DNA of 64,000 nucleotides from positions 1-64,000 of the forward strand of contig CAIYID010000033.1 in the NCBI GenBank assembly GCA_903926205.1. Direction: 5' to 3'. Shown here one piece after another: positions 1 through 64,000 of the stretch. Numbering within the stretch: position 1 is the first letter of the stretch; each line of letters starts with the position of its first letter. The notes beneath the pieces are model-generated. The model saw only the letters and a program-made list of their open reading frames with translations. It did no database searches and was not told where the DNA came from. Both the position numbers and the translations under genes were made by a program. Source of the stretch: an uncultured Bdellovibrionales bacterium. GTDB taxonomy: Bacteria; Bdellovibrionota; Bdellovibrionia; Bdellovibrionales; Bdellovibrionaceae.

Positions 1-441
1 CTTGGCTTCCGCGTAAGTTCTATGCCAGCAAAAGGCAAACTCAGCGCAATTGCTCGGAAAAGGTATGGGCGGAGAAAAGATGATCGAAAGAAAGCCAGGA
101 AGGATTTATTTCAAGAACTTCGAACGACTGTTGCAGAAGATGCTTTGATCAAGTCGGATCAAAACCCTCATTATGTCTCTGATGTGCAAACGCATTTTCC
201 AAAGGCAAGACATGAAACTCACAAGGGCCGAAGAGGTTGTGTAGTAGGCCAGGGAGAATTGAAACGTGGTGGATTCGACCCGCTCTTTAGCTTGAATCAT
301 ACTTGCGCTATGCTTCGAGCCAATATCAATCGTTTATTCCGGCGAACTTGGTGCACAACAAAACGTCAGGATCGTTTAAGTTACCATATCGCCATCTATG
401 CTTTATTCCACAATTTAGTGCTGCTTCAATCGAATAAATAA
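1..441 (+). CDS. C-terminal part of an insertion-sequence-type transposase (5' end outside window)
   Basis: The reading frame is open from base 1 with no stop before the first ATG at 22, so the gene probably begins to the left of the window. About 147 codons are visible. The protein is very basic near residues 10-35 (runs of Lys/Arg). It ends in a block with the pattern F-x-LNHT-x-AM-x-R-x-N plus a Trp-containing basic stretch and a YHIAIY-x-LFHN ending. That resembles the C-terminus of DDE-type transposases in which a 'normal' His/Tyr-rich tail closes the catalytic core. The first catalytic residues cannot be seen. It is followed by a 300-base gap and then unrelated efflux genes, so it marks the edge of a possible mobile element. 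I could not identify the IS family and saw no terminal inverted repeat. Confidence 0.5.
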   Translation, partial: LGFRVSSMPAKGKLSAIARKRYGRRKDDRKKARKDLFQELRTTVAEDALIKSDQNPHYVSDVQTHFPKARHETHKGRRGCVVGQGELKRGGFDPLFSLNHTCAMLRANINRLFRRTWCTTKRQDRLSYHIAIYALFHNLVLLQSNK

Positions 442-747
442 AAATTGAAATTCCTGCCTTCGAACTAAATTAATAATTTTGTCTCGTGGAACTTGTTAAT
501 AGACCATAATCCAAGGACATCTGAATAATTTATGCGAAGAGTGGTGTCTCAGGAATATATCAGCAAGCTCTAAGTTATCACCATGATAGGGGGCCAGTTT
601 ATATTTTTTACAAAACCCCCTTTTTTTGATTTTAATGGCTTTGTTTACGAGATCTTCTGAAATTTAGTTAATTTATGCAAGGGTTAGCTTTTGCACTTAT
701 TTGAGTTGTCAGAAGAACCTAACTAAGATAAACAAACCGCAGAAATT
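442..747. other. Intergenic region between transposase remnant and efflux cluster
   Basis: No convincing gene is visible on either strand. The stretch is AT-rich. It contains one weak terminator-like hairpin (588-627, listed separately), and its last 100 bases must hold the promoter for the TolC-like gene at 748. No clear -35/-10 pair or IS end could be picked out by eye. Confidence 0.5.
588..627 (+). terminator. Possible rho-independent terminator
   Basis: AGGGGG at 588-593 can pair with CCCCCT at 616-621, with a loop of about 22 bases and a T tract at 621-627. The stem is short and the loop is long, so the call is weak. It would end transcription coming from the transposase-like gene and separate it from the efflux genes. 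Confidence 0.3.
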
Positions 748-2127
748 ATGAAGAAATTTGGTGGAGTTAATAATATGTTTTTTTGCACCCTGCTGATCAC
801 ATCTTTGATAACAAATGCGAGTGAAATTAAAAAAAATTCAGTTGAAAGCACAAAACCGACATCAGTCAACTCTCAGGTTTTAACGATCAAGTCGGCTGTT
901 ACTGCGGCCTTGGCTGATAATCCGAGCTTGAAAACAGCAAGAGAGAGAATTAAACAGTACGCCAGTTTGGTGAGTTTGACCCGTTCAAGTTTATTCCCAA
1001 ATATTGGTTTTACTGTCTCTGCGGGGAGCGCACAGGCCGCTTTGAATTCCGGAAATCCTCCGCTTTTTAATGGAACTACTTATAACACCTATAATTCAAC
1101 AATTTCACTCACGCAGCCACTCTATTATTTTGGTGCGTTGGACGCCGTTGACCAGTCAGATTACGAACGAAAGTTGAAGGTCACTGATCTGGAAGTGTCT
1201 GAACGAACAATCACAGTCCATGTGATAAATTCTTTTTATAATATAATTCTCAATGAACGACTCTTGATTAATTTATCGAAGAGCAAAGACGTTCTTAAGA
1301 GATCGCTCGAAACAACGATGTATCGCGAAAAAATTGGTCGAGCCCAACTTCTCGATGTCTTACAGGTAAAAACGCAAATCGCCTCCATTCAACCACAAAT
1401 TGAAAGCGCTCGAAATTCCTATGAAACCGCGGCCGCTCAATTGGCCTCATATATGGGAGTGAGTGGCAAGCAAACTGAAATAGCCATCAAAGGTCATTTA
1501 AAAACATTATTAATGAAAGATCTTGAGAATCACTTGGATTATAAAAATTATTATTTGCCAGAGTTAGAGGCGAACCGCTTACAGTTGTCGCAAATTGCTG
1601 ATGCGAAGAATGTTGATGCTGGAAAATATCTACCAAATTTAAAACTGACAGGAAATTATCTTTTTAATTCTTATACGGCTTCTGATTTGTATTCGTCGAA
1701 TAATAATGGTTGGAATGCGGCCGTCGTTTTGACGATTCCAATCTTTGAGGGTTTGGCTTCGCGATATGATTCCGCCAATTTTGCTTCTCAGGAATTACAA
1801 CTTTACAGCACACGAAAAGATTTAGAAAACACTCTCAATTTAACTCAAATTACCAGTAGAAAATCACTCGAGACCGCGGAGATTTCCTTAGTTTCTGCCG
1901 TCGAAGCTGATAAGTTGGCGCAGGAATCTTTGGCTGAAGCGACAAGGCAGTATAAATTAGCGACTATCGACTTTCTACAGTATCTGACAATTCAAAATAC
2001 GGCTCTTACTGCGGCATCGACTTTAGATCAAATTCGTTACAATGGCATTTCAGCCTGTGCCAATTATTTCGTGGCGTCAGGGCAACCGCTCAGTGTTTTG
2101 ATAGATGTTTTATCTGAAGGAGAATGA
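748..2127 (+). CDS. TolC-family outer membrane efflux protein (first copy)
   Basis: The 459-residue protein has an N-terminal hydrophobic segment (signal peptide, roughly residues 10-25). After it comes the long alternating helix/strand pattern of the OEP (TolC/OprM) family, for example the helical stretch around LDVLQVKTQIA and a repeat of the same architecture in the second half (around residues 380-440). TolC proteins trimerise in the outer membrane and form the exit duct for RND pumps. The start is uncertain. ATG 748 has a poor ribosome site but gives a Lys-rich n-region. ATG 775 has GGAG seven to eight bases upstream and would drop nine residues. The next gene starts right at the stop codon. 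Tandem RND pump genes follow at 3885, so this is probably one of the exit ducts of that pump system. Confidence 0.85.
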   Translation: MKKFGGVNNMFFCTLLITSLITNASEIKKNSVESTKPTSVNSQVLTIKSAVTAALADNPSLKTARERIKQYASLVSLTRSSLFPNIGFTVSAGSAQAALNSGNPPLFNGTTYNTYNSTISLTQPLYYFGALDAVDQSDYERKLKVTDLEVSERTITVHVINSFYNIILNERLLINLSKSKDVLKRSLETTMYREKIGRAQLLDVLQVKTQIASIQPQIESARNSYETAAAQLASYMGVSGKQTEIAIKGHLKTLLMKDLENHLDYKNYYLPELEANRLQLSQIADAKNVDAGKYLPNLKLTGNYLFNSYTASDLYSSNNNGWNAAVVLTIPIFEGLASRYDSANFASQELQLYSTRKDLENTLNLTQITSRKSLETAEISLVSAVEADKLAQESLAEATRQYKLATIDFLQYLTIQNTALTAASTLDQIRYNGISACANYFVASGQPLSVLIDVLSEGE

Positions 2128-2129
2128 AA

Positions 2130-2870
2130 ATGAATAAGTCTCTCAGTTTTTTACTAGTGATTTTACTTTCATTAGGGGCTCTTGCAGCAAAGAAAAAAAT
2201 AGTGAATACCGCGTCGGTTTCATCTGATGAAAACTACATTGTTCCGGTTCATGCCAGCGTGGTATCGATTGATTCTGAGGCAGTGTTGTATCAGCCGCGA
2301 GTGGTTGATTATGAGTTTTCCAGTTCAAATTGGACGCCAAATCAATTTTCTCGTCAAAGCATAATTAATTCCGATGCTAATTTTCAGGCGGGTGCTATTC
2401 CTCTGATTGGAATTAGTGAAATTTCATCATATAAGAGTTTTTTTAGTGGGGCTATTGAGAGAGTTTTGGGTTTGTCCTATTCTCAGCTAACTCGATCTGG
2501 CTCTTTTGATAACGGCACAAGCACTGTAGCCTCTCACGAATCTTTAAATGTTGTTTCTTTCAAATTAGGAGCAGCTTACCGATGGCCAGTGAGAAGCTTT
2601 CGAAGTCTTCAACCTTCTTTGGAGTTGGCGGCTTTACCAACCTGGATATCTAGTGAAAAATCGGTTTTTGAAAAAAATGGTGTGAGTGCTGTTGGAGTTA
2701 TTTTAGAGGCTAATTTGAAACTATTGTATTGCCCTGAATTTATGCAAAAAGGGGAATTGGGTCAAACAGGTGAGGGTTTTGGGCTGGGCTACATTTTAAC
2801 AAATGGAGCGGTTGGAGGTTCTGATCTTGGCGGCTCTGGTTTGCAAGCGATTCTGCGATTGGGTTTATAA
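2130..2870 (+). CDS. Secreted protein of unknown function, possibly outer-membrane
   Basis: The product is 246 residues long and starts with a clear signal peptide (MNKSLSFLLVILLSLGALAA). I chose ATG 2130 because GGAG lies seven bases upstream, whereas the ATG at 2124 overlaps the TolC stop with GGAG only one base away. The mature protein is rich in Ser, Gly and aliphatic residues and ends in alternating polar/hydrophobic segments (LQAILRLGL), compatible with a small beta-barrel or a periplasmic beta protein. It is translationally coupled to the TolC-like gene and precedes a marR gene, so it may be an accessory part of the efflux system. It shows no lipoyl or hairpin features of a membrane-fusion adaptor. 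I do not recognise the family. Confidence 0.6.
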   Translation: MNKSLSFLLVILLSLGALAAKKKIVNTASVSSDENYIVPVHASVVSIDSEAVLYQPRVVDYEFSSSNWTPNQFSRQSIINSDANFQAGAIPLIGISEISSYKSFFSGAIERVLGLSYSQLTRSGSFDNGTSTVASHESLNVVSFKLGAAYRWPVRSFRSLQPSLELAALPTWISSEKSVFEKNGVSAVGVILEANLKLLYCPEFMQKGELGQTGEGFGLGYILTNGAVGGSDLGGSGLQAILRLGL

Positions 2871-2910
2871 TGCGATCCTGATGTCAAATTGCAGAAATAT
2901 TGGATAATTA

Positions 2911-3432
2911 ATGAAGCTTGAACTTAAAAAAATTAAAACACCTAGAGCTCAAAATGTGGATCTTCATGAATCGGTGGCAGGACTCTTTATTAAGGTTGTT
3001 CCTCAGGCCATGCGGGTGTTTCGGGAAGAGATGCGCACACACCGAGGGGGAGATATCAGTGTTCCTCAATTTCGGGTTTTGGCACAATTATGGTTAGAGC
3101 CTGCAAGTAATAAGGATTTGGCTAGTCGACTCGGAGTGAGCGGTGCCGCGATGACTCGAATGGTGGACGCCTTAGTCAACGAAGATTTGGTGACTCGCCA
3201 TTTGAATAAAAAAGATCGACGCTCAATTTTCATTCGATTAACCAAAAAAGGGCAAACTCATTTTGAAAAAGTGAGAGAAGCTGCAATTCTTTCTTTAGCA
3301 GAAAGGCTACGGGATCTCGATAGTTCTATTGTCCACCAAATGGGAGAAGGACTTGGATTGGTTTTTAATGCTCTTAGTAAATTACAAGTTTCAAATTTTC
3401 GGATGACTTCTGATTCGTCTTTTGATCGCTAA
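2911..3432 (+). CDS. MarR-family winged-helix transcriptional regulator
   Basis: The 173-residue protein has the MarR layout: an N-terminal dimer helix, then a winged helix from about residue 50. The recognition-helix segment is NKDLASRLGVSGAAMTRMV and the wing contains the typical basic D-R-R-S (KKDRRSIFIRLT). MarR proteins bind palindromic operators as dimers and often repress neighbouring efflux genes until a small ligand binds. It lies between a TolC-like gene and the RND pump genes in the same direction, so local control of efflux is the natural inference. Its last 42 bases overlap the end of the convergent membrane-protein gene at 3391. No operator could be recognised with confidence. 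Confidence 0.88.
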   Translation: MKLELKKIKTPRAQNVDLHESVAGLFIKVVPQAMRVFREEMRTHRGGDISVPQFRVLAQLWLEPASNKDLASRLGVSGAAMTRMVDALVNEDLVTRHLNKKDRRSIFIRLTKKGQTHFEKVREAAILSLAERLRDLDSSIVHQMGEGLGLVFNALSKLQVSNFRMTSDSSFDR

Positions 3433-3723
3433 AAAAATATGTAATGGAAAAAGTATAAAAATTGCAACAATAAAAACCCCAGTCGAATAGGGTTTGTAGA
3501 GATCAGTTTCGCTGACCCCTAAGAACGCAATAGACAGTGAAAAGCAGAGTGTACCAAGCAGATGCACAGAGATAAAAAATCGCTTTAATGTTTTTGAAAA
3601 TTCTAATCCTTCAAATTCAACTATTCGTGACGCGCCAACAATAAAAAATATAATTGCAAAAGCTAACAATCCAACATTAGTCCAAAGAACTTCATGTGAT
3701 TTTCCATAGATCGAGAATTGCAT
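3391..3723 (-). CDS. Small integral membrane protein of unknown function
   Basis: The 110-residue product has about three to four hydrophobic segments (for example VLWTNVGLLAFAIIFFIVGA and STGVFIVAIFILFPLHIFL) and a basic C-terminus, so it should sit in the inner membrane. The start at 3723 is supported by GGAGG six bases upstream; the frame is open for another 23 codons upstream but that part has no such site. The 3' end overlaps the marR gene by 42 bases on the opposite strand. I do not recognise the family, and nothing else links it to efflux apart from its position. Confidence 0.55.
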   Translation of the reverse strand: MQFSIYGKSHEVLWTNVGLLAFAIIFFIVGASRIVEFEGLEFSKTLKRFFISVHLLGTLCFSLSIAFLGVSETDLYKPYSTGVFIVAIFILFPLHIFLAIKRRIRSHPKI

Positions 3724-3884
3724 TTTTTGCCTCCATAAAATTGGATCACTAAATAATATCCTGTTGACTGCAAAAGATATCCTGCAGAACACATGAGCTT
3801 GTCAACATAGCTAAACGAGGGCATGATGACTCGAATTAGGTCTTGAAGGAAAGAAGATCTGACTGTCTGGGAGGATAATTAGTC

Positions 3885-6800
3885 ATGAGTATATCTGAGA
3901 TCTCAATCCGCCGCCCTGTTTTTGCTTGGATGCTCATGTTTGGTTTGATTATTTTCGGTTGGATTTCTTTTCTAAGAATGGGCATTAGCAATATGCCTGA
4001 CGTTAATTTTCCCGTCGTCAATATTGCCTTACAATTAGATAATGCGGCTCCAGAAGTGATGGAGGCTAATGTTGTTGATATTATCGAAGACTCGATGATG
4101 GGGATCGAAGGCTTGAAAAGTGTCTTTTCAAGCACGAGTCAAGGAACGGCAAATATCACATGTGAATTTGAAATGAATCGTAATATTGATGTGGCAACAC
4201 AAGAAGTACAGAACCGAATTTTGCAGGTAAACAATCAGTTACCGTCACTTTTGTATCCACCGGTGATTTCTAAAACAAACCCAGAAGATCAACCCATTTT
4301 ATGGTTGATGGTCACTGCGGATGAAAACGTTTCTTTGCATGATCAGATGATCTATGCGCGCAACACATTGAAAAATCAGTTTTCAACCCTGGATGGCGTG
4401 GGTTCGGTGGTGTTGGCGGGTTATGTAGATCCGAATCTTCGAGTTTGGATCGATCGTTCCAAATTAAACAGTTATGAATTAACCTCCACAGATGTTGTTA
4501 GTGCCATACAGACTGAGCAAACCGAACAACCGGCTGGACGAATCGAAGCTCCTACAAATGAAATGAATGTGCGGGTGTTGGGCGAAGCTAATTCTCCTGT
4601 TGATTTTTCTAAGATTCGGATTAACTCCCGAGGCGGAGCAACGAATTATAATCCGATGTCCTTGGATAAGGTGGCAAAGGTTGAAGAGGGGATTTCTGAT
4701 CTTCGAGCGATCTCTCGTTACAATGGCAAAGTGGCTGTGGGTTTAGGAATTGTGAAGCAGCATGGGTCGAATGCGGTGAAGGTGGCTCAAGATAGTTATA
4801 AAAAAGTTGAGCTGGTAAGACCGAATTTGATGACGGGATATCATTTAGATGTGCGTCTGGATGCCACCAAGTTTATTCGCGAGGCTGTGTCGGAATTGAA
4901 TTTTGCTCTTTTGGTTGCCGCATTACTGACTTCAGTCGTGTGTTACTTGTTTTTGGGCTCCTGGTCTTCGACATTTAACGTTTTATTGGCCATTCCAACG
5001 TCCATCGTTGGGGCCTTCACAGCACTTTATTTTTTTGGATTTACTCTTAATACCTTCACTCTATTGGGTCTCAGTTTAGCGATTGGGATTGTGGTCGATG
5101 ATGCGATCATGATGTTGGAAAATATTGTGCGCCATCATGAAATGGGAAAAAATCGTCGGCAAGCCGCCTTGGATGGGTCCAATGAAATTTCCTTTGCCGC
5201 CATGGCAACGACCTTGGCGATTGCAGCGATTTTTATTCCCGTCATTTTTATGAAAGGAGTGGTCGGAGCTTTTTTCTATCAATATGGTATTACCGTCACT
5301 GTCGCTGTTTTTCTATCTTTGTTAGAGGCGCTCACACTCACTCCCATGCGATGTGCCCGATTTTTACATTCAGCGAAGACCAATCCGACCCTTTTGATTC
5401 TGTGGATGGATAAAAGAATGGAGCGAATTTCTCACTCTTATAAAAAAAGTCTTGAACTGGTTCTTCGTCACCGGTGGATGGTTATATTTATTTCAATTGG
5501 ATTATTTTTTGCTTCGTTGGGCTTTGTGAGTACGCTCAGAAAAGAACTTATTCCTTCGCAAGATCAATCTTATTTTTTACTGAATTTGAAAACTCCGGTG
5601 GGAAGCTCAATGTCCTTCACTGATAAGGTTTTTCGTCAAGCGGAGGCTTATTTGAAATCAGTCCCAGAAGTGACTGATGAATACTCCACTATTGGAAATT
5701 ACGTTCATAATAATATCGTCAACGCCGGAACGATCTACGTCATTCTAAAAGAAGCCAAAGAACGTCGTCTCACTCAGTTGGAAGTGATGGATAAGGTCCG
5801 TCTTGAGCTTCGAGCCCTTTTGCCCGGTACAGAGATCTTTACGCAGGATTTGTCTGTTTCTGGATTTAGTGCAAGTCGAGGTTTTCCTGTGGAGTTCGTG
5901 CTGGAGGGACCTAACTGGGAAAAGCTTCAAGAGTATTCGCTGCAAATCATAGAGGCTCTAAAAAAGAGCCAACTGATTGATGACGTGAATGTCGACTATC
6001 AGGAAGGAATGCCAGAAATTCGAATTGTTCCTGATCGTGAAAAGACAGCCGCGCATGGTGTTTCGATTGCGGCATTAGGAACAGAGATTGGAAATTTGAT
6101 TGGTGGCCAGATTTTTTCATCGAGCACGCAATATCCTAAAGAGGGTCATCGTTATTATATCCGCATTAGAACTCCCAATGAACAGCATAGCAGCATTGAA
6201 GATTTTAAGGCTTTGAAAATTAGAAATAATCGAGGGCAACTCGTTCCTCTTTTGGAAACCAGTGATGTGATACTGACAAAAGCACCCCAAGTGATTTCAC
6301 GCTTTAATCGGCGCAGAGCTATTCCGGTTTATGCCAATATAATAGCCGGTAAGTCTCAACAAGAAGCTCTCAATTTTGTCGAAGAAACGAGTAAGAAAAT
6401 TTTGCCTCCGGGCTATAATGTAAAAATAACGGGAAGTGGCAATGCCTTTAGAGAAGCTTTTGATGGTTTAATTTTTGCTCTTATTTTCGGAATCGCTGTG
6501 GCCTACTTAATTTTAGCCTCCCAGTTCAATAGTTTTATTCATCCCATCACTATTTTGATGGCGTTGCCATTTAGTTTGACTGGAGCCCTGTTGGCCCTGG
6601 CGGTGACGCACCAGTCGCTTAGTATTTTTAGTATGATTGGGCTGATTCTTTTGATGGGTATTGTGAAAAAGAACTCCATTTTGTTGGTGGATTTTACAAA
6701 TCAACGTCGGGCGGAGGGCTCCTCCGTCAGTGAAGCCCTTTTAGAAGCATGTCCGGTGCGTTTACGGCCTATTTTGATGACCTCTGTTGCAACTGTTGCT

Positions 6801-6980
6801 GGCGCTATTCCTGAGGCTTTTAATTTTGGCCCGGGCTCAGAAACAAGGATTCCCATGGCGATTTCGATCATTGGTGGGGTAACAATTTCGACCTTTCTGA
6901 CTCTCTATGTGGTTCCTTGTGTCTATAGTTTGTTTGCAAAATGGGAACGACCCGAAGTTGAAGAGGTGGTCACGGCATGA
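3885..6980 (+). CDS. RND (HAE1-type) efflux pump permease, first of a tandem pair
   Basis: The 1031-residue protein matches the usual length of AcrB/MdtB-type inner-membrane pumps. It opens with the family N-terminus SISEISIRRPVFAWMLM, followed by the first porter domain and a block of transmembrane helices. The proton-relay Asp-Asp pair sits in IGIVVDDAIMM, and the partner Lys in GIVKKNSILLVD in the second membrane block. These residues are those needed for proton-driven drug export in the family. GGAGG lies ten bases before the ATG. The last four bases overlap the next pump gene (ATGA), so the two are translated together. This is the arrangement of MdtB-MdtC, which work as a heterotrimer; a mixed trimer here is inference. 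No adaptor protein gene accompanies it. Confidence 0.95.
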   Translation: MSISEISIRRPVFAWMLMFGLIIFGWISFLRMGISNMPDVNFPVVNIALQLDNAAPEVMEANVVDIIEDSMMGIEGLKSVFSSTSQGTANITCEFEMNRNIDVATQEVQNRILQVNNQLPSLLYPPVISKTNPEDQPILWLMVTADENVSLHDQMIYARNTLKNQFSTLDGVGSVVLAGYVDPNLRVWIDRSKLNSYELTSTDVVSAIQTEQTEQPAGRIEAPTNEMNVRVLGEANSPVDFSKIRINSRGGATNYNPMSLDKVAKVEEGISDLRAISRYNGKVAVGLGIVKQHGSNAVKVAQDSYKKVELVRPNLMTGYHLDVRLDATKFIREAVSELNFALLVAALLTSVVCYLFLGSWSSTFNVLLAIPTSIVGAFTALYFFGFTLNTFTLLGLSLAIGIVVDDAIMMLENIVRHHEMGKNRRQAALDGSNEISFAAMATTLAIAAIFIPVIFMKGVVGAFFYQYGITVTVAVFLSLLEALTLTPMRCARFLHSAKTNPTLLILWMDKRMERISHSYKKSLELVLRHRWMVIFISIGLFFASLGFVSTLRKELIPSQDQSYFLLNLKTPVGSSMSFTDKVFRQAEAYLKSVPEVTDEYSTIGNYVHNNIVNAGTIYVILKEAKERRLTQLEVMDKVRLELRALLPGTEIFTQDLSVSGFSASRGFPVEFVLEGPNWEKLQEYSLQIIEALKKSQLIDDVNVDYQEGMPEIRIVPDREKTAAHGVSIAALGTEIGNLIGGQIFSSSTQYPKEGHRYYIRIRTPNEQHSSIEDFKALKIRNNRGQLVPLLETSDVILTKAPQVISRFNRRRAIPVYANIIAGKSQQEALNFVEETSKKILPPGYNVKITGSGNAFREAFDGLIFALIFGIAVAYLILASQFNSFIHPITILMALPFSLTGALLALAVTHQSLSIFSMIGLILLMGIVKKNSILLVDFTNQRRAEGSSVSEALLEACPVRLRPILMTSVATVAGAIPEAFNFGPGSETRIPMAISIIGGVTISTFLTLYVVPCVYSLFAKWERPEVEEVVTA
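5073..5125 (+). repeat. 53-bp block identical to 8171-8223 in the second pump gene
   Basis: These 53 bases are identical, including third codon positions, to 8171-8223, although the two pump genes differ clearly elsewhere. The block encodes the proton-relay helix with the Asp-Asp pair. It could reflect strong selection, but identity at synonymous sites points to local gene conversion. Confidence 0.85.
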
Positions 6981-9900
6981 GTCTTTCGGATATTTCTATT
7001 CGGCGACCGGTGTTTGCCTGGATGCTCATGGTGGCGCTCATTCTTTTTGGAGTGATCTCTTTTCAACGATTAGGAATAAGTCAACTTCCTGACGTCGATT
7101 TTCCTGTAGTGAATGTATCCATTGGTCTTCCAGGTGCGGCACCTGAAGTGATGGAACAACAAGTGATAGATCCCATTGAAGATGCGGTGATGGAGATAGA
7201 TGGAATTCGAAATGTCACGTCCTCCTCCTCTCAATCCTCTGGAAATGTTTCAATTGAATTTGAACTCAATCGGGATATCGATGAATCGATGCAGGAAGTT
7301 CAGTCAAAAATTAATCAAGTAAAAAATTTGCTGCCAAATACGATCACGCCGGCCACTTTAAGAAAAATCAATCCTGAAGACCAACCGATTTTGTGGGTGG
7401 CTCTGACTTCAACTGAACCAAATGAAAAAATCATCGATTTAATGATTTATGCAAGAAATGTTTTGTATGATCAATTTGCGACTATTCCTGGGGTTGGCAA
7501 TGTGGCTATGGGCGGATATGTGGACCCAGCATTAAGAGTTTGGGCTGATGTGAATAAGATGGATGCTCATGAAATCGCTTCAAGCGATTTGATTCAATCG
7601 ATTCTTGATGGTCACACAGAAATTCCGAGTGGTCGAATAGAAAATAAAGATCAGGAGTTCAATGTTCGTATGATGGGAGAGGGGACTTCTCCACAATCAT
7701 TCTCAAATATCATGATTAACACCCGGACCAATATTGGTCCGACGACTCGTAATGTACGTTTAGGAAGTGTTGCGGACATTGAAGAAGGTTTGATAGATGT
7801 TCGGAAGATTTCTCGCTTCAATGGAATTAGAGCTGTCGGCTTAGGTATTGTTAAACAGCATGGTTCTAATGCTGTTGCCGTGGCGAAACTTGTTCGTGCC
7901 AAATTAGAGCAGCTAAGGCCACAGATTCCAGCTAAATATAAACTTGACGTAAGAAGTGATAATACAAAATATATTCAGCAATCAGTGGATGAGCTTTTAC
8001 GAACCTTATTCTGGTCAGCTCTACTGACCTCTTTGGTTTGTTATTTGTTTCTTGGATCCTGGACTTCAACTGTGAATGTATTAATGGCCATTCCCACCTC
8101 TATTATTGGGGCGTTCACGGCATTTTATTTTTTTCATTTCACCTTGAATACCTTCACTTTGCTGGGATTGAGTTTAGCGATTGGGATTGTGGTCGATGAT
8201 GCGATCATGATGTTGGAAAATATCGTGCGTCACCGTGAAATGGGCGAGAGTAAAAAATTGGCGGCACTCAAAGGCGCTAATGAAATTTCTTTCGCGGCCA
8301 TGGCGGCAACGATTGCGGTCGTTGCTATTTTCTTGCCTGTTGTCTTTATGAAAGGAGTCATTGGTCGCTATTTTCTTCAGTACGGTTTGACGGTGACTGT
8401 GGCGGTTTTACTTTCTTTGCTTGAGGCCTTAACTTTAACACCGATGCGCTGTTCTCGGTATCTCAACGTAAACCTCCATCCGAAGGGTCTTGCGGGAATT
8501 GTCGAACGATTCTTTCGTCGTTTAGCTGAGATTTATTGGCGAATATTATCGGTTCTTTTGAATTTTCGTTGGATCACTTTATTTGTCGCACTTCTGATGT
8601 TTACAGGAAGTATCTTCTCTGCAAAAAAATTAAATTCTGAAATGATACCGGGGCAAGATCAATCCTTGATGCTTTACCGATTTAAATTACCTACAGGAAC
8701 TGCCTTGCCGGTGACTAATGCGAAAATAACTCAAGTAGAACAATATCTTTTACAGCAACCTGAAGTGACAGGAGTTTTTTCTGCCGTTGGCGGGTTTGGT
8801 GGAGACTCGGTGAACCAAGGAAATGCTTTTGTTACTTTGGTAGATAAAAATAAAAGGAAATTGTCTCAGGCGGATTTAATAAAAAAATTTCGCACAGAAC
8901 TTCGAGAAAAAGTTAAAGGCATGGAGATCGTCGTTCAAGACATGTCCACTCGAGGCTTTTCGACCGGTCGTGGATTTCCGGTCGAGTTTATTATTCAAGG
9001 TCCAAATTGGGAAAAATTAAGAGAACTCACTGAAGATGTGGTTGATGCTTTGAATGACACTGATTTTGTGACAGAAGTGAACACGGATATTCAAAAAGAA
9101 AACCTAGAAGTTCAAATTACACCAAATCGTCCACGGTTAGCCCAAGCTGGAGTGTCCTTAAATACCGTGACATCAGTCGTGAATGCCCTCGTTGGCGGAG
9201 CCATTTTAAATGGAAAAACCATGTACCCGAAAGACGGTCATCGTTACGCTATTGAACTTAGGCTCTACGAAAATCAACGGCAAACGGTGACGGATCTGGC
9301 GCGTATAAAAATTCGTAACAATCGCGGCGAGGTGATTCCTCTTAAACAATTGGTGAATATTAATTTGAAACCCAGCTTAACTTCGATTTCCAGATTGAAT
9401 CGATTTCGTTCAATTAAAATATACGGAAATTTAGGAAATAATGTTTCTCAACAAGAGGCCATGAACAAAACTGAAAAACTTGTGCGAGGGATGTTGCCCT
9501 CAGGCTATTCCATCTTGCTAACAGGTTCCTCGCAAAGTTTTAAAGAGTCGATGCAAAGTTTATTGTTTGCGATGGGTCTTGGTTTGCTTGTTTCTTATAT
9601 GGTGTTGGCTTCTCAATTTAATAGTTTTATTCATCCCGTGACGGTGTTGATGGCCTTGCCTTTTAGTATTTCAGGAGCTTTTCTTGGGTTATTGATTTTT
9701 AATCAGAGCATCAATATCTACAGCATGATCGGTTTTATTTTATTGATGGGAATTGTTAAAAAGAACTCGATTTTATTGGTGGACTTTACCAATCAAAAGC
9801 GCGCAGAAGGTTTAGGCGTAAGAGAGGCTCTTTTGCAAGCTTGTCCTGTGCGCCTTCGCCCGATCATTATGACTTCCGTGGCAACAGTGGCCGGAGCGAC

Positions 9901-10099
9901 TCCTGCGGCACTTTCAAAGGGACAAGGGGCAGAAACCATGGTGCCTATGGCAGTGGCAATCATTGGAGGTGTGATTGCCTCAACAATTTTGACTTTATTC
10001 GTAGTTCCATGTGCTTACAGTTTGCTAGCGCGTTTAGAGCGACCGGATCGATTGGAAGTTGAGGAGCGAAACTCGCTAAGTCATAAGATTTTAACATAA
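6977..10099 (+). CDS. RND (HAE1-type) efflux pump permease, second of a tandem pair
   Basis: The 1040-residue protein is a close paralogue of the pump at 3885, with the same N-terminal motif (SDISIRRPVFAWMLM), the Asp-Asp relay pair in IGIVVDDAIMM and the relay Lys in GIVKKNSILLVD. All relay residues are kept in both copies, so both could be active pumps. The start overlaps the previous stop by four bases. The central porter parts differ more than the membrane helices, as expected if the substrate paths have diverged. A secreted protein and another TolC-like duct follow. Alternative views are two homotrimers or one MdtBC-like heterotrimer; the sequence alone cannot decide. Confidence 0.95.
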   Translation: MSLSDISIRRPVFAWMLMVALILFGVISFQRLGISQLPDVDFPVVNVSIGLPGAAPEVMEQQVIDPIEDAVMEIDGIRNVTSSSSQSSGNVSIEFELNRDIDESMQEVQSKINQVKNLLPNTITPATLRKINPEDQPILWVALTSTEPNEKIIDLMIYARNVLYDQFATIPGVGNVAMGGYVDPALRVWADVNKMDAHEIASSDLIQSILDGHTEIPSGRIENKDQEFNVRMMGEGTSPQSFSNIMINTRTNIGPTTRNVRLGSVADIEEGLIDVRKISRFNGIRAVGLGIVKQHGSNAVAVAKLVRAKLEQLRPQIPAKYKLDVRSDNTKYIQQSVDELLRTLFWSALLTSLVCYLFLGSWTSTVNVLMAIPTSIIGAFTAFYFFHFTLNTFTLLGLSLAIGIVVDDAIMMLENIVRHREMGESKKLAALKGANEISFAAMAATIAVVAIFLPVVFMKGVIGRYFLQYGLTVTVAVLLSLLEALTLTPMRCSRYLNVNLHPKGLAGIVERFFRRLAEIYWRILSVLLNFRWITLFVALLMFTGSIFSAKKLNSEMIPGQDQSLMLYRFKLPTGTALPVTNAKITQVEQYLLQQPEVTGVFSAVGGFGGDSVNQGNAFVTLVDKNKRKLSQADLIKKFRTELREKVKGMEIVVQDMSTRGFSTGRGFPVEFIIQGPNWEKLRELTEDVVDALNDTDFVTEVNTDIQKENLEVQITPNRPRLAQAGVSLNTVTSVVNALVGGAILNGKTMYPKDGHRYAIELRLYENQRQTVTDLARIKIRNNRGEVIPLKQLVNINLKPSLTSISRLNRFRSIKIYGNLGNNVSQQEAMNKTEKLVRGMLPSGYSILLTGSSQSFKESMQSLLFAMGLGLLVSYMVLASQFNSFIHPVTVLMALPFSISGAFLGLLIFNQSINIYSMIGFILLMGIVKKNSILLVDFTNQKRAEGLGVREALLQACPVRLRPIIMTSVATVAGATPAALSKGQGAETMVPMAVAIIGGVIASTILTLFVVPCAYSLLARLERPDRLEVEERNSLSHKILT
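8171..8223 (+). repeat. 53-bp block identical to 5073-5125 in the first pump gene
   Basis: This is the second copy of the identical block covering the proton-relay helix of the tandem RND genes. See the partner at 5073. Confidence 0.85.
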
Positions 10100-10170
10100 A
10101 AAAATAATGTAAATCTTACAGAAGAGTTAATGACGAGCTAAAACCAGAAGCTTATGGAGGAGATCCTTTC

Positions 10171-11184
10171 TTGACTTCGGGAAGGGGCGATATTAACTCC
10201 GTAGTCATGAAAACAATTAAGAAACTCAATCATTTTAATTTTTCAAAAGCTTTAACTTTTTTCGTAGTAATTATTGCATCAATTGCAATGGTTGACTGTG
10301 CTGGCGATAAGGATTTTAACTCCTTTCGCGATGACCTCGCCAATCAAAAGCAAGCCCAGTCTTCAGCTGTCAATGGTACTTACGCTGGCTTAGGTGCCTC
10401 GAAATTGGATAATTCAACGCTGGGTTTGTTTCAAGTGCAAACTGTTGCGAGCAGTGAATTGCAAAATTCTTCAGATCAATTAGGAACAGAAAAAAAGTCT
10501 GTGATGAAGGGGCAACTCACCTACACAGGTTTGACGAACGCCACTGTCACTTTTTCTCAGGGACTTTATAGCCCTGAAACCAACGAGTTTTTTGCAACGG
10601 TTCCTGTTGTTGATGAAGCCGGACTTACTCAAAATATCAAAATCGCAGGGAAAATCCAATCAGGGGCTTTTGTTGGTAGCATTTATTTGGATCAGTATCC
10701 ATCCTATGGTGTGAATGTGAACTTAGGGATTAATTCTAATTTGAGCCAAGCCAGTGTCGATGCAAAGTCAGTTCGAGCCTTGCAATTGGCGAGTGATAAT
10801 TTAAGTTATCAAGGAAATCTTAATTTAAATGGTGCGACTTTGCTTGTGACAATGAAAATCAATTCACCCTCTTCAAATTCACAACAACAGTTTTTGCGAG
10901 TTTTAAATCCGCAAAGAACCGTTTTGGTGACTTTTAATTTTCAAGATGAAATGTCGAAATTGAATTCCGGAATGGTTTTCTCAGGAAATATGAATGATCA
11001 GGTGGGTAGTTTGACCGGGCTCTCAACGGTGAGTGGTGGTTCATCTCCTACTCCCTTTAGCATCAATATGAACTGCAAAAAACAATTGGTCAAAGGGGCG
11101 CAAGCCTGGAATTGCACGATCACACAAGGAATTAAATCTTTCTCTGTGTTGCTATTGTCAGTGGCTCCAACAGCTATTAAATAA
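10171..11184 (+). CDS. Secreted, possibly lipid-anchored protein of the efflux cluster
   Basis: The product is about 337 residues from the TTG at 10171, which has GGAG eight bases upstream, or 325 residues from ATG 10207, which has no good site. A hydrophobic segment (LTFFVVIIASIAMV) is followed by Asp-Cys-Ala-Gly. A lipoprotein cysteine is possible, although Asp before the Cys is not a standard lipobox. The mature part is Ser/Asn/Thr-rich with repeated beta-strand-like stretches and two further Cys residues near the C-terminus that could form a disulfide. It lies 71 bases after the second pump gene and 27 bases before the second TolC-like gene, so it probably belongs to the same operon. I do not recognise the family, and it is not an adaptor of the AcrA type. 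Confidence 0.65.
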   Translation: MTSGRGDINSVVMKTIKKLNHFNFSKALTFFVVIIASIAMVDCAGDKDFNSFRDDLANQKQAQSSAVNGTYAGLGASKLDNSTLGLFQVQTVASSELQNSSDQLGTEKKSVMKGQLTYTGLTNATVTFSQGLYSPETNEFFATVPVVDEAGLTQNIKIAGKIQSGAFVGSIYLDQYPSYGVNVNLGINSNLSQASVDAKSVRALQLASDNLSYQGNLNLNGATLLVTMKINSPSSNSQQQFLRVLNPQRTVLVTFNFQDEMSKLNSGMVFSGNMNDQVGSLTGLSTVSGGSSPTPFSINMNCKKQLVKGAQAWNCTITQGIKSFSVLLLSVAPTAIK

Positions 11185-11211
11185 TTTTTAAACAATAAGG
11201 GAGTCTAGGAT

Positions 11212-12651
11212 ATGTCTAGCTCAATATTTAAATCTCTGGCCGTTCTATCAGTGAAGATGGCTGTGATTTCTGTGATGATACAAGGACCCGCAGCCACGGC
11301 GGCGGAAACGACGGTTGTGCCTTCGACTCAAAATACGACTCCGTCAACGACGCAACCGCAGCAGGTGATTTTGACTCCAGAATTTTTGCGACATCAAGTT
11401 CTTGAGGGGAATTTATCTCTTGAACAAGAGCTCAACATCATTAAAGATCAAAAAGATAAAATGAATGTTGCGAGGGGACAGTTGTTACCTTCTCTCAATT
11501 TGGGAATGCTTATTTCGAGCGGACCAAGTTTTTTATTGTCTTCGATTTCATTTTTACTTCCATTTTTATTTCCATCAAACTGGATGGCTTTGGACGCAGC
11601 AACAGATCAGTTCAATGCCGAAAAGATCTCTTATAAAATTCTTGAAATGAATGTGTATAGTTCCTCTTTATCTATGTACTACACCGTGCTGGCGGATGCG
11701 AAAATTCAAAAAATCTATGAGCAGCAAGCGAAAGATTTAATGAATATTTACACGATCAAAAAAATGCAATTTGATTTGATCGGTATTGTGACGCCACAGG
11801 ATCTTGAACAAACTTTGGCCTCGGCTCAATTGGCCCAAGTGAGTGCTTCACAATTAAAAGAGTTAGCAGCTCAAGAGACCGCAGCTCTTCGCCAAGTGCT
11901 TGGTTTGCCGTTAGCGACAGAGATCGAGTTTACGGCTCAAAACATGCCAGGCTCAGATTGGGAAAATAAACCGATTGCGCAAGCAGTACTTCAGGCATTT
12001 TCAGTAGCACCAGAAAATCAGCAGATTGATTTTCTAATTGCAGCAGCTAAGGCCAAAGATCTTTCAGCCGATTTTGGATTTTTAAATACAGCGACGCTGT
12101 CAGCCTCCGGCTCCGGTGGTTCTGGTGCAACTTTAGGTAATTTGGCGGGAGGAGTGAGTTTTCATTTCGGTTTTGATTATTTTCCAAATTTGAATCTGAC
12201 TGAACGAAGTATTTTAGAGATTCAGTTACAAAAAAGGCAATTGGGCTTACAAATAACTCAAACTTTAGAATCAGTGACAAAAAGTTTAGTGGAAGCAAAT
12301 AGACAGTTTTCTCTGGCGTCTCAGGCTGAAGTTGAAATGACGAATGTCTATAATACAATTAAATTGAATTATGACCTTGGTCTAACGGAACTCATCAATG
12401 TCCTCACCGCACACGTGCAGTTGGTCCAAGCCTCTGTGGCTCGCGTGAAAGCAGAGCAAGATTTGAATCAACAACGAGTGAGTTTGCATCGAGTAATGAT
12501 CACAGACCAATTTTCTCTAATCAAAGGTTGTGCGATCATGCCTAAGAAAAAGCACGGCGGACTCGGCGGCCTGATCGGAGGAATTTTCGGTGATTCAGAT
12601 CCAGATAAAACGATTGATCAAATGTGTATCGAAGGCGGAGTGCGTAAGTAA
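11212..12651 (+). CDS. TolC-family outer membrane efflux protein (second copy)
   Basis: The 479-residue protein has a signal peptide ending near ATAAE and two OEP-type helical regions, for example the coiled helices around KMNVARGQLLPSLN and the second-half match around NYDLGLTELINVLTAH. It has the length and layout of TolC/OprM ducts. Two things are odd. A very hydrophobic stretch near residues 105-125 (FLLSSISFLLPFLFP) sits where the first barrel strands are expected. The C-terminal tail has Gly-rich and Lys-rich parts and two Cys residues. GGGAG lies eight bases before the ATG. It is the last gene of the efflux region and is convergent with the minus-strand gene at 12677. Confidence 0.85.
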   Translation: MSSSIFKSLAVLSVKMAVISVMIQGPAATAAETTVVPSTQNTTPSTTQPQQVILTPEFLRHQVLEGNLSLEQELNIIKDQKDKMNVARGQLLPSLNLGMLISSGPSFLLSSISFLLPFLFPSNWMALDAATDQFNAEKISYKILEMNVYSSSLSMYYTVLADAKIQKIYEQQAKDLMNIYTIKKMQFDLIGIVTPQDLEQTLASAQLAQVSASQLKELAAQETAALRQVLGLPLATEIEFTAQNMPGSDWENKPIAQAVLQAFSVAPENQQIDFLIAAAKAKDLSADFGFLNTATLSASGSGGSGATLGNLAGGVSFHFGFDYFPNLNLTERSILEIQLQKRQLGLQITQTLESVTKSLVEANRQFSLASQAEVEMTNVYNTIKLNYDLGLTELINVLTAHVQLVQASVARVKAEQDLNQQRVSLHRVMITDQFSLIKGCAIMPKKKHGGLGGLIGGIFGDSDPDKTIDQMCIEGGVRK

Positions 12652-12676
12652 GAGCTTTGTCTTTCTGAGCGATTTC

Positions 12677-13222
12677 CTAGGGGCTTTCGACTGAAGCTGG
12701 TCCTGGGCTAGCTGGTTTTTTTTCAGTCGCAGGTGTGGTTTCAGGGTCTGTAGAGTTCGCCTCTAATTGATTTATATGATTTGTCTCCAAACGACTCATA
12801 CTGCCAGAGTTGGATTGTGTGGGCGCTGACGTTTCCGCTAAAGACAAAATTTCATAGGTAAAGGTGGCGAGTTTTCCCCTGTTCACACCGCATTTTACGA
12901 CCAGATTCCTCCAACCAATTTTTTCTTTTCCTAGGGCTGTCATGACTAACATTTTGCCATATTCGATCTTAGCTGGGGCCTGAGGTTTACGATGGCGTCG
13001 ATGTCCACTCGAACCAAGATCGGTGAATTCAACATCTGAAACTTGAGTTGAGTCAGGATTAAATTGAAATTCTGAGAAGCGAGTCTCACCCTTTTGAATA
13101 AGTTTTGCCAAACGTTTCTCAGATTCTTTCGAACAAAGAGCTTTTGGATCAACAGAAAGTGTTGACGCCTGTACAATTACGCCAAGGACAAAAATAAGAC
13201 TAAAAAATAATGATTTTTCCAT
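12677..13222 (-). CDS. Secreted protein of unknown function
   Basis: The 181-residue product has a signal peptide (MEKSLFFSLIFVLGVIVQAS). A central domain with two Cys residues (ALCSKES and VVKCGVN) could hold a disulfide and includes a conserved-looking stretch MLVMTALGKEKIGWRNLVVK. The last 50 residues are Thr/Pro/Ser/Glu-rich and look disordered. The gene stands alone on the minus strand, convergent with the efflux cluster and about 100 bases from the tandem unknown pair. I do not recognise the family. Confidence 0.6.
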   Translation of the reverse strand: MEKSLFFSLIFVLGVIVQASTLSVDPKALCSKESEKRLAKLIQKGETRFSEFQFNPDSTQVSDVEFTDLGSSGHRRHRKPQAPAKIEYGKMLVMTALGKEKIGWRNLVVKCGVNRGKLATFTYEILSLAETSAPTQSNSGSMSRLETNHINQLEANSTDPETTPATEKKPASPGPASVESP

Positions 13223-13327
13223 TACTTAAAGTCTAAACATAATAGTGATTTGAGGGAAGACTAATTATCTGCGTCAAGACTCGCCATACGGTCAGAACTC
13301 TTTTTTTACTAGCTTATCGTCGTGTAT

Positions 13328-14254
13328 TTATTGATGCCAATAGGTGTGAATTTTCGAATCGAAATGGTCTGTTAAAGAATCATAGACATCTGGAGCATTG
13401 ACGACCATTCCAATGTCTTCATTAGCAGAATCATGCAAGGGTTTAAGATATTTCAGCAAGTCGTCTTGATTCCAATCGTACCCGTCAACGCGAGAAAAAT
13501 TTAAGAGATTTTGTCCATTGCGTGCCATGTATGAAATCCACTGATTTGGATGATTTGTGTTGAGGGCTGAAGAGGTCCATATTTGGGAAGCGATCATCTC
13601 ATCATAATGTCGTTTAGTACCAATGCTCCAAGATTCAATAGGTCCTGGTGAGCAGAGAATATAATCGACTTCAGAATTTTCGCGGCCTTTCCAAGAACGC
13701 ACGATGATTGTATTGTTCCATTTTGCATCAAAACAAGAAAGCGAAGCAACATCGGTCACTAGCACAAATCGAGTGTTTTTTCTTAGCTTCATTCGGATAG
13801 GCAGCTCGCCGTAACCGAAGGTGGCGATAGGATTGATATGCGAATAAACTGGAGTTGAAAAAGGATTATTCCATGTTTTTTTACCGGGGCCAGCGTCATT
13901 CATAAAGGTTATTATTTTTGTGTAGGGTCCCCACGTATACAAAGTGTCGGGTTGGCAAGCCGGAAGAATTTCCCCGGATGAATTTGTTTTTATAGGCTTG
14001 CTATTGTCTTGGTCTTGCATGCATTGAGCCCAATTCCCTAAGCCATTTTCAGAAAACGCTGGAGGAATATTTTTTTGATCAAAAAATTGGAGAGCTGTAT
14101 TCCAAGTCCATTCTGAGGCGGGCTCTCGATTTATTCCATTGATACTTAAGAGTTCAGACTTTTGGTGAACAATTGCACTGGTGCATGAAATAAGCGGAAA
14201 GATAACAAAAGTTAATAAAAAGTGGATTATCTTTTTAAACAGAATTTTTCTCAT
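13328..14254 (-). CDS. Lipoprotein of unknown family, second of a tandem paralogous pair
   Basis: The product is 308 residues. I chose the ATG at 14254 because GAGGAG stands seven bases upstream and a classic lipoprotein signal follows (hydrophobic run, then Leu-Ile-Ser-Cys). The mature protein shares long motifs with its neighbour at 14278: R-x-PAS-x-W-x-W, PPxFSENG, CQPDTLYTWGPY, ATFGYGE, and a 24-residue identical segment containing CSPGPIESWSIGTKRHYDE. Both end in HTYWHQ. Many Trp, Asp, His and Cys residues are conserved, which suggests an enzyme or a sugar-binding protein, but no known catalytic pattern is clear. It starts 23 bases after the upstream paralogue ends, so the pair is one operon, probably followed by no other gene. 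Confidence 0.7.
   Translation of the reverse strand: MRKILFKKIIHFLLTFVIFPLISCTSAIVHQKSELLSINGINREPASEWTWNTALQFFDQKNIPPAFSENGLGNWAQCMQDQDNSKPIKTNSSGEILPACQPDTLYTWGPYTKIITFMNDAGPGKKTWNNPFSTPVYSHINPIATFGYGELPIRMKLRKNTRFVLVTDVASLSCFDAKWNNTIIVRSWKGRENSEVDYILCSPGPIESWSIGTKRHYDEMIASQIWTSSALNTNHPNQWISYMARNGQNLLNFSRVDGYDWNQDDLLKYLKPLHDSANEDIGMVVNAPDVYDSLTDHFDSKIHTYWHQ
13599..13669 (-). repeat. 71-bp block identical to 14549-14619 in the tandem paralogue
   Basis: The 71 bases match exactly, third positions included, whereas the two genes are only about 50-60% identical in protein by eye and differ at many bases immediately either side. This pattern suggests a recent gene-conversion tract. Confidence 0.9.
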
Positions 14255-14277
14255 AAGTGTTCTCCTCACTAGGTATC

Positions 14278-15204
14278 TTACTGATGCCAATAGGTATGAT
14301 TTTTCGAAGAGAAATGATCAGCTGATGATGGTGAAACTTTAGGAGCATAAACGATCAGGCCAGGTTCTTTTTGTGCAAAATTATAAAATGTTTTTAAATA
14401 ATTTAAATAAGTAAAAACAGTCCAATCGTGACCATCTAGGCCCGTATTGAACAAGAGGTTATTCCCACCACGCACAACGTATGATATCCATTTATCCGAT
14501 TTGTGAGCTGCTTCTGCTGATAAATTCCACAGTTCGGAAGCGATGATTTCATCATAATGTCGTTTAGTACCAATGCTCCAAGATTCAATAGGTCCTGGTG
14601 AGCAGAGAATATAATCGACACCAGTCTGCCCTTTGTATTTCCATGATTTTACTTGAATTGAATTACGCCACTTGTTCTCTGAACAATCTAAAGGAGAATT
14701 CTCATTACCAAGAACATATTGGGTATCTTTTTTTAATTTAATTCTTATTGGAGTTTCACCGTAGCCGAAAGTAGCAACTGGATTAATATGAGCGAAAACA
14801 GGCATTATAAATGGAGAATTCCATGAGTTTTTTGTGGGACCTGCTGCACGCATAAAAGTTAAAACTTTTATGTAAGGGCCCCAAGTGTATAAAGTGTCAG
14901 GCTGGCAAATTGGCAATAATTCTCCGGAAGAGTTAGATTTCGTTGGATTATTGTTGTCATTGCCAACCATGCATTGCGCCCAATCACCAAATCCATTTTC
15001 TGAAAAAGGTGGTGGAGCATTTTTTGGGTCAAATAATCTATTAGCGGTATCCCAATTCCAGTCTGAAGCGGGCACACGATTCACGTTTTTGAAATCATTA
15101 GTTTCTGAATTTTGGATTGCAATGGCACTGCCGTAGGCGAAGAGTTGAAAAATGAGTGCCGTTGAAATATATAGTGCTGATTTTCCGAACAGATTGTGAC
15201 CCAC
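14278..15204 (-). CDS. Exported protein of unknown family, first of a tandem paralogous pair
   Basis: This is a paralogue of the protein at 13328, with the same order of motifs (PASDWNWDTA, CQPDTLYTWGPY, ATFGYGETPIR, CSPGPIESWS, HTYWHQ). The start is uncertain. GTG at 15204 has GGGAG four bases upstream and gives a signal peptide directly (LYISTALIFQLFAYGSA). A TTG at 15237 would add 11 residues ahead of it. Unlike its neighbour it has no lipobox Cys, so one copy would be lipid-anchored and the other free in the periplasm or secreted. The family is not recognised. Conservation of aromatic and acidic residues would fit carbohydrate or cell-wall binding, but that is a guess. Confidence 0.7.
   Translation of the reverse strand: MGHNLFGKSALYISTALIFQLFAYGSAIAIQNSETNDFKNVNRVPASDWNWDTANRLFDPKNAPPPFSENGFGDWAQCMVGNDNNNPTKSNSSGELLPICQPDTLYTWGPYIKVLTFMRAAGPTKNSWNSPFIMPVFAHINPVATFGYGETPIRIKLKKDTQYVLGNENSPLDCSENKWRNSIQVKSWKYKGQTGVDYILCSPGPIESWSIGTKRHYDEIIASELWNLSAEAAHKSDKWISYVVRGGNNLLFNTGLDGHDWTVFTYLNYLKTFYNFAQKEPGLIVYAPKVSPSSADHFSSKNHTYWHQ
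14549..14619 (-). repeat. 71-bp block identical to 13599-13669
   Basis: This is the second copy of the exactly conserved tract in the tandem unknown genes; see the entry at 13599. Confidence 0.9.
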
Positions 15205-15289
15205 GAGGCTCCCTTGGTATAAACACCACTCAGCCAAAGGATATCATTGGTAAAATCTCACCTCAATCTGGACTGGCCCTAAGATATTA

Positions 15290-16372
15290 TCACGGAGTTG
15301 GACAGGCTTCAAAATCATCATCAATAGAGCTTGGTTGTGAGGGGATTTTCTCTCCACGGTCGATAAAATTTGTCGCATTTGTTAGTAGAGCGGGAAGCCA
15401 AAATTTATTTTCATCGGGCGTGTCAAATCTTGAAAGCAAAGAGTGATTAACTCCGCGAGGGTAAAAACAAACTGAGACTCGTGGATTATTTTTGTAGTTT
15501 AAAAGACGGGCAACTTTTCTGGTTGAGGTGTCATCGGAGCCCGGATCTTTATTAATTCCAACGATTTGAACCATTGTTGTAGGACTTAACTTTTCAGTGA
15601 GAGAAATCACATACTGGCCATAGAGCTGGGTTGTATAAACGTCCGAGACCGAGAACGTACAAATGCCCGCACGGCCCTTACTTCTTTCGTACAAACAGCC
15701 GGCGCCCCAGCCGATGACTTTATTTCTTAAGCCGGGAATATTTCCGACAAGAGGTCCGAAAAGATGACGTTGAAGATAGGTGGGCATCTTGAAAAAGGGA
15801 GAAAATAGAATCACCTTTTCATAAGGAGTTGAAGCGATCGCCGCAGCATGAAGGGCGACGGCTCCTCCAACTGAAAGTCCACCGATGGAAGAGGGAAGAT
15901 CATCAGAAATGGCGACTTTGTTGATTAGTTCAGCAAGCTGAGAGTAATCTTTGAAATTATTGTGAGAAGGAAAATCACTGAAATTATCTTTTCCATCACT
16001 CAGAAACTTTTTTCCATGTCCTGGCATTACAAATAAATAGACAGCAACTCCACGCTGATTAAGAAGTTCTGCCCATTCATAGTATTGCTGAGTGCAGGCT
16101 GTGAAACCATGGACTAACAAAATTTTTGAGACCGTTTTTATCCCTGGAGTAGGCAAAAATTTTCTTGGTTCGCAGCCATTTTGATAATCTGAAAGCTGGA
16201 AGGATTTAACATAATTATTCCAAGCTTCGTTTTCATGCTGCCGATTTTCCTGAGTTTCATCGCTGGCCACTTGTCTAAAAAATCGACTTTGGCTGGCTTG
16301 GGCAGAAATTCCATTAGAGAGGAATAAAAACAAAAAAATATGCAGCAGATTTCTCGGCGAATTTTTTAGCAT
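15290..16372 (-). CDS. Exported alpha/beta-hydrolase
   Basis: The 360-residue protein has a signal peptide (LLHIFLFLFLSNGISAQA). It carries alpha/beta-hydrolase landmarks: the oxyanion-hole strand ILLVHGFTAC, a lid-region G-H-G motif, the nucleophile elbow GGLSVGG (Gly-x-Ser-x-Gly), and a late His in GVNHSLLS that would be the catalytic base. This fits a carboxylesterase/lysophospholipase of the hydrolase_4 type acting outside the cytoplasm. Six or more Cys residues suggest disulfides. It lies 85 bases upstream of the tandem unknown pair on the same strand and may be co-transcribed with them. The substrate cannot be inferred. Confidence 0.82.
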   Translation of the reverse strand: MLKNSPRNLLHIFLFLFLSNGISAQASQSRFFRQVASDETQENRQHENEAWNNYVKSFQLSDYQNGCEPRKFLPTPGIKTVSKILLVHGFTACTQQYYEWAELLNQRGVAVYLFVMPGHGKKFLSDGKDNFSDFPSHNNFKDYSQLAELINKVAISDDLPSSIGGLSVGGAVALHAAAIASTPYEKVILFSPFFKMPTYLQRHLFGPLVGNIPGLRNKVIGWGAGCLYERSKGRAGICTFSVSDVYTTQLYGQYVISLTEKLSPTTMVQIVGINKDPGSDDTSTRKVARLLNYKNNPRVSVCFYPRGVNHSLLSRFDTPDENKFWLPALLTNATNFIDRGEKIPSQPSSIDDDFEACPTP

Positions 16373-16602
16373 AAAGCACCTCTGATGGACTCTATCAGTA
16401 CAAAAAATATGCCTGGAAATGAATTAAGTTGGCTTGTTAATCCATTGGATTAACTGATTAAATTTAAACTCAACTTTGCAAAGCTATGTGCAGAGCAAAT
16501 TGAGCTATCCAGTTGTCTAGTTTTTAAGCAGAGCAGGGGAGCCTGCGATTCCCCGTCTCAAAATGAGATATTACTTTAGCTTTGTTTTCAAACCACTAAC
16601 AA

Positions 16603-17232
16603 TCAGAGATGTGTTTCTAAATCTGGCAATGCCGAGTCCCGAGATTTATTGAATTGTTCAAGAGCACTTTCTTGCGCTTTGGAAAAAAAGATTCCGCTCG
16701 GAGCATACCAGGGTTTTGCGACTCGAATGAGAGTGGTCATTTTAAATTGCAAGATGATAGGGTTTTCGGTTTTAGTGACTTCAAACTCGACGTTGAGCTG
16801 GCGTAAATATTCCGAAAGTCCCGAGGCCCTAACGGACTTAGAATCACTTTCGTAAACAACTTTTGAAATTAGGTCGGTAGATAAATGAACGTTTTGTCGA
16901 ACAGTCATATTGTCATTAGGATAATAAGCCGTCACATCGTAGCGAACCCCTGGTAAATTCCGGAAAATTTCAGTCACCGGTCCTTCATGAATTTCTTGGG
17001 ACTTGCTAATACTCTCGAGCAAATGACGATCCAAGGCTGCAATATCGGCGGAGTGATTTAAATGAAAGGCACAATATCCTTGCACAGTACCGACAAAAGT
17101 TCCATCCACCATGGCGGGGGCACTAGCCCATTGAGGTTTTTCGCAAGTCCAATCCGATGCCACTGCTTTCCCGGAAAAAAAGAATAATACAATCGCCGTA
17201 ACCGCACATTTTTGAAATCTGAATTGAGTCAT
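16603..17232 (-). CDS. Secreted protein of unknown function
   Basis: The 209-residue product has a signal peptide ending near AVAS. It has two Cys residues in the first 30 mature residues (WTCEKP and GYCAFH) that may pair. The rest is mixed alpha/beta with an apparent internal region on ester- or membrane-type themes (YYPNDNMTVRQNVHLSTD) and a C-terminal helix. No catalytic motif or family is recognised. It is separated from its neighbours on both sides by more than 200 bases and is probably its own transcription unit. Confidence 0.6.
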   Translation of the reverse strand: MTQFRFQKCAVTAIVLFFFSGKAVASDWTCEKPQWASAPAMVDGTFVGTVQGYCAFHLNHSADIAALDRHLLESISKSQEIHEGPVTEIFRNLPGVRYDVTAYYPNDNMTVRQNVHLSTDLISKVVYESDSKSVRASGLSEYLRQLNVEFEVTKTENPIILQFKMTTLIRVAKPWYAPSGIFFSKAQESALEQFNKSRDSALPDLETHL

Positions 17233-17612
17233 AATTTTCTTACCTCGTTAAGAGATTTTCTTGAAAAAAGTGAAAACGAAGCTCTTTATAGCAGAAATAT
17301 TCAAAAAAATCTCAAAACAAAGCCCCTTTGCCATTTCTGATAAGTTATATTATGTTACATAGAAATACTAGGGATTTTATGGGCTTATGGTTTTTTGAGC
17401 AATAAATTTAGCCCATGATAAAGATAATTATTTCAATTTTATTGGCAGCTCAACTGGCGAATGCAGAAGAAAAACCGCAGGAAAAAAATTGAAATTTAGT
17501 CGGCCAAGCTGGAAATCTAAATATAATTGGATTTGATTGACTGGCATTCGCGTTATGACTGGTCGAGTTTACTTTGAAATGACTTTCTAACTGACTTTTG
17601 CGCAATAAAGAT
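17233..17612. other. 380-base region with only a tiny open frame
   Basis: This stretch lies upstream of the secreted-protein gene at 17232 and downstream of the small lipoprotein at 17613. Apart from a 25-codon signal-peptide-like frame at 17415-17492 (listed separately) nothing coding is visible. The part next to 17232 is AT-rich and must contain that gene's promoter. Confidence 0.4.
17415..17492 (+). pseudogene. Signal-peptide-like fragment, possible remnant of an exported protein gene
   Basis: ATG 17415 opens a 25-codon frame reading MIKIIISILLAAQLANAEEK and a short tail, which is a textbook signal peptide with an Ala-x-Ala cleavage site. A TGA then ends it at 17492. The same frame continues for 15 more sense codons after the TGA before a second stop. 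Such a good signal peptide without a mature protein suggests a decayed gene or a short exported peptide. There is no clear ribosome site. Confidence 0.3.
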
Positions 17613-18005
17613 TCAGTTCCAAGGCCATTCTTTAAAGCCTAGTTTGACAGCGTCAGCGAGGCGTCTTCGATCGATTTCAAAAACATTGGCTTTACCCGTT
17701 GGAGAACCACAAACTTGCATATGCATCAATCCATCGGCCTTATTTTCTGCTTGATAGATTTTAATATCTTTTAATTGAGTGCGCATCTCATCAGGACTGA
17801 TGACTTTCCCTGAGCCGCATTGAAGGCTTCCATCATACTTAAAAACTTTCACTCGATCCTGCGGACCTGAGGAAATTATTGCTGAATCAGATGTTGAAGA
17901 AAGTTTATTTTTTACTTCTGCCGCTGAGGCGATTTGACGACAATTTCCTTCTGCGCAACCAACGGAAATCAGAGTAAAAACAGATAGTAAGAATAAACTT
18001 TTCAT
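17613..18005 (-). CDS. Small lipoprotein of unknown function next to bamB
   Basis: The 130-residue product has a lipoprotein signal peptide (MKSLFLLSVFTLISVGC). The mature part holds three more Cys residues (NCRQ, LQCGSG, QVCGSP), so one or two disulfides are possible. No motif of a known enzyme is seen. It starts three bases after the bamB-like gene ends and so belongs to the yfgM-bamB operon. That position would fit an envelope-biogenesis accessory role, but this is only inference. Confidence 0.62.
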   Translation of the reverse strand: MKSLFLLSVFTLISVGCAEGNCRQIASAAEVKNKLSSTSDSAIISSGPQDRVKVFKYDGSLQCGSGKVISPDEMRTQLKDIKIYQAENKADGLMHMQVCGSPTGKANVFEIDRRRLADAVKLGFKEWPWN

Positions 18006-18008
18006 AGA

Positions 18009-19247
18009 TCACCTCAAATATGGAATTGCGTTTGGATATTTAAATCCAATTTCCAAAGCATAAACGTTAGCTTCGCCGGAAATAAAAAAGACCCGATTGT
18101 TTTTTTCGTCGATCGATGGGGGGGATAAAATCCCACGACCTGGATCAAAATAACCAACTTTTTTACCGCTACCGGAATCAAGGAAAACTAAACCCCCTTG
18201 AGATTCTCCGAAAACGATGAGGCCTCGATACATGGTTGGAGAAGTAGCAATGCCTTCAGCTAATTGATAACTCCAAATTTTATTTCCTGTAGATTTATTT
18301 ACTGCCATAAATTCGCTTGTGGAACTGGCGTAATAAAGTCGATCTCCCTGAATGAGCATTCCGCCGTAACCACCTTTTTCAGAAGTCCAAACGGACTCCC
18401 CTGTTGAGGTTCGCAAGCAGTACAAATGATCATCAAAGCCCAGAGCATAGACAAACTCACCATCGATCAATGGATTTGTGTCAATATCTCGGAATTTTTT
18501 ATTACGATTGAGTTGTTTTTCCCATTTTACCTGACCTGTTTTTGCGACAAGAGCGACTAAATAGCCATCGCTAAAGCCCAAAATTAAAGCACCGTTTCGG
18601 AGGGCGGGCTTGCTGCCACCTCGAACTCGCAAGGGATTGGGGTCTTGTCTGGTATAAAGCCAAAGTTGTTTCCCGGAAACCGCATCCAAAGCGTAAACAG
18701 AATTGTTTCCCGTGAGGAAATAAACCACTCCATCTTCAATGAGAGGCTCAGCTAGGTTTTCAATTCGAGTCGGAAAGGTCCAGATGACTTTTCCAGTATT
18801 GGCCTCAACGGAATAGAATTGTCCATCATTGCCGCCAAAGAAAAGGCGATCTCGAATTAAAGCTGCAGAGCTTTCAACGCCATTGAGAATCCTCAAGCGC
18901 CAGACCTCTCGTCCTGAGAATCGTTGGTAGGCAACGACGCCATCAATTGAATTGGCTTGAATTAAAAGGCTTCCCTGCTTTGCATCTGCATAAAGCAGAG
19001 GACTCATGCGATTGATTTTACGAAAGCCCATGTTCGTAACTTCTGGTCCTTGGCGAATCCAATCTTTGCGAATTTGAAAAGACCGACGTTCAGCAAGTTT
19101 GCTTTGCCAATCACGGAATTTTTCATGGGCAGTATCCACTGGCGAAGCTCCACAGCCACTGATAATTAAACAGAGACTCGCTTGGAGTCCGAAGCTCACG
19201 ATCTGCAAGGGCGAAAAGAAATATTTTCTTAAAATCATCATGCTCAA
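18009..19247 (-). CDS. bamB: BamB-like outer-membrane assembly lipoprotein (PQQ-type beta-propeller)
   Basis: The 412-residue protein has a canonical lipobox (Ile-Ser-Gly-Cys). After about residue 80 come repeated PQQ-like propeller blades recognisable by A-x-TG-x-x-x-W and Y-ALD-x-x-SGK-x-LW motifs (SVEANTGKVIWTFP, ALDAVSGKQLW, LVAKTGQVKWE, CLRTSTGESVW, AVNKSTGNKIW). BamB is an eight-bladed propeller lipoprotein that assists BamA in folding outer-membrane beta-barrels. The size and number of blades fit. The upstream overlapping gene is YfgM-like, the same neighbour as in Escherichia coli, which supports the assignment over a PQQ dehydrogenase fragment. The start is taken at the first Met of MSMM. 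Confidence 0.85.
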   Translation of the reverse strand: MSMMILRKYFFSPLQIVSFGLQASLCLIISGCGASPVDTAHEKFRDWQSKLAERRSFQIRKDWIRQGPEVTNMGFRKINRMSPLLYADAKQGSLLIQANSIDGVVAYQRFSGREVWRLRILNGVESSAALIRDRLFFGGNDGQFYSVEANTGKVIWTFPTRIENLAEPLIEDGVVYFLTGNNSVYALDAVSGKQLWLYTRQDPNPLRVRGGSKPALRNGALILGFSDGYLVALVAKTGQVKWEKQLNRNKKFRDIDTNPLIDGEFVYALGFDDHLYCLRTSTGESVWTSEKGGYGGMLIQGDRLYYASSTSEFMAVNKSTGNKIWSYQLAEGIATSPTMYRGLIVFGESQGGLVFLDSGSGKKVGYFDPGRGILSPPSIDEKNNRVFFISGEANVYALEIGFKYPNAIPYLR

Positions 19248-19972
19248 TTCACTTTAGATTTCAGTAGTCGTAAATATTTTTCAGCGGATTTAGCTGCGGC
19301 AGAGTCCTTGGCTTCAGCCAAAACCTTATTGTAATTGGCTTCAGCCTGAATACCATTATTTAGGGATTCATAACAGAGAGCTTGTTGCAAATGAACCTCT
19401 GGATAAATTGATTGAGAGGACTTTAAGCTCAAAATTTTCTCCCAAGTAGTAATGGCTTGCTGGCAATTTTTTGAATTGGCCTCGGCATTGCCTTTTTCCA
19501 TCAAAACTAAAGCGGACAATAGATCCGAACCAAGTTTAAGTTTTTCTGATGATTTGATCACATCTTCGTAGTTCTTATTTTTTACTTTGATTTCTGAGTA
19601 ATCCAAAAAAGCTAAAAGAGCCGCTCGACTGCTGCTGTGATTAGAAATCACGGCAGCAAATTTTTGTGCCACAGGTTCATAATCAACAACAACTGGAGCC
19701 GGGGTTGGTTTATTCTTTTCTGTTTTAGGCTTGGCAGAGTCCTGCAATTTTAAATATTCTAGCTCTACTTTGTAAAAAGATTCTTGAGCGGCTGTTTCAG
19801 CTTGTTCTGAAAAATATTGATAAATGGAATAGCCAATGCCGACCGCGAGAAAAGCTAAAGAAAGAAAAAGGGTGAGTTTGGCGTGCGTGCGCGTCCACTG
19901 AAATCCTTTTTTTAATTCTAGTGTTACGATGTCTGGATTCTTAATGTCTTGTTTTTTTAAATGAGTCGTCAA
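19244..19972 (-). CDS. YfgM-like TPR membrane protein
   Basis: The 242-residue protein has a single transmembrane segment (about residues 32-50, LTLFLSLAFLAVGIGYSIY) after a basic cytoplasmic tail. A periplasmic tetratricopeptide-like region runs from about residue 95 onward (for example NCQQAITTWEKIL and LQQALCYESLNNGIQAEANY). This matches YfgM/AncA, which works with the Sec translocon and periplasmic chaperones in envelope protein biogenesis. It overlaps bamB by four bases. A low-complexity Lys/Pro linker (residues 78-92) follows the membrane helix. Confidence is high for the architecture and moderate for the exact orthology. Confidence 0.75.
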   Translation of the reverse strand: MTTHLKKQDIKNPDIVTLELKKGFQWTRTHAKLTLFLSLAFLAVGIGYSIYQYFSEQAETAAQESFYKVELEYLKLQDSAKPKTEKNKPTPAPVVVDYEPVAQKFAAVISNHSSSRAALLAFLDYSEIKVKNKNYEDVIKSSEKLKLGSDLLSALVLMEKGNAEANSKNCQQAITTWEKILSLKSSQSIYPEVHLQQALCYESLNNGIQAEANYNKVLAEAKDSAAAKSAEKYLRLLKSKVN

Positions 19973-20126
19973 AAGCTCTCTCCTTCAGTTCTCAAAGCCG
20001 GTTGTCAAAATCCCATATTGGATGAATTCGATTCCACTCTTAAAATTCAATTTAAGAATTCTAGTGTAGAATTGTATTCAGGACTAAAGAAGAGTCAAGA
20101 TGAAAGCCTGCGAAAGCTTTAGTTTT

Positions 20127-20162
20127 CACAGAGCTGTCCTTTGTTAAAAGGACAGCTCTGTG
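20127..20162. terminator. Strong 16-bp hairpin after the dehydrogenase gene
   Basis: Bases 20127-20142 pair perfectly with 20147-20162 around a GTTA loop. It lies 11 bases past the stop of the minus-strand dehydrogenase gene and should end that transcript. The T-rich run (GGAATTTTT) follows the hairpin only on the + strand; on the minus strand the bases after it are AAAACTAAAG. It is therefore either a bidirectional or + strand terminator, or an mRNA-end-protecting hairpin. Confidence 0.7.
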
Positions 20163-20173
20163 GGAATTTTTAG

Positions 20174-21289
20174 TTATCTATTGTTCACTTCTTTTAGCGT
20201 AGTGAAAGATCTGTTGGATTTTCCTGCATGGCGAGTGCGTAGGCCTCCCACGAGGCGAATTCTTTCTTCAGCCATACGATCTGCCGCTAAATGAGTGCCT
20301 ATTTTGTCTCGATGAGCAATTTCAAAAACTTTATTCATGTTGTCATACACTCGACGAGTCTTTTCAAAAGCGCGATCAGGAGAATAACCTTCAAGTTCCA
20401 CAAAGACATTCATCAAACCACCAGCGTTAACAACATAATCTGGTGCGTAGAGAATACCGAGTTCGCGAAGTTGATCGCCATGGCGAGATTCCGCCAGCTG
20501 ATTATTAGCTCCACCGCAAATGACTTTTGCCTTAATTTTTCGAATGGTATCGTCATTGACAATAGCGCCCATCGCACAAGGAGCAAGAATATCGACATCA
20601 GCAAATAAAATTTGATCTGTGGGTAAGGTTTCTAAATGATATTGATTGGATAATTTAGATACTTTTTCTTGATCGATATCAGAAATGATAATTTTAGCCC
20701 CTTCCTTGATCAAATAAGCGACAAGATTTGAGCCTACATTGCCAAGGCCTTGAACGGCTATCCGTTTACCTTTGAGTTCATCCTTGCCGAATTTCTCTTT
20801 AGCTGAGGCTTTCATTCCCATTAAAACTCCATGCGCAGTGTAAGGAGAAGGATCGCCAGAGCCGCCAAATTCCTTTGGAATTCCGGTCACCCACTGGGAT
20901 TCCATGAAAATATATTCCATGTCTTGCACGCAAGTACCGACGTCTTCGGCTGTGATATATCGACCATTTAATGAATTAACAAATTGTCCGAAGGCTCTGA
21001 ACAGACCTTCAGACTTGTCTTTTTTTGGATCTCCGATAATGACCGCTTTTCCTCCACCTAAATTTAATCCTGCGGCTGCGGCTTTATAGGTCATACCACG
21101 AGAAAGCCTAAGAACATCAACAAGGGCCTCTTCCTCAGTTTTATAATTCCACATTCGCGTACCGCCCAAGGCTGGACCAAGTGCCGTGTTATGAATTGCG
21201 ATGATGGCTTTCAAGCCAACATTTTTGTCATAACAATAGATAACTTCTTCGTGCTCACCCTGCTTGCTAATAAATTCAAATGTTCCCAA
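20174..21289 (-). CDS. Leucine/amino-acid dehydrogenase (Glu/Leu/Phe/Val dehydrogenase family)
   Basis: The 371-residue length is typical of leucine dehydrogenase. Landmarks are [11 protein letters not shown], the catalytic Lys region [12 protein letters not shown], a second substrate-site stretch YITAEDVGT, the NAD-binding GLGNVGSNL, and [10 protein letters not shown] near the end of the Rossmann fold. The family deaminates branched-chain amino acids to keto acids with NAD. A shorter-chain enzyme (valine or phenylalanine dehydrogenase) is possible; length and motifs favour leucine. It may help degrade amino acids as a carbon source. It stands alone, ends at the strong hairpin at 20127, and has an AGGAG-type site just upstream of the ATG. 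Confidence 0.9.
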
Positions 21290-21387
21290 GAGGTTCTCCT
21301 TTTAATGTGGCGGCAAGCTTAGGCGAAAAATGGAGAGCTCGTAAAGAAAATAGAGTGATTGCTTAAGTGTGTCAGTCGCGGGCAAAG

Positions 21388-22020
21388 TTAAAATTTAAAA
21401 AAAGCAAAGGCTAAGACAGCAAATGAAGCCAAAGTCGTTAATCCTAATGTGAGAGCAATGATTCTATTCATTCGGATTTCATTTTCTAGGATCTTCACTT
21501 TGCCTTCAAGTTCAGCGTTTTTTTGAGTGAGAGATAAATTTTGATTTTGCACCAAATCCTGAACTTGCCTAAATTTTAAAAGAAAATTTTGTTCGATAAT
21601 CTGAGGATCTTTTCCAATAAAATACTGAGGAGTTAACCCCGGTATTTTTTCTTGAATTGTCATGTACCATTGAAGAGATCGCCATAAATGAGGGGGTGGG
21701 TTTTCTCCTTTTTTCCAGCGAGTCCATGCTGATGGATCGACCAGCAATAACTGACACATTTTTCTAGCAGATAAACCAAGCTTTCGTCTTACCGATTCTA
21801 AGTCCCCGATTTGATTCTGAATAACTCGAGCTTGCGCTTCATAAGTCATTCTTAGGCTGGTCTTTGATTTAAGACTCTCAATTGGATCTTCAATGCTTGA
21901 GTCGAAGTTCAGTAGTTCCTGCCGAAGTTTTTCTCCAAGAACACTATCTTTAAAATCATTAATGTGGTGATTTGCAATATCCATATTGTGATCCGATGTA
22001 TAATTAGTTGTGAAGCACAA
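21388..22020 (-). CDS. Membrane-tethered helix-turn-helix protein
   Basis: The 210-residue product starts at a TTG with AGGAG about eight bases upstream (ATG 21984 is a weaker alternative). A Cro/XRE-like HTH spans about residues 75-110 (SVRRKLGLSARKMCQLLLVD, then a Trp-rich PSAWTRWKKGE). A coiled-coil stretch (about 150-182, NLSLTQKNAELEGKVKILEN) follows, and a single C-terminal transmembrane segment (RIIALTLGLTTLASFAVLAF). Such an arrangement places a DNA-binding domain at the inner face of the membrane. It is divergent from the recombinase gene at 22194, with a perfect palindrome between them. I infer that it may bind that palindrome. The exact family is not recognised. Confidence 0.65.
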   Translation of the reverse strand: MCFTTNYTSDHNMDIANHHINDFKDSVLGEKLRQELLNFDSSIEDPIESLKSKTSLRMTYEAQARVIQNQIGDLESVRRKLGLSARKMCQLLLVDPSAWTRWKKGENPPPHLWRSLQWYMTIQEKIPGLTPQYFIGKDPQIIEQNFLLKFRQVQDLVQNQNLSLTQKNAELEGKVKILENEIRMNRIIALTLGLTTLASFAVLAFAFFKF

Positions 22021-22118
22021 TATAAGCTCTCCTATGCGATTATTGAAAGCAAGTTAACTTATTGAAATTAGATAATATTTTATTGATTAAGGTCTTTGTA
22101 TGGCCAAAATAGAAATCG

Positions 22119-22146
22119 ACTAAAGCTTATAGTTATAAGCTTTAGT
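22119..22146. promoter_or_regulatory. Perfect 28-base palindrome between divergent HTH and recombinase genes
   Basis: ACTAAAGCTTATA (22119-22131) is followed by GT and its exact reverse complement (22134-22146). It sits about 100 bases from the HTH gene start and 48 bases before the recombinase start. Its symmetry fits a dimeric repressor operator or a recombinase binding site. The very short loop makes a terminator less likely. Confidence 0.6.
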
Positions 22147-22193
22147 GCTAAGTATTTGAATATAAAGGGTTTATTTATTCTAGTTTTATTTCT

Positions 22194-22805
22194 TTGAGAA
22201 TAGCTCCTAAAAATGCAGCTCGTCAATTTTCTCTAGACTCGACTTTTAGATCGATCGATTTCAGAGTCTACACAATGAGTGCATCTCGTTATTCTCTTAA
22301 TAAAAGCAAATATCTTTTACCACCGGAAGTTGCTCGTCTCCGGAAAATCATCGCTGATGATCAAGTGATGGATGGGAGAAATTCGCTCTTATTTGATCTC
22401 GCTTTAAGGACTGGGGCTCGCGCTCAAGAATTACTCAATATTCAGAAGTCTGATCTAAATAGTTATGATCAATCTATTTTAATTCGCGGTCTAAAGGGTT
22501 CTAATGACCGCGAAATCCCTTTGGCTTCATCGGCATTTCAAAAGCTTTTTTTATTCACAGAGAGGCAGCCAGGGCCTCGAATTTTCCCCATTAGTTACGA
22601 TCGGCTTTATCAGATTTGGGAGTTTTATCGGCCGGTGCCTAAGAAATTTCATTCTTTGAGGCATACTTTTGCTATTGAGCTTTATCAGCGGAGCCGAGAT
22701 TTAAGGTTAATTCAAGTAGCTTTGGGACACCGAAATATCCAGAATACCATGATTTATGCAGATTACTTGTACTCAACTCAAGAACTACGACGTCTTATTC
22801 TTTAA
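22194..22805 (+). CDS. Single-domain tyrosine recombinase
   Basis: The product is 203 residues from the TTG at 22194, or 176 from ATG 22275; neither has a good ribosome site. All tyrosine-recombinase catalytic residues are present: Arg76 (TGARAQEL), Lys101 (GLKGSN), His153 and Arg156 (HSLRHTF), His179 (LGHRN) and nucleophile Tyr188 (IYADY). The N-terminal core-binding domain of XerC/XerD and phage integrases is missing. That length is shared with FimB/FimE-type inversion recombinases and with some integron- or element-linked enzymes. It cuts and rejoins DNA through a phosphotyrosine link. The last 11 bases overlap the convergent small gene at 22795. No att or inverted repeat pair was found with certainty. 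Confidence 0.8.
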   Translation: MRIAPKNAARQFSLDSTFRSIDFRVYTMSASRYSLNKSKYLLPPEVARLRKIIADDQVMDGRNSLLFDLALRTGARAQELLNIQKSDLNSYDQSILIRGLKGSNDREIPLASSAFQKLFLFTERQPGPRIFPISYDRLYQIWEFYRPVPKKFHSLRHTFAIELYQRSRDLRLIQVALGHRNIQNTMIYADYLYSTQELRRLIL

Positions 22806-23154
22806 TTTCTTTCAACTCTTGCGACAAGCGTTTAAAGTTTTTCTTTTCCATTCCATTTTTCTTTAATTCGTTTTTGTGATGAGTTTCTGAATTTTGATTG
22901 GCGACCACAACATTTTCAGAGGAAGCTCGACCAAGGACCTCTTCGCCCACTTGATTGAAGTCAGGTTTCTCGTCAACATCGAGTCTCTCGGTTTTAAGTT
23001 GTTTCTCAAGTTGATTTCTTAACTCCTTTTGGGTGGCGGTGTTTTCTTCAATCATTGAGTTGAAATCTTCTGATGAAGGTTTTGCTTGCGCATTCATTGC
23101 TAAAGCCAAAATAACCAAGCCTGCACTGATGCTAAATTGAAAATTAAATTTCAT
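22795..23154 (-). CDS. Small exported protein of unknown function
   Basis: The 119-residue product starts at ATG 23154, which has GGAGG five bases upstream. The frame is open further upstream but without such a site. A signal peptide is clear (SAGLVILALAMNAQA). The mature 95 residues are strongly charged, Glu/Lys-rich and free of Cys, with a predicted helical segment (TATQKELRNQLEKQLK). It looks like an unstructured or coiled periplasmic protein. It overlaps the end of the recombinase gene by 11 bases on the opposite strand. No family is recognised. Confidence 0.6.
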   Translation of the reverse strand: MKFNFQFSISAGLVILALAMNAQAKPSSEDFNSMIEENTATQKELRNQLEKQLKTERLDVDEKPDFNQVGEEVLGRASSENVVVANQNSETHHKNELKKNGMEKKNFKRLSQELKEIKE

Positions 23155-23335
23155 AGAAACCTCCTCGGCCATGATATCCACCAATTGGATGTGCAAACCT
23201 TGGTCCAGCTCTATAGCTATTAATGGGCTTATGACCGAGGCTCTACTGTTAATTTTTTTGACGATTGTCAGGATTTTTTTGGAGATAGGATCTTGTTCCA
23301 AAATGAGACAATTTTTTAAATTGAAAAAAACAAAA

Positions 23336-23371
23336 GCTCACTGATCAGCTTTTCCGTGCTAATCAGTGAGC
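23336..23371 (-). terminator. Rho-independent terminator reading leftward
   Basis: GCTCACTGAT (23336-23345) and ATCAGTGAGC (23362-23371) form a perfect 10-bp stem. On the minus strand it is followed by TTTTGTTTTTTT. It would end transcripts coming from the right, either the giant GH27-like gene or a short transcript starting nearer. Confidence 0.75.
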
Positions 23372-23386
23372 CCATCAGTGATTTAC

Positions 23387-23545
23387 TTAATTAAAAAGTG
23401 AAGGAAAGAAATTCTTGAATTCATCAGAAGAGATCAAAGCTTTGATAATATCTTGTCTGATCGCCCGGCGTCTGCGCCAAAAGACCGGGCTCTGCTCAGT
23501 GATGTCTGGATTGTTAAAAACGTTAATAACTGTTTTAGTAATCAA
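23387..23545 (-). other. Short open frame or possible small RNA region
   Basis: A TTG-started frame of 52 codons ends 15 bases before the terminator at 23336. It contains a basic run (FWRRRRAIRQ) and ends in SSDEFKNFFPSLFN, which looks protein-like. There is no ribosome site, and a stop codon lies just upstream in frame. It may be a chance frame, a gene remnant, or part of a structured small RNA. Confidence 0.25.
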
Positions 23546-23631
23546 CTGGTTTTAAATTTGAAACTTAGCCGTGAACTCTATTGGTACGTCGATGTTGTCG
23601 ACGCGCCAATTATTTTTATTAAATGAAATTT

Positions 23632-26600
23632 TTAGTGAAGCCCCAGAGAGTTACAACGATCTTGAAATTCAGTACTTGAGGCAGGTGAAACAAATGTCGT
23701 CGCCGTTGCAATTTGGTTTTGCAGGAGACTCATTCCATTATTTGCATTTATTGTCATCGTACTGACCCAACCATTGTATCCAGCAGTTTCCGGCTGCCGA
23801 CCTAAAAAGCTGAGATACAAAGCCGTCACAAATTTGGCATTTGACGTTGATGCTGAATTTGAACTGCTAAACTCTGCCGAATTAACAAAAGACAGTGCTG
23901 CCTGAAGGCAAGTCATTGTGCCTGCAACCATCGGTTGTGCGTAATACAAGTCAACTTCAGAGGTCGTAGGTGTGCGATTTAATAAGTTCACATAGAAGGC
24001 TGTGATATAAGCTTCCGCTTTCATGAGAGGCGTTTGGATTGGTGCGGCGGCAACAGAGCAAAATGAATAAATATAGGAACCACTTAAGGTGCCATTCGAG
24101 CAAGTTCTGACTTGAGAAGAACAAGTGTTTCCATAAGAAACTGAGGAGGCTTGGTACGCGGTGACAGTATGCCCACTCAAGACGGTTTGATTGTTAAATG
24201 AGCAAGAAGCCGAGGAACCTGAGCTTGAGCCAGAAGGGACCGCTGGTGGAGTAAAGACTTGAGATACAACTTTATCGCCAATGGGATCTGTGTCCGCGTT
24301 AGTCTCTGGTGTGTTACAAGCTGTCCCGACAAGTGAAACCGGGGACGTTCCTGACGCCGCAACCGCTCCTTTTAAACATCCGCCGAGCGAACTCCAACTT
24401 CCCCATCCAGAAGTGCTATTCCAGGAAATTGTTTGCACGTCGTGACTAACGGTTGTCGTTGCAAATATATTGAATTGGTTACTTGCGGCCACCCAAACAG
24501 AGCTTGGCGTGTTCGAGAAGCTTGTTTGAGATGGAGCTATCGCTTCCCAGCTCACCGTTCCGGGCGTTGAATACCAACCATGCCATACATTATTGTCGCA
24601 ACCAATAACGGCAATATCTACGATACCATTGGATCGAGAACTAGCACTCACTCCGGAGCGTACGCAGCCGCCATCGTATTTCCAATCAGTCCAGCCACCA
24701 ATAGGCGTCCAGCGTTTTGCAGAAATGGAGTTTTCATTGTTTCGGCCAAGTACATCTATGGTAGAACCATCAGAGGTCACTAAAGCTAAACGTCCATTCA
24801 GCATTGAGCCAGTGGGTTTTCCAAGACTTTCAAAGCAAGCCCAAGATTTTCCGTTATCGAAGGAGTAAGAAAAAAAGGCTTCAACACTTTTTGGTCCGGC
24901 TCCATCTGCATCAACATAACCAAGCCCAACGATGTCAAGCGCTCCATTGGCAACATAAGTGATCGCGGGATCATTAAAAAAGACGACATCCTTAGTGCAA
25001 CCAGCCGGTTTTATTCTGGTCCAATCCGTTGCAATCGAGCCTGATTTGGTGCGGAGCCAATAATATCTATCAAGTCCAAGAGCCACGTCAGCTTCGCCGC
25101 TTGAATTGACAGCAACGGCGGGAGAACCTAGAACTTTTTTAGTCGAAAGACTTTGCCATGAACCATTGTTAATTGAAAGATCAGTGCCTTGAATCACTAA
25201 TAATCGACTTCCATGAGCTGGAATATTTGTCGCCGTGAATGAAGTCGAATAAGTTCCAAGATCTTGGCGAGCGACGGCGTCTCGCACAGTTGCTGAGGAA
25301 GAGCTTGTTAATCCGAGATCTCCCCAGTTAACGGTGATTGAAGATGCCAAAACATCATTTTCGTTCAGCAACAAAACGGCATGATGTCCATTTCCAGAAA
25401 GTGCTTTTGCGTAGACCACTTGGCCGGGCTTATCTTCTCTTACTTTTTCAGCTTGGCGACCTAAAGAATCTTGATTGATCGCAATCACTTCTGGGTTCAG
25501 CAGCATGGCTCGCAACCGAGGACCATCGCTTGCTGTCGGTGCCATATCCGCCGGATAAGTAGCAAGCAGTAATGGAGCTGACTGAATCACCCACATACTA
25601 AAATAGGATTGTTCTTCTGTGGGAGTCAGTCCATAACCACCAATCAATATATAATCGGGATCATTCCAGTGACCAGGGCCTGCGGCAGGAGGAACGTCAT
25701 TGCCAATAAAATTTCGTAAAATAATTTGCCATGAAATTGGCGTGCTGGAAGCGGCATCGTAAATATCCCAAAGGCCTGTGACCGAATTGTAATTGTAAAC
25801 TCGATAGTCGATATCGGTTTGCGTCCGCCAAGAGTTGGCTATTCCTGGAGCCCAGCCTGTTGTTCGATCATTGAAATTCCAATCGCACACATTAAAGACA
25901 ATTTGCTTGCCCGTGGTTTGTGCGAGATTCATGATGTTGCTACTCCACATGCCATATTCATAATCTGAACCGTTATAGGCGGCAGTGACCACTCCCGCCT
26001 TTTTTGCGTTCACATTTCCTCCGCAGTGATCAACCATGAGCATATCGACGTCCCAACTGATCATTTGTTGAAGGTCTTGATGAATGTAACTGCCACTTCC
26101 CGGAAAACCACCACAGCCAGTGGATCCAGTGTCTGTATAGAGTCCAACCTTGAGGCCGTCAGAATGAATATGGCTGACCAATGAAGACATATCCGAATCA
26201 TTGCCAATGAACGGAGCAGGAATGATGAGATTAGTTGTCGTATCTCGTGGAGTTCCTGTCCAAGAAAACCACCAGCCAACGTCTAAACTTAATAAATTGT
26301 ATCCAGAGTCAATAAGACCATAATTTTTCATATCATCGGCGACTTGAGTGATTTTTTCTTTTGTGAGCGACCAGGCATGAATGCGTGAAGAATAATAAGT
26401 GTTGAATCCCATATAAGGTTTTTGAGCGAGGTCATTTTTAGAAACGGAAGAGGCGCTTGCGAGCGCAGAAGTAACTCCACCTGTCGTTGAATTCGAACTT
26501 GGAAGTTGGTTGCTTGACTGTTGTTGACCATTCGAAGCATTAGTGGAAAATCCGCGCTGACAATTTTGATAGGCAAGAATAGTGAGTGCAGAGAATAAAA

Positions 26601-26688
26601 GCAAAAACGGTTTTCGCGAGCTGAAAAAGTTTTTGCATGTAGAAACATAACTCTTTAAATGAATAAGAATTGAAGCGAATGGTTTCAT
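23632..26688 (-). CDS. Giant secreted GH27-like alpha-galactosidase with lectin propeller and DUF4214 domains (copy 1)
   Basis: The 1018-residue protein starts with a hydrophobic segment ending Ala-Tyr-Gln-Asn-Cys, then a Ser/Asn/Gln-rich linker. Residues about 85-510 look like glycoside hydrolase family 27: KPYMGFNTYY at the start, nucleophile Asp220 (DMLMVDHCGG), acid/base Asp292 four residues after Arg288 (NSWRTQTDID), and GHWNDPDY. A beta-propeller-like region (about 510-830) has repeats with G-W-x-x-W and DVLGR/DIVGLG, as in fucose-binding lectins. A Cys-rich module (about 845-900) and a DUF4214-like C-terminus (YLSFLGRQPE) follow. It probably cuts alpha-galactosides on an extracellular polymer or prey envelope. 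GGGGGG lies six bases before the ATG. It is paralogous to 54358. Confidence 0.8.
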   Translation of the reverse strand: MKPFASILIHLKSYVSTCKNFFSSRKPFLLLFSALTILAYQNCQRGFSTNASNGQQQSSNQLPSSNSTTGGVTSALASASSVSKNDLAQKPYMGFNTYYSSRIHAWSLTKEKITQVADDMKNYGLIDSGYNLLSLDVGWWFSWTGTPRDTTTNLIIPAPFIGNDSDMSSLVSHIHSDGLKVGLYTDTGSTGCGGFPGSGSYIHQDLQQMISWDVDMLMVDHCGGNVNAKKAGVVTAAYNGSDYEYGMWSSNIMNLAQTTGKQIVFNVCDWNFNDRTTGWAPGIANSWRTQTDIDYRVYNYNSVTGLWDIYDAASSTPISWQIILRNFIGNDVPPAAGPGHWNDPDYILIGGYGLTPTEEQSYFSMWVIQSAPLLLATYPADMAPTASDGPRLRAMLLNPEVIAINQDSLGRQAEKVREDKPGQVVYAKALSGNGHHAVLLLNENDVLASSITVNWGDLGLTSSSSATVRDAVARQDLGTYSTSFTATNIPAHGSRLLVIQGTDLSINNGSWQSLSTKKVLGSPAVAVNSSGEADVALGLDRYYWLRTKSGSIATDWTRIKPAGCTKDVVFFNDPAITYVANGALDIVGLGYVDADGAGPKSVEAFFSYSFDNGKSWACFESLGKPTGSMLNGRLALVTSDGSTIDVLGRNNENSISAKRWTPIGGWTDWKYDGGCVRSGVSASSRSNGIVDIAVIGCDNNVWHGWYSTPGTVSWEAIAPSQTSFSNTPSSVWVAASNQFNIFATTTVSHDVQTISWNSTSGWGSWSSLGGCLKGAVAASGTSPVSLVGTACNTPETNADTDPIGDKVVSQVFTPPAVPSGSSSGSSASCSFNNQTVLSGHTVTAYQASSVSYGNTCSSQVRTCSNGTLSGSYIYSFCSVAAAPIQTPLMKAEAYITAFYVNLLNRTPTTSEVDLYYAQPMVAGTMTCLQAALSFVNSAEFSSSNSASTSNAKFVTALYLSFLGRQPETAGYNGWVSTMTINANNGMSLLQNQIATATTFVSPASSTEFQDRCNSLGLH

Positions 26689-26722
26689 TGAAATCCCCCC
26701 TGCACGTCATTTGAATGATAAT

Positions 26723-26757
26723 GGCCTTGCGAGAGACCCGACAAGGCCGTTTTTTTT
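26723..26757 (+). terminator. Terminator-like hairpin oriented to the + strand
   Basis: GGCCTTG (26723-26729) pairs with CAAGGCC (26742-26748), followed by G and eight Ts (26750-26757) on the + strand. All neighbouring genes are on the minus strand, so it would end antisense transcription, or simply lie in the leader between the small lipoprotein gene and the giant glycosidase gene. Confidence 0.6.
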
Positions 26758-26771
26758 AATTCCTCGTTCAA

Positions 26772-27188
26772 TCACTGAGCGCATTTTCTAATAGCATCGG
26801 CAATGATCGAGCAAGGAGCTGGCGGAGGAGGAGGAGCTGGGCTCACTCCCTGGCTGATTTGGGCAAAATAGGCCTGTCGTTGGACTTCGGTCATGTTTTC
26901 AGTGGCTTGATAGAATTGGTCTAAATTCTGATAAGCAGTTCGGCATTGTTGTTGAGTCATAGTTGAAATTTCACTCAACGCTTGTTGATCTTCTGCGCTT
27001 GCGCTGAGACTCGAGCAGTTGGGCACGTTAATAAGAGACTGCGAGCTGGTGCTTGTGCTGGCAACAGATGCACCTGAGATCGCAGAAGTCGCGGCAGAAG
27101 TCGCTTTGTTTTTTGTACTCATCGCCGAGTTACAACCTGTACTGAGAATGACCAAAGCTAAAACAAAAATTAGTTTCCCTGTTTTCAT
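26772..27188 (-). CDS. Small lipoprotein with Ser/Ala-rich linker and Pro-rich tail
   Basis: The 138-residue product has a standard lipoprotein signal (LALVILSTGC). A Ser/Thr/Ala-rich linker (residues 20-52) is followed by a domain with four Cys residues (PNCSS, QQCRT, APCSI, RKCAQ) and a run of six prolines. No family is recognised. It ends 83 bases before the giant GH27-like gene on the same strand; a + strand-oriented hairpin lies between. GGGGG stands four bases before the ATG. Co-expression with the glycosidase is plausible but not shown. Confidence 0.6.
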   Translation of the reverse strand: MKTGKLIFVLALVILSTGCNSAMSTKNKATSAATSAISGASVASTSTSSQSLINVPNCSSLSASAEDQQALSEISTMTQQQCRTAYQNLDQFYQATENMTEVQRQAYFAQISQGVSPAPPPPPAPCSIIADAIRKCAQ

Positions 27189-27435
27189 AAATCCCCCATT
27201 TTAAGTTTGTCTAAATTTGAAACGTTAAATTCAAGAAGTCTTATCTCTTTGCAACCTGTGCTGCTCAGTTAGACGTAAGTTTGTTTTCGAAAGTTCAAAG
27301 AAAAAATCCGGAATGACAAAAAATGGCGATCATTCTCAAAATAAGACGTAGGCGTTACAATATTTATCGAGAAACACGTTTGACAGCAGTTAATATTTGA
27401 TTTTTTTCTCAGTTTAAAGCATAAGTGCGAGTTCT

Positions 27436-27990
27436 ATGCTTATAAACTTACAAGAAATACCCGCTGAAGGAAAAACATGGAAATTTGACCGTAAAACGGC
27501 GGAATTGAATGACTTCTTGAGCCCGCTCATTGGGAAACAAGAGTATTTTGCTGATTTACATATCCTTCCTCTCTCTTCAAATAGCGGTGCTTATGAAGTT
27601 CGTAGCTCAATAAAGACCCAGCTAAAGGAACAGTGTTCTCGCTGTGGGGATGATTTTAATTATCAGCTGAATGAAAAATTTCAGAATATTCTGATGCCTT
27701 CCTTGGACACTCCCCGCGATGCCAAATTTGCTAAGCCCAATCATTTTTCTGATTTGCATGAAGAGGGACCAGATGTGGTGGAGTACGAGGGGAACACTCT
27801 CAATGTGGGTGAATTTTTTTACGAGCTCGTCGCATTGGCGGAGCCCACCATACCTATGCCTCCTGCTGACGAAAAAGGCAATTGTAGTATTTGTAAAAAA
27901 ACGTTCAAAGATCAGGCTGTTAGCTATGATTCTGGTGCGATTGAACCGGTTCACCCATTCGCTTCCCTCAAGGGACTCAAGTTGAATTGA
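27436..27990 (+). CDS. YceD/DUF177-family protein, upstream of ribosomal protein L32
   Basis: The 184-residue product has the YceD signature: a beta-rich N-terminal half, CSRCGDDF, and a later CSICKKTF pair (Cys-x2-Cys twice, spaced like a zinc site), with the ending HPFASLKGLKLN typical of the family. YceD genes commonly precede rpmF. In plants and bacteria a role in 23S rRNA processing has been reported for this family. Here the gene comes before rpmF and the fatty-acid genes, with two hairpins in between. The start ATG is the first in frame; its ribosome site is weak. Confidence 0.85.
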   Translation: MLINLQEIPAEGKTWKFDRKTAELNDFLSPLIGKQEYFADLHILPLSSNSGAYEVRSSIKTQLKEQCSRCGDDFNYQLNEKFQNILMPSLDTPRDAKFAKPNHFSDLHEEGPDVVEYEGNTLNVGEFFYELVALAEPTIPMPPADEKGNCSICKKTFKDQAVSYDSGAIEPVHPFASLKGLKLN

Positions 27991-28003
27991 GCTCAAAGAG
28001 CTT

Positions 28004-28028
28004 AAAATCAACTAAATAGTTGATTTTT
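28004..28028 (+). terminator. Terminator or attenuator between yceD-like gene and rpmF
   Basis: AAAATCAACT (28004-28013) pairs with AGTTGATTTT (28018-28027) around AAAT, followed by T. It is A/T-rich but perfect over 10 bp, so it may end or attenuate transcription before the L32 gene. Confidence 0.55.
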
Positions 28029-28066
28029 ATCCAGAGCCTCAGATACATTGCGCGCTTCTGTAGATA

Positions 28067-28091
28067 TGAAAGCAATCTTGGATTGCTTTCA
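28067..28091 (+). promoter_or_regulatory. Second hairpin in the rpmF leader
   Basis: TGAAAGCAATC (28067-28077) pairs perfectly with GATTGCTTTCA (28081-28091) around TTG. It is followed by AAAAG and has no T tract, so a terminator is less likely. It may be an L32 mRNA leader structure or a processing site. Confidence 0.45.
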
Positions 28092-28150
28092 AAAGAAAGA
28101 TAGCAAAGCAATTTAGATTTGTTTTGAAAATATTAAAAGTGAGGTTAATC

Positions 28151-28339
28151 ATGCCAACTCCTAAGAAAAAGACGTCAAGAGCACGTCGTGACCAACGTCG
28201 CAGCCATGATGCAATTGCATTACCAGGCGTTGCTATTGATAAAAAAACAAAAGAGGTCATTCGTCCTCATCGCGCGAACAAAGGTGCTGATGGTGCTCTT
28301 TATTACAAAGGCAAGCAAATTACAGCGGCTGACGAGTAA
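28151..28339 (+). CDS. rpmF: Ribosomal protein L32
   Basis: The 62-residue product begins MPTPKKKTSRARRDQRRSHD, the standard basic L32 N-terminus. ATG 28151 has GAGG six bases upstream, so I prefer it to the upstream 28124 frame start. It is a component of the large ribosomal subunit. It lacks the four zinc Cys residues found in some L32 forms, so it is the Cys-free type. Only eight bases separate it from fabH. In many bacteria plsX lies in between; here it does not. Confidence 0.93.
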   Translation: MPTPKKKTSRARRDQRRSHDAIALPGVAIDKKTKEVIRPHRANKGADGALYYKGKQITAADE

Positions 28340-28347
28340 AAGCGAAT

Positions 28348-29334
28348 ATGTTTTCTACCCGTATTGCCGGAACGGGCTCTTATTTACCTGAGCGGATTCT
28401 TTCTAATTTCGATTTAGAGAAATTGGTGGATACCAATGATCAGTGGATTCGAGAACGTACGGGTATTGAGCGCAGACATATTGCAGCTCCAGGCGAAGCC
28501 ACTTCTGACTTGGCTTTAAAAGCCAGTCAACGAGCGCTGGAAGCAGCAGGGTTAAAAGCGGCTGATCTTGATATGATCATCTTTGCAACTATCACAGGCG
28601 ATCAATTGATGCCGGCCACCGCCTGTTTTCTTCAAGAAAAATTAGGTTGTAAATCCATACCAGCTTTTGATTTAGCTGCAGCTTGTTCAGGATTTATTTA
28701 TGGCCTGACTGTCGCAGATCAATTCATACGCACAGGAATGCATAAAAATATTCTCGTGGTAGGCGCAGAGGTTCTGCATAATTTTATCAATTATAAAGAT
28801 CGTGAAACCTGTATTCTCTTTGGTGATGCTTCAGGTGCTTTTGTTGTTTCTCGCGCGGAAGCTGGCGACAAAAATGTAATTATGAGTTCGCATTTGCATG
28901 CAGAAGGCTCCTTGGCGGAACTTTTAGTAGTGAATGGTGTGGGCTCAAAAAAGCCACTCTCTCCAGAAACATTTGGTTCAGAAGATTCCTATGTGAAAAT
29001 GAAGGGTCGAGAAATTTATAAGAATGCCGTGCGGGTGATGTCTCAATGTGCTCAACAAGCATTGGAACACAATAAAGTTAAAATCGATGAAGTTTCTTGG
29101 TTGGTTCCTCATCAGGCCAACACTCGTATTATGGAGGCCGTTGCCAACCATTTTAATTTTCCACAAGAGCGAGTGATCAATATAGTCTCAGAAATGGGAA
29201 ATACTTCTTCAGCCACAGTTCCAGTGGCTTTTGATACTGCTGTTCGTGACGGACGTATTCAGAGAGGTCAAATCATTCTCTTCACTGTCTTTGGAGCGGG
29301 ACTCACCTCAGGAAGTATGCTCCTTCGATATTAA
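28348..29334 (+). CDS. fabH: 3-oxoacyl-[ACP] synthase III
   Basis: The 328-residue product starts the fatty-acid elongation cycle by condensing acetyl-CoA (or another short acyl-CoA) with malonyl-ACP. The catalytic triad is visible: Cys113 (AAACSGF), His in VPHQAN, and Asn in EMGNTSSA. N-terminal TRIAGTGSYLPE and the RTGIERR segment are typical. It follows rpmF by eight bases and begins the fab cluster, so it is presumably co-transcribed with L32 and the genes after it. The length is normal and the start Met follows a weak site. Confidence 0.97.
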   Translation: MFSTRIAGTGSYLPERILSNFDLEKLVDTNDQWIRERTGIERRHIAAPGEATSDLALKASQRALEAAGLKAADLDMIIFATITGDQLMPATACFLQEKLGCKSIPAFDLAAACSGFIYGLTVADQFIRTGMHKNILVVGAEVLHNFINYKDRETCILFGDASGAFVVSRAEAGDKNVIMSSHLHAEGSLAELLVVNGVGSKKPLSPETFGSEDSYVKMKGREIYKNAVRVMSQCAQQALEHNKVKIDEVSWLVPHQANTRIMEAVANHFNFPQERVINIVSEMGNTSSATVPVAFDTAVRDGRIQRGQIILFTVFGAGLTSGSMLLRY

Positions 29335-29405
29335 AATACCTGTGGGTAAGCCACCAGAAAAAACAACTGAGCAAATGCCTTTTAGTAAAAACAGAGGAGT
29401 GAAGA

Positions 29406-30371
29406 ATGGCAATGTTGGTATTTCCAGGCCAAGGAAGCCAGAAACCCGGAATGGGGAAGTTTCTTTTCGAAAATTTCGGATTGGCAAAAGAGTGTTTTGA
29501 TGAAGGTTCCGAAGCACTAAAATTAGACTTAAAACAATTATGTTTCAATGCAAGTGAAAGTGATCTAGCACTTACAGAAAATACTCAGCCGGCACTTTTA
29601 GTGACCTCGACGGCGACACAAAAGGTTTTGCGCTCAGAGTTTGGAGTCCAACCCTCTATGTCTGCAGGTCATTCAGTTGGTGAATATGCCGCACTGGTCG
29701 CTGCAGGAGTTTTGGATTTCGCCGCGGCAATTCGGGCAGTGCGAATACGCGGTCAAGCTATGCAATCCGCCGTACCCACTGGAAAAGGTGGAATGGCAGC
29801 TCTCATGGGATTGGAACCTCAACAAGCTGAGGAGCTTTGCGCCTTTGTAGAGAAACGATCAGGTAAAAGTCCACTCTCCCCGGCCAACTTCAACTGCCCT
29901 GGACAGATAGTTGTGAGTGGAGCAGCGCCTGCCATAGAATGGCTAAGAACTGAGTTTAAAGTTGAAAATTTATGGGGTGAGACTGGGCCGACGCGAGTTA
30001 AAGTGATTCCTTTGCAAGTTTCTGCTCCTTTTCATTGTGCAATGATGAAACCCGCCGAAGAGAAAATGCGTGAAGTATTGTCTGCAATTCCATTTAAGAA
30101 CGCTGACTTTGGAATTATTCAAAATTTTCAGGCTCTCGTTGAGACTCAGGCCGAGCAGCTGAAGGAGAATCTGATTCGTCAAATCTCTGCACCCGTTCGC
30201 TGGACCCAGAGTATGCAAGAAGCTCAAAAACTTGGGTTTACACAAATTATTGAATGTGGTGGTGGAAAAGTTTTGGCTGGATTATTGAAAAAAATTTCTC
30301 CCGATTTTCAAGTTTATTCCACTAATTCATTAGATGATCTCAAGTTGATTGAGTCATTAGCAATAGTTTAA
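29406..30371 (+). CDS. fabD: Malonyl-CoA:ACP transacylase
   Basis: The 321-residue product moves malonyl groups from CoA to ACP, supplying the extender units of fatty-acid synthesis. The family motifs are PGQGSQKPGMG at the N-terminus and the catalytic Ser in AGHSVGEYAAL. A later His region (QVSAPFHCAMM) provides the base. The ATG has GGAG six bases upstream. It lies 71 bases after fabH and 13 before fabG. All landmarks are in normal positions. Confidence 0.96.
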   Translation: MAMLVFPGQGSQKPGMGKFLFENFGLAKECFDEGSEALKLDLKQLCFNASESDLALTENTQPALLVTSTATQKVLRSEFGVQPSMSAGHSVGEYAALVAAGVLDFAAAIRAVRIRGQAMQSAVPTGKGGMAALMGLEPQQAEELCAFVEKRSGKSPLSPANFNCPGQIVVSGAAPAIEWLRTEFKVENLWGETGPTRVKVIPLQVSAPFHCAMMKPAEEKMREVLSAIPFKNADFGIIQNFQALVETQAEQLKENLIRQISAPVRWTQSMQEAQKLGFTQIIECGGGKVLAGLLKKISPDFQVYSTNSLDDLKLIESLAIV

Positions 30372-30384
30372 AGGAGCGTTTCAA

Positions 30385-31140
30385 GTGAGCGATCTTAAAG
30401 GTAAAAAAATATTTGTTACAGGTGGAAGTCGCGGTATCGGTTCATCAATCGTGAAAATTTTAGCAAAAAAAGGAGCCACTGTCGCATTTACTTACTCTTC
30501 GAGAGAGGATTCAGCCGCTCAATTACTTTCCGAGTTGCTAAGTCTTGATTCAGGAGCAGGACACTTCTATTTGCAAATGGATTTGGCGAAAGAAGAGTCC
30601 GTCAAAAGTGTTGTAGAACAAGTTTTGACTAAGTTCATCGACATTGATGGGGTTGTGAATAATGCAGGAATAACCAAAGATGGACTTCTTTTACGAATGA
30701 AAACAGAGGACTTTGATTCTGTTATTCAGACGAATCTGCGCGGCGGATTTTTGGTCACTAAAGGCTTTTTAAAACCCATGTTGAAGGCACGAAAAGGCTC
30801 TATCGTTAATATTACAAGTGTGATTGGTCAAACAGGTAATGCTGGACAGGCAAACTATGCGGCCAGTAAAGCTGGCACAGAAGCTTTTTCTAAGTCTATT
30901 GCCCTTGAAGTGGCCTCGCGAAATATTCGCGTGAATTGTATCGCTCCTGGTTTTATCGCAACTGAAATGACTCAAACTTTGTCTGAAGACGTAAGAAAAC
31001 AAATTTTATCTAAAATTCCTCTTGAGAGAATCGCTGAGCCTGAAGAAGTTGCTTACGCGGCTGCCTTTCTTTTAAGCGATGAATCTAAGTATATGACCGG
31101 CCAGACGCTAAGCGTCAATGGCGGAATGTACATGGGTTGA
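30385..31140 (+). CDS. fabG: 3-oxoacyl-[ACP] reductase
   Basis: The 251-residue short-chain dehydrogenase carries out the first reduction of the elongation cycle with NADPH. It has TGGSRGIG for cofactor binding, NNAG, the catalytic Ser of NITSVIG, and Tyr-x3-Lys (YAASKAG). The start is a GTG with GGAG eight bases upstream. Position between fabD and acpP makes FabG more likely than another SDR, and the C-terminal Y-M-TGQTLSVNGG matches FabG well. Confidence 0.96.
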   Translation: MSDLKGKKIFVTGGSRGIGSSIVKILAKKGATVAFTYSSREDSAAQLLSELLSLDSGAGHFYLQMDLAKEESVKSVVEQVLTKFIDIDGVVNNAGITKDGLLLRMKTEDFDSVIQTNLRGGFLVTKGFLKPMLKARKGSIVNITSVIGQTGNAGQANYAASKAGTEAFSKSIALEVASRNIRVNCIAPGFIATEMTQTLSEDVRKQILSKIPLERIAEPEEVAYAAAFLLSDESKYMTGQTLSVNGGMYMG

Positions 31141-31235
31141 TTTTTAGTCAGAAAACAAGGAAAACTACGGCTTCAGCTATTAAGTGAATTTGTCACAAAA
31201 TATAAAAAGGAATTATTATGCAGACGGAGGTTCGC

Positions 31236-31472
31236 ATGGGATTGAATCCTAAAATTAAAGACATCATCGTTGAACAACTTGGTGTTGAGCCAGAAAAAGT
31301 AAAAATCGAAGCTTCTTTTATCGATGATCTTGGCGCTGACAGCCTAGATATCGTTGAATTAGTTATGGCGATGGAAGAAGAGTTTGATCTTGAAATTCCT
31401 GATGAAGATGCTGAAAAACTTCGTACTGTTGGCGATGTCGCTTCTTATTTAGAGAAAAAAGGTAAAGTTTAA
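31236..31472 (+). CDS. acpP: Acyl carrier protein
   Basis: The 78-residue acidic helical protein carries growing acyl chains on a phosphopantetheine arm attached to the Ser of [11 protein letters not shown] prefer ATG 31236 because GGAGG lies five bases upstream and the resulting length is standard. ATG 31218 also has a reasonable site (AAGGA, six bases) and would add MQTEVR. It sits between fabG and fabF, the usual order. Confidence 0.95.
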
Positions 31473-31483
31473 TACTTTAACTC

Positions 31484-32782
31484 ATGAGTACTTCTAGACA
31501 TTCTACTAATTCAAAATATGCCCGAGCAATCGCTTCGCCCAATCATCGAGTCGTAGTGACTGGTGTGGGCGCAGTGAGTCCTTTGGGATTATCGATTGAG
31601 GAGTCTTGGAAGAACGCCTTAGCCGGCAAGTCTGCCATTGCGAAGATCACTCGTTTTAATACCGAAGGTTACGACGTTACTTTTGCTGGAGAAGTGAAGG
31701 GTTTTAATTCCGACACTTATATCCATAAAAAAGAACAAAAAAAAATGGACACCTTCATTCATTATGCAATGGCTTCTACAGAGATGGCTTTGCAAATGGC
31801 TGGACTGGGTGATCTTGTCTCTAAACCCGAATTGGGTGCTCGTACAGGTTGTTTAATCGGCGTTGGGCTTGGTGGTCTACCAGGCATTGAAGAACAACAT
31901 CAAAAAATGCTTGAACGAGGTCCTGGACGAATTAGCCCCTTTTTTATTCCTATGGTCATTGCGAATCTTGCGGCAGGCCAAGTGAGCATCAAGTATGGGC
32001 TTCAAGGTGCTAATTATTCTGTCACCTCGGCTTGTGCTTCTGGGGCTCATGCTATTGGCGAAGCCATGAATTACATTCGTCATGGCCATTACGATATGAT
32101 GGTCGCTGGTGGGGCGGAAAGTACCATTTGCAAGATGGCGATTGGTGGTTTTGCTGCCATGAAAGCCTTATCAACTCGCAATGATGATCCGGAGAGAGCC
32201 TCTCGTCCTTTTGATAAGGACCGAGATGGTTTTGTTCTCGCCGAAGGCTCGGCCACTTTAATTTTAGAATCTTTAGAACATGCGGAAAAACGAGGAGCTA
32301 ACATCATTTGTGAACTTACAGGTTACGGAGTTTCCAGTGATGCGTATCACATGACGACACCAGCTCCTGAAGGTCGTGGAGCAGCGGCGGCGGTAGCAAT
32401 GTCCTTGAAAGATGCCAATCTTCTTCCGGAGGAAATTCAATACGCCAACGCTCATGGGACAAGCACTCCTGTGGGAGACGACTTGGAATCGAAAGCTTTA
32501 AAATCAGTTTTTGGGGAACACTCGAAAAAACTTTGGGTTTCTTCAACTAAAAGTATGATGGGCCATGCCTTGGGTGCCGCAGGAGCTATTGAATCGGCTT
32601 TTTGTGTGATGAGTATCAAAGATCAAATGGTTGCTCCCACAATTAATTTAACAAATCCCAGCGAAGGTTGTGATTTGGATTATGTTCCTCATGAAGCCCG
32701 TTCAGGAAAAATTCAAAACGTGATTAATAACTCCTTTGGCTTTGGCGGGACTAACGCCTGCTTGGTGTTCTCAAAATTATGA
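31484..32782 (+). CDS. fabF: 3-oxoacyl-[ACP] synthase II
   Basis: The 432-residue elongation condensing enzyme has catalytic Cys in TSACASGAHA, His in NAHGTSTPVGD and His in MGHALGAAGA, with the C-terminal NNSFGFGGTNA. The first 20 residues form a Ser/Arg-rich extension before the standard VVVTGVGAVSPLG, slightly longer than usual; an internal start is possible but there is no better site. It overlaps rpiB by four bases, so the operon continues into sugar metabolism. Confidence 0.96.
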   Translation: MSTSRHSTNSKYARAIASPNHRVVVTGVGAVSPLGLSIEESWKNALAGKSAIAKITRFNTEGYDVTFAGEVKGFNSDTYIHKKEQKKMDTFIHYAMASTEMALQMAGLGDLVSKPELGARTGCLIGVGLGGLPGIEEQHQKMLERGPGRISPFFIPMVIANLAAGQVSIKYGLQGANYSVTSACASGAHAIGEAMNYIRHGHYDMMVAGGAESTICKMAIGGFAAMKALSTRNDDPERASRPFDKDRDGFVLAEGSATLILESLEHAEKRGANIICELTGYGVSSDAYHMTTPAPEGRGAAAAVAMSLKDANLLPEEIQYANAHGTSTPVGDDLESKALKSVFGEHSKKLWVSSTKSMMGHALGAAGAIESAFCVMSIKDQMVAPTINLTNPSEGCDLDYVPHEARSGKIQNVINNSFGFGGTNACLVFSKL

Positions 32783-33288
32783 TTAAAATTTATATTGCAT
32801 CGGACCATGGTGGACTTGAACTTAAATCAAAAGTCCTTATGGAATTACGGTCCTCAACTTATGCTAATCATTACGAAACGCATGATTTGGGTCCACAATC
32901 GAATGAATCAGTGGATTATCCGGACTATGCCGATTTGGTTTGTAAAAAAATGCATGGTTTACGTTTAATTAATTCTAATGACACTGGAAATAAAGATCAA
33001 TCAGTTGAATACAAACATTTTCCTGTTGAATTTGGAATTCTGATTTGCGGCAGTGGTCAGGGCATGGCTATGCGAGCAAATAAATATCTCCAAATTCGGG
33101 CAGCTCTTTGTTGGACACCAGAAATCGCAAAACTGGCTCGTGAACATAATGATGCTAATATTCTATGTCTGGGGGCCCGAGTGACCGACCACGAACTTTG
33201 CTTGAAAATTATGCAGGAATTTTTAAAAACTAACTTTGCAGGTGGTCGGCACCGCCAAAGACTTGTCAAAGTTTCCAGCCCCGTGTGA
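32779..33288 (+). CDS. rpiB: Ribose-5-phosphate isomerase B
   Basis: The 169-residue product interconverts ribose 5-phosphate and ribulose 5-phosphate. It has the RpiB landmarks IASDHGGLELK, DYPDYA, the catalytic Cys in LICGSGQGMAMRANK and HNDANILCLGARV. The family is usually about 145-155 residues. Here the extra length is a loop of about 20 residues after YADLVCKKM (around residues 58-78) that I do not see in standard members. The start overlaps fabF by four bases; glyA follows. Confidence 0.93.
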   Translation: MIKIYIASDHGGLELKSKVLMELRSSTYANHYETHDLGPQSNESVDYPDYADLVCKKMHGLRLINSNDTGNKDQSVEYKHFPVEFGILICGSGQGMAMRANKYLQIRAALCWTPEIAKLAREHNDANILCLGARVTDHELCLKIMQEFLKTNFAGGRHRQRLVKVSSPV

Positions 33289-33348
33289 AATGCCTCAAAA
33301 GAAAAACTAGCTACTATTCTATTACTAGCATCAGGGAGAGTATATTTG

Positions 33349-34602
33349 ATGTCGACCTTCAATTTATCTCAAATTAAAAATTCAGATTCAGAAGTTTTTT
33401 CCGCCATTGAAAAAGAAATTCATCGCCAGCAATTTGGTCTAGAGATGATCGCTTCAGAGAATTACACTTCCCTTGCTGTGATGGAAGCCCAAGGCAGTGT
33501 GCTGACAAATAAATATGCCGAAGGCTATCCTGGCAAGCGCTACTACGGAGGCTGTCAGTTTGTTGATCAAGTAGAAACAATCGCCATTGATCGGTTAAAG
33601 AAGTTGTTTAACTGTCAGTATGCCAACGTTCAACCTCACTCTGGCTCTCAAGCCAATATGGCTGTCTATCTTGCCGCTCTTCAAGCGGGAGATGTTATTT
33701 TAGGAATGGATCTTTCTCATGGTGGTCACCTCACTCATGGTTCTTCAGTGAATTTTTCAGGAATCCTATTTAAAGCCGCCTCCTACAAACTGGATCCTGA
33801 AACTGGTCTTATTAATTACGAGACTCTTCGTAAAACAGCTTTAGAAGTAAAACCAAAAATGATCATTGCTGGTTACAGCGCTTATCCTCGATTTTTGGAC
33901 TTCGCGAAATTCAAAGAAATCGCTTTAGAAGTTGGTGCTGTTTTGATGGTGGATATGGCTCACTTTGCAGGTCTCGTAGCGACTGGCATTCATCCCTCCC
34001 CTTTTCCTTATGCTGATTATGTGACTTCCACGACGCATAAAACATTGCGAGGTCCTCGCGGTGGAATCATTTTGACTAACTCAGAAGAAAATATGAAGAA
34101 AATGAATTCTAAAATTTTTCCTGGAATTCAAGGTGGGCCACTCGAACATGTGATTGCGGGAAAAGCCGTGGCCTTTGGCGAAGCTCTTCGCCCTGAATTT
34201 AAAATTTATATGCAGCAAGTGGTCAATAACGCTAAAACGTTAGCGGAACAACTCATGAGTGAAGGCTTTCAGCTTGTGACCAATGGTACTGATAACCATC
34301 TCATCCTTTTGGATCTTTCGAATAAGGAAGTGACCGGTAAATTGGCAGAAATCTCTTTGGATGAAGCTGGGATCACTGTGAACAAAAACACTGTGCCTAA
34401 TGAAAAACGCAGTCCTTTTGTCACTAGTGGTATTCGAATTGGTACACCCGCCCTCACAACTCGAGGTATGGGTCCAGGGGAGATGAAACAGATTGGAAAA
34501 TGGATTTCTGCTATATTAAAAGATCCAGAAAATGTGAACCTAAAAGCTAAAATTAAGAGTGATGTCGAAGTCTTGTGCGAAAAACATCCAATTTACTTAT
34601 AG
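33349..34602 (+). CDS. glyA: Serine hydroxymethyltransferase
   Basis: The 417-residue PLP enzyme converts serine and tetrahydrofolate to glycine and 5,10-methylene-THF. Motifs are [33 protein letters not shown]-like [11 protein letters not shown], and the PLP Lys in [16 protein letters not shown] 33349 is preceded by an in-frame TTG at 33346; the GGGAG site is closer to ideal distance from the TTG, so one extra Met is possible. The gene is followed by a strong terminator and is the last of the rpmF-fab-rpiB-glyA string. Confidence 0.97.
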
Positions 34603-34627
34603 AGTTCAATCAAAGGCTAAATATTTG

Positions 34628-34655
34628 CAAGTAAAGACAGTGCTTTACTTGTTTT
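34628..34655 (+). terminator. Rho-independent terminator after glyA
   Basis: CAAGTAAAG (34628-34636) pairs with CTTTACTTG (34643-34651) around ACAGTG, followed by TTTT. It lies 25 bases after the glyA stop and ends the fab-rpiB-glyA transcription unit. Confidence 0.85.
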
Positions 34656-34701
34656 GAACTAGACTTCCTTAAGAGTCCTATGAGACGATAAACTCACATC
34701 A

Positions 34702-35304
34702 ATGAAAGTATCATCTCAAGGATTTTTGCTTAATTTATTGTTTCTATTGATTTTTGCCGCCTGCGGGCAGGTTTCGCTTCGCCAACCAAGCTCAGAACAA
34801 CTTCCGGAAATTCAGGATGAAGATTGCGCAGAAGATTCGACCTCAGATGAATCTTCTGCTGAAGTTGAAATTATATCTCCAAACCATTTATCTGAGGAAA
34901 GCCTTGATTGGCCTGTAGATACCGCCCGCTTATCCAGAGGTTTTAGCTTAAAACCCACAGGTAAGCGCCGAAAACCTCATTATGGAATTGATCTTGCTGC
35001 AGCAAAAGGCACTTCGATTTTTTCAGCCCAAGACGGAATAGTTATTTATGCTGGACATGAATTCAAAGGTTTTGGTCGAGTGATTATGATCGAGGGGGAA
35101 TCTGGATTTGCGACTCTCTATGCTCATCTTTCAAAGATCAAGGTTAAGCAAGGTCAAAAAGTAACTCGAGGAATGCTCATTGGTGCTATGGGACGGACCG
35201 GTCGCGCGAGTGGTGTTCACCTTCATTTTGAGATTCGGAAAGACCGAATCCCAGTTAATCCTCTTCTTTATTTGCCAAATTCACAAGTGGCTGCTGGACG
35301 CTAG
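34702..35304 (+). CDS. M23-family (LytM-type) peptidase lipoprotein
   Basis: The 200-residue product has a lipobox (Phe-Ala-Ala-Cys), an acidic linker (residues 30-65) and a compact M23 domain. Zinc-site motifs are H-x3-D (HYGIDLAA) and HLHFE, with the middle Leu/Ala-x-His (LYAHLS) also present. All metal ligands are kept, so a peptidoglycan endopeptidase or an activator of amidases is likely, acting from a membrane anchor in the periplasm. It stands alone between the glyA terminator and a convergent beta-barrel gene (35306), whose stop lies two bases away. Confidence 0.88.
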   Translation: MKVSSQGFLLNLLFLLIFAACGQVSLRQPSSEQLPEIQDEDCAEDSTSDESSAEVEIISPNHLSEESLDWPVDTARLSRGFSLKPTGKRRKPHYGIDLAAAKGTSIFSAQDGIVIYAGHEFKGFGRVIMIEGESGFATLYAHLSKIKVKQGQKVTRGMLIGAMGRTGRASGVHLHFEIRKDRIPVNPLLYLPNSQVAAGR

Positions 35305-35305
35305 A

Positions 35306-36334
35306 TTAGTAAACGTAACCAACTTGCAAATAATAACTAGTTTCTTCAGGTCGAAATAGTGCAAAATTATTTCCGTTATAATAGATCGATTTTCCATTAC
35401 TTAAATCTGAAGATCCTGGCATATCAGCAAAAACCTGCGAAGCACCAAAAGCAAAACTCACTGCTTTGGTCATCTGATAATCTAGTTCCGGAAAGATCTC
35501 CCAAAAAGCCGTAGCGCGAGAAAAATGAGAAAAGTTATCACTCGTATCTTTTAGGCCCACTCCATAACCGAGGGTGTTAGTAAAAGAAAGTTTATCGTCA
35601 AAATTATAGGTGAAATTCAAACGATGGTTAAAATAAACACTGTCGCGTTGCTCGCCAGTTTTCGCTAAATAAGCAGCATTTTGATCTGCCGTCCAATCGT
35701 TGCTGTAGTTTCTAGCGATCGCATCTTCTTGCCATGGTGACAAAGATCGTGGACTTCCTCCGTAAAGATTAACGCCTGCGTAGGTACTCATTCCAAGAGT
35801 TATTTTAGGATTTAAGTCCCAATTCAGATTTGCAATACCACCAAAATTTCCAATTAAGTTTTGGTTGTAGTAATAATCATAGTTTGTCGGCAGATCAGCT
35901 CTGATCACAATATTACTATTATTACCGATAGCAATATTATGAAGATACTCGATACGAGTTTTTGCAAAAAATGGAACTTCCCCGCCTTGCTCCCAATTCT
36001 TCTGTTCGCTCGTGACGCTGTAGTAAATGCGTTGAATGACGGTTACAATATCACCATTAGAGAATTTGTAATTTAATTTGAAATGATTTTCAGTATCAAG
36101 ATCCGTCGAATAAGCAGTGTATTGATCGTTCCCAAGAGCATCGGTGTAATGAGAATTAGCAATGCGACCATTTCGTTGCAAGAGCCCAATGTAAGAAAAA
36201 CCAATTGGCGAAGTGCTCGCCGCTGGAGCTGATAAACTCAAGCTTTCGGTAGAGGTTGAAGTTTGAGCCAGTGAGAAAGAAGACAAGAATGGCCCGACCA
36301 ATAAAACAATAAAAAGTGCATAAATAGTTTTCAT
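35306..36334 (-). CDS. Putative outer-membrane beta-barrel protein
   Basis: The 342-residue product has a signal peptide (SSFSLAQ cleavage region). It shows many short alternating hydrophobic stretches with aromatic residues at the ends of strands (HNIAIGNNSNIVIRADL, DDKLSFTNTLGYGVG) and ends in YYLQVGYVY, an aromatic-final pattern typical of outer-membrane barrels. It may be a porin- or transporter-like protein. Substrate or role cannot be seen. It is followed on the same strand, after a terminator region, by no close neighbour; the gene to its right (36478) is a similar type of protein. Confidence 0.6.
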   Translation of the reverse strand: MKTIYALFIVLLVGPFLSSFSLAQTSTSTESLSLSAPAASTSPIGFSYIGLLQRNGRIANSHYTDALGNDQYTAYSTDLDTENHFKLNYKFSNGDIVTVIQRIYYSVTSEQKNWEQGGEVPFFAKTRIEYLHNIAIGNNSNIVIRADLPTNYDYYYNQNLIGNFGGIANLNWDLNPKITLGMSTYAGVNLYGGSPRSLSPWQEDAIARNYSNDWTADQNAAYLAKTGEQRDSVYFNHRLNFTYNFDDKLSFTNTLGYGVGLKDTSDNFSHFSRATAFWEIFPELDYQMTKAVSFAFGASQVFADMPGSSDLSNGKSIYYNGNNFALFRPEETSYYLQVGYVY

Positions 36335-36412
36335 AACCGGAATGAATCAAAATTTTTACGAAGAATCAAATATGAATTTTAAAAAAATTGATATTTTTTG
36401 GGCGATTTAACA

Positions 36413-36441
36413 AAAAACCGACCTTTTTGAGGTCGGTTTTT
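36413..36441. terminator. Bidirectional rho-independent terminator
   Basis: AAAAACCGACCT (36413-36424) pairs perfectly with AGGTCGGTTTTT (36430-36441) around TTTTG. Runs of A and T flank the stem on both sides, so it can work on both strands. It ends the minus-strand gene at 36478 and separates it from the barrel gene at 35306. Confidence 0.9.
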
Positions 36442-36477
36442 GAAATTTTGGATTTGAATCCAAGGAATCTGGAATTA

Positions 36478-37443
36478 TTACAAATTGATTGAAGTTGAAA
36501 GACCGATGTTCGTTCTTTCCATTGACATATACTCAGGAGCAAATTGCAGGTTTGGATACAAATAAATATCACGAGTCACCGCAATTCCCAATCCCAATGA
36601 TTGAGTATAAAGTTCACGATACACCTGACTTGAATTGTCTGCGCGATAATGATCAAAAGTTAAGAAACGAAATACCGTACGGAAAGAATACTTATCGTTA
36701 AAAGCGTATTCTGCGTAAGGAAACACTGCGATTGTCCAGTCGGATCGACCATCTTCTGGATTCGACATAGTGTCTGATAATTTTGTTGAATCACTAAAGA
36801 AAGTATAATTGGCATCGATATTAATTCCTGGTGACCATTTAGTGCTGCTAAATTCCCAAGCAATTGTATGATTAACATCATAACTGCCAACCATTTTATA
36901 TTTATCTGTATAAACTGGCTGAGTGTATTGCGTATAAGAAGTGTCAAAGATATTTTGAGCATTTCCTAATCGAGCAGCGTAAGAGAAATCTAAATATGGA
37001 TTAGAAACACTTGTTGTTCTCTTTCCATTTGAGTTACCCAAATCTCCTGAATTTGCTTGAAATGGAGTACTGATTGAAACACCAGTTCCAGCTCGTAAGC
37101 TTGAACGATCGTTTAAGCGATAAGCTCCAGCTATAGTGCCACTTAAAGAAGTTGAACTATCTTGTCCTGCAATCCCTGCGTAGTTGGGGCGAACTTCTCC
37201 AAAAGGAACCACTAAATTACCACCATTTAAATTCAAATCTAATTTCAACGAAAGAGCATTCTTTGAACCCACAGAAGAAGCTCGTAATTTAGCGTTGGTG
37301 ATTTCAGCATCAATGTCGTTAGTCTTCGCTGCGCCTGCGGGCACAACATCTGTCGACTTCGCTGATGTTTCATTTTTGTCTGACGATTGCGCCCATACAC
37401 TGAGGCTCGTTACGATGACTAATAAAGACAATACTGATTTCAT
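36478..37443 (-). CDS. Putative outer-membrane beta-barrel protein
   Basis: The 321-residue product has a signal peptide (MKSVLSLLVIVTSLSVWAQ) and a low-complexity linker of Ser, Lys and Ala. Alternating amphipathic strands with aromatic residues follow (LSLKLDLNLNGGNLVV, YAARLGNAQNIFD, YSFRTVFRFLTFDHY). It looks like a small to medium barrel. GGGGG lies four bases before the ATG. It ends at the strong terminator at 36413. No specific family is recognised. Confidence 0.55.
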   Translation of the reverse strand: MKSVLSLLVIVTSLSVWAQSSDKNETSAKSTDVVPAGAAKTNDIDAEITNAKLRASSVGSKNALSLKLDLNLNGGNLVVPFGEVRPNYAGIAGQDSSTSLSGTIAGAYRLNDRSSLRAGTGVSISTPFQANSGDLGNSNGKRTTSVSNPYLDFSYAARLGNAQNIFDTSYTQYTQPVYTDKYKMVGSYDVNHTIAWEFSSTKWSPGINIDANYTFFSDSTKLSDTMSNPEDGRSDWTIAVFPYAEYAFNDKYSFRTVFRFLTFDHYRADNSSQVYRELYTQSLGLGIAVTRDIYLYPNLQFAPEYMSMERTNIGLSTSINL

Positions 37444-37484
37444 TATTCCCCCGTTTTTTATAACTTTTGTGTTCTTAAAACCCC

Positions 37485-37501
37485 AGGGTCAAAACGACCC
37501 T
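37485..37501. other. Small hairpin upstream of the barrel gene
   Basis: AGGGTC (37485-37490) pairs with GACCCT (37496-37501) around AAAAC. On the minus strand it is followed by GGGGTTTT, so it could be a weak terminator for the DedA gene to the right or a leader structure for the barrel gene at 37443. Confidence 0.4.
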
Positions 37502-37632
37502 TAAATTCCTTCGATCCATGAATTAGCAAGAGTGGTGCCATATCAAAGCAGTCAAATCAACATTTTGTCAGGATTTTTTGTAATTTTGTTAGAGTTGCCT
37601 AAAACTTGTGCGCTCAATTTTATTAAAACGAT

Positions 37633-38298
37633 TTAATATTGCTTTTTGAAGCGAGCCCTTCCCCAGGCAATCAAGGCAGGTGCTATGGAAATTATAATCA
37701 CGCAAAGTATGACGATTTGAAAATGCTTTTTGATGAGTTCGAGTTCACCAAAAAGATGACCTGCCCACAAAAAGCTCTGAGTCCAAAGTAAGGATCCAAT
37801 CACCGAATAGCTTAAGTAGTGCAGGTAGCGCATGCGTCCGATTCCAGCGACGAAAGGCACAAAAGTTCGAACGATAGGAATAAAACGAGCTAGAATCACG
37901 GCTTTTTTTCCATGCTTTTCATAAAAGTACTGAGTTTGTTTTAAATAATTCTGATTAAAAAATCGAGAAGTCTTACTTTGAAAAATCCTCGGTCCAACAT
38001 GTTTACCGATAAAGTAATTCACATTGTCGCCCAGAAATGTAGCCAACATCAGAACCAGGCTTAAAGAAAGGAGACTCACTTGACTGTCTGGCAAAGCAGT
38101 CATTGAGCCCAGTGCAAATAAAAGAGAATCCCCGGGTAAAAAAGGCGTAACAACGAGACCTGTCTCACAAAAAACAATGGCAAAGATAAGAGCATACAAC
38201 CATGGACCCATGGATTGCGAAAGCATGGAGAGGTATTTATCGGTGTGAAAAAGAAGTTGCAGTAAAATAAAAACTCCGAGAGAGCGAGGTTTGACCAC
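37633..38298 (-). CDS. DedA-family membrane protein
   Basis: The product has up to 221 residues with several hydrophobic helices and the DedA signature: an early acidic residue in FCETGLVVTPFLPGDSLLF, GDNVNYFIGK, and the basic-Gly motif GRMRY after RFIPIVRTFVPFVAGIG. DedA proteins are thought to flip lipids (such as undecaprenyl phosphate) or act in proton-linked transport at the inner membrane. The start is a puzzle. The GTG at 38298 lies inside the hairpin that ends the yceI-like gene and has no ribosome site, while the next ATG (38226) cuts into the conserved region. An ATT at 38268 has GGAG five bases upstream. The gene is leftward of yceI on the same strand. Confidence 0.88.
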   Translation of the reverse strand: MVKPRSLGVFILLQLLFHTDKYLSMLSQSMGPWLYALIFAIVFCETGLVVTPFLPGDSLLFALGSMTALPDSQVSLLSLSLVLMLATFLGDNVNYFIGKHVGPRIFQSKTSRFFNQNYLKQTQYFYEKHGKKAVILARFIPIVRTFVPFVAGIGRMRYLHYLSYSVIGSLLWTQSFLWAGHLFGELELIKKHFQIVILCVIIISIAPALIAWGRARFKKQY

Positions 38299-38305
38299 CT
38301 CGCTC
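38282..38305 (-). terminator. Terminator hairpin between yceI-like and DedA genes
   Basis: GAGCGAGGT (38282-38290) pairs with ACCTCGCTC (38297-38305) around a six-base loop. On the minus strand it is followed, after TCTCGGAG, by TTTTTATTTT. It stands 14 bases after the yceI-like stop. Confidence 0.65.
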
Positions 38306-38319
38306 AGAAATAATATTAA

Positions 38320-38904
38320 TTACTTGGATTTTACACTTTCAGATTCGATGGCAATAACAACTTCTTCGCCAACAACAACGCCGCCTTTATCCATACTTTT
38401 ATTCCATTTAATACCAAAGTCATTGCGATTGATTTTAGCAGTTGCGCCGAAAACCAAACGCTCATTACCCCATGGGTCCATAGTGCTACCACGGAAATCA
38501 ACATCTAATGTAACAGGCTTGCTCACTCCATGAAGAGTCAAGGTTCCTGGAACTTTGATTGTTTTTCCAGATTCAACACCAGTGACTTTGTCGGATTTGA
38601 ATTCAATCGTGGCAAATTTTTTCGCATCAAAGAAGTCGGGACTTGCTAAATGTTCATCGCGTTTTTTATCGTTAGTATCAACGCTAGCGATTTCGATTTT
38701 GACATTGACCTTTGAAAGAATCTTTGAAGAAGCATCATAATCAAAGCCTCCATCAAATCTTGAAAAACGACCTTTGACGTTTGACAACATTAAGTGCTTT
38801 ACAGAAAAACCAACTTCGCTATGAGATGCATCAATCTTGTATGACGCAGCCAAAACTAATGAACTAGATAATAATGCAACAATAAAAAATGTTAAGCGAT
38901 TCAT
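38320..38904 (-). CDS. YceI-family periplasmic protein
   Basis: The 194-residue product has a signal peptide (MNRLTFFIVALLSSSLVLA). It shows the YceI lipocalin-like pattern: YKIDASHSEVGFSVKHL, GRFSRFDGGFDYD, DEHLASPDFFDAKKFATIEF and TLTLHGVSKPVTLDV. YceI proteins have a hydrophobic pocket that binds polyisoprenoids such as ubiquinone-related lipids. The gene is well separated on its 5' side from the + strand patatin gene and ends at the hairpin at 38282. Confidence 0.92.
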   Translation of the reverse strand: MNRLTFFIVALLSSSLVLAASYKIDASHSEVGFSVKHLMLSNVKGRFSRFDGGFDYDASSKILSKVNVKIEIASVDTNDKKRDEHLASPDFFDAKKFATIEFKSDKVTGVESGKTIKVPGTLTLHGVSKPVTLDVDFRGSTMDPWGNERLVFGATAKINRNDFGIKWNKSMDKGGVVVGEEVVIAIESESVKSK

Positions 38905-39039
38905 ATTTCCTCCAATGTGATAGTTTTTATTTTCTCTTTTCCCGAGAAGACTAGACTAAAGCATTTTTGTCGAAGAAAAAATGCATTTTGTGATTTCATG
39001 CTTTGCGCCGTAATTCAACTACAGCTAGAATACAAAAAT

Positions 39040-40170
39040 ATGAAAGCACTTGTATTATCAGGCGGCGGGGCAAGAGGCGCTTATCAAGCCGGTGTTCTTA
39101 CGGCCATCGCGGAAATTGTTGCTAAAAATCAAATCAAAAATCCGTTCAAAATCTACACTGGAGTTAGTGCGGGAGCAATCAATGCCTGCTTTATGGCTTC
39201 TGGAGCCGATGAATTCCAATTGACGGCACAAAGATTAGCTAATCTCTGGAGCAATCTCCATAGTGCTCAGGTTTTCAAAACGGATGCTGTCTCTTTAGGA
39301 AAAATTGGATTGAGCTGGGTGGGAGAACTTTCTTTTGGAGGACTTTCTTCTGGAGTTCAGCATGGGAAATCATTACTCGATACGTCTCCCCTGAATGAAC
39401 TTATAAAAAATAACATTAATTTTAAACGCATTCAGGAGAATATTAAAAACGAAGTTATTGACACGCTCGCGGTCACAGCTCTTGATTATAAAACAAGTGA
39501 GACCATCACTTTTGTCGAAGGAAAAAATCCCTCCGCTTGGAAAAGAGCTCGACGACATTCCGAACAAACAGAAATTAATCCCAGTCACATTGTTTCGTCC
39601 AGTGCCATTCCTCTCTTATTTATGCCAGGAAAAGTGGATGATCGCTATTTTGGCGATGGCTGTGTCAGAAATCATCAACCGCTGAGTCCGGCTCTGCATT
39701 TGGGAGCCGATTCTTTAATGATTATCGGGGTCAGAAAAGTCGATTCGACAGCCTATGACGAAAAAGTTCTTAAATCCACAACCCCACCGAGCATTGCCTT
39801 GGTCGCTAACGTCTTACTCAACTCCGTTCTTTTGGATGGAATTGAAGTTGATATCGAAAGACTCAATCGAATCAATACTTTCTTACAACAAGTTCCTGAG
39901 GAACATCATGATCAACTGAATTTCAAGTCAATCAATCACGTCTGGATACATCCTTCTAAAGACATTGGTGCTTTGGCTGCGACCATGACCAGTAAAATGC
40001 CAAGAGTCATTCGCTATCTCTTAAAGGGCCTTGGTCCTCTGGAAGACGCTTCTGAGATTATTAGTTACTTATTATTTGAACCTGAATTTTGTTCTCAGTT
40101 GATTGAGATGGGATATCATGATGGTATTCAGCAAGAGGCTGCAATCACAGAGTTCCTATTATCTCCTTAG
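39040..40170 (+). CDS. Patatin-like phospholipase
   Basis: The 376-residue protein starts directly with the patatin oxyanion motif MKALVLSGGGARGAYQAG and carries the nucleophile elbow GVSAGA (Ser43) and the catalytic Asp in FGDGCVRN. I chose ATG 39040 although the frame is open to 38917, because the upstream part does not resemble the family and would precede the glycine-rich motif. Patatin lipases hydrolyse phospholipids; bacterial members can be effectors or act on own or prey membranes. No signal peptide is present, so it is cytoplasmic or exported by another route. A palindrome covers its stop codon. Confidence 0.88.
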   Translation: MKALVLSGGGARGAYQAGVLTAIAEIVAKNQIKNPFKIYTGVSAGAINACFMASGADEFQLTAQRLANLWSNLHSAQVFKTDAVSLGKIGLSWVGELSFGGLSSGVQHGKSLLDTSPLNELIKNNINFKRIQENIKNEVIDTLAVTALDYKTSETITFVEGKNPSAWKRARRHSEQTEINPSHIVSSSAIPLLFMPGKVDDRYFGDGCVRNHQPLSPALHLGADSLMIIGVRKVDSTAYDEKVLKSTTPPSIALVANVLLNSVLLDGIEVDIERLNRINTFLQQVPEEHHDQLNFKSINHVWIHPSKDIGALAATMTSKMPRVIRYLLKGLGPLEDASEIISYLLFEPEFCSQLIEMGYHDGIQQEAAITEFLLSP

Positions 40171-40182
40171 ACTTAAGTCTAA
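40167..40182. other. 16-bp palindrome spanning the patatin stop codon
   Basis: TTAGACTT followed by AAGTCTAA is a perfect inverted repeat at the end of the patatin gene. With no loop or T tract it is not a good terminator. It could be an operator for the following response-regulator gene, or chance. Confidence 0.3.
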
Positions 40183-40258
40183 AGTTCATTGATATAGACT
40201 CCTATCATTGCGACATCACTTTTATGTTTCTAAACTAAAAGTACGGAGGAGACTATTC

Positions 40259-40900
40259 ATGGCAACAAAAAAATACCTTGTTTTCGCCGTCGATGATGAG
40301 AGTGAGATTTTGCAATCCTATGAGGATTTGCTCAGTGAAGATTATTCAGTAAAAACGTTTCAAAATCCTCAATCATTTTTGCAATATTTTGATGACGATA
40401 AAGCTCCTCTTCCTGACGTGGTTGTGACAGATCTGAACCTACCGGCGATGACTGGTTTAGATATGGTTCAAAGATTACAAAAAAAAGGAGTGGAATTTCC
40501 ATTCATTCTTCTTTCAGGTTATCTCAGCAAAGAAATAGTGATTCAAGCTGTGGACATTGGAGTCTTTCGACTTTTGGAAAAGCCCGTCGAGGCAGAGACT
40601 CTTTTAAGCACGATCGATCAACTCATTCTTGAGCGTCAAGTGATAGGAGTACGTCAAGAAATTAGAGACCTCACGGCTCAATTACGTGAATTGTACACCG
40701 GCATTCGTTTGATCATGGAACAATACATTCCCGAAGATGTCATGAAACGAATGATCGTTGAGAATCCGGATGGGGAAAATAAAAAGCCAATGAGTTTTGA
40801 TCAATTGTTGGAAAACCTAGAAAGTCGACTCGAAGTTCTTCTGCAAAATGAAAAATTATTAACTCAAATGAAAGTCAATCACTTTAGGGTAGAAAAATAA
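40259..40900 (+). CDS. Response regulator with receiver domain and helical C-terminus
   Basis: The 213-residue product has a normal CheY-like receiver: acidic pocket VDDES, phospho-acceptor Asp in VVTDLNLP, Ser in LLSGY and Lys in LEKPVE. The remaining 90 residues are helical, without a clear DNA-binding or enzymatic domain, so it probably acts through protein contacts. GGAGGAG lies seven bases before ATG 40259, which decides this start over an upstream frame. It is followed by a second, degenerate receiver-like protein and a PilZ protein, so a c-di-GMP or envelope-signalling link is likely. Confidence 0.9.
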   Translation: MATKKYLVFAVDDESEILQSYEDLLSEDYSVKTFQNPQSFLQYFDDDKAPLPDVVVTDLNLPAMTGLDMVQRLQKKGVEFPFILLSGYLSKEIVIQAVDIGVFRLLEKPVEAETLLSTIDQLILERQVIGVRQEIRDLTAQLRELYTGIRLIMEQYIPEDVMKRMIVENPDGENKKPMSFDQLLENLESRLEVLLQNEKLLTQMKVNHFRVEK

Positions 40901-40907
40901 CTTAATC

Positions 40908-42350
40908 ATGACTTCTGATCAGTGGAAATCCCCCAGTAAAGATAACCACAGTGAGCTGGAAATAAATTCAGCTTCTAAGAATATTGTTATCGTTATTTTA
41001 AAAGCCACTGCTCAATCGATGAAGACCACTGAGACTTTTTTAAAAAACCGCGGATTCACTCTTTACTCGACTCATCAAATGCGTGAAGCGCTGAGTTTTG
41101 CCATACAAAAAAATGCCAATTTCATATTGATTGCCGCAGATCATTCAAATCGTAAGGTCAGAACTTTACCTCGAATTCTTAATCAAGCACTCTCAATTCC
41201 AATTGTTGGTTTTACTGAAAATTCCAACAATAGTGCTATCTCTCGCCTGACTGAACTTGGACTTGAGTACAATCTATACCCACCAGTTTCAGGTCCTGCT
41301 GTTGAACGGATGCTCTTAAAAATTCAAAAAGATAAAGAATCCCGCCCCGACCTTATTTCTTATCATATTTCTGCCGGCGGATCAGGACAAGGACATACAC
41401 TGATTAAAGGCGATGATCTCCTCGCCGCTCGCGAAGCTCTTCGACAAATGCTCAGCGAGACCTCAACCTCCGCTACTACAACAGCTATTGTACCTGAAGA
41501 AAATTCTGGGTCCTACGTTTCAAGTTGGAGTTCTCAAGTTCCTGTGGAAAAGGAAGAGACTTCTCTCATCGTGTCAGAATCAACTTATGAAGCGCCAGAA
41601 ACTGAGATTTTCTCTGGTGAGAAAAAAAGCACCATCATTCCATCCTCAGGGGACGATGAGTCTATTCTTCTTCTTGGCACACAAGCAGCTCTTGATGAGG
41701 CCACCCGTGTTCACTCTACGATTCAACCAGATGAAAAAATAAATCCCATAACTTTATCAACGAATATGGCCTGCCTCACCATCAAGTCGTCTAAATACTC
41801 TGGTTATTTAGTGGCAGTTTTAGGCGGCGATCGCCAGATTGATGAACAATTTATGCTCTTAATCAAAGAACGCTTATTCTCTTTTTTGAGCAATCGTGGG
41901 GAACTTATTCACAACAGCGAATCACCCATGAACCTTAAGCTGGAACAAGTTGAATTTGAAACCTGGGCCTTAGAACAAGCCGAGTTTTTAAAAAAGTCGA
42001 TTCATGGTAAAGATGAAATTGCACTGGCTTTTTTCCCTGTTAACGAAACAAGTATTCAGCTTGAGCAATCAGCGACTGATAATATGATTAAATTTTCATT
42101 GGACGAGCTTAAAGAGGATGTCCTCGTCGATTTTGATCTGTATCTTTATATGCCAGAAAATAAAAAATATCTTTTATACACCCAAGAGGGAAAAATCATG
42201 AATAGGACGCAAAAAGAGCGTCTCAAAGAAAAAGGCGTCACTCATATGCATATTCGCAAGGAGAAAATTGGCGAATTAAGACGCCACAAAGCTAAACTTT
42301 TTTTAAATGATAAGATTGACGAATTTAAAAACGGAAAAAAATCCAATTGA
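40908..42350 (+). CDS. Pseudo-receiver protein with HD-GYP-associated C-terminal domain
   Basis: The 480-residue product begins with a receiver-like fold (residues 25-145: IVIVILKATAQ, then FILIAAD at the acceptor strand) that has lost the normal Asp-Asp pair and the acceptor context, so it is probably not phosphorylated. A long Ser/Thr/Glu-rich linker (about 180-265) follows. The C-terminal part (about 415-460, FDLYLYMPENKKYLLY and LKEKGVTHMHIRKE) resembles the small domain found at the N-terminus of many HD-GYP proteins. It lies eight bases after the response-regulator gene and 32 before a PilZ-domain gene. I infer a c-di-GMP or scaffolding role. No enzyme domain is seen. Confidence 0.7.
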   Translation: MTSDQWKSPSKDNHSELEINSASKNIVIVILKATAQSMKTTETFLKNRGFTLYSTHQMREALSFAIQKNANFILIAADHSNRKVRTLPRILNQALSIPIVGFTENSNNSAISRLTELGLEYNLYPPVSGPAVERMLLKIQKDKESRPDLISYHISAGGSGQGHTLIKGDDLLAAREALRQMLSETSTSATTTAIVPEENSGSYVSSWSSQVPVEKEETSLIVSESTYEAPETEIFSGEKKSTIIPSSGDDESILLLGTQAALDEATRVHSTIQPDEKINPITLSTNMACLTIKSSKYSGYLVAVLGGDRQIDEQFMLLIKERLFSFLSNRGELIHNSESPMNLKLEQVEFETWALEQAEFLKKSIHGKDEIALAFFPVNETSIQLEQSATDNMIKFSLDELKEDVLVDFDLYLYMPENKKYLLYTQEGKIMNRTQKERLKEKGVTHMHIRKEKIGELRRHKAKLFLNDKIDEFKNGKKSN

Positions 42351-42382
42351 TTTCCTTAGTCACTCCATGCTGACATAGTCCT

Positions 42383-43081
42383 ATGGAACATAAAAAGTGG
42401 TTTACTTTCGTTGAAGGGCAAATTCGAGGTCCGTTCTCTCCTTCTGATCTTGAAAGACAAATGACAGCCATGCCCACCGCCTTAATCTGGGGACGTGGCC
42501 AAACGGAGTGGGTTAATCCTGATAAATGGCAAAAAATATCTCAAGATAGCGAATCTGCGAGGACTGGGAATGATCGACAGGATCGCATGTGGCGAATTGT
42601 TTCTGATGGAAAAGAATTAGTGCCCATGAACCATGATGACATGATCCGTTTCCTCAAGAGTAAATCTGATTTGGCTAATATTCGCCTTTGGACTGAAGGC
42701 TACAGTGAATGGAGAGATATTTATCAAATTCACAAAATAATGGATGAATTGGGTGTCAGTCGTAGAACTCATCCTCGAGTACCAATTATGGGAACCATTA
42801 TCTGTGAGGGAGCAGGCGGAACTTTTCAAGCCCGTCTTTTATCTATTTCAGAAGGTGGACTTGGAGCGACAGAAGCTGCCCAAGTTAAAATTGGTGAGCG
42901 CTTAAAAGTGATAATTAAAAGCTCCAATTTGTCTGTTGTCATTCATGCAACCGTAGAAGTGGTCTATGTGGGTAATGATGGCTATTTTGGAATGAAATTT
43001 ATCGCCTTACAAACTGAATCGCAAAGTTTGATCATTGAGTACATTAAGAAATTCCTCGTATCAAACCCGGCTCTAAAATAA
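42383..43081 (+). CDS. PilZ-domain protein with two GYF-like repeats
   Basis: The 232-residue product begins with two related segments in the style of GYF_2/DUF4339 (WFTFVEGQIRGPFSPSDLE near residue 6, MWRIVSDGKELVPMNHDDM near 69). A PilZ domain follows from about residue 127, with R-x3-R (RRTHPR) and S-x-S-x-x-G-like SISEGGLG, the c-di-GMP contact positions. The key Arg residues and the S/G motif are present, so c-di-GMP binding is likely. It is the third gene of the signalling string starting at 40259 and overlaps the convergent MnmD-like gene by 38 bases. Confidence 0.85.
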   Translation: MEHKKWFTFVEGQIRGPFSPSDLERQMTAMPTALIWGRGQTEWVNPDKWQKISQDSESARTGNDRQDRMWRIVSDGKELVPMNHDDMIRFLKSKSDLANIRLWTEGYSEWRDIYQIHKIMDELGVSRRTHPRVPIMGTIICEGAGGTFQARLLSISEGGLGATEAAQVKIGERLKVIIKSSNLSVVIHATVEVVYVGNDGYFGMKFIALQTESQSLIIEYIKKFLVSNPALK

Positions 43082-43814
43082 AACCTCGAGTAGCTATTGT
43101 TGAGCTTTTTTTCCCCTGAAAGCCTCTTCGTTCAATGACCTTGAAATCATTTTTTTTCAAAGCTCTTTTGAGTGCCCCGGTGCAGGCGTAAGTGGTAAAA
43201 ATACATTTTTCCTCAGAGTAAACCTCGATAAATTTATTTAAAAAATCTTCCTGCCATAATTCCGGAGAAGCTTTTGAGGAAAAAGCATCATAAAGAATCA
43301 TGGAATATTTTTCAGCTTGTTTAAAGCTCTCCCAAGCCAAGGGGCCACGAATTTGAAATTCTCCAGTTATCTTTTTATGCGCTAGAGAGGTGAGAATCTG
43401 GCTTTTTTCCACTGGCGGGGCAACAAAGCTAAGAAGAGAAGAGTAAATAGCCAAAATCTCCGAAGGTGATGACACTTGATTTTCAATAAAACCTAGAAAT
43501 TCTTGCACAAGAAAGGGGTCCTTTTCATGACTGTGAATTTCTATCGGTGCTTTAGCTTCCAAACTCAGACGGGTGCTCAAAAACTCGTTGTAGCCTAGAC
43601 CAAGACCAACAGATAGAACTCTCGCTCCACCCTGCTCAATACCTGCTTTTAAAGCTTCGCCATAGATGTACCAGGTCTCTGTCCAAGCTCCGCCTGAATG
43701 GTGCATGGTTTCGTCATGTCCCTCCCCGAGCCATTGTAGGCTTGGACTACCATCTTCTGTCCGTCTGACTTCGTAATTATGTTGTTTCCAGAGAGATTCA
43801 CTGGAGGACGTCAT
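43044..43814 (-). CDS. MnmD-like tRNA-modification methyltransferase
   Basis: The 256-residue product resembles the methyltransferase half of MnmC (MnmD/DUF752). It has a SAM-binding VLSVGLGLGYNEF, an acidic LYDAFSSKASPELWQEDFL motif, and TTYACTGALKRALKKNDFKV with GFQGKK at the end. Such enzymes methylate the nm5s2U34 precursor in tRNA. A fused FAD half is absent, as in stand-alone MnmD. I chose ATG 43814; an upstream in-frame TTG (43883) would add 23 residues. Its 3' end overlaps the PilZ gene and its 5' end faces the divergent radical SAM gene. Confidence 0.8.
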   Translation of the reverse strand: MTSSSESLWKQHNYEVRRTEDGSPSLQWLGEGHDETMHHSGGAWTETWYIYGEALKAGIEQGGARVLSVGLGLGYNEFLSTRLSLEAKAPIEIHSHEKDPFLVQEFLGFIENQVSSPSEILAIYSSLLSFVAPPVEKSQILTSLAHKKITGEFQIRGPLAWESFKQAEKYSMILYDAFSSKASPELWQEDFLNKFIEVYSEEKCIFTTYACTGALKRALKKNDFKVIERRGFQGKKSSTIATRGFILEPGLIRGIS

Positions 43815-43902
43815 CGATACCAGTTCCTTTTTATCGGGTTGTATTTTTTTGGTTCCTTGAAAGACCGTTGACAGCAAGACCAAACTCCATCAAACCAAGT
43901 TC

Positions 43903-44898
43903 ATGGAACAAGGTTGGAATGGTCTGCCGTTTCGGCCGATCTCTCATCATTATTTAGCGCTCTTTTCAGAAAAGGTCTACAAGATCCCGGTTTCTATCTC
44001 TGATGACTGTCCCAATCGACGAGGTTTAAAGGGAATGAAGCCCTGTGTGTTTTGCGATGAATGGGGCTCCGCTGCTCATTCTGAATCCTTTCAAATCGAA
44101 CTCAATGAGCAAATTATTAAATACAAAGAGCAAGTCCAAAGACGCTACAAAGCTCAGCAATTTTTGGTTTATTTCCAGGCTTACACTAATACTTTTTTAA
44201 AACTTCAAAGCATTGAAGATCATTTTAAAACAGCCCTGGCCTTTGATTTCGTCAAAGGCTTAGTCGTTGGTACTCGCCCCGATTGCCTTTCTCAGGGGGT
44301 GCTCGATCTTTGGGCCAAAACAAACGAAAAGCGAAATATTTTCGTTGAACTCGGCGTGCAAAGCTTCAATGAAAAACACCTAAAATTTATGGAGAGAGGT
44401 CATTCTGCGCGAGATTCTATCGAGGCCATCAAGAAAATCCATAGCACAAGCAATGTGGATATCGGAATTCATCTGATCTTTGGCAATCCTGACGAAAGCG
44501 ACGCAGATGTGATTGAGGCAGCAAAGATTTGCAACGATTTACCGATCACCAATGTTAAATTGCACCACCTTCACGTTTTAAAAAATACTCCTTTAGCCAT
44601 GAGCTACCAAAAAGGGGATTTCTCCCCGATCGCTTTTGATACTTACTGTGAAAGAGTCAGACTCTTTCTTGAAAACCTTTCGCCGGAAATTTTTATCCAA
44701 AGATTAGCGGCCTATTCTTCTCGTTGGGAGGAACTCATTGCTCCAGAATGGACCATCAATAAAATGAAAACGCATCAAGGCATCGTGGATTATTTGCGGT
44801 CTAGAAATTCCTTTCAAAGCAAGAGCTTTGCTCCGCGCACAGCAATTCAAAAGGAACTTCAAAAAAAAATTCAGGCGCAAGCTTTACCAATTTTGTAG
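43903..44898 (+). CDS. YhcC-like radical SAM protein
   Basis: The 331-residue product matches the TIGR01212/YhcC group. The early Cys set DDCPNRRGLKGMKPCVFC (one Cys, a long gap, then Cys-x2-Cys) is the group's iron-sulfur signature. It is followed by YFQAYTNTF, GTRPDCL, VELGVQSFNEKHL and GIHLIFGNPDES, typical of this family and of related tRNA-modifying enzymes. It should bind a 4Fe-4S cluster and cleave SAM. The substrate is not established. No clear ribosome site precedes the ATG. It is divergent from the MnmD-like gene, so both may act on tRNA, which is inference. Confidence 0.85.
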   Translation: MEQGWNGLPFRPISHHYLALFSEKVYKIPVSISDDCPNRRGLKGMKPCVFCDEWGSAAHSESFQIELNEQIIKYKEQVQRRYKAQQFLVYFQAYTNTFLKLQSIEDHFKTALAFDFVKGLVVGTRPDCLSQGVLDLWAKTNEKRNIFVELGVQSFNEKHLKFMERGHSARDSIEAIKKIHSTSNVDIGIHLIFGNPDESDADVIEAAKICNDLPITNVKLHHLHVLKNTPLAMSYQKGDFSPIAFDTYCERVRLFLENLSPEIFIQRLAAYSSRWEELIAPEWTINKMKTHQGIVDYLRSRNSFQSKSFAPRTAIQKELQKKIQAQALPIL

Positions 44899-45161
44899 TG
44901 ACAGAAAATTTAAGAATATCATCTTTTATGGTTACAAAGACATCCTGATATCTTTTCGCTCATTCCTTAATCAGTCAAAGTATGTCAATGCCTTGATTTA
45001 TTCTGCTTAAATGATAGGCAGCATTGGGTTAAAAAATGCTTCAATTTTCAAAAAATGTTGGACTCATAAAAAATATGGCTTAGCGTGAAAACAAAAGAAC
45101 AAGCCTTATTGGTGCTAATTTATTACTGGACCACTAGTGCTAGAGGGAACGGATATCTTAT

Positions 45162-46157
45162 ATGATTTTAGATCCTGGTTTTAATTTAGTTCTTCGACCG
45201 ATGAAGTACCCCGTTTTTAACGATCTTTTTAATAAAAAGATCGGAAACTCGTGGACCCTGAATCAAATAGACTTATCTGCTGATTTAATTGATCTCAATA
45301 AAAAAATTAGTCCTAGAGTAAAAGGACTTATTCTTCGTTTGTTAGCTTTTTTTGCGACTAACGAGTCATTAGTCAGTAATAATTTGGCACTTAATTTATA
45401 CAAACATGTGAACTCACCTGAAGCACGTCTCTATTTATCTCGACAGCTTTATGAAGAATCTCTGCACACCCAATTTTACCTCACATTACTAGATCGTTAT
45501 TCTTCAAATCCTGAGGAGACACATCAAGCTTTTGTAACCAATAAGATGACACCAGCTCTTCAGCACAAAATCAATTTTTGTTTGAAATGGATGAATTCAG
45601 TTAACAGCTTAGATCGACTTATCACTATCGAGGATCGTCGCCAGTTTTTAGTGAATCTGATTTGTTTTTCAAATTGTGTGGAAGGCCTTTTCTTCTCAGG
45701 AGCCTTTGCCTCTATTTTCTTTTTACAATCAAAAGGTCTCTTTATTGGTTTTGCGAAAGCTGCGAACAATATTTTTCATGAAAAAAGAGAGCACGCTCAA
45801 GCTGCTTTGGAAGTGATTAAAATTGCTCTTCTAGAGGAACCCAATTTATTCAATGAACAAATGAAAGATATGATCATATTAATGATGGAAGATGCCATCG
45901 ATGCGGAAATGGCTTTTGCTAAAAATATTCTGGATACAGGAATTGAAGGCTTATTATTAACTGATATGCGTCAGTATTTAGAATTCGCAGCTGACCAGTA
46001 TTTAGAGGAACTACAAATCCCAGTTCGATACCTCGTAAAAAATCCATTCCCATTTATGGAGCCTCCAGCTAAAAATGAGCAAGAGAAAAAAGAAGCTACT
46101 TTATCTAAGCAAAGTGCAATGACTTCTCCAGAGGAAACTTGTGGTGCTGATCTTTAG
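45162..46157 (+). CDS. Divergent ribonucleotide-reductase R2 (beta)-like protein with altered metal site
   Basis: The 331-residue protein aligns without gaps to class I R2 subunits of the type starting LDPGF-x-L-x-LRPMKYP. Positions matching metal ligands are Glu68 (FFATNESLV, usually Asp), Glu99 and His102 (LYEESLHTQFY), Glu174 (CVEGLFF), Lys208 where the last Glu should be (IFHEKREH), and His211. The radical Tyr106 is kept. The adjacent Arg-Asp of the usual RDE motif is His-Glu. The normal C-terminal tail with NFFE and a radical-transfer Tyr is replaced by a Lys/Glu/Ser-rich tail without Tyr. No alpha-subunit gene is nearby. It may be a modified oxidase or regulator rather than a standard reductase subunit. 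A signal-anchored protein gene follows 23 bases later. Confidence 0.85.
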   Translation: MILDPGFNLVLRPMKYPVFNDLFNKKIGNSWTLNQIDLSADLIDLNKKISPRVKGLILRLLAFFATNESLVSNNLALNLYKHVNSPEARLYLSRQLYEESLHTQFYLTLLDRYSSNPEETHQAFVTNKMTPALQHKINFCLKWMNSVNSLDRLITIEDRRQFLVNLICFSNCVEGLFFSGAFASIFFLQSKGLFIGFAKAANNIFHEKREHAQAALEVIKIALLEEPNLFNEQMKDMIILMMEDAIDAEMAFAKNILDTGIEGLLLTDMRQYLEFAADQYLEELQIPVRYLVKNPFPFMEPPAKNEQEKKEATLSKQSAMTSPEETCGADL

Positions 46158-46180
46158 ATAATAACTGAAGTTAGGAACTT

Positions 46181-46813
46181 GTGAAATTAATTAGATACTT
46201 TTTATTGCTAACGACAGCCGGATTTTGTTTATTGGTGGGATTTTGGATAGGCAATCATCCTTCCTATTATCAAAAATACTTAGATCTTTATAAGCCTGAA
46301 ATTATTTTCTACGCTAAAGAAATGGATGAATTATTTCCCTTAGAGTTCAGAAATGAACTTCAAGCAAAATCCCCTGTTAAAATTCATTTCGAACCAAATA
46401 ACACTGAAAACGTCGATGTTTTTCTCGTTGATCAGGTTTTTTTAAAATCATTTGATACTGCCATTATCGGCACCCCCAAGAATACAACAACTCAATGGAA
46501 TGATATTTTCAAATTAATTTCTCCTGATTTTCAAAGAGAGCTCTTTAAAAGAACAAAAGCCATTCCTGTTTTATGGAAAATCAAAGACAATCACCTCGTT
46601 GTGCTTTCTTTTGTGATAGATGCTAATAAAAACCATAAAGCTTCTATTCTCTGGAAATTTATTCAAATTTTTTTAAATAATGATATTCATCAGCAGTGGC
46701 TCAATCGACACAAGTGGAACACCACTTTACTTCACTTTGACGAAGGAAGCCTTGACGAAAACCGTAAGGCTTCAGCCATTCGAAAATCAGTCTTAGTTAA
46801 TTTGGAAATTTGA
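46181..46813 (+). CDS. Signal-anchored protein of unknown function in operon with the R2-like gene
   Basis: The 210-residue product starts at a GTG with AGGA four bases upstream. A hydrophobic segment (YFLLLTTAGFCLLVGFWIG) acts as a signal anchor. The rest is about 180 residues, alpha/beta with many Phe/Leu/Ile, ending in a Lys-rich part. Segments such as NVDVFLVDQVFLKSFD and DIHQQWLNRHKWN faintly recall substrate-binding proteins, but I do not claim a family. It is only 23 bases after the R2-like gene and probably shares its transcript. Its stop is convergent with the lipoprotein at 46830. Confidence 0.5.
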   Translation: MKLIRYFLLLTTAGFCLLVGFWIGNHPSYYQKYLDLYKPEIIFYAKEMDELFPLEFRNELQAKSPVKIHFEPNNTENVDVFLVDQVFLKSFDTAIIGTPKNTTTQWNDIFKLISPDFQRELFKRTKAIPVLWKIKDNHLVVLSFVIDANKNHKASILWKFIQIFLNNDIHQQWLNRHKWNTTLLHFDEGSLDENRKASAIRKSVLVNLEI

Positions 46814-46829
46814 GGGCCGAGTCATTGGG

Positions 46830-47396
46830 CTAATAAGTGACGTAGAAAGTAGTGGCAAACTGGGAAGCCACCGTCAAAGCGGAAAGACTTGCGCCCGTCT
46901 TTAATGTCACCACCAATTGCATTGCCGGAGAAACCGTCCCCGCGAAAGTTGCAGCATTATTTGAACCATCTGCAGGAGGGGTAATAATTAAATTAAAACG
47001 TCCACTATCACAAGTTGTTGAATAATTTGAATAGGCAGAGCCATAAAGATCTGTCGCATACGGAACTGGCAAGCCTGCCACTGTGTGATTAACACTCAAG
47101 GATATTTGGTTCACAGCAGCTCCACCGGTTGTACACATTCCTGAAACCTGAAATTGCTGTTTATAATAAGCCTGACTTGCAGCATAGCTGGTATAAAAAA
47201 GAGTACCGGCTTTCCCAATAACAAAACCTTGGCTGGAAAGATACACACTGGGACCAGAAGCGGTGGCGGTAGCGCAGGTGCCGCTGCAAAAGCCGCTCAT
47301 CGATTGAAAACCAGTTCCTGTTCCTGCACAGTTATTCGTTGCAATCATTAAGAATGCTAAAACGAAAGAAAAAGTAAAAACACGAATTAATCGCAT
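46830..47396 (-). CDS. Secreted or lipid-anchored protein of unknown function
   Basis: The product is about 188 residues from ATG 47396; a GTG three bases upstream is also possible and has GGGGG eight bases before it. The hydrophobic segment ends in Ala-Thr-Asn-Asn-Cys-Ala-Gly-Thr-Gly, so a Cys anchor with Asn before it is possible. The mature part is Gly/Ser/Thr/Ala-rich with several Cys residues (GFCSGTCATA, GMCTTGG, TTCDSG) that could form disulfides, and strand-like repeats. No family is recognised. It is convergent with 46181. Confidence 0.55.
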   Translation of the reverse strand: MRLIRVFTFSFVLAFLMIATNNCAGTGTGFQSMSGFCSGTCATATASGPSVYLSSQGFVIGKAGTLFYTSYAASQAYYKQQFQVSGMCTTGGAAVNQISLSVNHTVAGLPVPYATDLYGSAYSNYSTTCDSGRFNLIITPPADGSNNAATFAGTVSPAMQLVVTLKTGASLSALTVASQFATTFYVTY

Positions 47397-47497
47397 CACC
47401 GAGATTGCCCCCGATAAACATATCGGCAGGATTAAGTCCCGACTAAAGTAATTACAGACTTTAGTAAATTCTCATTTTGAGACGGTGGTGCATTCTA

Positions 47498-48781
47498 TCA
47501 AACCGAAGCATCACTCTCATGACCATCGCCATCGATATCAGCAAGATCATTAGCTTCAAGACTTTCTTCAGAAAAAAGCTGGTCGTCATCATCGAGAGGC
47601 TTTTCCTCTTGAAGAACTTCTTGAGCATTTTCATGATTCTCTGTGGCCGCAGCCGTCGCCACCGAGTTTACAGGTTGCTCAGGATCGACAAAATTTTGAC
47701 CGAGCATCTGTGCTTCATCAAAACGAGCCAGCCAGTTTTTATCTCGATTAGAAACCGCTTCACCCATCAAAATGGCTTCGCGAATATTTTGGGCTCGTTC
47801 TTGTTCTCGTTTTTGCTTTTGCTTAATTTTTTCTTGTTCGAAGAAATCACTACTCGTAGCGATAATATTTAATTCATCGGAAATTTTATTTAATTCTTCT
47901 TCACCTTGAGAATAAGTTCCAATCACTTCCTCAGATAGTTTATCCGTCAACTGAGAAAGAGTGGTTTTCTTTTCTTCCTCTTCACCAATCCCCTCAGGTA
48001 AAAGCTCATCAATTTGAGAGAGTGTCGGTAATTCTCTTAAATTACGTAAACCAAAAATTTCTAGGAATTTTTTCGTCGTTTCATACAACATCGGCTTACC
48101 CGGAAGGTCTGATTTTCCGGCAAAGGTCACTAAGTTTTTCTCCATTAAAGCTCGTAAAAGATGACCAGATTCAACACCACGAATATCATCAATTTCTGAC
48201 TTCACTAAAGGTTGTTTGTAAGCGGCAATCGCCAATACTTCCAAGGCCGGGCCTGACAAACGAAACGGTCTTGCCTTTAATGTGCGAGTTAAAAACTGCA
48301 TATTATCAATTTTTGTGCGCAACTGATAACCACCTGGAACTTCTTCCAAGCTCACTCCTCGACGAGCACCAGCCACTTCGACCGCCAAGCGATCAAGAGC
48401 GCGACGAATTTTATCGGCTCTGATATTTGTTCCTTTGAACACCAAACGAATGGAATTCAGACTCACAGGTCGATCAGAAGCAAATAAAATACTTTCAATG
48501 ATGGAGTCCAAACGTTCTTCTTCAACGAATTCAACTTCTTCAATATTCGCAGATTCAAAACTATCAAGTTCAGTGCCTTCCACGGACTCACTATCTGGAA
48601 GAACTTCCGCTGAAAGCTCTCGCTCATCAACTTCTGGCAAAAAGGATTCGGCCTCTGGCTCAGTAGTAGAAAGCTCCGCACTTAATTCTAATTCAGAATC
48701 AGAATTCGCTGTAAACTCATTTTCAATCTCAGTATCAATTTCACAGCCAGGTAATGATTCTTTATTATTCACGTCACTCAT
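47498..48781 (-). CDS. scpB: Segregation and condensation protein B with long acidic extensions
   Basis: The 427-residue protein contains a normal ScpB double winged-helix core (about residues 85-270: SIIESILFASDRPVSL, GGYQLRTKI, LSGPALEVLAIAAYKQPLVKSEID, GRxxPGKP-like DLPGKPMLYETTKKFLE). ScpB pairs bind ScpA and Smc in chromosome condensation. Unlike the usual 180-200 residue protein it has an 80-residue Glu/Ser-rich N-terminal part and a 150-residue charged C-terminal part with a coiled stretch (EEKIKQKQKREQERAQNI-like). The start overlaps the end of scpA by four bases, so both are made from one mRNA. Confidence 0.9.
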   Translation of the reverse strand: MSDVNNKESLPGCEIDTEIENEFTANSDSELELSAELSTTEPEAESFLPEVDERELSAEVLPDSESVEGTELDSFESANIEEVEFVEEERLDSIIESILFASDRPVSLNSIRLVFKGTNIRADKIRRALDRLAVEVAGARRGVSLEEVPGGYQLRTKIDNMQFLTRTLKARPFRLSGPALEVLAIAAYKQPLVKSEIDDIRGVESGHLLRALMEKNLVTFAGKSDLPGKPMLYETTKKFLEIFGLRNLRELPTLSQIDELLPEGIGEEEEKKTTLSQLTDKLSEEVIGTYSQGEEELNKISDELNIIATSSDFFEQEKIKQKQKREQERAQNIREAILMGEAVSNRDKNWLARFDEAQMLGQNFVDPEQPVNSVATAAATENHENAQEVLQEEKPLDDDDQLFSEESLEANDLADIDGDGHESDASV

Positions 48782-49821
48782 GACAATTCCCCCTCAACGA
48801 TACCTTGATCTCTTTGCAGCTCGACTTCGGCCAATGCTATCTCTTCATCAGTTGCCACTTCCATCGACGAGTTGATGTTTTCTTCGAAGTCGAGACCCGA
48901 CAACTCTCCGCTCACAATGGCATTTTCCAAAATCGATTCATGAGTCAAAGTTTCCACAATTTCATTATCTTCTGGATGCATCGCCAAAATGGACTCTGCT
49001 TTATCAATCATCGCCTCTGCCGTATCCATCGAATGAATACTATCGTACTCTTCAATTTTTGACATGGCATCAGCTTGAATTTCTTTTTTAGCCTCGACGT
49101 AAATTTCTTGGTAAGTGTCGGTTTGAAATAAAGAAACAAATCCCATTTTACCAAGTTCTAGAATTGATAAAAAAGTGATCAATACTTGCTTGCGACGATT
49201 TTCTGGATCTGTGATTAATTCTGACATCGCAATTTTTTGACCTACAACCAAACGATCTTTAATGTCCAAAATCCGCTGAGCAATTGACTGGAGTTTTGCG
49301 CTCACTTGATGAATTTTCTTTTTCGCGGATTTCATCGCTGAACGCCAAGCAGTGATTAAGGCAAAAACTGGATTTTCATCCAAGACAATTTCTTCTTCTT
49401 GCGAAGATTCAATTTTTTCTCGCACGCCACGTGGCCAAACATCTCGACCGAGCAATGGACGCTCGTACAAGGATTTAGAGGCCTCTTGATATTTTTGATA
49501 TTCCAAGAGTCTTTGTACGAGTTCTTTACGAGGATCTTCGTTTTCAACGATCTCTCCATTTTCACCGTATTGGGGCAGGAGCATTCTTGATTTGATTTGA
49601 ATCAAGGTCGCAGCCATCGCAACAAATTCACCGGCGACTTCAAGATCCAACTCTTTCATGAGTTTAATGAATTCCATGTATTGATTGGTGATCTTGTGAA
49701 TTTGAATATTCATGATGTCCATCTCTTCCTTACGAATGAGATATAACAACAAGGCTAAAGGCCCTTCAAATTGAGGTAGTTGAACTGTAATATTTGATCC
49801 AAGTTGTGCGGTTGAACTCAT
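48778..49821 (-). CDS. scpA: Segregation and condensation protein A with C-terminal extension
   Basis: The 347-residue product has the ScpA kleisin layout: N-terminal FEGPLALLLYLIRKEEMDI, helical middle with AATLIQIKSRMLLP, and a C-terminal winged-helix region (LITFLSILELGKMGFVSLFQT). It bridges the Smc heads together with ScpB. An acidic tail of about 90 residues follows the winged helix, beyond the usual 230-260 residues. I chose ATG 49821, which overlaps the trpS stop by four bases (ATGA); an upstream GTG (49836) sits on top of the ribosome site. Part of the M50-trpS-scpA-scpB operon. Confidence 0.92.
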   Translation of the reverse strand: MSSTAQLGSNITVQLPQFEGPLALLLYLIRKEEMDIMNIQIHKITNQYMEFIKLMKELDLEVAGEFVAMAATLIQIKSRMLLPQYGENGEIVENEDPRKELVQRLLEYQKYQEASKSLYERPLLGRDVWPRGVREKIESSQEEEIVLDENPVFALITAWRSAMKSAKKKIHQVSAKLQSIAQRILDIKDRLVVGQKIAMSELITDPENRRKQVLITFLSILELGKMGFVSLFQTDTYQEIYVEAKKEIQADAMSKIEEYDSIHSMDTAEAMIDKAESILAMHPEDNEIVETLTHESILENAIVSGELSGLDFEENINSSMEVATDEEIALAEVELQRDQGIVEGELS

Positions 49822-50795
49822 GAGATTTTCATCCACTCCTTAATCATTTTCAAATTATTCGAAGCTTCCCGTCGAGCCTTCTCATTTCCGGCGTTCATGA
49901 TTTCATCAAGTCGTTTCGGATTATTCAACAACTCTTTTTTTCTTTCTCGAGGTTCTGCGATGAGTTTTTCAATATTTTCCAAAAGACGGCCTTTGCAGTC
50001 CCCACAACCAATTCCGGCTGTGGTACAGCCCTCAATCACCCAAGCACGATCCGCTTCGGTGGAAAAAAGTTTCTGATAGGTGAAAACATTACACTTTTCA
50101 GGATCACCCTTGTCTTCTCGACGAACTCTCTGTGGATCAGTGGGCATGCCTCTCACTTTTTTTCCTAACACTTTTGAGTCATCGGCCAAATCCAAACCGT
50201 TCAGGTAAGATTTGCTCATTTTTCGGCCATCCAAACCTGGCACCGAGGGAGTTTCTGTCAGCAAAGGCTGAGGCTCTGGCAATTTTCCTTTATAGAGATG
50301 ATTGAATCTTCGAATAATTTCCCGAGTGAGTTCTAAGTGTGAAACTTGATCGGCTCCCACAGGAACTTTTTGACCGAGATAAATCGCGATGTCGGCTGCT
50401 TGCAAAACCGGATAACCAAAGCGACCTAAGTTATGAGTATCAGTAGCTTTAGCTTCTTCTTCGGCATCTTTCCACGTAGGAACTCTTTCGAGCCAACCCA
50501 TCGGAGTTAAATTTCCAAAGATCATGTATAGTTCAAGATGCTCCGGGACCGCGCTTTGTACAAAAATTGTACTTTTTTCTGGATCAAGTCCATAAGCTAA
50601 AAACTCCGCAAACATCTCTCGTGTCCAACCTGAAATTTCAGCTGCGCTTTTGTAAGCGGTGGTCATCGCATGCCAATCCATCAATCCAAAATAACACTCG
50701 TACTGTTTTTGCAGAGCTAAAAAATTTTGAAGCGCACCAAAATAGTGACCAATATGCAATCGCCCGGTGGTTCTCAAGCCCGACATCACTCTCAT
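49818..50795 (-). CDS. trpS: Tryptophanyl-tRNA synthetase with a four-cysteine cluster motif
   Basis: The 325-residue class I synthetase charges tRNA-Trp. The signature motifs are HIGH (residues 14-17, RLHIGHYFG) and KMSKS (192-196). It carries Cys235, Cys257, Cys264 and Cys267, a C-x21-C-x6-C-x2-C pattern. The Thermotoga enzyme is known to bind a 4Fe-4S cluster through a near-identical pattern (C-x22-C-x6-C-x2-C), so a cluster here is plausible. The gene overlaps both neighbours by four bases in the M50-trpS-scpA-scpB operon. Confidence 0.95.
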   Translation of the reverse strand: MRVMSGLRTTGRLHIGHYFGALQNFLALQKQYECYFGLMDWHAMTTAYKSAAEISGWTREMFAEFLAYGLDPEKSTIFVQSAVPEHLELYMIFGNLTPMGWLERVPTWKDAEEEAKATDTHNLGRFGYPVLQAADIAIYLGQKVPVGADQVSHLELTREIIRRFNHLYKGKLPEPQPLLTETPSVPGLDGRKMSKSYLNGLDLADDSKVLGKKVRGMPTDPQRVRREDKGDPEKCNVFTYQKLFSTEADRAWVIEGCTTAGIGCGDCKGRLLENIEKLIAEPRERKKELLNNPKRLDEIMNAGNEKARREASNNLKMIKEWMKIS

Positions 50796-51451
50796 GTAAG
50801 AACTCCCACCGCTGCATTTAGTAATATTTCATAAGTCCACTGCACTGGAATCGCGAGATACTTGATCGCGCCTGAAAGAAAAAGCATCATTAACAAGATA
50901 CTTGTCATGCCTTGACTTTGCTCTAGTTTGTATTCGAGCGAAGGCGGAAGAAAACGTGCGAGCACCTTCCCTCCATCGAGTGGATGCAAAGGAATTAAAT
51001 TAAAATAAGCCAAAAAAAGATTCACTCCGATGAAAGATTGAACCAATTCCTGGAGGCCCGCAAAATAAGCTGCTCCATGTAAAAACTTAAAAGCCAACAC
51101 CAATAAAAAACAGCCCACGAGTGCGAGAAAAATATTACTGACTGGTCCTGCTAAAGCGACCCAAAACATATCGCTCTTAGGATTTTTCAAATTTCTTGAA
51201 TTTACCGGCACCGGTTTGGCCCAACCAAAAGAAATTGGAGAATGCAGAACGATAGCCATCACGGGTAAGAGCACTGTGCCAATGGGGTCCATATGCACGA
51301 GAGGATTCATCGTCAAACGGCCCATCATTTCAGCCGTACGGTCACCACGTAACTTTGCCACCCACCCATGAGCGTACTCATGAAAGCAGAGTGAAAATAA
51401 AAACGGCACAAAAAACACACCAAGGCGTGTCGCAATTTCAAGAAAATCCAT
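50792..51451 (-). CDS. M50-family (site-2) intramembrane metalloprotease
   Basis: The 219-residue protein has the zinc motif HEYAH in the first membrane helix (SLCFHEYAHGWVA) and the distal NLIPLHPLDGG motif carrying the Asp ligand, with about five hydrophobic helices. This short FeoB/SpoIVFB-like type (DUF/YwhC group) is common as a stand-alone rhomboid-like protease in Proteobacteria. The substrate is unknown. It is the first gene of the operon that leads into trpS, scpA and scpB. Confidence 0.9.
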   Translation of the reverse strand: MDFLEIATRLGVFFVPFLFSLCFHEYAHGWVAKLRGDRTAEMMGRLTMNPLVHMDPIGTVLLPVMAIVLHSPISFGWAKPVPVNSRNLKNPKSDMFWVALAGPVSNIFLALVGCFLLVLAFKFLHGAAYFAGLQELVQSFIGVNLFLAYFNLIPLHPLDGGKVLARFLPPSLEYKLEQSQGMTSILLMMLFLSGAIKYLAIPVQWTYEILLNAAVGVLT

Positions 51452-51646
51452 AAACGGAGGCTATCGGCAAGCTCGATCATTGTCTAGTTTGATACCCGCT
51501 TTGCTGAAATTAAAAGCAGGTTCTGTAGCAGCACGTCAAAACATGAAATCTCTCGTGATTTCTTGCTCGCAAAAAGACTTGTGCACTAACCTCTGGTCAT
51601 TCAAGGATACACACTTAGGTTCAGAGTTTTATGAGAAGGAGTATTT

Positions 51647-52807
51647 ATGGAATCAACACCAGGAGCCCTCACCCTATTAACTAGCGACGAACAAGCCTTC
51701 CGCGAAGCGGTTCGTGATTTTGCTGAAAACGAAATCAAACCTCTAGTAACAAAAATGGATCAAGATGCAAAAATGGATTCCAATCTCATAAAAAAACTTT
51801 TCGAAATGGGGTTGATGGGAGTTGAAAGTCCCGAAAAATTTGGTGGTGCTGGGGCTACTTTTACAATGGCATGTTTGGCCGTGGAAGAACTTGGCCGAGT
51901 TGATGGTTCAGTCTCTGTATTGATGGATGTGCAAAACACCTTGGTCACCAATGCTTTCTTACGCTGGGCTAATGAATCGCAAAAAGAAAAATACTTACCT
52001 CGTTTGGCAAAAGAATGGGTTGGTGCCTATGCTCTCACAGAAAGCTCCAGTGGATCAGATGCTTTTGCATTGAAACTCCGTGCGGAACAAAAAGGTGATA
52101 AATTTATTTTGAATGGAAATAAACTTTGGATCACTAATGGCAATGAAGCTAATGTTTTTATCGTTTTTGCGAATATTGACCTTGCAAAAGGTTATAAAGG
52201 AATCACCGCCTTTATCGTGGAAAAAACTTTCCCTGGTTTTAAAGTTGGTAAAAAAGAAGATAAATTAGGAATTCGTGCGAGCTCCACTTGCGAATTACTT
52301 TTCGAAAATTGCGAAGTGCCCGCTGCAAATGTTCTTGGAGAAGTCGGAAAAGGCTATAAGATAGCCATTGAAACATTGAATGAAGGTCGAATTGGAATCG
52401 GCGCTCAGATGGTGGGCATCGCCCAAGGCGCTTACGATGCCTCACTCAGCTACGTAAAAACTCGTGAGCAATTTGGAAAACCCTTGGCTCAATTTCAAGG
52501 TATTCAATTTCAACTCGCTGAAATGCGCACTCAATTGGAAGCCGCTCGACTGATGGTTTACAATGCCGCACGCTTGAAGGATGCTAAACAAGATTTTATT
52601 GAGTCAGCCGCTATGGCTAAGCTTTTTGCATCAAAAGCCGCAGAAAAAATCACTTCGATGGCGATTGACCTTTTTGGCGGCAATGGCTTCACCAGAGAAT
52701 ATCCAGTGGAAAAATTCTGGCGAGATGCAAAGATCGGTCAAATCTATGAAGGCACGACAAATATGCAACTACAAACTATTGCAAAAATGGAATTGGATAA
52801 AACATAA
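51647..52807 (+). CDS. Acyl-CoA dehydrogenase
   Basis: The 386-residue length is standard. Motifs are YALTESSSGSDAFAL (FAD and substrate loop), WITNGNEANVFIVFA, DKLGIRASSTCELLFE and the catalytic base Glu in IGQIYEGTTNMQ. Residues RxQFGKPLAQFQ and the family ending are present. It oxidises an acyl-CoA with FAD and passes electrons to ETF, as in beta-oxidation or branched-chain breakdown. Together with the leucine dehydrogenase at 20174 this could belong to amino-acid catabolism, which is inference. GGAG lies five bases before the ATG. Confidence 0.95.
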   Translation: MESTPGALTLLTSDEQAFREAVRDFAENEIKPLVTKMDQDAKMDSNLIKKLFEMGLMGVESPEKFGGAGATFTMACLAVEELGRVDGSVSVLMDVQNTLVTNAFLRWANESQKEKYLPRLAKEWVGAYALTESSSGSDAFALKLRAEQKGDKFILNGNKLWITNGNEANVFIVFANIDLAKGYKGITAFIVEKTFPGFKVGKKEDKLGIRASSTCELLFENCEVPAANVLGEVGKGYKIAIETLNEGRIGIGAQMVGIAQGAYDASLSYVKTREQFGKPLAQFQGIQFQLAEMRTQLEAARLMVYNAARLKDAKQDFIESAAMAKLFASKAAEKITSMAIDLFGGNGFTREYPVEKFWRDAKIGQIYEGTTNMQLQTIAKMELDKT

Positions 52808-52812
52808 AACTT

Positions 52813-54348
52813 GTGCCAAATAGCTTAATAAAGAAGAGTTTTAACCAAACCTTTTTATTTTTGTTTTTTTTATTCATATTCAATCTTCTGACCAGCAAGG
52901 CTTGGTCAGAAGGCGCACCGCGCTTTCGTTTGCATATTAATACGGAGCCGGTGTCTTTAAATCCTCTGAAACAAAAAAGCAGTTCAGCGGCTTTTTTGTT
53001 TACGGCGGTTCATGCTCCTATGTTGTGGTATGAAAATGGAAAACTTTTCCCTTGGCTTGGCGAATGCCAACAATTGAATCCAAAAAAAATTATTTGTGAG
53101 ATTAATCCAAAAGCTAAATTCAGTAATGGCGAAAATATTAGAGCAATACATTTTATTAAAACCTTTCGGCATTTCCTAGATCCCAAAAAACCCGGCTTTC
53201 GTGCGAATTTTTTACTCGGCATAAAAAATGCTGAAAAAATTCTTTCAGGTCAATTGCCGTTCGATAAATTAGGAGCGTCGGGGGAAGAGAACAAGCTTGT
53301 TATTGAATTAGAAAAAACCGATTATGAATTTATCTTCAATTTAGCAAATCCAATTTTAGCTCCAACTTTTAATGATAATGTTGAGGACGATTTTCTGTCT
53401 CCGCAAAGTGCTTTCTCCGGCCCTTATCAAATAAAATCTTGGCAGCCAAAACAGAAAATTGTTTTAATACCAAACTCCAACTATCAAAATTCAAAAAATA
53501 TTATTCACCCGGGACTTGAATTTTATTTTATTGCCGAAGATTCAGTCGCATTGAATTTATTTCAGAAAAAAGAATTGGATTTTTTACGACGGCTCCCGAC
53601 TTTATATATTTCGCAATTTAAAAATAGTCCTGATTACCACGCTATTGATCAATTGCGCTTTGACTATTTTGGCTTCGGTCCATCACTGAAAGATCAGCCT
53701 GAGATCAGAAAAACTCTTGCTCAATCATTGAATTATGACGAGCTTCAAGCTTTATTTTGGTCAAAACCACGACCGGGATGTTCAGGCTTACCAGAATATT
53801 TACTACCAAAACCCTCTTGCATTGATGAAGTAAAAATTATTAAAGAGCTCTCAAAAATTAGCTCCTATCAAAACTTAACTATGAGCTACTCTAAACAAGG
53901 CGGCGATGATGTTGATCGCAGTTCTCAATGGATTCAATCTCAATGGAAAAAAAATCTAGGAATTCAAGTACAGCTTTCTCAAATGGATAATAAAATTTTT
54001 CTGGAACAACTTCGGCAAACACCTCCTACGATTTTTCACATTGGTCCCGCTCCCTCAAGACCAACTTGCCTGAGTGTTCTAGAAAATTTCTTACCGAATT
54101 CACCCGAAAATTGGATCAAGCTCGATTCACCTGTTTTTAATCAACTTATCAATAAAATGAAATCCACAAGCAATAAGAAACAAAAAGATCTCCTTTGCCA
54201 AAAAGGGATGGATTTTTTAATTAAGGGCTACTACTTAATTCCAACTGGTCCTGAATACTTTTCAATTCTTGTTCGTCCGGAATGGAAGGATTGGCACTTG
54301 AACGACCTCAATCAACTGAACCTCACCGATCTGCATTTTTCGAAATAA
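52813..54348 (+). CDS. ABC-transporter substrate-binding protein, oligopeptide type (SBP_bac_5)
   Basis: The 511-residue product starts at a GTG and has a long hydrophobic signal segment (FLFLFFLFIFNLLTSKAWS). It follows the family 5 pattern: LHINTEPVSLNPLKQ, EINPKAKFSNGENIRA, LDPKKPGFRANFLLGIKNAEK, SGPYQIKSWQPKQKIVLIPN and a late LAQSLNYDEL. These proteins capture peptides or other solutes in the periplasm. No permease or ATPase gene is next to it, so it works with a distant transporter or acts alone. It starts five bases after the acyl-CoA dehydrogenase stop. Its stop is nine bases from the convergent GH27-like gene, with no visible terminator between. Confidence 0.85.
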   Translation: MPNSLIKKSFNQTFLFLFFLFIFNLLTSKAWSEGAPRFRLHINTEPVSLNPLKQKSSSAAFLFTAVHAPMLWYENGKLFPWLGECQQLNPKKIICEINPKAKFSNGENIRAIHFIKTFRHFLDPKKPGFRANFLLGIKNAEKILSGQLPFDKLGASGEENKLVIELEKTDYEFIFNLANPILAPTFNDNVEDDFLSPQSAFSGPYQIKSWQPKQKIVLIPNSNYQNSKNIIHPGLEFYFIAEDSVALNLFQKKELDFLRRLPTLYISQFKNSPDYHAIDQLRFDYFGFGPSLKDQPEIRKTLAQSLNYDELQALFWSKPRPGCSGLPEYLLPKPSCIDEVKIIKELSKISSYQNLTMSYSKQGGDDVDRSSQWIQSQWKKNLGIQVQLSQMDNKIFLEQLRQTPPTIFHIGPAPSRPTCLSVLENFLPNSPENWIKLDSPVFNQLINKMKSTSNKKQKDLLCQKGMDFLIKGYYLIPTGPEYFSILVRPEWKDWHLNDLNQLNLTDLHFSK

Positions 54349-54357
54349 ACAAATCCC

Positions 54358-57300
54358 CTAATGAAAACCAAGGGTATTGCAACGATCTTGAAATTCTGTA
54401 CCTGAAGTAGGCGATGAAAAAGCAGTCGCAATCGCAATTTGATTTTGCAAAAGACTCATTCCGTTGCTGGAATTTGTCGTCATCTGTCCAACCCAATAAT
54501 TGTAGCCACTCGTGTCTGGCTGCCGACCTAAAAAGCTCAAATACAAAGCAGTCACAAACTTGCCATTTGAAAATGTGGCTGAATTTGAACTGCTGAATTC
54601 TGCAGAATTAATAAAAGAAAGTGCAGCTTGAAGACAAGTCGTCGACCCAGCAATCAATGGCTGAGCATAATAATAATCAACCTCCGAGGATAGAGGAGTG
54701 CGATTTATTAGGTTCGTATAGAATGGAATGATATAACCCTCAGCTTTCATCAACGGTGTTACCACCGGTGCGACAGCAACTGTACAAGAAGCATTCGTGA
54801 AGGAACCACTCAAGATTCCATTTGAACAACTTCTTATTTGTGATGAGCAAGTACTTCCATAAGGGACTGAAGAATCTTGGTAAGCCGTCACAGTTTTTCC
54901 ACTGGCAACAGACTGGTTATTGAAAGAACAGGCCACACTTGAACCGGAGCTTGAACCGCTAAGGGCTGGTGGCGTAAACAATCTTGTCACGGGAGTATCA
55001 CCAATAACATCGGTATCAGCATTAGTGCCAGGCGTATTACAAGCCGTTCCTAAAAGGGTCACTGGCAAAATGCCGGACGCTGCGACAGAGCCTTTCAAAC
55101 ATCCACCGAGAGAGCTCCAACTACCCCAACCTGAAATACTATTCCAAGAAATCGTTTGAACATCATGACTAGCCGTTGTTGTAGCAAAAATATTGTATTG
55201 CTGACTAGCTTCGACCCAAACAGAGCTTGGAGTGTTAATAAAGCTATTTTGCGAAGCGGCCACCGACTCCCAATACACAGTCCCTGGTGTTGTGTACCAA
55301 CCATGCCACACATTATTATCGCAACCGATGGCCGCGATATCAATGACTCCATTAGGCCGTGAGCTTGCACTCAAGCCAGAACGCACGCACGCACCATCAT
55401 TTTGCCAAGAAGACCAGCCTCCACTAGAAGTCCAACGTTTGGATGAAATTGTGTTATCTGAAGTTCGTCCAAGCACATCAAGAGTCGAGCCATCCGGAGT
55501 CACTAAGGCTAACCGGTCGTGTAGCATAGATCCACTTGGTTTACCGAGATTTCCATAACAAACCCAGGTTTTACCGTTATCGTAAGAATAGGAATTAAAA
55601 ACTTCCACACTCTGCGGACCAGCCCCCCAGGCATCAACATAACCAAGTCCAACGATATCAATCGCACCATTAACATAAGTGATGGCGGGATCATTAAAAA
55701 AGATCACTTTATCTGAGCAACCTGCTGGATTAATTCTTGTCCAATCAGTAACAGATGATCCGGTTTTGCTGCGAGACCAATAATACCTGTCTAGGCCAAG
55801 AGCAACATCAGTTTCAACACCTGCATGAACAACAACCGCGGGCGAACCCAGGATTTTTTTCGAAAGACTTTGCCAAGAGCCATTATTAATCGACGCATCA
55901 GTACCTTGAATTAATAATAATCGACTTCCATGAGCCGGAATATTCGTTACTGTGAATGAACCACTAAATGAACCAAGATCTTTGCGATTAACTACGTCCC
56001 GAACTTTTGCAGCGGAGGAATTCGTAAGTCCTAGATCACCCCAATTAACAGAGATCGAAGCCGCGACAACATCATTTTCATTTAACAGTAAAACCGCATG
56101 TTCTCCACTTCCAGAAAGAGCTTTGGCGTAGACCACTTGGCCTGGTAAATCTTCTCGGACTTTTTCGCCTTGACGTCCTAAAGAATCTTGATCGATCGCA
56201 ATCACTTCGGGATTTAAGAGCATGGCTCGAAGGCGTGGACCATCACTTGCCGAAGGCGACAAATCAGCAGGGTAAGTTGCAAGAATTAAAGGAGCTGATT
56301 GAATGACCCACATATTAAAATAGGATTGCTCTTCAGTGGCATTCAAACCAAAGCCACCGATCAGTAAATAATCTGGATCATTCCAGTGACCAGGACCAGC
56401 TGCTGGAGGCACATCATTGCCAGTAAAATTACGCATAATAAGTGACCATGAAATAGGAGCACTTGCCGCCGGATCGTAAACATATGATCCGTTAACTAAA
56501 TTATATGATCGCCAATCTATATCAGACTGTGTCCGCCAAGAATTTCCTAATTCAGAAGCCCAACTCGATGTGCGATCAACAAAATTCCAATCAGCAATAT
56601 TGAGTAAGAGTTGTTTACCGGTGGTTTGCGCGGCACTGATAACCGCATGACTCCAGAGACCATATTCATAATCAGAGCCATTGTACGCAGTAGAAATCCC
56701 TGCTTTTGTTGCATTGGAATTTCCTCCACAATGATCAACTTTGAGCATATCCACGCCCCAACTAATCATTTGCAAAACGTCTTGCAGAATGTACTCGCCA
56801 CTGCCAGGATAACCTCCGCAGCCAGCCGCCTCACCACTGCCGGTATCAGTGTATAAGCCGACCTTCAATCCATTTGAATGAATATGGCTAATCATAGCAG
56901 ACATATCTGATTCAGATCCAAAGAGTGGGGCTGGAATGATTTTATGTGTAGCCGTGTCTCGTGGAGATCCAGACCAGGCGTACCACCAGCCGATATCTAA
57001 GCTCAGCACATTGTAGCCAGAGCTCACAAGTCCGTTACTTTGCATATCATCAGAAATCTGTGTGATATTCTGTTTATTCATCTGCCATTGTTGAATGCGA
57101 TTGGAGTAATAAGTATTAAATCCCATATAGGGTTTTTGAGCGAGATCATTTTTAACAACAGAAGAAGAATTTGCTGCAGAAATAAAAGTATTCCCCAAAG
57201 TTGCACTTGTATTAGACTGTAGTCCGTTTGAATTATTATTAGTAGAGAAGCCACGTTGGCAATTTTGGTAAGCAACAACAATAAGTGCGGCAAAAAGGAT

Positions 57301-57387
57301 CAAAAAGCTTTTGTTCTTTTTTAAAATAATTTTCTTCGGGAAATACTTTTTTTTGAAAAGAACAAGTTTTGATTTTGGTGATTTCAT
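54358..57387 (-). CDS. Giant secreted GH27-like alpha-galactosidase with lectin propeller and DUF4214 domains (copy 2)
   Basis: The 1009-residue protein is a full-length paralogue of the one at 23632, with the same domain order: hydrophobic segment ending Tyr-Gln-Asn-Cys, Ser/Asn linker, GH27-like catalytic part (KPYMGFNTYYS, nucleophile Asp in DMLKVDHCGG, acid/base Asp in NSWRTQSDID, GHWNDPDYL), propeller, Cys-rich module (CSFNNQSVASG and on) and DUF4214-like end (LSFLGRQPDTSG). Protein identity is high by eye (about three quarters), DNA clearly lower, so this is an old duplication. It keeps the GGGGGG leader seven bases before the ATG. Both copies retain catalytic residues, so the pair may differ in substrate or timing. 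Confidence 0.8.
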   Translation of the reverse strand: MKSPKSKLVLFKKKYFPKKIILKKNKSFLILFAALIVVAYQNCQRGFSTNNNSNGLQSNTSATLGNTFISAANSSSVVKNDLAQKPYMGFNTYYSNRIQQWQMNKQNITQISDDMQSNGLVSSGYNVLSLDIGWWYAWSGSPRDTATHKIIPAPLFGSESDMSAMISHIHSNGLKVGLYTDTGSGEAAGCGGYPGSGEYILQDVLQMISWGVDMLKVDHCGGNSNATKAGISTAYNGSDYEYGLWSHAVISAAQTTGKQLLLNIADWNFVDRTSSWASELGNSWRTQSDIDWRSYNLVNGSYVYDPAASAPISWSLIMRNFTGNDVPPAAGPGHWNDPDYLLIGGFGLNATEEQSYFNMWVIQSAPLILATYPADLSPSASDGPRLRAMLLNPEVIAIDQDSLGRQGEKVREDLPGQVVYAKALSGSGEHAVLLLNENDVVAASISVNWGDLGLTNSSAAKVRDVVNRKDLGSFSGSFTVTNIPAHGSRLLLIQGTDASINNGSWQSLSKKILGSPAVVVHAGVETDVALGLDRYYWSRSKTGSSVTDWTRINPAGCSDKVIFFNDPAITYVNGAIDIVGLGYVDAWGAGPQSVEVFNSYSYDNGKTWVCYGNLGKPSGSMLHDRLALVTPDGSTLDVLGRTSDNTISSKRWTSSGGWSSWQNDGACVRSGLSASSRPNGVIDIAAIGCDNNVWHGWYTTPGTVYWESVAASQNSFINTPSSVWVEASQQYNIFATTTASHDVQTISWNSISGWGSWSSLGGCLKGSVAASGILPVTLLGTACNTPGTNADTDVIGDTPVTRLFTPPALSGSSSGSSVACSFNNQSVASGKTVTAYQDSSVPYGSTCSSQIRSCSNGILSGSFTNASCTVAVAPVVTPLMKAEGYIIPFYTNLINRTPLSSEVDYYYAQPLIAGSTTCLQAALSFINSAEFSSSNSATFSNGKFVTALYLSFLGRQPDTSGYNYWVGQMTTNSSNGMSLLQNQIAIATAFSSPTSGTEFQDRCNTLGFH

Positions 57388-57635
57388 TGAACTTCCCCCC
57401 AGGCATTATGCTTACTCCTTCTTTGACGGATTTTTCTCTCCAAAAGTTCAAAGAAAAGAACAAAAAAGCGTCAATTTCCAATAGATTCTCAAAAGGAAAC
57501 ACAATCCTATGGATCAAAATGAGAATAATAAAACTTCACACAGTTTTCACAAATCCGAGTGCATTTACTCTTATCTTTCGTCGAGCCTAACCGATAATTA
57601 GGTGTGAACACGATGAAATAACGAGGAGGAAATTA

Positions 57636-57881
57636 ATGTCAGATAAGAATTCTTATAAAGGTGCTCAAGATCTAAACAAACAGATGCCTTCAAACGTGAC
57701 CCAGTTACGACCAGAAAAATGTGTTGCCGATGACTGCAAAAAGAAACCAGATCGTGCTAATTTCTGCGAAGAACATTATATGTGGTTCAAAGAAGGTTTG
57801 CTCACTACTGAAGGCCACAAAGCAAAGGATTTCGATAAAAAATATCATTCTTGGCTCCGTCGTACACAAAAAGTGGCTTAG
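57636..57881 (+). CDS. Small Cys/His protein, possible zinc-binding
   Basis: The 81-residue product has a compact cluster KCVADDCKKKPDRANFCEEHY, i.e. Cys-x4-Cys-x8-Cys-x2-His, consistent with one zinc ion. A basic, Trp-containing C-terminus follows (WFKEGLLTTEGH, YHSWLRR). There is no signal peptide, so it is cytoplasmic and could contact nucleic acid or another protein. A strong ribosome site (GAGGAGG) precedes the ATG, so it is probably expressed well. The gene ends at a good terminator (57921). Family unknown to me. Confidence 0.7.
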   Translation: MSDKNSYKGAQDLNKQMPSNVTQLRPEKCVADDCKKKPDRANFCEEHYMWFKEGLLTTEGHKAKDFDKKYHSWLRRTQKVA

Positions 57882-57920
57882 TATTTAACTATATTACAGT
57901 AAATTCGTATTAAGATTTCA

Positions 57921-57946
57921 AAAACCCGAGGTTGACTCGGGTTTTT
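57921..57946 (+). terminator. Rho-independent terminator after the small Cys/His protein gene
   Basis: CCCGAG (57925-57930) and CTCGGG (57936-57941) pair around GTTGA, extended by AAAA/TTTT, and end in TTTTT. It lies about 40 bases after the stop codon. Confidence 0.88.
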
Positions 57947-57984
57947 GTTTTTGAAATTCGAATTCAACTTGCTATATTGTTTCA

Positions 57985-58737
57985 ATGAAAAAACTTGCGA
58001 TTATCACCGGAGCAGGAAGCGGAATTGGTCGAGCCACAGCGATCCTCTTTCATAAAAATAACTGGGATCTTCTTATTATCGGAAGAGATCCTGTAAAATT
58101 AGCAGAGACAAAAAAACTTTGCATTCACGGCTCTGGACAAATTCACGTTGAACCTTGTGATGTAGGCAACGAATCTCAAGTGAAAACCTTGGCTTCCAAA
58201 ATGAGCTTACTTCATCCGGAATCTATCGCTCTTGTAAATAATGCTGGAATTTTTAAAAACCATCAAGTGGGCGAAGGTGGTTCAGAGCTTTGGCTCAATC
58301 AATTTCAAGTCAATCTTTTTGGCGCTGTATTTATGCTTCAGCAAATTCTACCTTTAATGAATATTCAATTTCCTCATTCCATTGTTAATGTTGCTTCCAC
58401 TTTAGGACTAAGACCAACTGCAGAAACTTCGGCCTACAGTGCTTCTAAGGCGGCGATGGTGAATTGGACCCAAAGCTTAGCTCTTGGGCTTGGAGCAAAA
58501 AATATTCGAGTCAATTGTGTTTGTCCTGGCATTGTTGACACTCCAATTCAGGCATTTAATAGACAGCCGCCAGACGAAAAAAGCAAAAGTCTTGAGCAAC
58601 TCAAATCCTTACAACCATTAGGTCGAGTAGGAACACCTGAAGAAATAGCAGAGAGTATTTATTTCTTAGCCAGTGAAAACTCGCGTTGGACCACTGGAGC
58701 CATTCTTTCTGTCGATGGCGGAATCAATCTCGCTTAA
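57985..58737 (+). CDS. Short-chain dehydrogenase/reductase
   Basis: The 250-residue product has the SDR signature: TGAGSGIG cofactor loop, NNAG, Ser in NVASTLGLR, Tyr-x3-Lys (YSASKAAM) and a C-terminal TTGAILSVDGG. It resembles 3-oxoacyl-ACP reductases but lacks their gene context, so the substrate is open. It follows the terminator of the small Cys/His gene by about 40 bases and is convergent with the NamZ-like gene, whose stop lies seven bases from its own. Confidence 0.9.
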   Translation: MKKLAIITGAGSGIGRATAILFHKNNWDLLIIGRDPVKLAETKKLCIHGSGQIHVEPCDVGNESQVKTLASKMSLLHPESIALVNNAGIFKNHQVGEGGSELWLNQFQVNLFGAVFMLQQILPLMNIQFPHSIVNVASTLGLRPTAETSAYSASKAAMVNWTQSLALGLGAKNIRVNCVCPGIVDTPIQAFNRQPPDEKSKSLEQLKSLQPLGRVGTPEEIAESIYFLASENSRWTTGAILSVDGGINLA

Positions 58738-58744
58738 CTCCAAA

Positions 58745-59938
58745 TCAATAGAGCCAATATTTTTTATATTCTTTCAACCAAGAATTTTCATCTTTTTTGA
58801 GTTGTGTTTCTAGGAAACTCACGTTGGCTTTCGAGTTTTCAATCCAATTCCGAAGTTTGGGACCGCCGTTGATGACATCAAACGCGAGCTTATCAGTGAC
58901 ATACTCATAAGAAAAATCTCGAAAAAGTTTATATTCAGGATAAAGTTCATGAATGCATTTTAAAACAAGCGCAATGAGGCGGTAAGGTTTAAATTGCTTT
59001 TCATTGTACCAATCTCCTTCAGCATGAATTTGAACTCCATGACAGCTCTCGCCTTGATACTTATGAAAAACGGGCTGAAAATACACTTCTCTTAAGCGAC
59101 AGCCTTTCAGCCACTGAGGAGCTTTTTTCTTCATCATATTCAAAACTTTTTCAAAATCGAGATCTGCCGCTCCGACCAATTCCAAAGCTCTTGTGGTTCC
59201 TCTTCCTTCTGAAAGATGAGTGCCCTCTAAAAGAACAGTTCCAGAGTAGGCCCTCGCCATATTCAAATTCGATGCATTGGGAGAAGGATTCACCCATACA
59301 AGATCTTTAGGCCATCCAAATTCTTGCTTTTTTCTTGGATCATAGGATTTCATTTTGATAACTTGCAAGTTCACTTGTAGCTGAAAATGAATTTTAAAAT
59401 AAAGAGCCAACTCCCCGACCGTCAATCCATGTCGCATAGGAATTGGCGCAGCTCCAACAAAAGACTCCCAGCCATTTTCTAGACGAAAACCTTCAACCTC
59501 TCGACCTGCTGGATTTGGACGATCAAGAATCACAATTTGTTTATTATAACGAGCGCACTCCTCCATAAGATATAAAAGTGTTGTGATAAATGTATAAATA
59601 CGACAACCCAAGTCCTGCAAATCAAAAAGGACGACATCAAAGGAATTCATCATTTCAGCCGTCGGTCTACGAACTTTCCCATACAAAGAATAGATCGGAA
59701 TTCCTGCCGTTGAATGAATAAAGTCATCACTCTCAACCATGTTGTCTTGTTTTTCACCTTTAACCCCATGCTGCGGACCAAAGGCACTCGTCAGTTGAAC
59801 TTTCGAATGAAGCAAATCAAAAGAATGTCGCAGCTCATGATCCACTGAGGCGGGATGACAAACGAGAGCGACTCTTTTTGATTTCAACTCTTTTAGTAAT
59901 TTTGGCGACTCCAGTAAAACTTCAATCCCCAATTTCAT
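58745..59938 (-). CDS. NamZ-like exo-muramidase (DUF1343)
   Basis: The 397-residue product has the DUF1343 landmarks FGPQHGVKGEKQDNMVES, LYGKVRRPTAEM, LFDLQDLGCRIYTF, ILDRPNPAGREVEGF and LSEGRGTTRALE. Characterised members (NamZ) release N-acetylmuramic acid from the non-reducing end of peptidoglycan fragments. There is no signal peptide, so this copy acts in the cytoplasm on imported muropeptides, or is exported in another way. In a bacterium that digests other cells it may help recycle cell-wall fragments. It starts 31 bases before the DOMON-like gene ends, on the same strand, and may share a transcript with it. Confidence 0.9.
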   Translation of the reverse strand: MKLGIEVLLESPKLLKELKSKRVALVCHPASVDHELRHSFDLLHSKVQLTSAFGPQHGVKGEKQDNMVESDDFIHSTAGIPIYSLYGKVRRPTAEMMNSFDVVLFDLQDLGCRIYTFITTLLYLMEECARYNKQIVILDRPNPAGREVEGFRLENGWESFVGAAPIPMRHGLTVGELALYFKIHFQLQVNLQVIKMKSYDPRKKQEFGWPKDLVWVNPSPNASNLNMARAYSGTVLLEGTHLSEGRGTTRALELVGAADLDFEKVLNMMKKKAPQWLKGCRLREVYFQPVFHKYQGESCHGVQIHAEGDWYNEKQFKPYRLIALVLKCIHELYPEYKLFRDFSYEYVTDKLAFDVINGGPKLRNWIENSKANVSFLETQLKKDENSWLKEYKKYWLY

Positions 59939-59969
59939 TTTTAAGACTCCTCAGTGAGTTAAAGTGCGC

Positions 59970-60497
59970 TTAAGTACAAACAAGCGGAATAGTAAAATTC
60001 TCGCGACGATGAAAGTCAGGACGAGCGGATCTTGAATCAACATGGTAGGAAGAAAAATAATGAAGTTCGTTTGATTGCAATTGAATCACCGAACAAAGAC
60101 AGGCTTCAAGTGCCTTCAAATGATCCGGAATTTTCAAACGTATTTTCAACTTTGAAAATTCCCATTGTAAATCAATAAGTTGAAAGTCTAAACTTTCTTT
60201 AGGAGGTTGAGGCCGTCGATATTCATCAAAACGATAAAGATTCCAAGCTCCATCGACTGAAAAGTTTAATTCCCAGTAAGATTTTTCCCCTAATTCAGAT
60301 AAAAACAATTCAAAACAGGTGCTTTTCCATAAATCATTTTGACGATGTAAAACCTTCTTCAGCGGACCTACTTTCATCACTTGATGAAGAGGGTCTTGCA
60401 AACAGAATTCAACGTTGAGTTCATTTGCTTTAAAAAACAAAGTTCCTCTCAGCTGAACCGAAGTTAAACTCTCATGAAAGCTCTTCAATTCAATCAT
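59970..60497 (-). CDS. DOMON-like domain protein
   Basis: The 175-residue product is beta-rich and shows the pattern KSTCFELFLSELGEKSYWELNFSVDGAWNLYRFDEYR typical in outline of small DOMON-like proteins (only short pieces are quoted: TCFELFL, YWELNFS, WNLYRFDEYR). Such domains can bind haem or sugar. No signal peptide is seen. Its ATG shares one base with the stop of the upstream secreted-protein gene (TGATG), so the two are translated together. The NamZ-like gene follows 31 bases later, which suggests a sugar or cell-wall link, as inference. Confidence 0.7.
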   Translation of the reverse strand: MIELKSFHESLTSVQLRGTLFFKANELNVEFCLQDPLHQVMKVGPLKKVLHRQNDLWKSTCFELFLSELGEKSYWELNFSVDGAWNLYRFDEYRRPQPPKESLDFQLIDLQWEFSKLKIRLKIPDHLKALEACLCSVIQLQSNELHYFSSYHVDSRSARPDFHRRENFTIPLVCT

Positions 60498-61216
60498 CAG
60501 AAGTTCTGATAAATCACTTCAGCATCTAGATCTTTCCAAGAGCTATCCACTTTTTTCTTTGGCGCCACGCGACCTTTCATTTCCACTAAGAAAGAACCGT
60601 CTGCGGAGTATTTAAAAAAGATAGGGTTAACAATGGCCGCAATCACAAAACTTGAAGCTGACATCTTAATTTGAATAACAGGTTTTCCATCGATAGTTTC
60701 TTGCCCAATTTTTTTGATATCAAAACCCACGGTCTCCATTCGTTCCCAGGCCGCATAACGGAAAGACACGGTCTTCCCATCAAGAATTTCTTGCCAATGA
60801 TCTTTAACAAAAGGAGTAAAATTCGAGGAAATCACAAGAGTGCTTTTAAATTTTTCGCTTTCTTTTTTTGTTTTTCCATCTTGAGTTTTTTCAAAAATAA
60901 TTTCATCGCCTTTTACTTCCACCGAAGCTTTGGCTCCAATTTGCTTTTGCTCCATTTCATATCGAATGAGGGTCGAACCTTTCATTTGAGCCGTTTCTTC
61001 CAATACGAAAGCATCACTCGGATCAACATAAGTGTTTTTCGTTTCTCGAATACCATCTTTTTCGGTTTCGACCATTTTGCTTTTGTATAAAAGAGTCTTA
61101 CGATTGGAATTCATCTCATACACGTCTGAATTATAATTCGCCAAAACTGAAAAACTCGTCAGGGTCATTGTTACAAGAATCATTAAACTCGTATAATTTT
61201 TAAACTGTTGAATCAC
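60497..61216 (-). CDS. Secreted protein of unknown function
   Basis: The product has 239 residues and starts at a GTG with GGAG seven bases upstream. A signal peptide (LMILVTMTLTSFSVLA) precedes a charged, beta-rich mature part with segments such as LVISSNFTPFVKDHWQEIL and VSFRYAAWERMETVGFD. The ending VIYQNF is strand-like. It has no Cys after the signal and no visible catalytic motif. The layout recalls periplasmic lipid- or polymer-binding proteins, but the family is not recognised. It is the first of the three-gene string with the DOMON-like and NamZ-like genes. Confidence 0.6.
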   Translation of the reverse strand: MIQQFKNYTSLMILVTMTLTSFSVLANYNSDVYEMNSNRKTLLYKSKMVETEKDGIRETKNTYVDPSDAFVLEETAQMKGSTLIRYEMEQKQIGAKASVEVKGDEIIFEKTQDGKTKKESEKFKSTLVISSNFTPFVKDHWQEILDGKTVSFRYAAWERMETVGFDIKKIGQETIDGKPVIQIKMSASSFVIAAIVNPIFFKYSADGSFLVEMKGRVAPKKKVDSSWKDLDAEVIYQNF

Positions 61217-61563
61217 TGAAATTCTCCTTTAGGTAAGTCATAAAACTCCGATATTTATACTGATAGGTTCAAATCTTTTTGTCTATTTCTCTTGCCACTT
61301 TTTTTTTTGGATTATTCGAATTATTTCTTTATTATTGAAGGAAAACATTAGTAAAAAATTGCTAGGAAAAAGTATTATGTTACTTTAATAATACTCATTC
61401 TAGTACCACGACAAAGCGACACTAGTTCCAAAACATGACCTAAGTTAATGAAATCTAAGGGTATAAAAGCGTCAAAAGCCTTTAAATAGGATTATAGAAA
61501 ATTTTATCAATGGCATTAGAATTGCTTATGTGTTTCTCGTCTTAACTTTTCAAGGAGTCTAAA
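61217..61563. other. 347-base divergent intergenic region
   Basis: This region lies between the minus-strand gene at 61216 and the + strand gene at 61564 and must contain both promoters. It is AT-rich with several runs of A and T. I see no hairpin, repeat or coding frame that stands out, and no clear -35/-10 pair. Confidence 0.45.
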
Positions 61564-62133
61564 ATGACAAAAATCCTTATCTCTTTAATGATCACAATCT
61601 TCTCAACGGTGTCTTTTCAGGCTTCAGCAGATAAATTAGTTTTTAACAAAGTCATTGATGATGTGACCTATGTTTCTCAACTCTCAAAATTCAAAATCGA
61701 TCCAGCTTCGAACCTACCACAAAATATAAAAGCAGCTTATATTCAAATTCGTCTTCTCGGTGATAAACCAGTTAGCGCGGCTTTGACTTCCTATCGTGCA
61801 TTTAGTTGCCCTGCTGGTCGTTTTTGCACAATGATGATGCCAATTCCTCTCACTGTTCAAGTTCGTGTGAACGATTTTTCAATCAACGCCTGCGGAGTTA
61901 AAATCTATCAAGGAACAACCACTGGTGGTAACCAAACTGAAAATTCCCTGATTAAATTGACTGTTGTTGATAATACAAACAACAGTTGCCCAACAATTGC
62001 ATCCCTAGACCCAACCGAAGTTATTTATGAAACAGTCAATACTGAAACTCATCAAACTTCTCACTCTGTTCTGGCTGGCTCAAAACTTGAAGTTCAAAAC
62101 GAGGTTCATAACACAGAGACTTTGGTTCAATAA
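61564..62133 (+). CDS. Secreted protein of unknown function
   Basis: The 189-residue product has a signal peptide (ILISLMITIFSTVSFQASA). A mature part holds four Cys residues (FSCPAGRFCTM, NACGVK, NSCPTI), likely two disulfides, and beta-strand patterns. The last 30 residues are Thr/His/Asn/Glu-rich. AAGGAG eight bases before the ATG supports the start. It is followed by a hairpin at 62169. No family is recognised. Confidence 0.6.
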   Translation: MTKILISLMITIFSTVSFQASADKLVFNKVIDDVTYVSQLSKFKIDPASNLPQNIKAAYIQIRLLGDKPVSAALTSYRAFSCPAGRFCTMMMPIPLTVQVRVNDFSINACGVKIYQGTTTGGNQTENSLIKLTVVDNTNNSCPTIASLDPTEVIYETVNTETHQTSHSVLAGSKLEVQNEVHNTETLVQ

Positions 62134-62168
62134 TTATCTGAACACCACTATCTGATCGCTGACTTTTT

Positions 62169-62197
62169 AAGAAAGTGCGCTTAACGCGCTCTTTCTT
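62169..62197. terminator. Probable terminator hairpin after the secreted-protein gene
   Basis: AAGAAAG and CTTTCTT (62169-62175, 62191-62197) enclose a second pairing GCGC/GCGC with one T-T mismatch and a TTAAC loop. There is no long T run after it, so the call is moderate. It lies about 35 bases after the stop of the gene at 61564. Confidence 0.5.
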
Positions 62198-62247
62198 AAT
62201 CACTGAATCCCTTGCCCAGATTCCTTAAAAAAGGCTAGAGTTTTCCT

Positions 62248-62949
62248 ATGGGAAGACAATGGGTACACCAAGTAAAATCTGAAAATTCTGCCATCAAAGG
62301 CGCTCTTATCACCAAGTTGGCTCGCGAGATTCAAGTCGCAGCTAAAATGGGAGGAGCTGACCCTAGTTTTAACGCTCGTTTACGCATGGCGATTGATGCT
62401 GCAAAAAAAGCTTCATGTTCTGCAGATACTATTGATCGCGCCATCAAAAAAGGTTCCGGCCAATTAGAAGGCAGTCATATCGATGAGATTCAATATGAAG
62501 GCTACGGTCCTCATGGTGTTGGAGTCATTGTTGAAACTCAATCAGATAATAAAAATCGAACCGCCTCTGAAATGCGACTGATTTTTAAATCTCATGGTGG
62601 AGCCCTGGGTGAAATGGGAAGTGTCGCTTGGATGTTTGAACGTGTTTCTGCACTTGAAGCCACCAAGGCCGGCTCTCTTGATCCTGATGAAGAAGCTATT
62701 GAAGCTGGCGCTAATGAAGTTGAAAAACATGGCGAAGGTTATTTGTATTATGGCGCTCCAGAAGAACTTGATCATGTTCGTAAGGGTTTAGAAGCTCGCG
62801 GATGGAAAATCACAAGTGCTGAACTCTCTTACAAAGCTAAAAATATCACAACTTTGACGACGGATCAAAAGAAAGAAGTCATGGAATTTTTAAGTGAACT
62901 TAATGATCACGATGACACTCATCGTTTGCATGCCACACTCTCAGACTAA
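62248..62949 (+). CDS. YebC/PmpR-family protein
   Basis: The 233-residue product is of the YebC (TACO1) family: GRQWVHQVKSENSAIKGALITKLAREI at the start in short pieces (ALITKLAREI), GGADPSFNARLRMAIDAAKKA, YEGYGPHGVGVIVE, TDNKNRT-like QSDNKNRTASEMR and WMFER. Members have been described as DNA-binding regulators and, more recently, as factors that help ribosomes through proline stretches. A small N-terminal change (GRQWVHQVKSEN instead of the usual AGHSKWANIKHR) marks the second YebC subgroup. No other known neighbour (ruvC) is present. Confidence 0.9.
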   Translation: MGRQWVHQVKSENSAIKGALITKLAREIQVAAKMGGADPSFNARLRMAIDAAKKASCSADTIDRAIKKGSGQLEGSHIDEIQYEGYGPHGVGVIVETQSDNKNRTASEMRLIFKSHGGALGEMGSVAWMFERVSALEATKAGSLDPDEEAIEAGANEVEKHGEGYLYYGAPEELDHVRKGLEARGWKITSAELSYKAKNITTLTTDQKKEVMEFLSELNDHDDTHRLHATLSD

Positions 62950-63216
62950 TATTTAAAAAGACCAACTCCTATTTGATTTTTATAAAAGAATGAATTCATA
63001 TCCTATTTGAAGTTACTGAAATAATTTTACGTCTAAAAGTTCGTCGAAATTTAGGGGCACTTCGTCTAATCTATAGACAGTCAATTCTATTCCAAAAGAA
63101 GCTGATACGTTCTTTGATTGGCACTATTATCGCATAGAAAGTCACCGATGAGACCACTTGATCCTGATAATGGGAAATTCATCCCACAGATTTAACAAGA
63201 GGTCTTGAGGATGTTT

Positions 63217-63570
63217 ATGCTGAATAGAAAATATTTTCTGCTGCTGAGTTTTTTAGTTTTAGCCTTTTCGAATTTTTCACAAGCAAAGACAGTTCATTGT
63301 GATAATGGCTTAACTTTTGTCGAAGAAACCGGAGCGCTAACTCTCCAAATGAATGAGTTCACTCGAAAATTTGATGGTTATCTTGAAGGTCGAGCTACAA
63401 CCTACACAAGGACACTCAATCGAATTAACAACGGAGATGATTTCTGGTCAAGCAACCAACAATCAACAGTTGGTCTTTATCGATATAAAGATGGAAAACA
63501 CTCTTATTCTCTCGCTGTTACACATTTTCCAATAACCTTACAAATTGAATTTCCAAATTGTGATTTTTAA
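63217..63570 (+). CDS. Small secreted protein of unknown function
   Basis: The 117-residue product starts at ATG 63217 with GAGG six bases upstream; ATG 63211 and TTG 63205 are in frame but less well placed. A signal peptide (YFLLLSFLVLAFSNFSQA) is followed by a short beta-rich part with two Cys residues (VHCDNG and PNCDF) that may pair across the protein. No family is recognised. It is separate from the next gene by 70 bases. Confidence 0.6.
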   Translation: MLNRKYFLLLSFLVLAFSNFSQAKTVHCDNGLTFVEETGALTLQMNEFTRKFDGYLEGRATTYTRTLNRINNGDDFWSSNQQSTVGLYRYKDGKHSYSLAVTHFPITLQIEFPNCDF

Positions 63571-63640
63571 CTCGAGCAAATTCTTATTTTTTAACAATGA
63601 ATAAAGAATTCAAATGAGATGATTTCTTACGGAAGTCTAA

Positions 63641-64000
63641 ATGAAAATAATGTTTGCGCTATATATTATTTTTACAGCAGGCATGGGAAATAATTTTTCC
63701 TATGCCAGTGATAATTCTTCTGATAATTCCTCAACAATTCGAAAAGAGTGTCTTGATGCTGGTTTAGCAAAATTACGAATTTCTCGAGTTGCTGCCTTTG
63801 ATTCTGATCGTGACTACTGCCAAGAAGGACTCATTCCTGATTCAATCGGTAAAATTATTGAATCATTAAGTGTCACTAACCAAAAAATAGCGACCTTACT
63901 CGGAATTCCTAAAAATAAATTATTTCAAACTGGATTAAATATTACCATTGAATCTTCTGATTATGGAATTATGAGTTCAGACTCAGCAATTACTCTTGGC
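63641..64000 (+). CDS. Exported protein, 3' end outside window
   Basis: ATG 63641 opens a frame of 120 codons that reaches the window edge without a stop. ACGGAAG lies a few bases upstream. A signal peptide (KIMFALYIIFTAGMGNNFSYA) is followed by a Ser/Asn/Asp-rich start, two Cys residues (KECLDAG, DYCQEG) and a mixed helical region. The rest of the gene is needed before any family can be suggested. Confidence 0.55.
   Translation, partial: MKIMFALYIIFTAGMGNNFSYASDNSSDNSSTIRKECLDAGLAKLRISRVAAFDSDRDYCQEGLIPDSIGKIIESLSVTNQKIATLLGIPKNKLFQTGLNITIESSDYGIMSSDSAITLG

Follow-up and report, generated by a model that had tools for sequence, protein, structure and literature searches.

The window analysed here, a stretch of 64,000 nucleotides from the draft genome of an uncultured Bdellovibrionales bacterium, contains an open reading frame of 331 amino acids (positions 45162 to 46157, plus strand) whose product matches the Pfam family Ribonuc_red_sm (PF00268, E value 7e-62) of ribonucleotide reductase (RNR) R2 proteins and which is the only R2 gene in the genome. 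On its left lies mnmL/YtqA, a radical SAM tRNA-modification gene (43903 to 44898, plus strand; above the cut-off of NCBIfam TIGR01212), and on its right a gene for a genus-specific protein of 210 amino acids with an N-terminal hydrophobic stretch and no Pfam family (46181 to 46813, plus strand). In G001, the single other genome of the genus in our comparison, the syntenic order is mnmL, nrdA (encoding 841 amino acids), nrdB, and a gene for a 209-residue protein that is 50% identical to the 210-residue product. In the window, nrdA is missing between mnmL and the R2 gene.

A conserved leader (44958 to 45114, plus strand) precedes nrdA in G001 and the R2 gene in the window, with 77% identity over 158 columns (E value 1e-28); its counterpart in G001 is located 132 to 289 bp before nrdA. 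Beyond the leader, homology to G001 restarts four bases 5' of the R2 start codon, and the deletion junction therefore falls within positions 45115 to 45157, where neither side aligns. About 2.7 kb of the sister sequence is absent from the window, namely, 131 bp of the leader, the whole of nrdA, and the nrdA-nrdB gap, and a tblastn search of the window for nrdA remnants returned chance matches only. We conclude that the window R2 gene is the nrdB orthologue in its original place, orphaned through an in-place deletion of nrdA. The recruitment of an R2 paralogue to another role, as proposed in an earlier sequence-only reading of this DNA, thus holds in part: a new role is favoured, though not proven, and the gene is the orthologue of nrdB rather than a paralogue.

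The non-coding leader block is 77% identical to the sister, despite a divergence of 54% at third codon positions in the R2 gene. No NrdR box was identified in 44958 to 45114, the block gave only a chance-level Rfam match (and the sister locus gave none), and a promoter and terminator scan returned nothing beyond chance. As a candidate, the block may hold regulatory sites. The R2 gene has no tight Shine-Dalgarno (SD)-like sequence; reading by eye, we find GAGGGA 13 bases before the ATG. The downstream gene, once suggested as a partner of the R2 protein, is not a dedicated one, since the canonical nrdB of G001 has the same neighbor; it follows nrdB in the window genome as in G001 and is missing next to the other R2 loci that were retrieved.

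In class I R2 proteins such as that of Escherichia coli, the fourth carboxylate ligand bridges both metals, the Asp preceding it is part of the radical chain, and a tail Tyr together with the C terminus serves radical transfer and R1 binding. Among solved structures, the class Ic R2 of Chlamydia (2ani and 1syy) is closest in sequence. The region from the third to the fourth ligand aligns with it gap-free, and this alignment bears out the earlier placement of Lys208 at the fourth carboxylate, with H211 as the second His. The motif HEKREH (residues 206 to 211; 45777 to 45794, plus strand) stands here for R-D-E-S-x-H, so that the class I set of four carboxylates and two His is interrupted by Lys208. 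Codon 68 (45363 to 45365, plus strand) encodes Glu where relatives have the first-ligand Asp, and Tyr106 is retained; the homologue alignment agrees with the sequence-only reading on both residues. The substitutions D68E, D207E, E208K, and W203N are unique among the homologues compared, and W31, E99, H102, Y106, E174, and H211 are retained, with the aromatics F177, F178, and F182 also unchanged. The C-terminal tail (residues 301 to 331; 46062 to 46154, plus strand) is rewritten by a 5-residue deletion and substitutions, is predicted to be disordered, and lacks both Tyr and the terminal R1-binding motif of the family, again as first noticed. NCBIfam R2 cut-offs were not used as evidence because normal relatives miss them too.

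An AlphaFold2 model built with 63 sequences has a mean pLDDT of 85.5 (approximately 90 over residues 1 to 300), although the predicted fold is in part a product of the relatives that were aligned. The best Foldseek matches are R2 structures, with Chlamydia NrdB at the top. A shifted helix that would bring E207 or E210 into the ligand site is not supported, as the model shows one continuous helix (residues 195 to 225) carrying both K208 and H211, followed further on by a disordered tail. A single sequencing error at codon 208 is excluded as the cause, since 128 of the 327 residues that align with the sister R2 are different.

Homologues of R2 were found in 92 of the 100 relatives scanned. All 29 orthologues retrieved (window left out) display D68, RDES(x)H, and an NFFER..SAYQ tail, and the window R2 departs at 59 of the 186 columns otherwise invariant among them. 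We further compared 100 homologous loci from species genomes and viral contigs (80 genomic and 20 viral; one of them, L073, is the sister genome G001 itself). D68, E99, H102, Y106, E174, D207, E208, and H211 are present in 99/99 loci covering these sites, the remaining locus being a fragment that is canonical over the stretch covered, and an NFFE-type tail with Tyr is present in all 97 loci uncut by a contig end. The viral scan returned canonical R2s only. A DNA pattern for HEKREHA, searched in 141 genomes of the order, occurs in the window only (a looser pattern allowing three mismatches was set aside, as it hit noise in almost all genomes). Across these searches no second genome with this altered R2 was found, and the open literature searched held no report of such an orphan bacterial R2, which is not proof of absence.

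The window genome (99.96% complete, 94 contigs) encodes two large subunits matching PF02867. Both are class II enzymes (NrdJ) by NCBIfam TIGR02504 above its cut-off, one of them with the class II N-terminal domain. A search of the genome with the sister NrdA matched only these two, at 28 to 32% identity, and neither NrdI (PF07972) nor NrdD was detected, control genomes being positive for each; NrdR is present. The sequence-only reading had called for a look for a normal nrdA/nrdB pair elsewhere in the genome, and there is none: the window R2 is the sole R2, and class I NrdA is absent. A second reductase of class II is encoded at L003/L182 (G000 contig C78); it has a TSCPD domain and is of a type found in scattered relatives only (G064, G074, G021, G011, and others). 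In a genome of the Bdellovibrio group, the 209-kb second contig holds an additional, divergent nrdA-nrdB pair (L069; G047 contig C2).

Among the 100 relatives, R2 and NrdA co-occur. Apart from the window genome, the exceptions are all assemblies that are fragmented or less complete, which leaves the window genome as the only high-completeness one with R2 but without NrdA. Both proteins are missing in G009, G015, G054, G066, G073, G078, and G086 (some of them incomplete), and the occurrence of several such genomes suggests that the class I system has been lost repeatedly within the order.

Judged by its sequence, the window R2 is no longer an RNR subunit. Probably it is still produced and, as a folded protein, under selection for some task other than ribonucleotide reduction, although both expression and role are what we infer. 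The reading we lean toward, with somewhat better than even confidence, is that of a catalytically dead R2, orphaned by the nrdA deletion and retained in folded form for a non-RNR role.

The evolutionary rates set this gene apart from its neighbor. In the tree, the window R2 groups with G001 (support 0.96), with a branch length of 0.686 versus 0.028 for G001, approximately 25 times more change. The branch lengths for the adjacent mnmL are 0.199 in the window versus 0.103 in G001; mnmL evolves at a normal rate, and its omega is not raised on the window branch. For the R2 gene, a codon model gives an omega of 0.138 on the window branch versus 0.016 in the background (likelihood ratio test [LRT] 22.4 against equality), and omega = 1 across the whole branch is disfavoured (LRT 11.3). 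Since the window branch covers periods both before and after nrdA was lost, a two-phase codon model was fitted, in which a fully neutral phase after the loss lies 3.8 log units below the best fit (2dlnL 7.5). Neutral simulation to 128 changes leads to an expectation of 7 to 9 stop codons, and stop-free runs made up 0 of 1,800 and about 0.07% of another 1,500, whereas the real frame is stop-free over 331 codons; stop-free survival under neutrality becomes 6% if only about 40 changes postdate the loss.

Change is also unevenly placed along the protein, affecting 20% of invariant columns versus 62% of the most variable ones (rank test P 1.5e-6), a trend that drops to P 0.10 under the harsh correction of removing 30 changed sites as possible pre-loss changes. 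Within residues 1 to 300, 12 of 59 invariant columns have changed (E35Q, D68E, A126T, Y184S, R189Q, L194F, L197F, T201A, W203N, R206H, D207E, and E208K), nine of which lie in residues 184 to 208. Change is densest at the metal/radical helix and in the tail, where the sole indel seen is in-frame. These selection tests carry moderate weight, as they depend on a single branch whose synonymous sites are saturated, and the sister sequence stands in for the ancestor. We therefore hold with moderate confidence that the sequence data fit purifying selection better than neutral decay and that the gene is still selected.

The main rival to a maintained protein is a slowly decaying relic, in which R2 has been drifting to loss since nrdA went and is stop-free by chance. 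This we consider unlikely, yet worth serious attention. It agrees with the absence of a partner, the loss of conserved catalytic and R1-contact residues, the roughly eightfold rise in omega, the lack of a tight SD-like sequence, and the several relatives that dropped the whole class I system, and cotranscription upstream of another gene perhaps helps to keep the frame. Set against it are the unbroken frame despite some 128 residue changes, the avoidance of conserved columns, the placement of the only indel, and the poorer fit of a neutral phase after the loss: the gene has neither the broken frame of a pseudogene nor a clearly neutral mode of evolution, neutral models being moderately disfavoured.

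Comparison with known R2 proteins delimits the remaining possibilities. Canonical NrdB of the Bdellovibrionales (e.g., Bdellovibrio bacteriovorus kdesi, L077) occupies the same locus, has the same fold at 55 to 61% identity, and shares E99, H102, Y106, E174, H211, and W31 with the window R2, which differs in D68E, D207E, E208K, W203N, its lost tail, and the absence of a genomic NrdA. Chlamydia trachomatis class Ic NrdB (1syy and 4d8g), nearest in solved sequence and fold, likewise has Glu as its first ligand, but it has Phe at the radical Tyr position, where the window R2 has Y106, as well as all six ligands and an R1 partner. Modified R2s are also known in yeast (Rnr4) and in apicomplexans (R2_e2), where they operate alongside a normal R2 and an R1 (PMC3824934). 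Like the window R2, they combine changes at functional residues with long branches and an intact frame; their cells contain a normal R2 and R1, whereas the window organism has neither, its altered R2 being the single R2 of the genome.

A working oxidase or mononuclear metal enzyme akin to R2lox, using E68, E99, H102, E174, H211, and Y106, appears improbable. Five of the six ligands or their like are kept, as are the pocket residues F178, F182, and Y106, and R2lox also combines the R2 fold with the lack of a radical-transfer tail. However, a Lys in place of the bridging Glu should disfavour a dinuclear site, and R2lox models match far under their cut-offs (28.5 bits versus 315). To our knowledge, the R2lox family retains all six ligands, a set that is altered in the window R2.

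Far less probable still is a new metal-free radical R2 of class Ie type that works with a class II large subunit. Class Ie R2 proteins, known as VPK and QSK variants, have three ligand glutamates replaced, are class Ib derived, and require NrdI and R1 (PMC11846895). The window R2 shares with them Lys at the fourth carboxylate and the retained Tyr (Y106), the active-site residue that is DOPA in class Ie. Unlike them, it has Lys as its only replacement of this kind, keeping the two further carboxylates E99 and E174, is not class Ib derived, has neither NrdI nor a class I R1, and has lost the R1-contact tail with its Tyr. Class II enzymes, moreover, generate their own radical from adenosylcobalamin. 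On these grounds the other proposal of the sequence-only reading, a new variant of R2 whose site is mixed and class Ie-like, is not sustained, and because the genome has only two class II reductases, we regard the window R2 as an orphan rather than a mixed class Ie enzyme. An assembly or binning artefact, conceivable in a 94-contig draft, is hardly credible given that both flanks are syntenic with the genus mate, nrdA occurs nowhere else in the genome, and the changes are distributed across the whole R2 gene.

For the favoured orphan protein, we propose the following history. A class I nrdA-nrdB operon would have lost nrdA by in-place deletion, a loss that would be tolerated because the B12-dependent class II NrdJ enzymes would supply deoxyribonucleotides, and the former nrdA leader now directly precedes nrdB. 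The orphan R2 would then have shed features needed only for RNR: the bridging Glu208, replaced by Lys, Asp207 of the radical chain, the Tyr of the tail, and the end that binds R1. Changes of this kind to the ligand, radical chain, and tail are what one would expect had the RNR role ceased when nrdA was lost. The protein has kept its helical fold together with most of the conserved core. Lys208 presumably sits among the remaining carboxylates, so that the protein is likely metal-free or at most mononuclear and without a di-metal tyrosyl radical. More tentatively, an R2 freed by in-place loss of R1 may have become a new protein, metal-free or mononuclear, that is selected for a function of its own and still lies behind the old nrdAB leader.

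The window genome is thus the one good genome in which R2 outlived NrdA. Lys at the fourth ligand position alone does not imply a class Ie radical enzyme, and surveys that equate R2 genes with RNR activity can therefore err. Were the gene a relic, it would mark an ordinary stage as class II reductases take over from those of class I. If it is functional, the locus would be a clean natural experiment, in which a single deletion took the R1 partner and the sister genome keeps the prior state, and its changes would separate the R2 residues needed only for radical transfer from those of the fold. Should the new-function reading be true, the radical-generating subunit of RNR would, in a single step, have turned into a protein of another kind.
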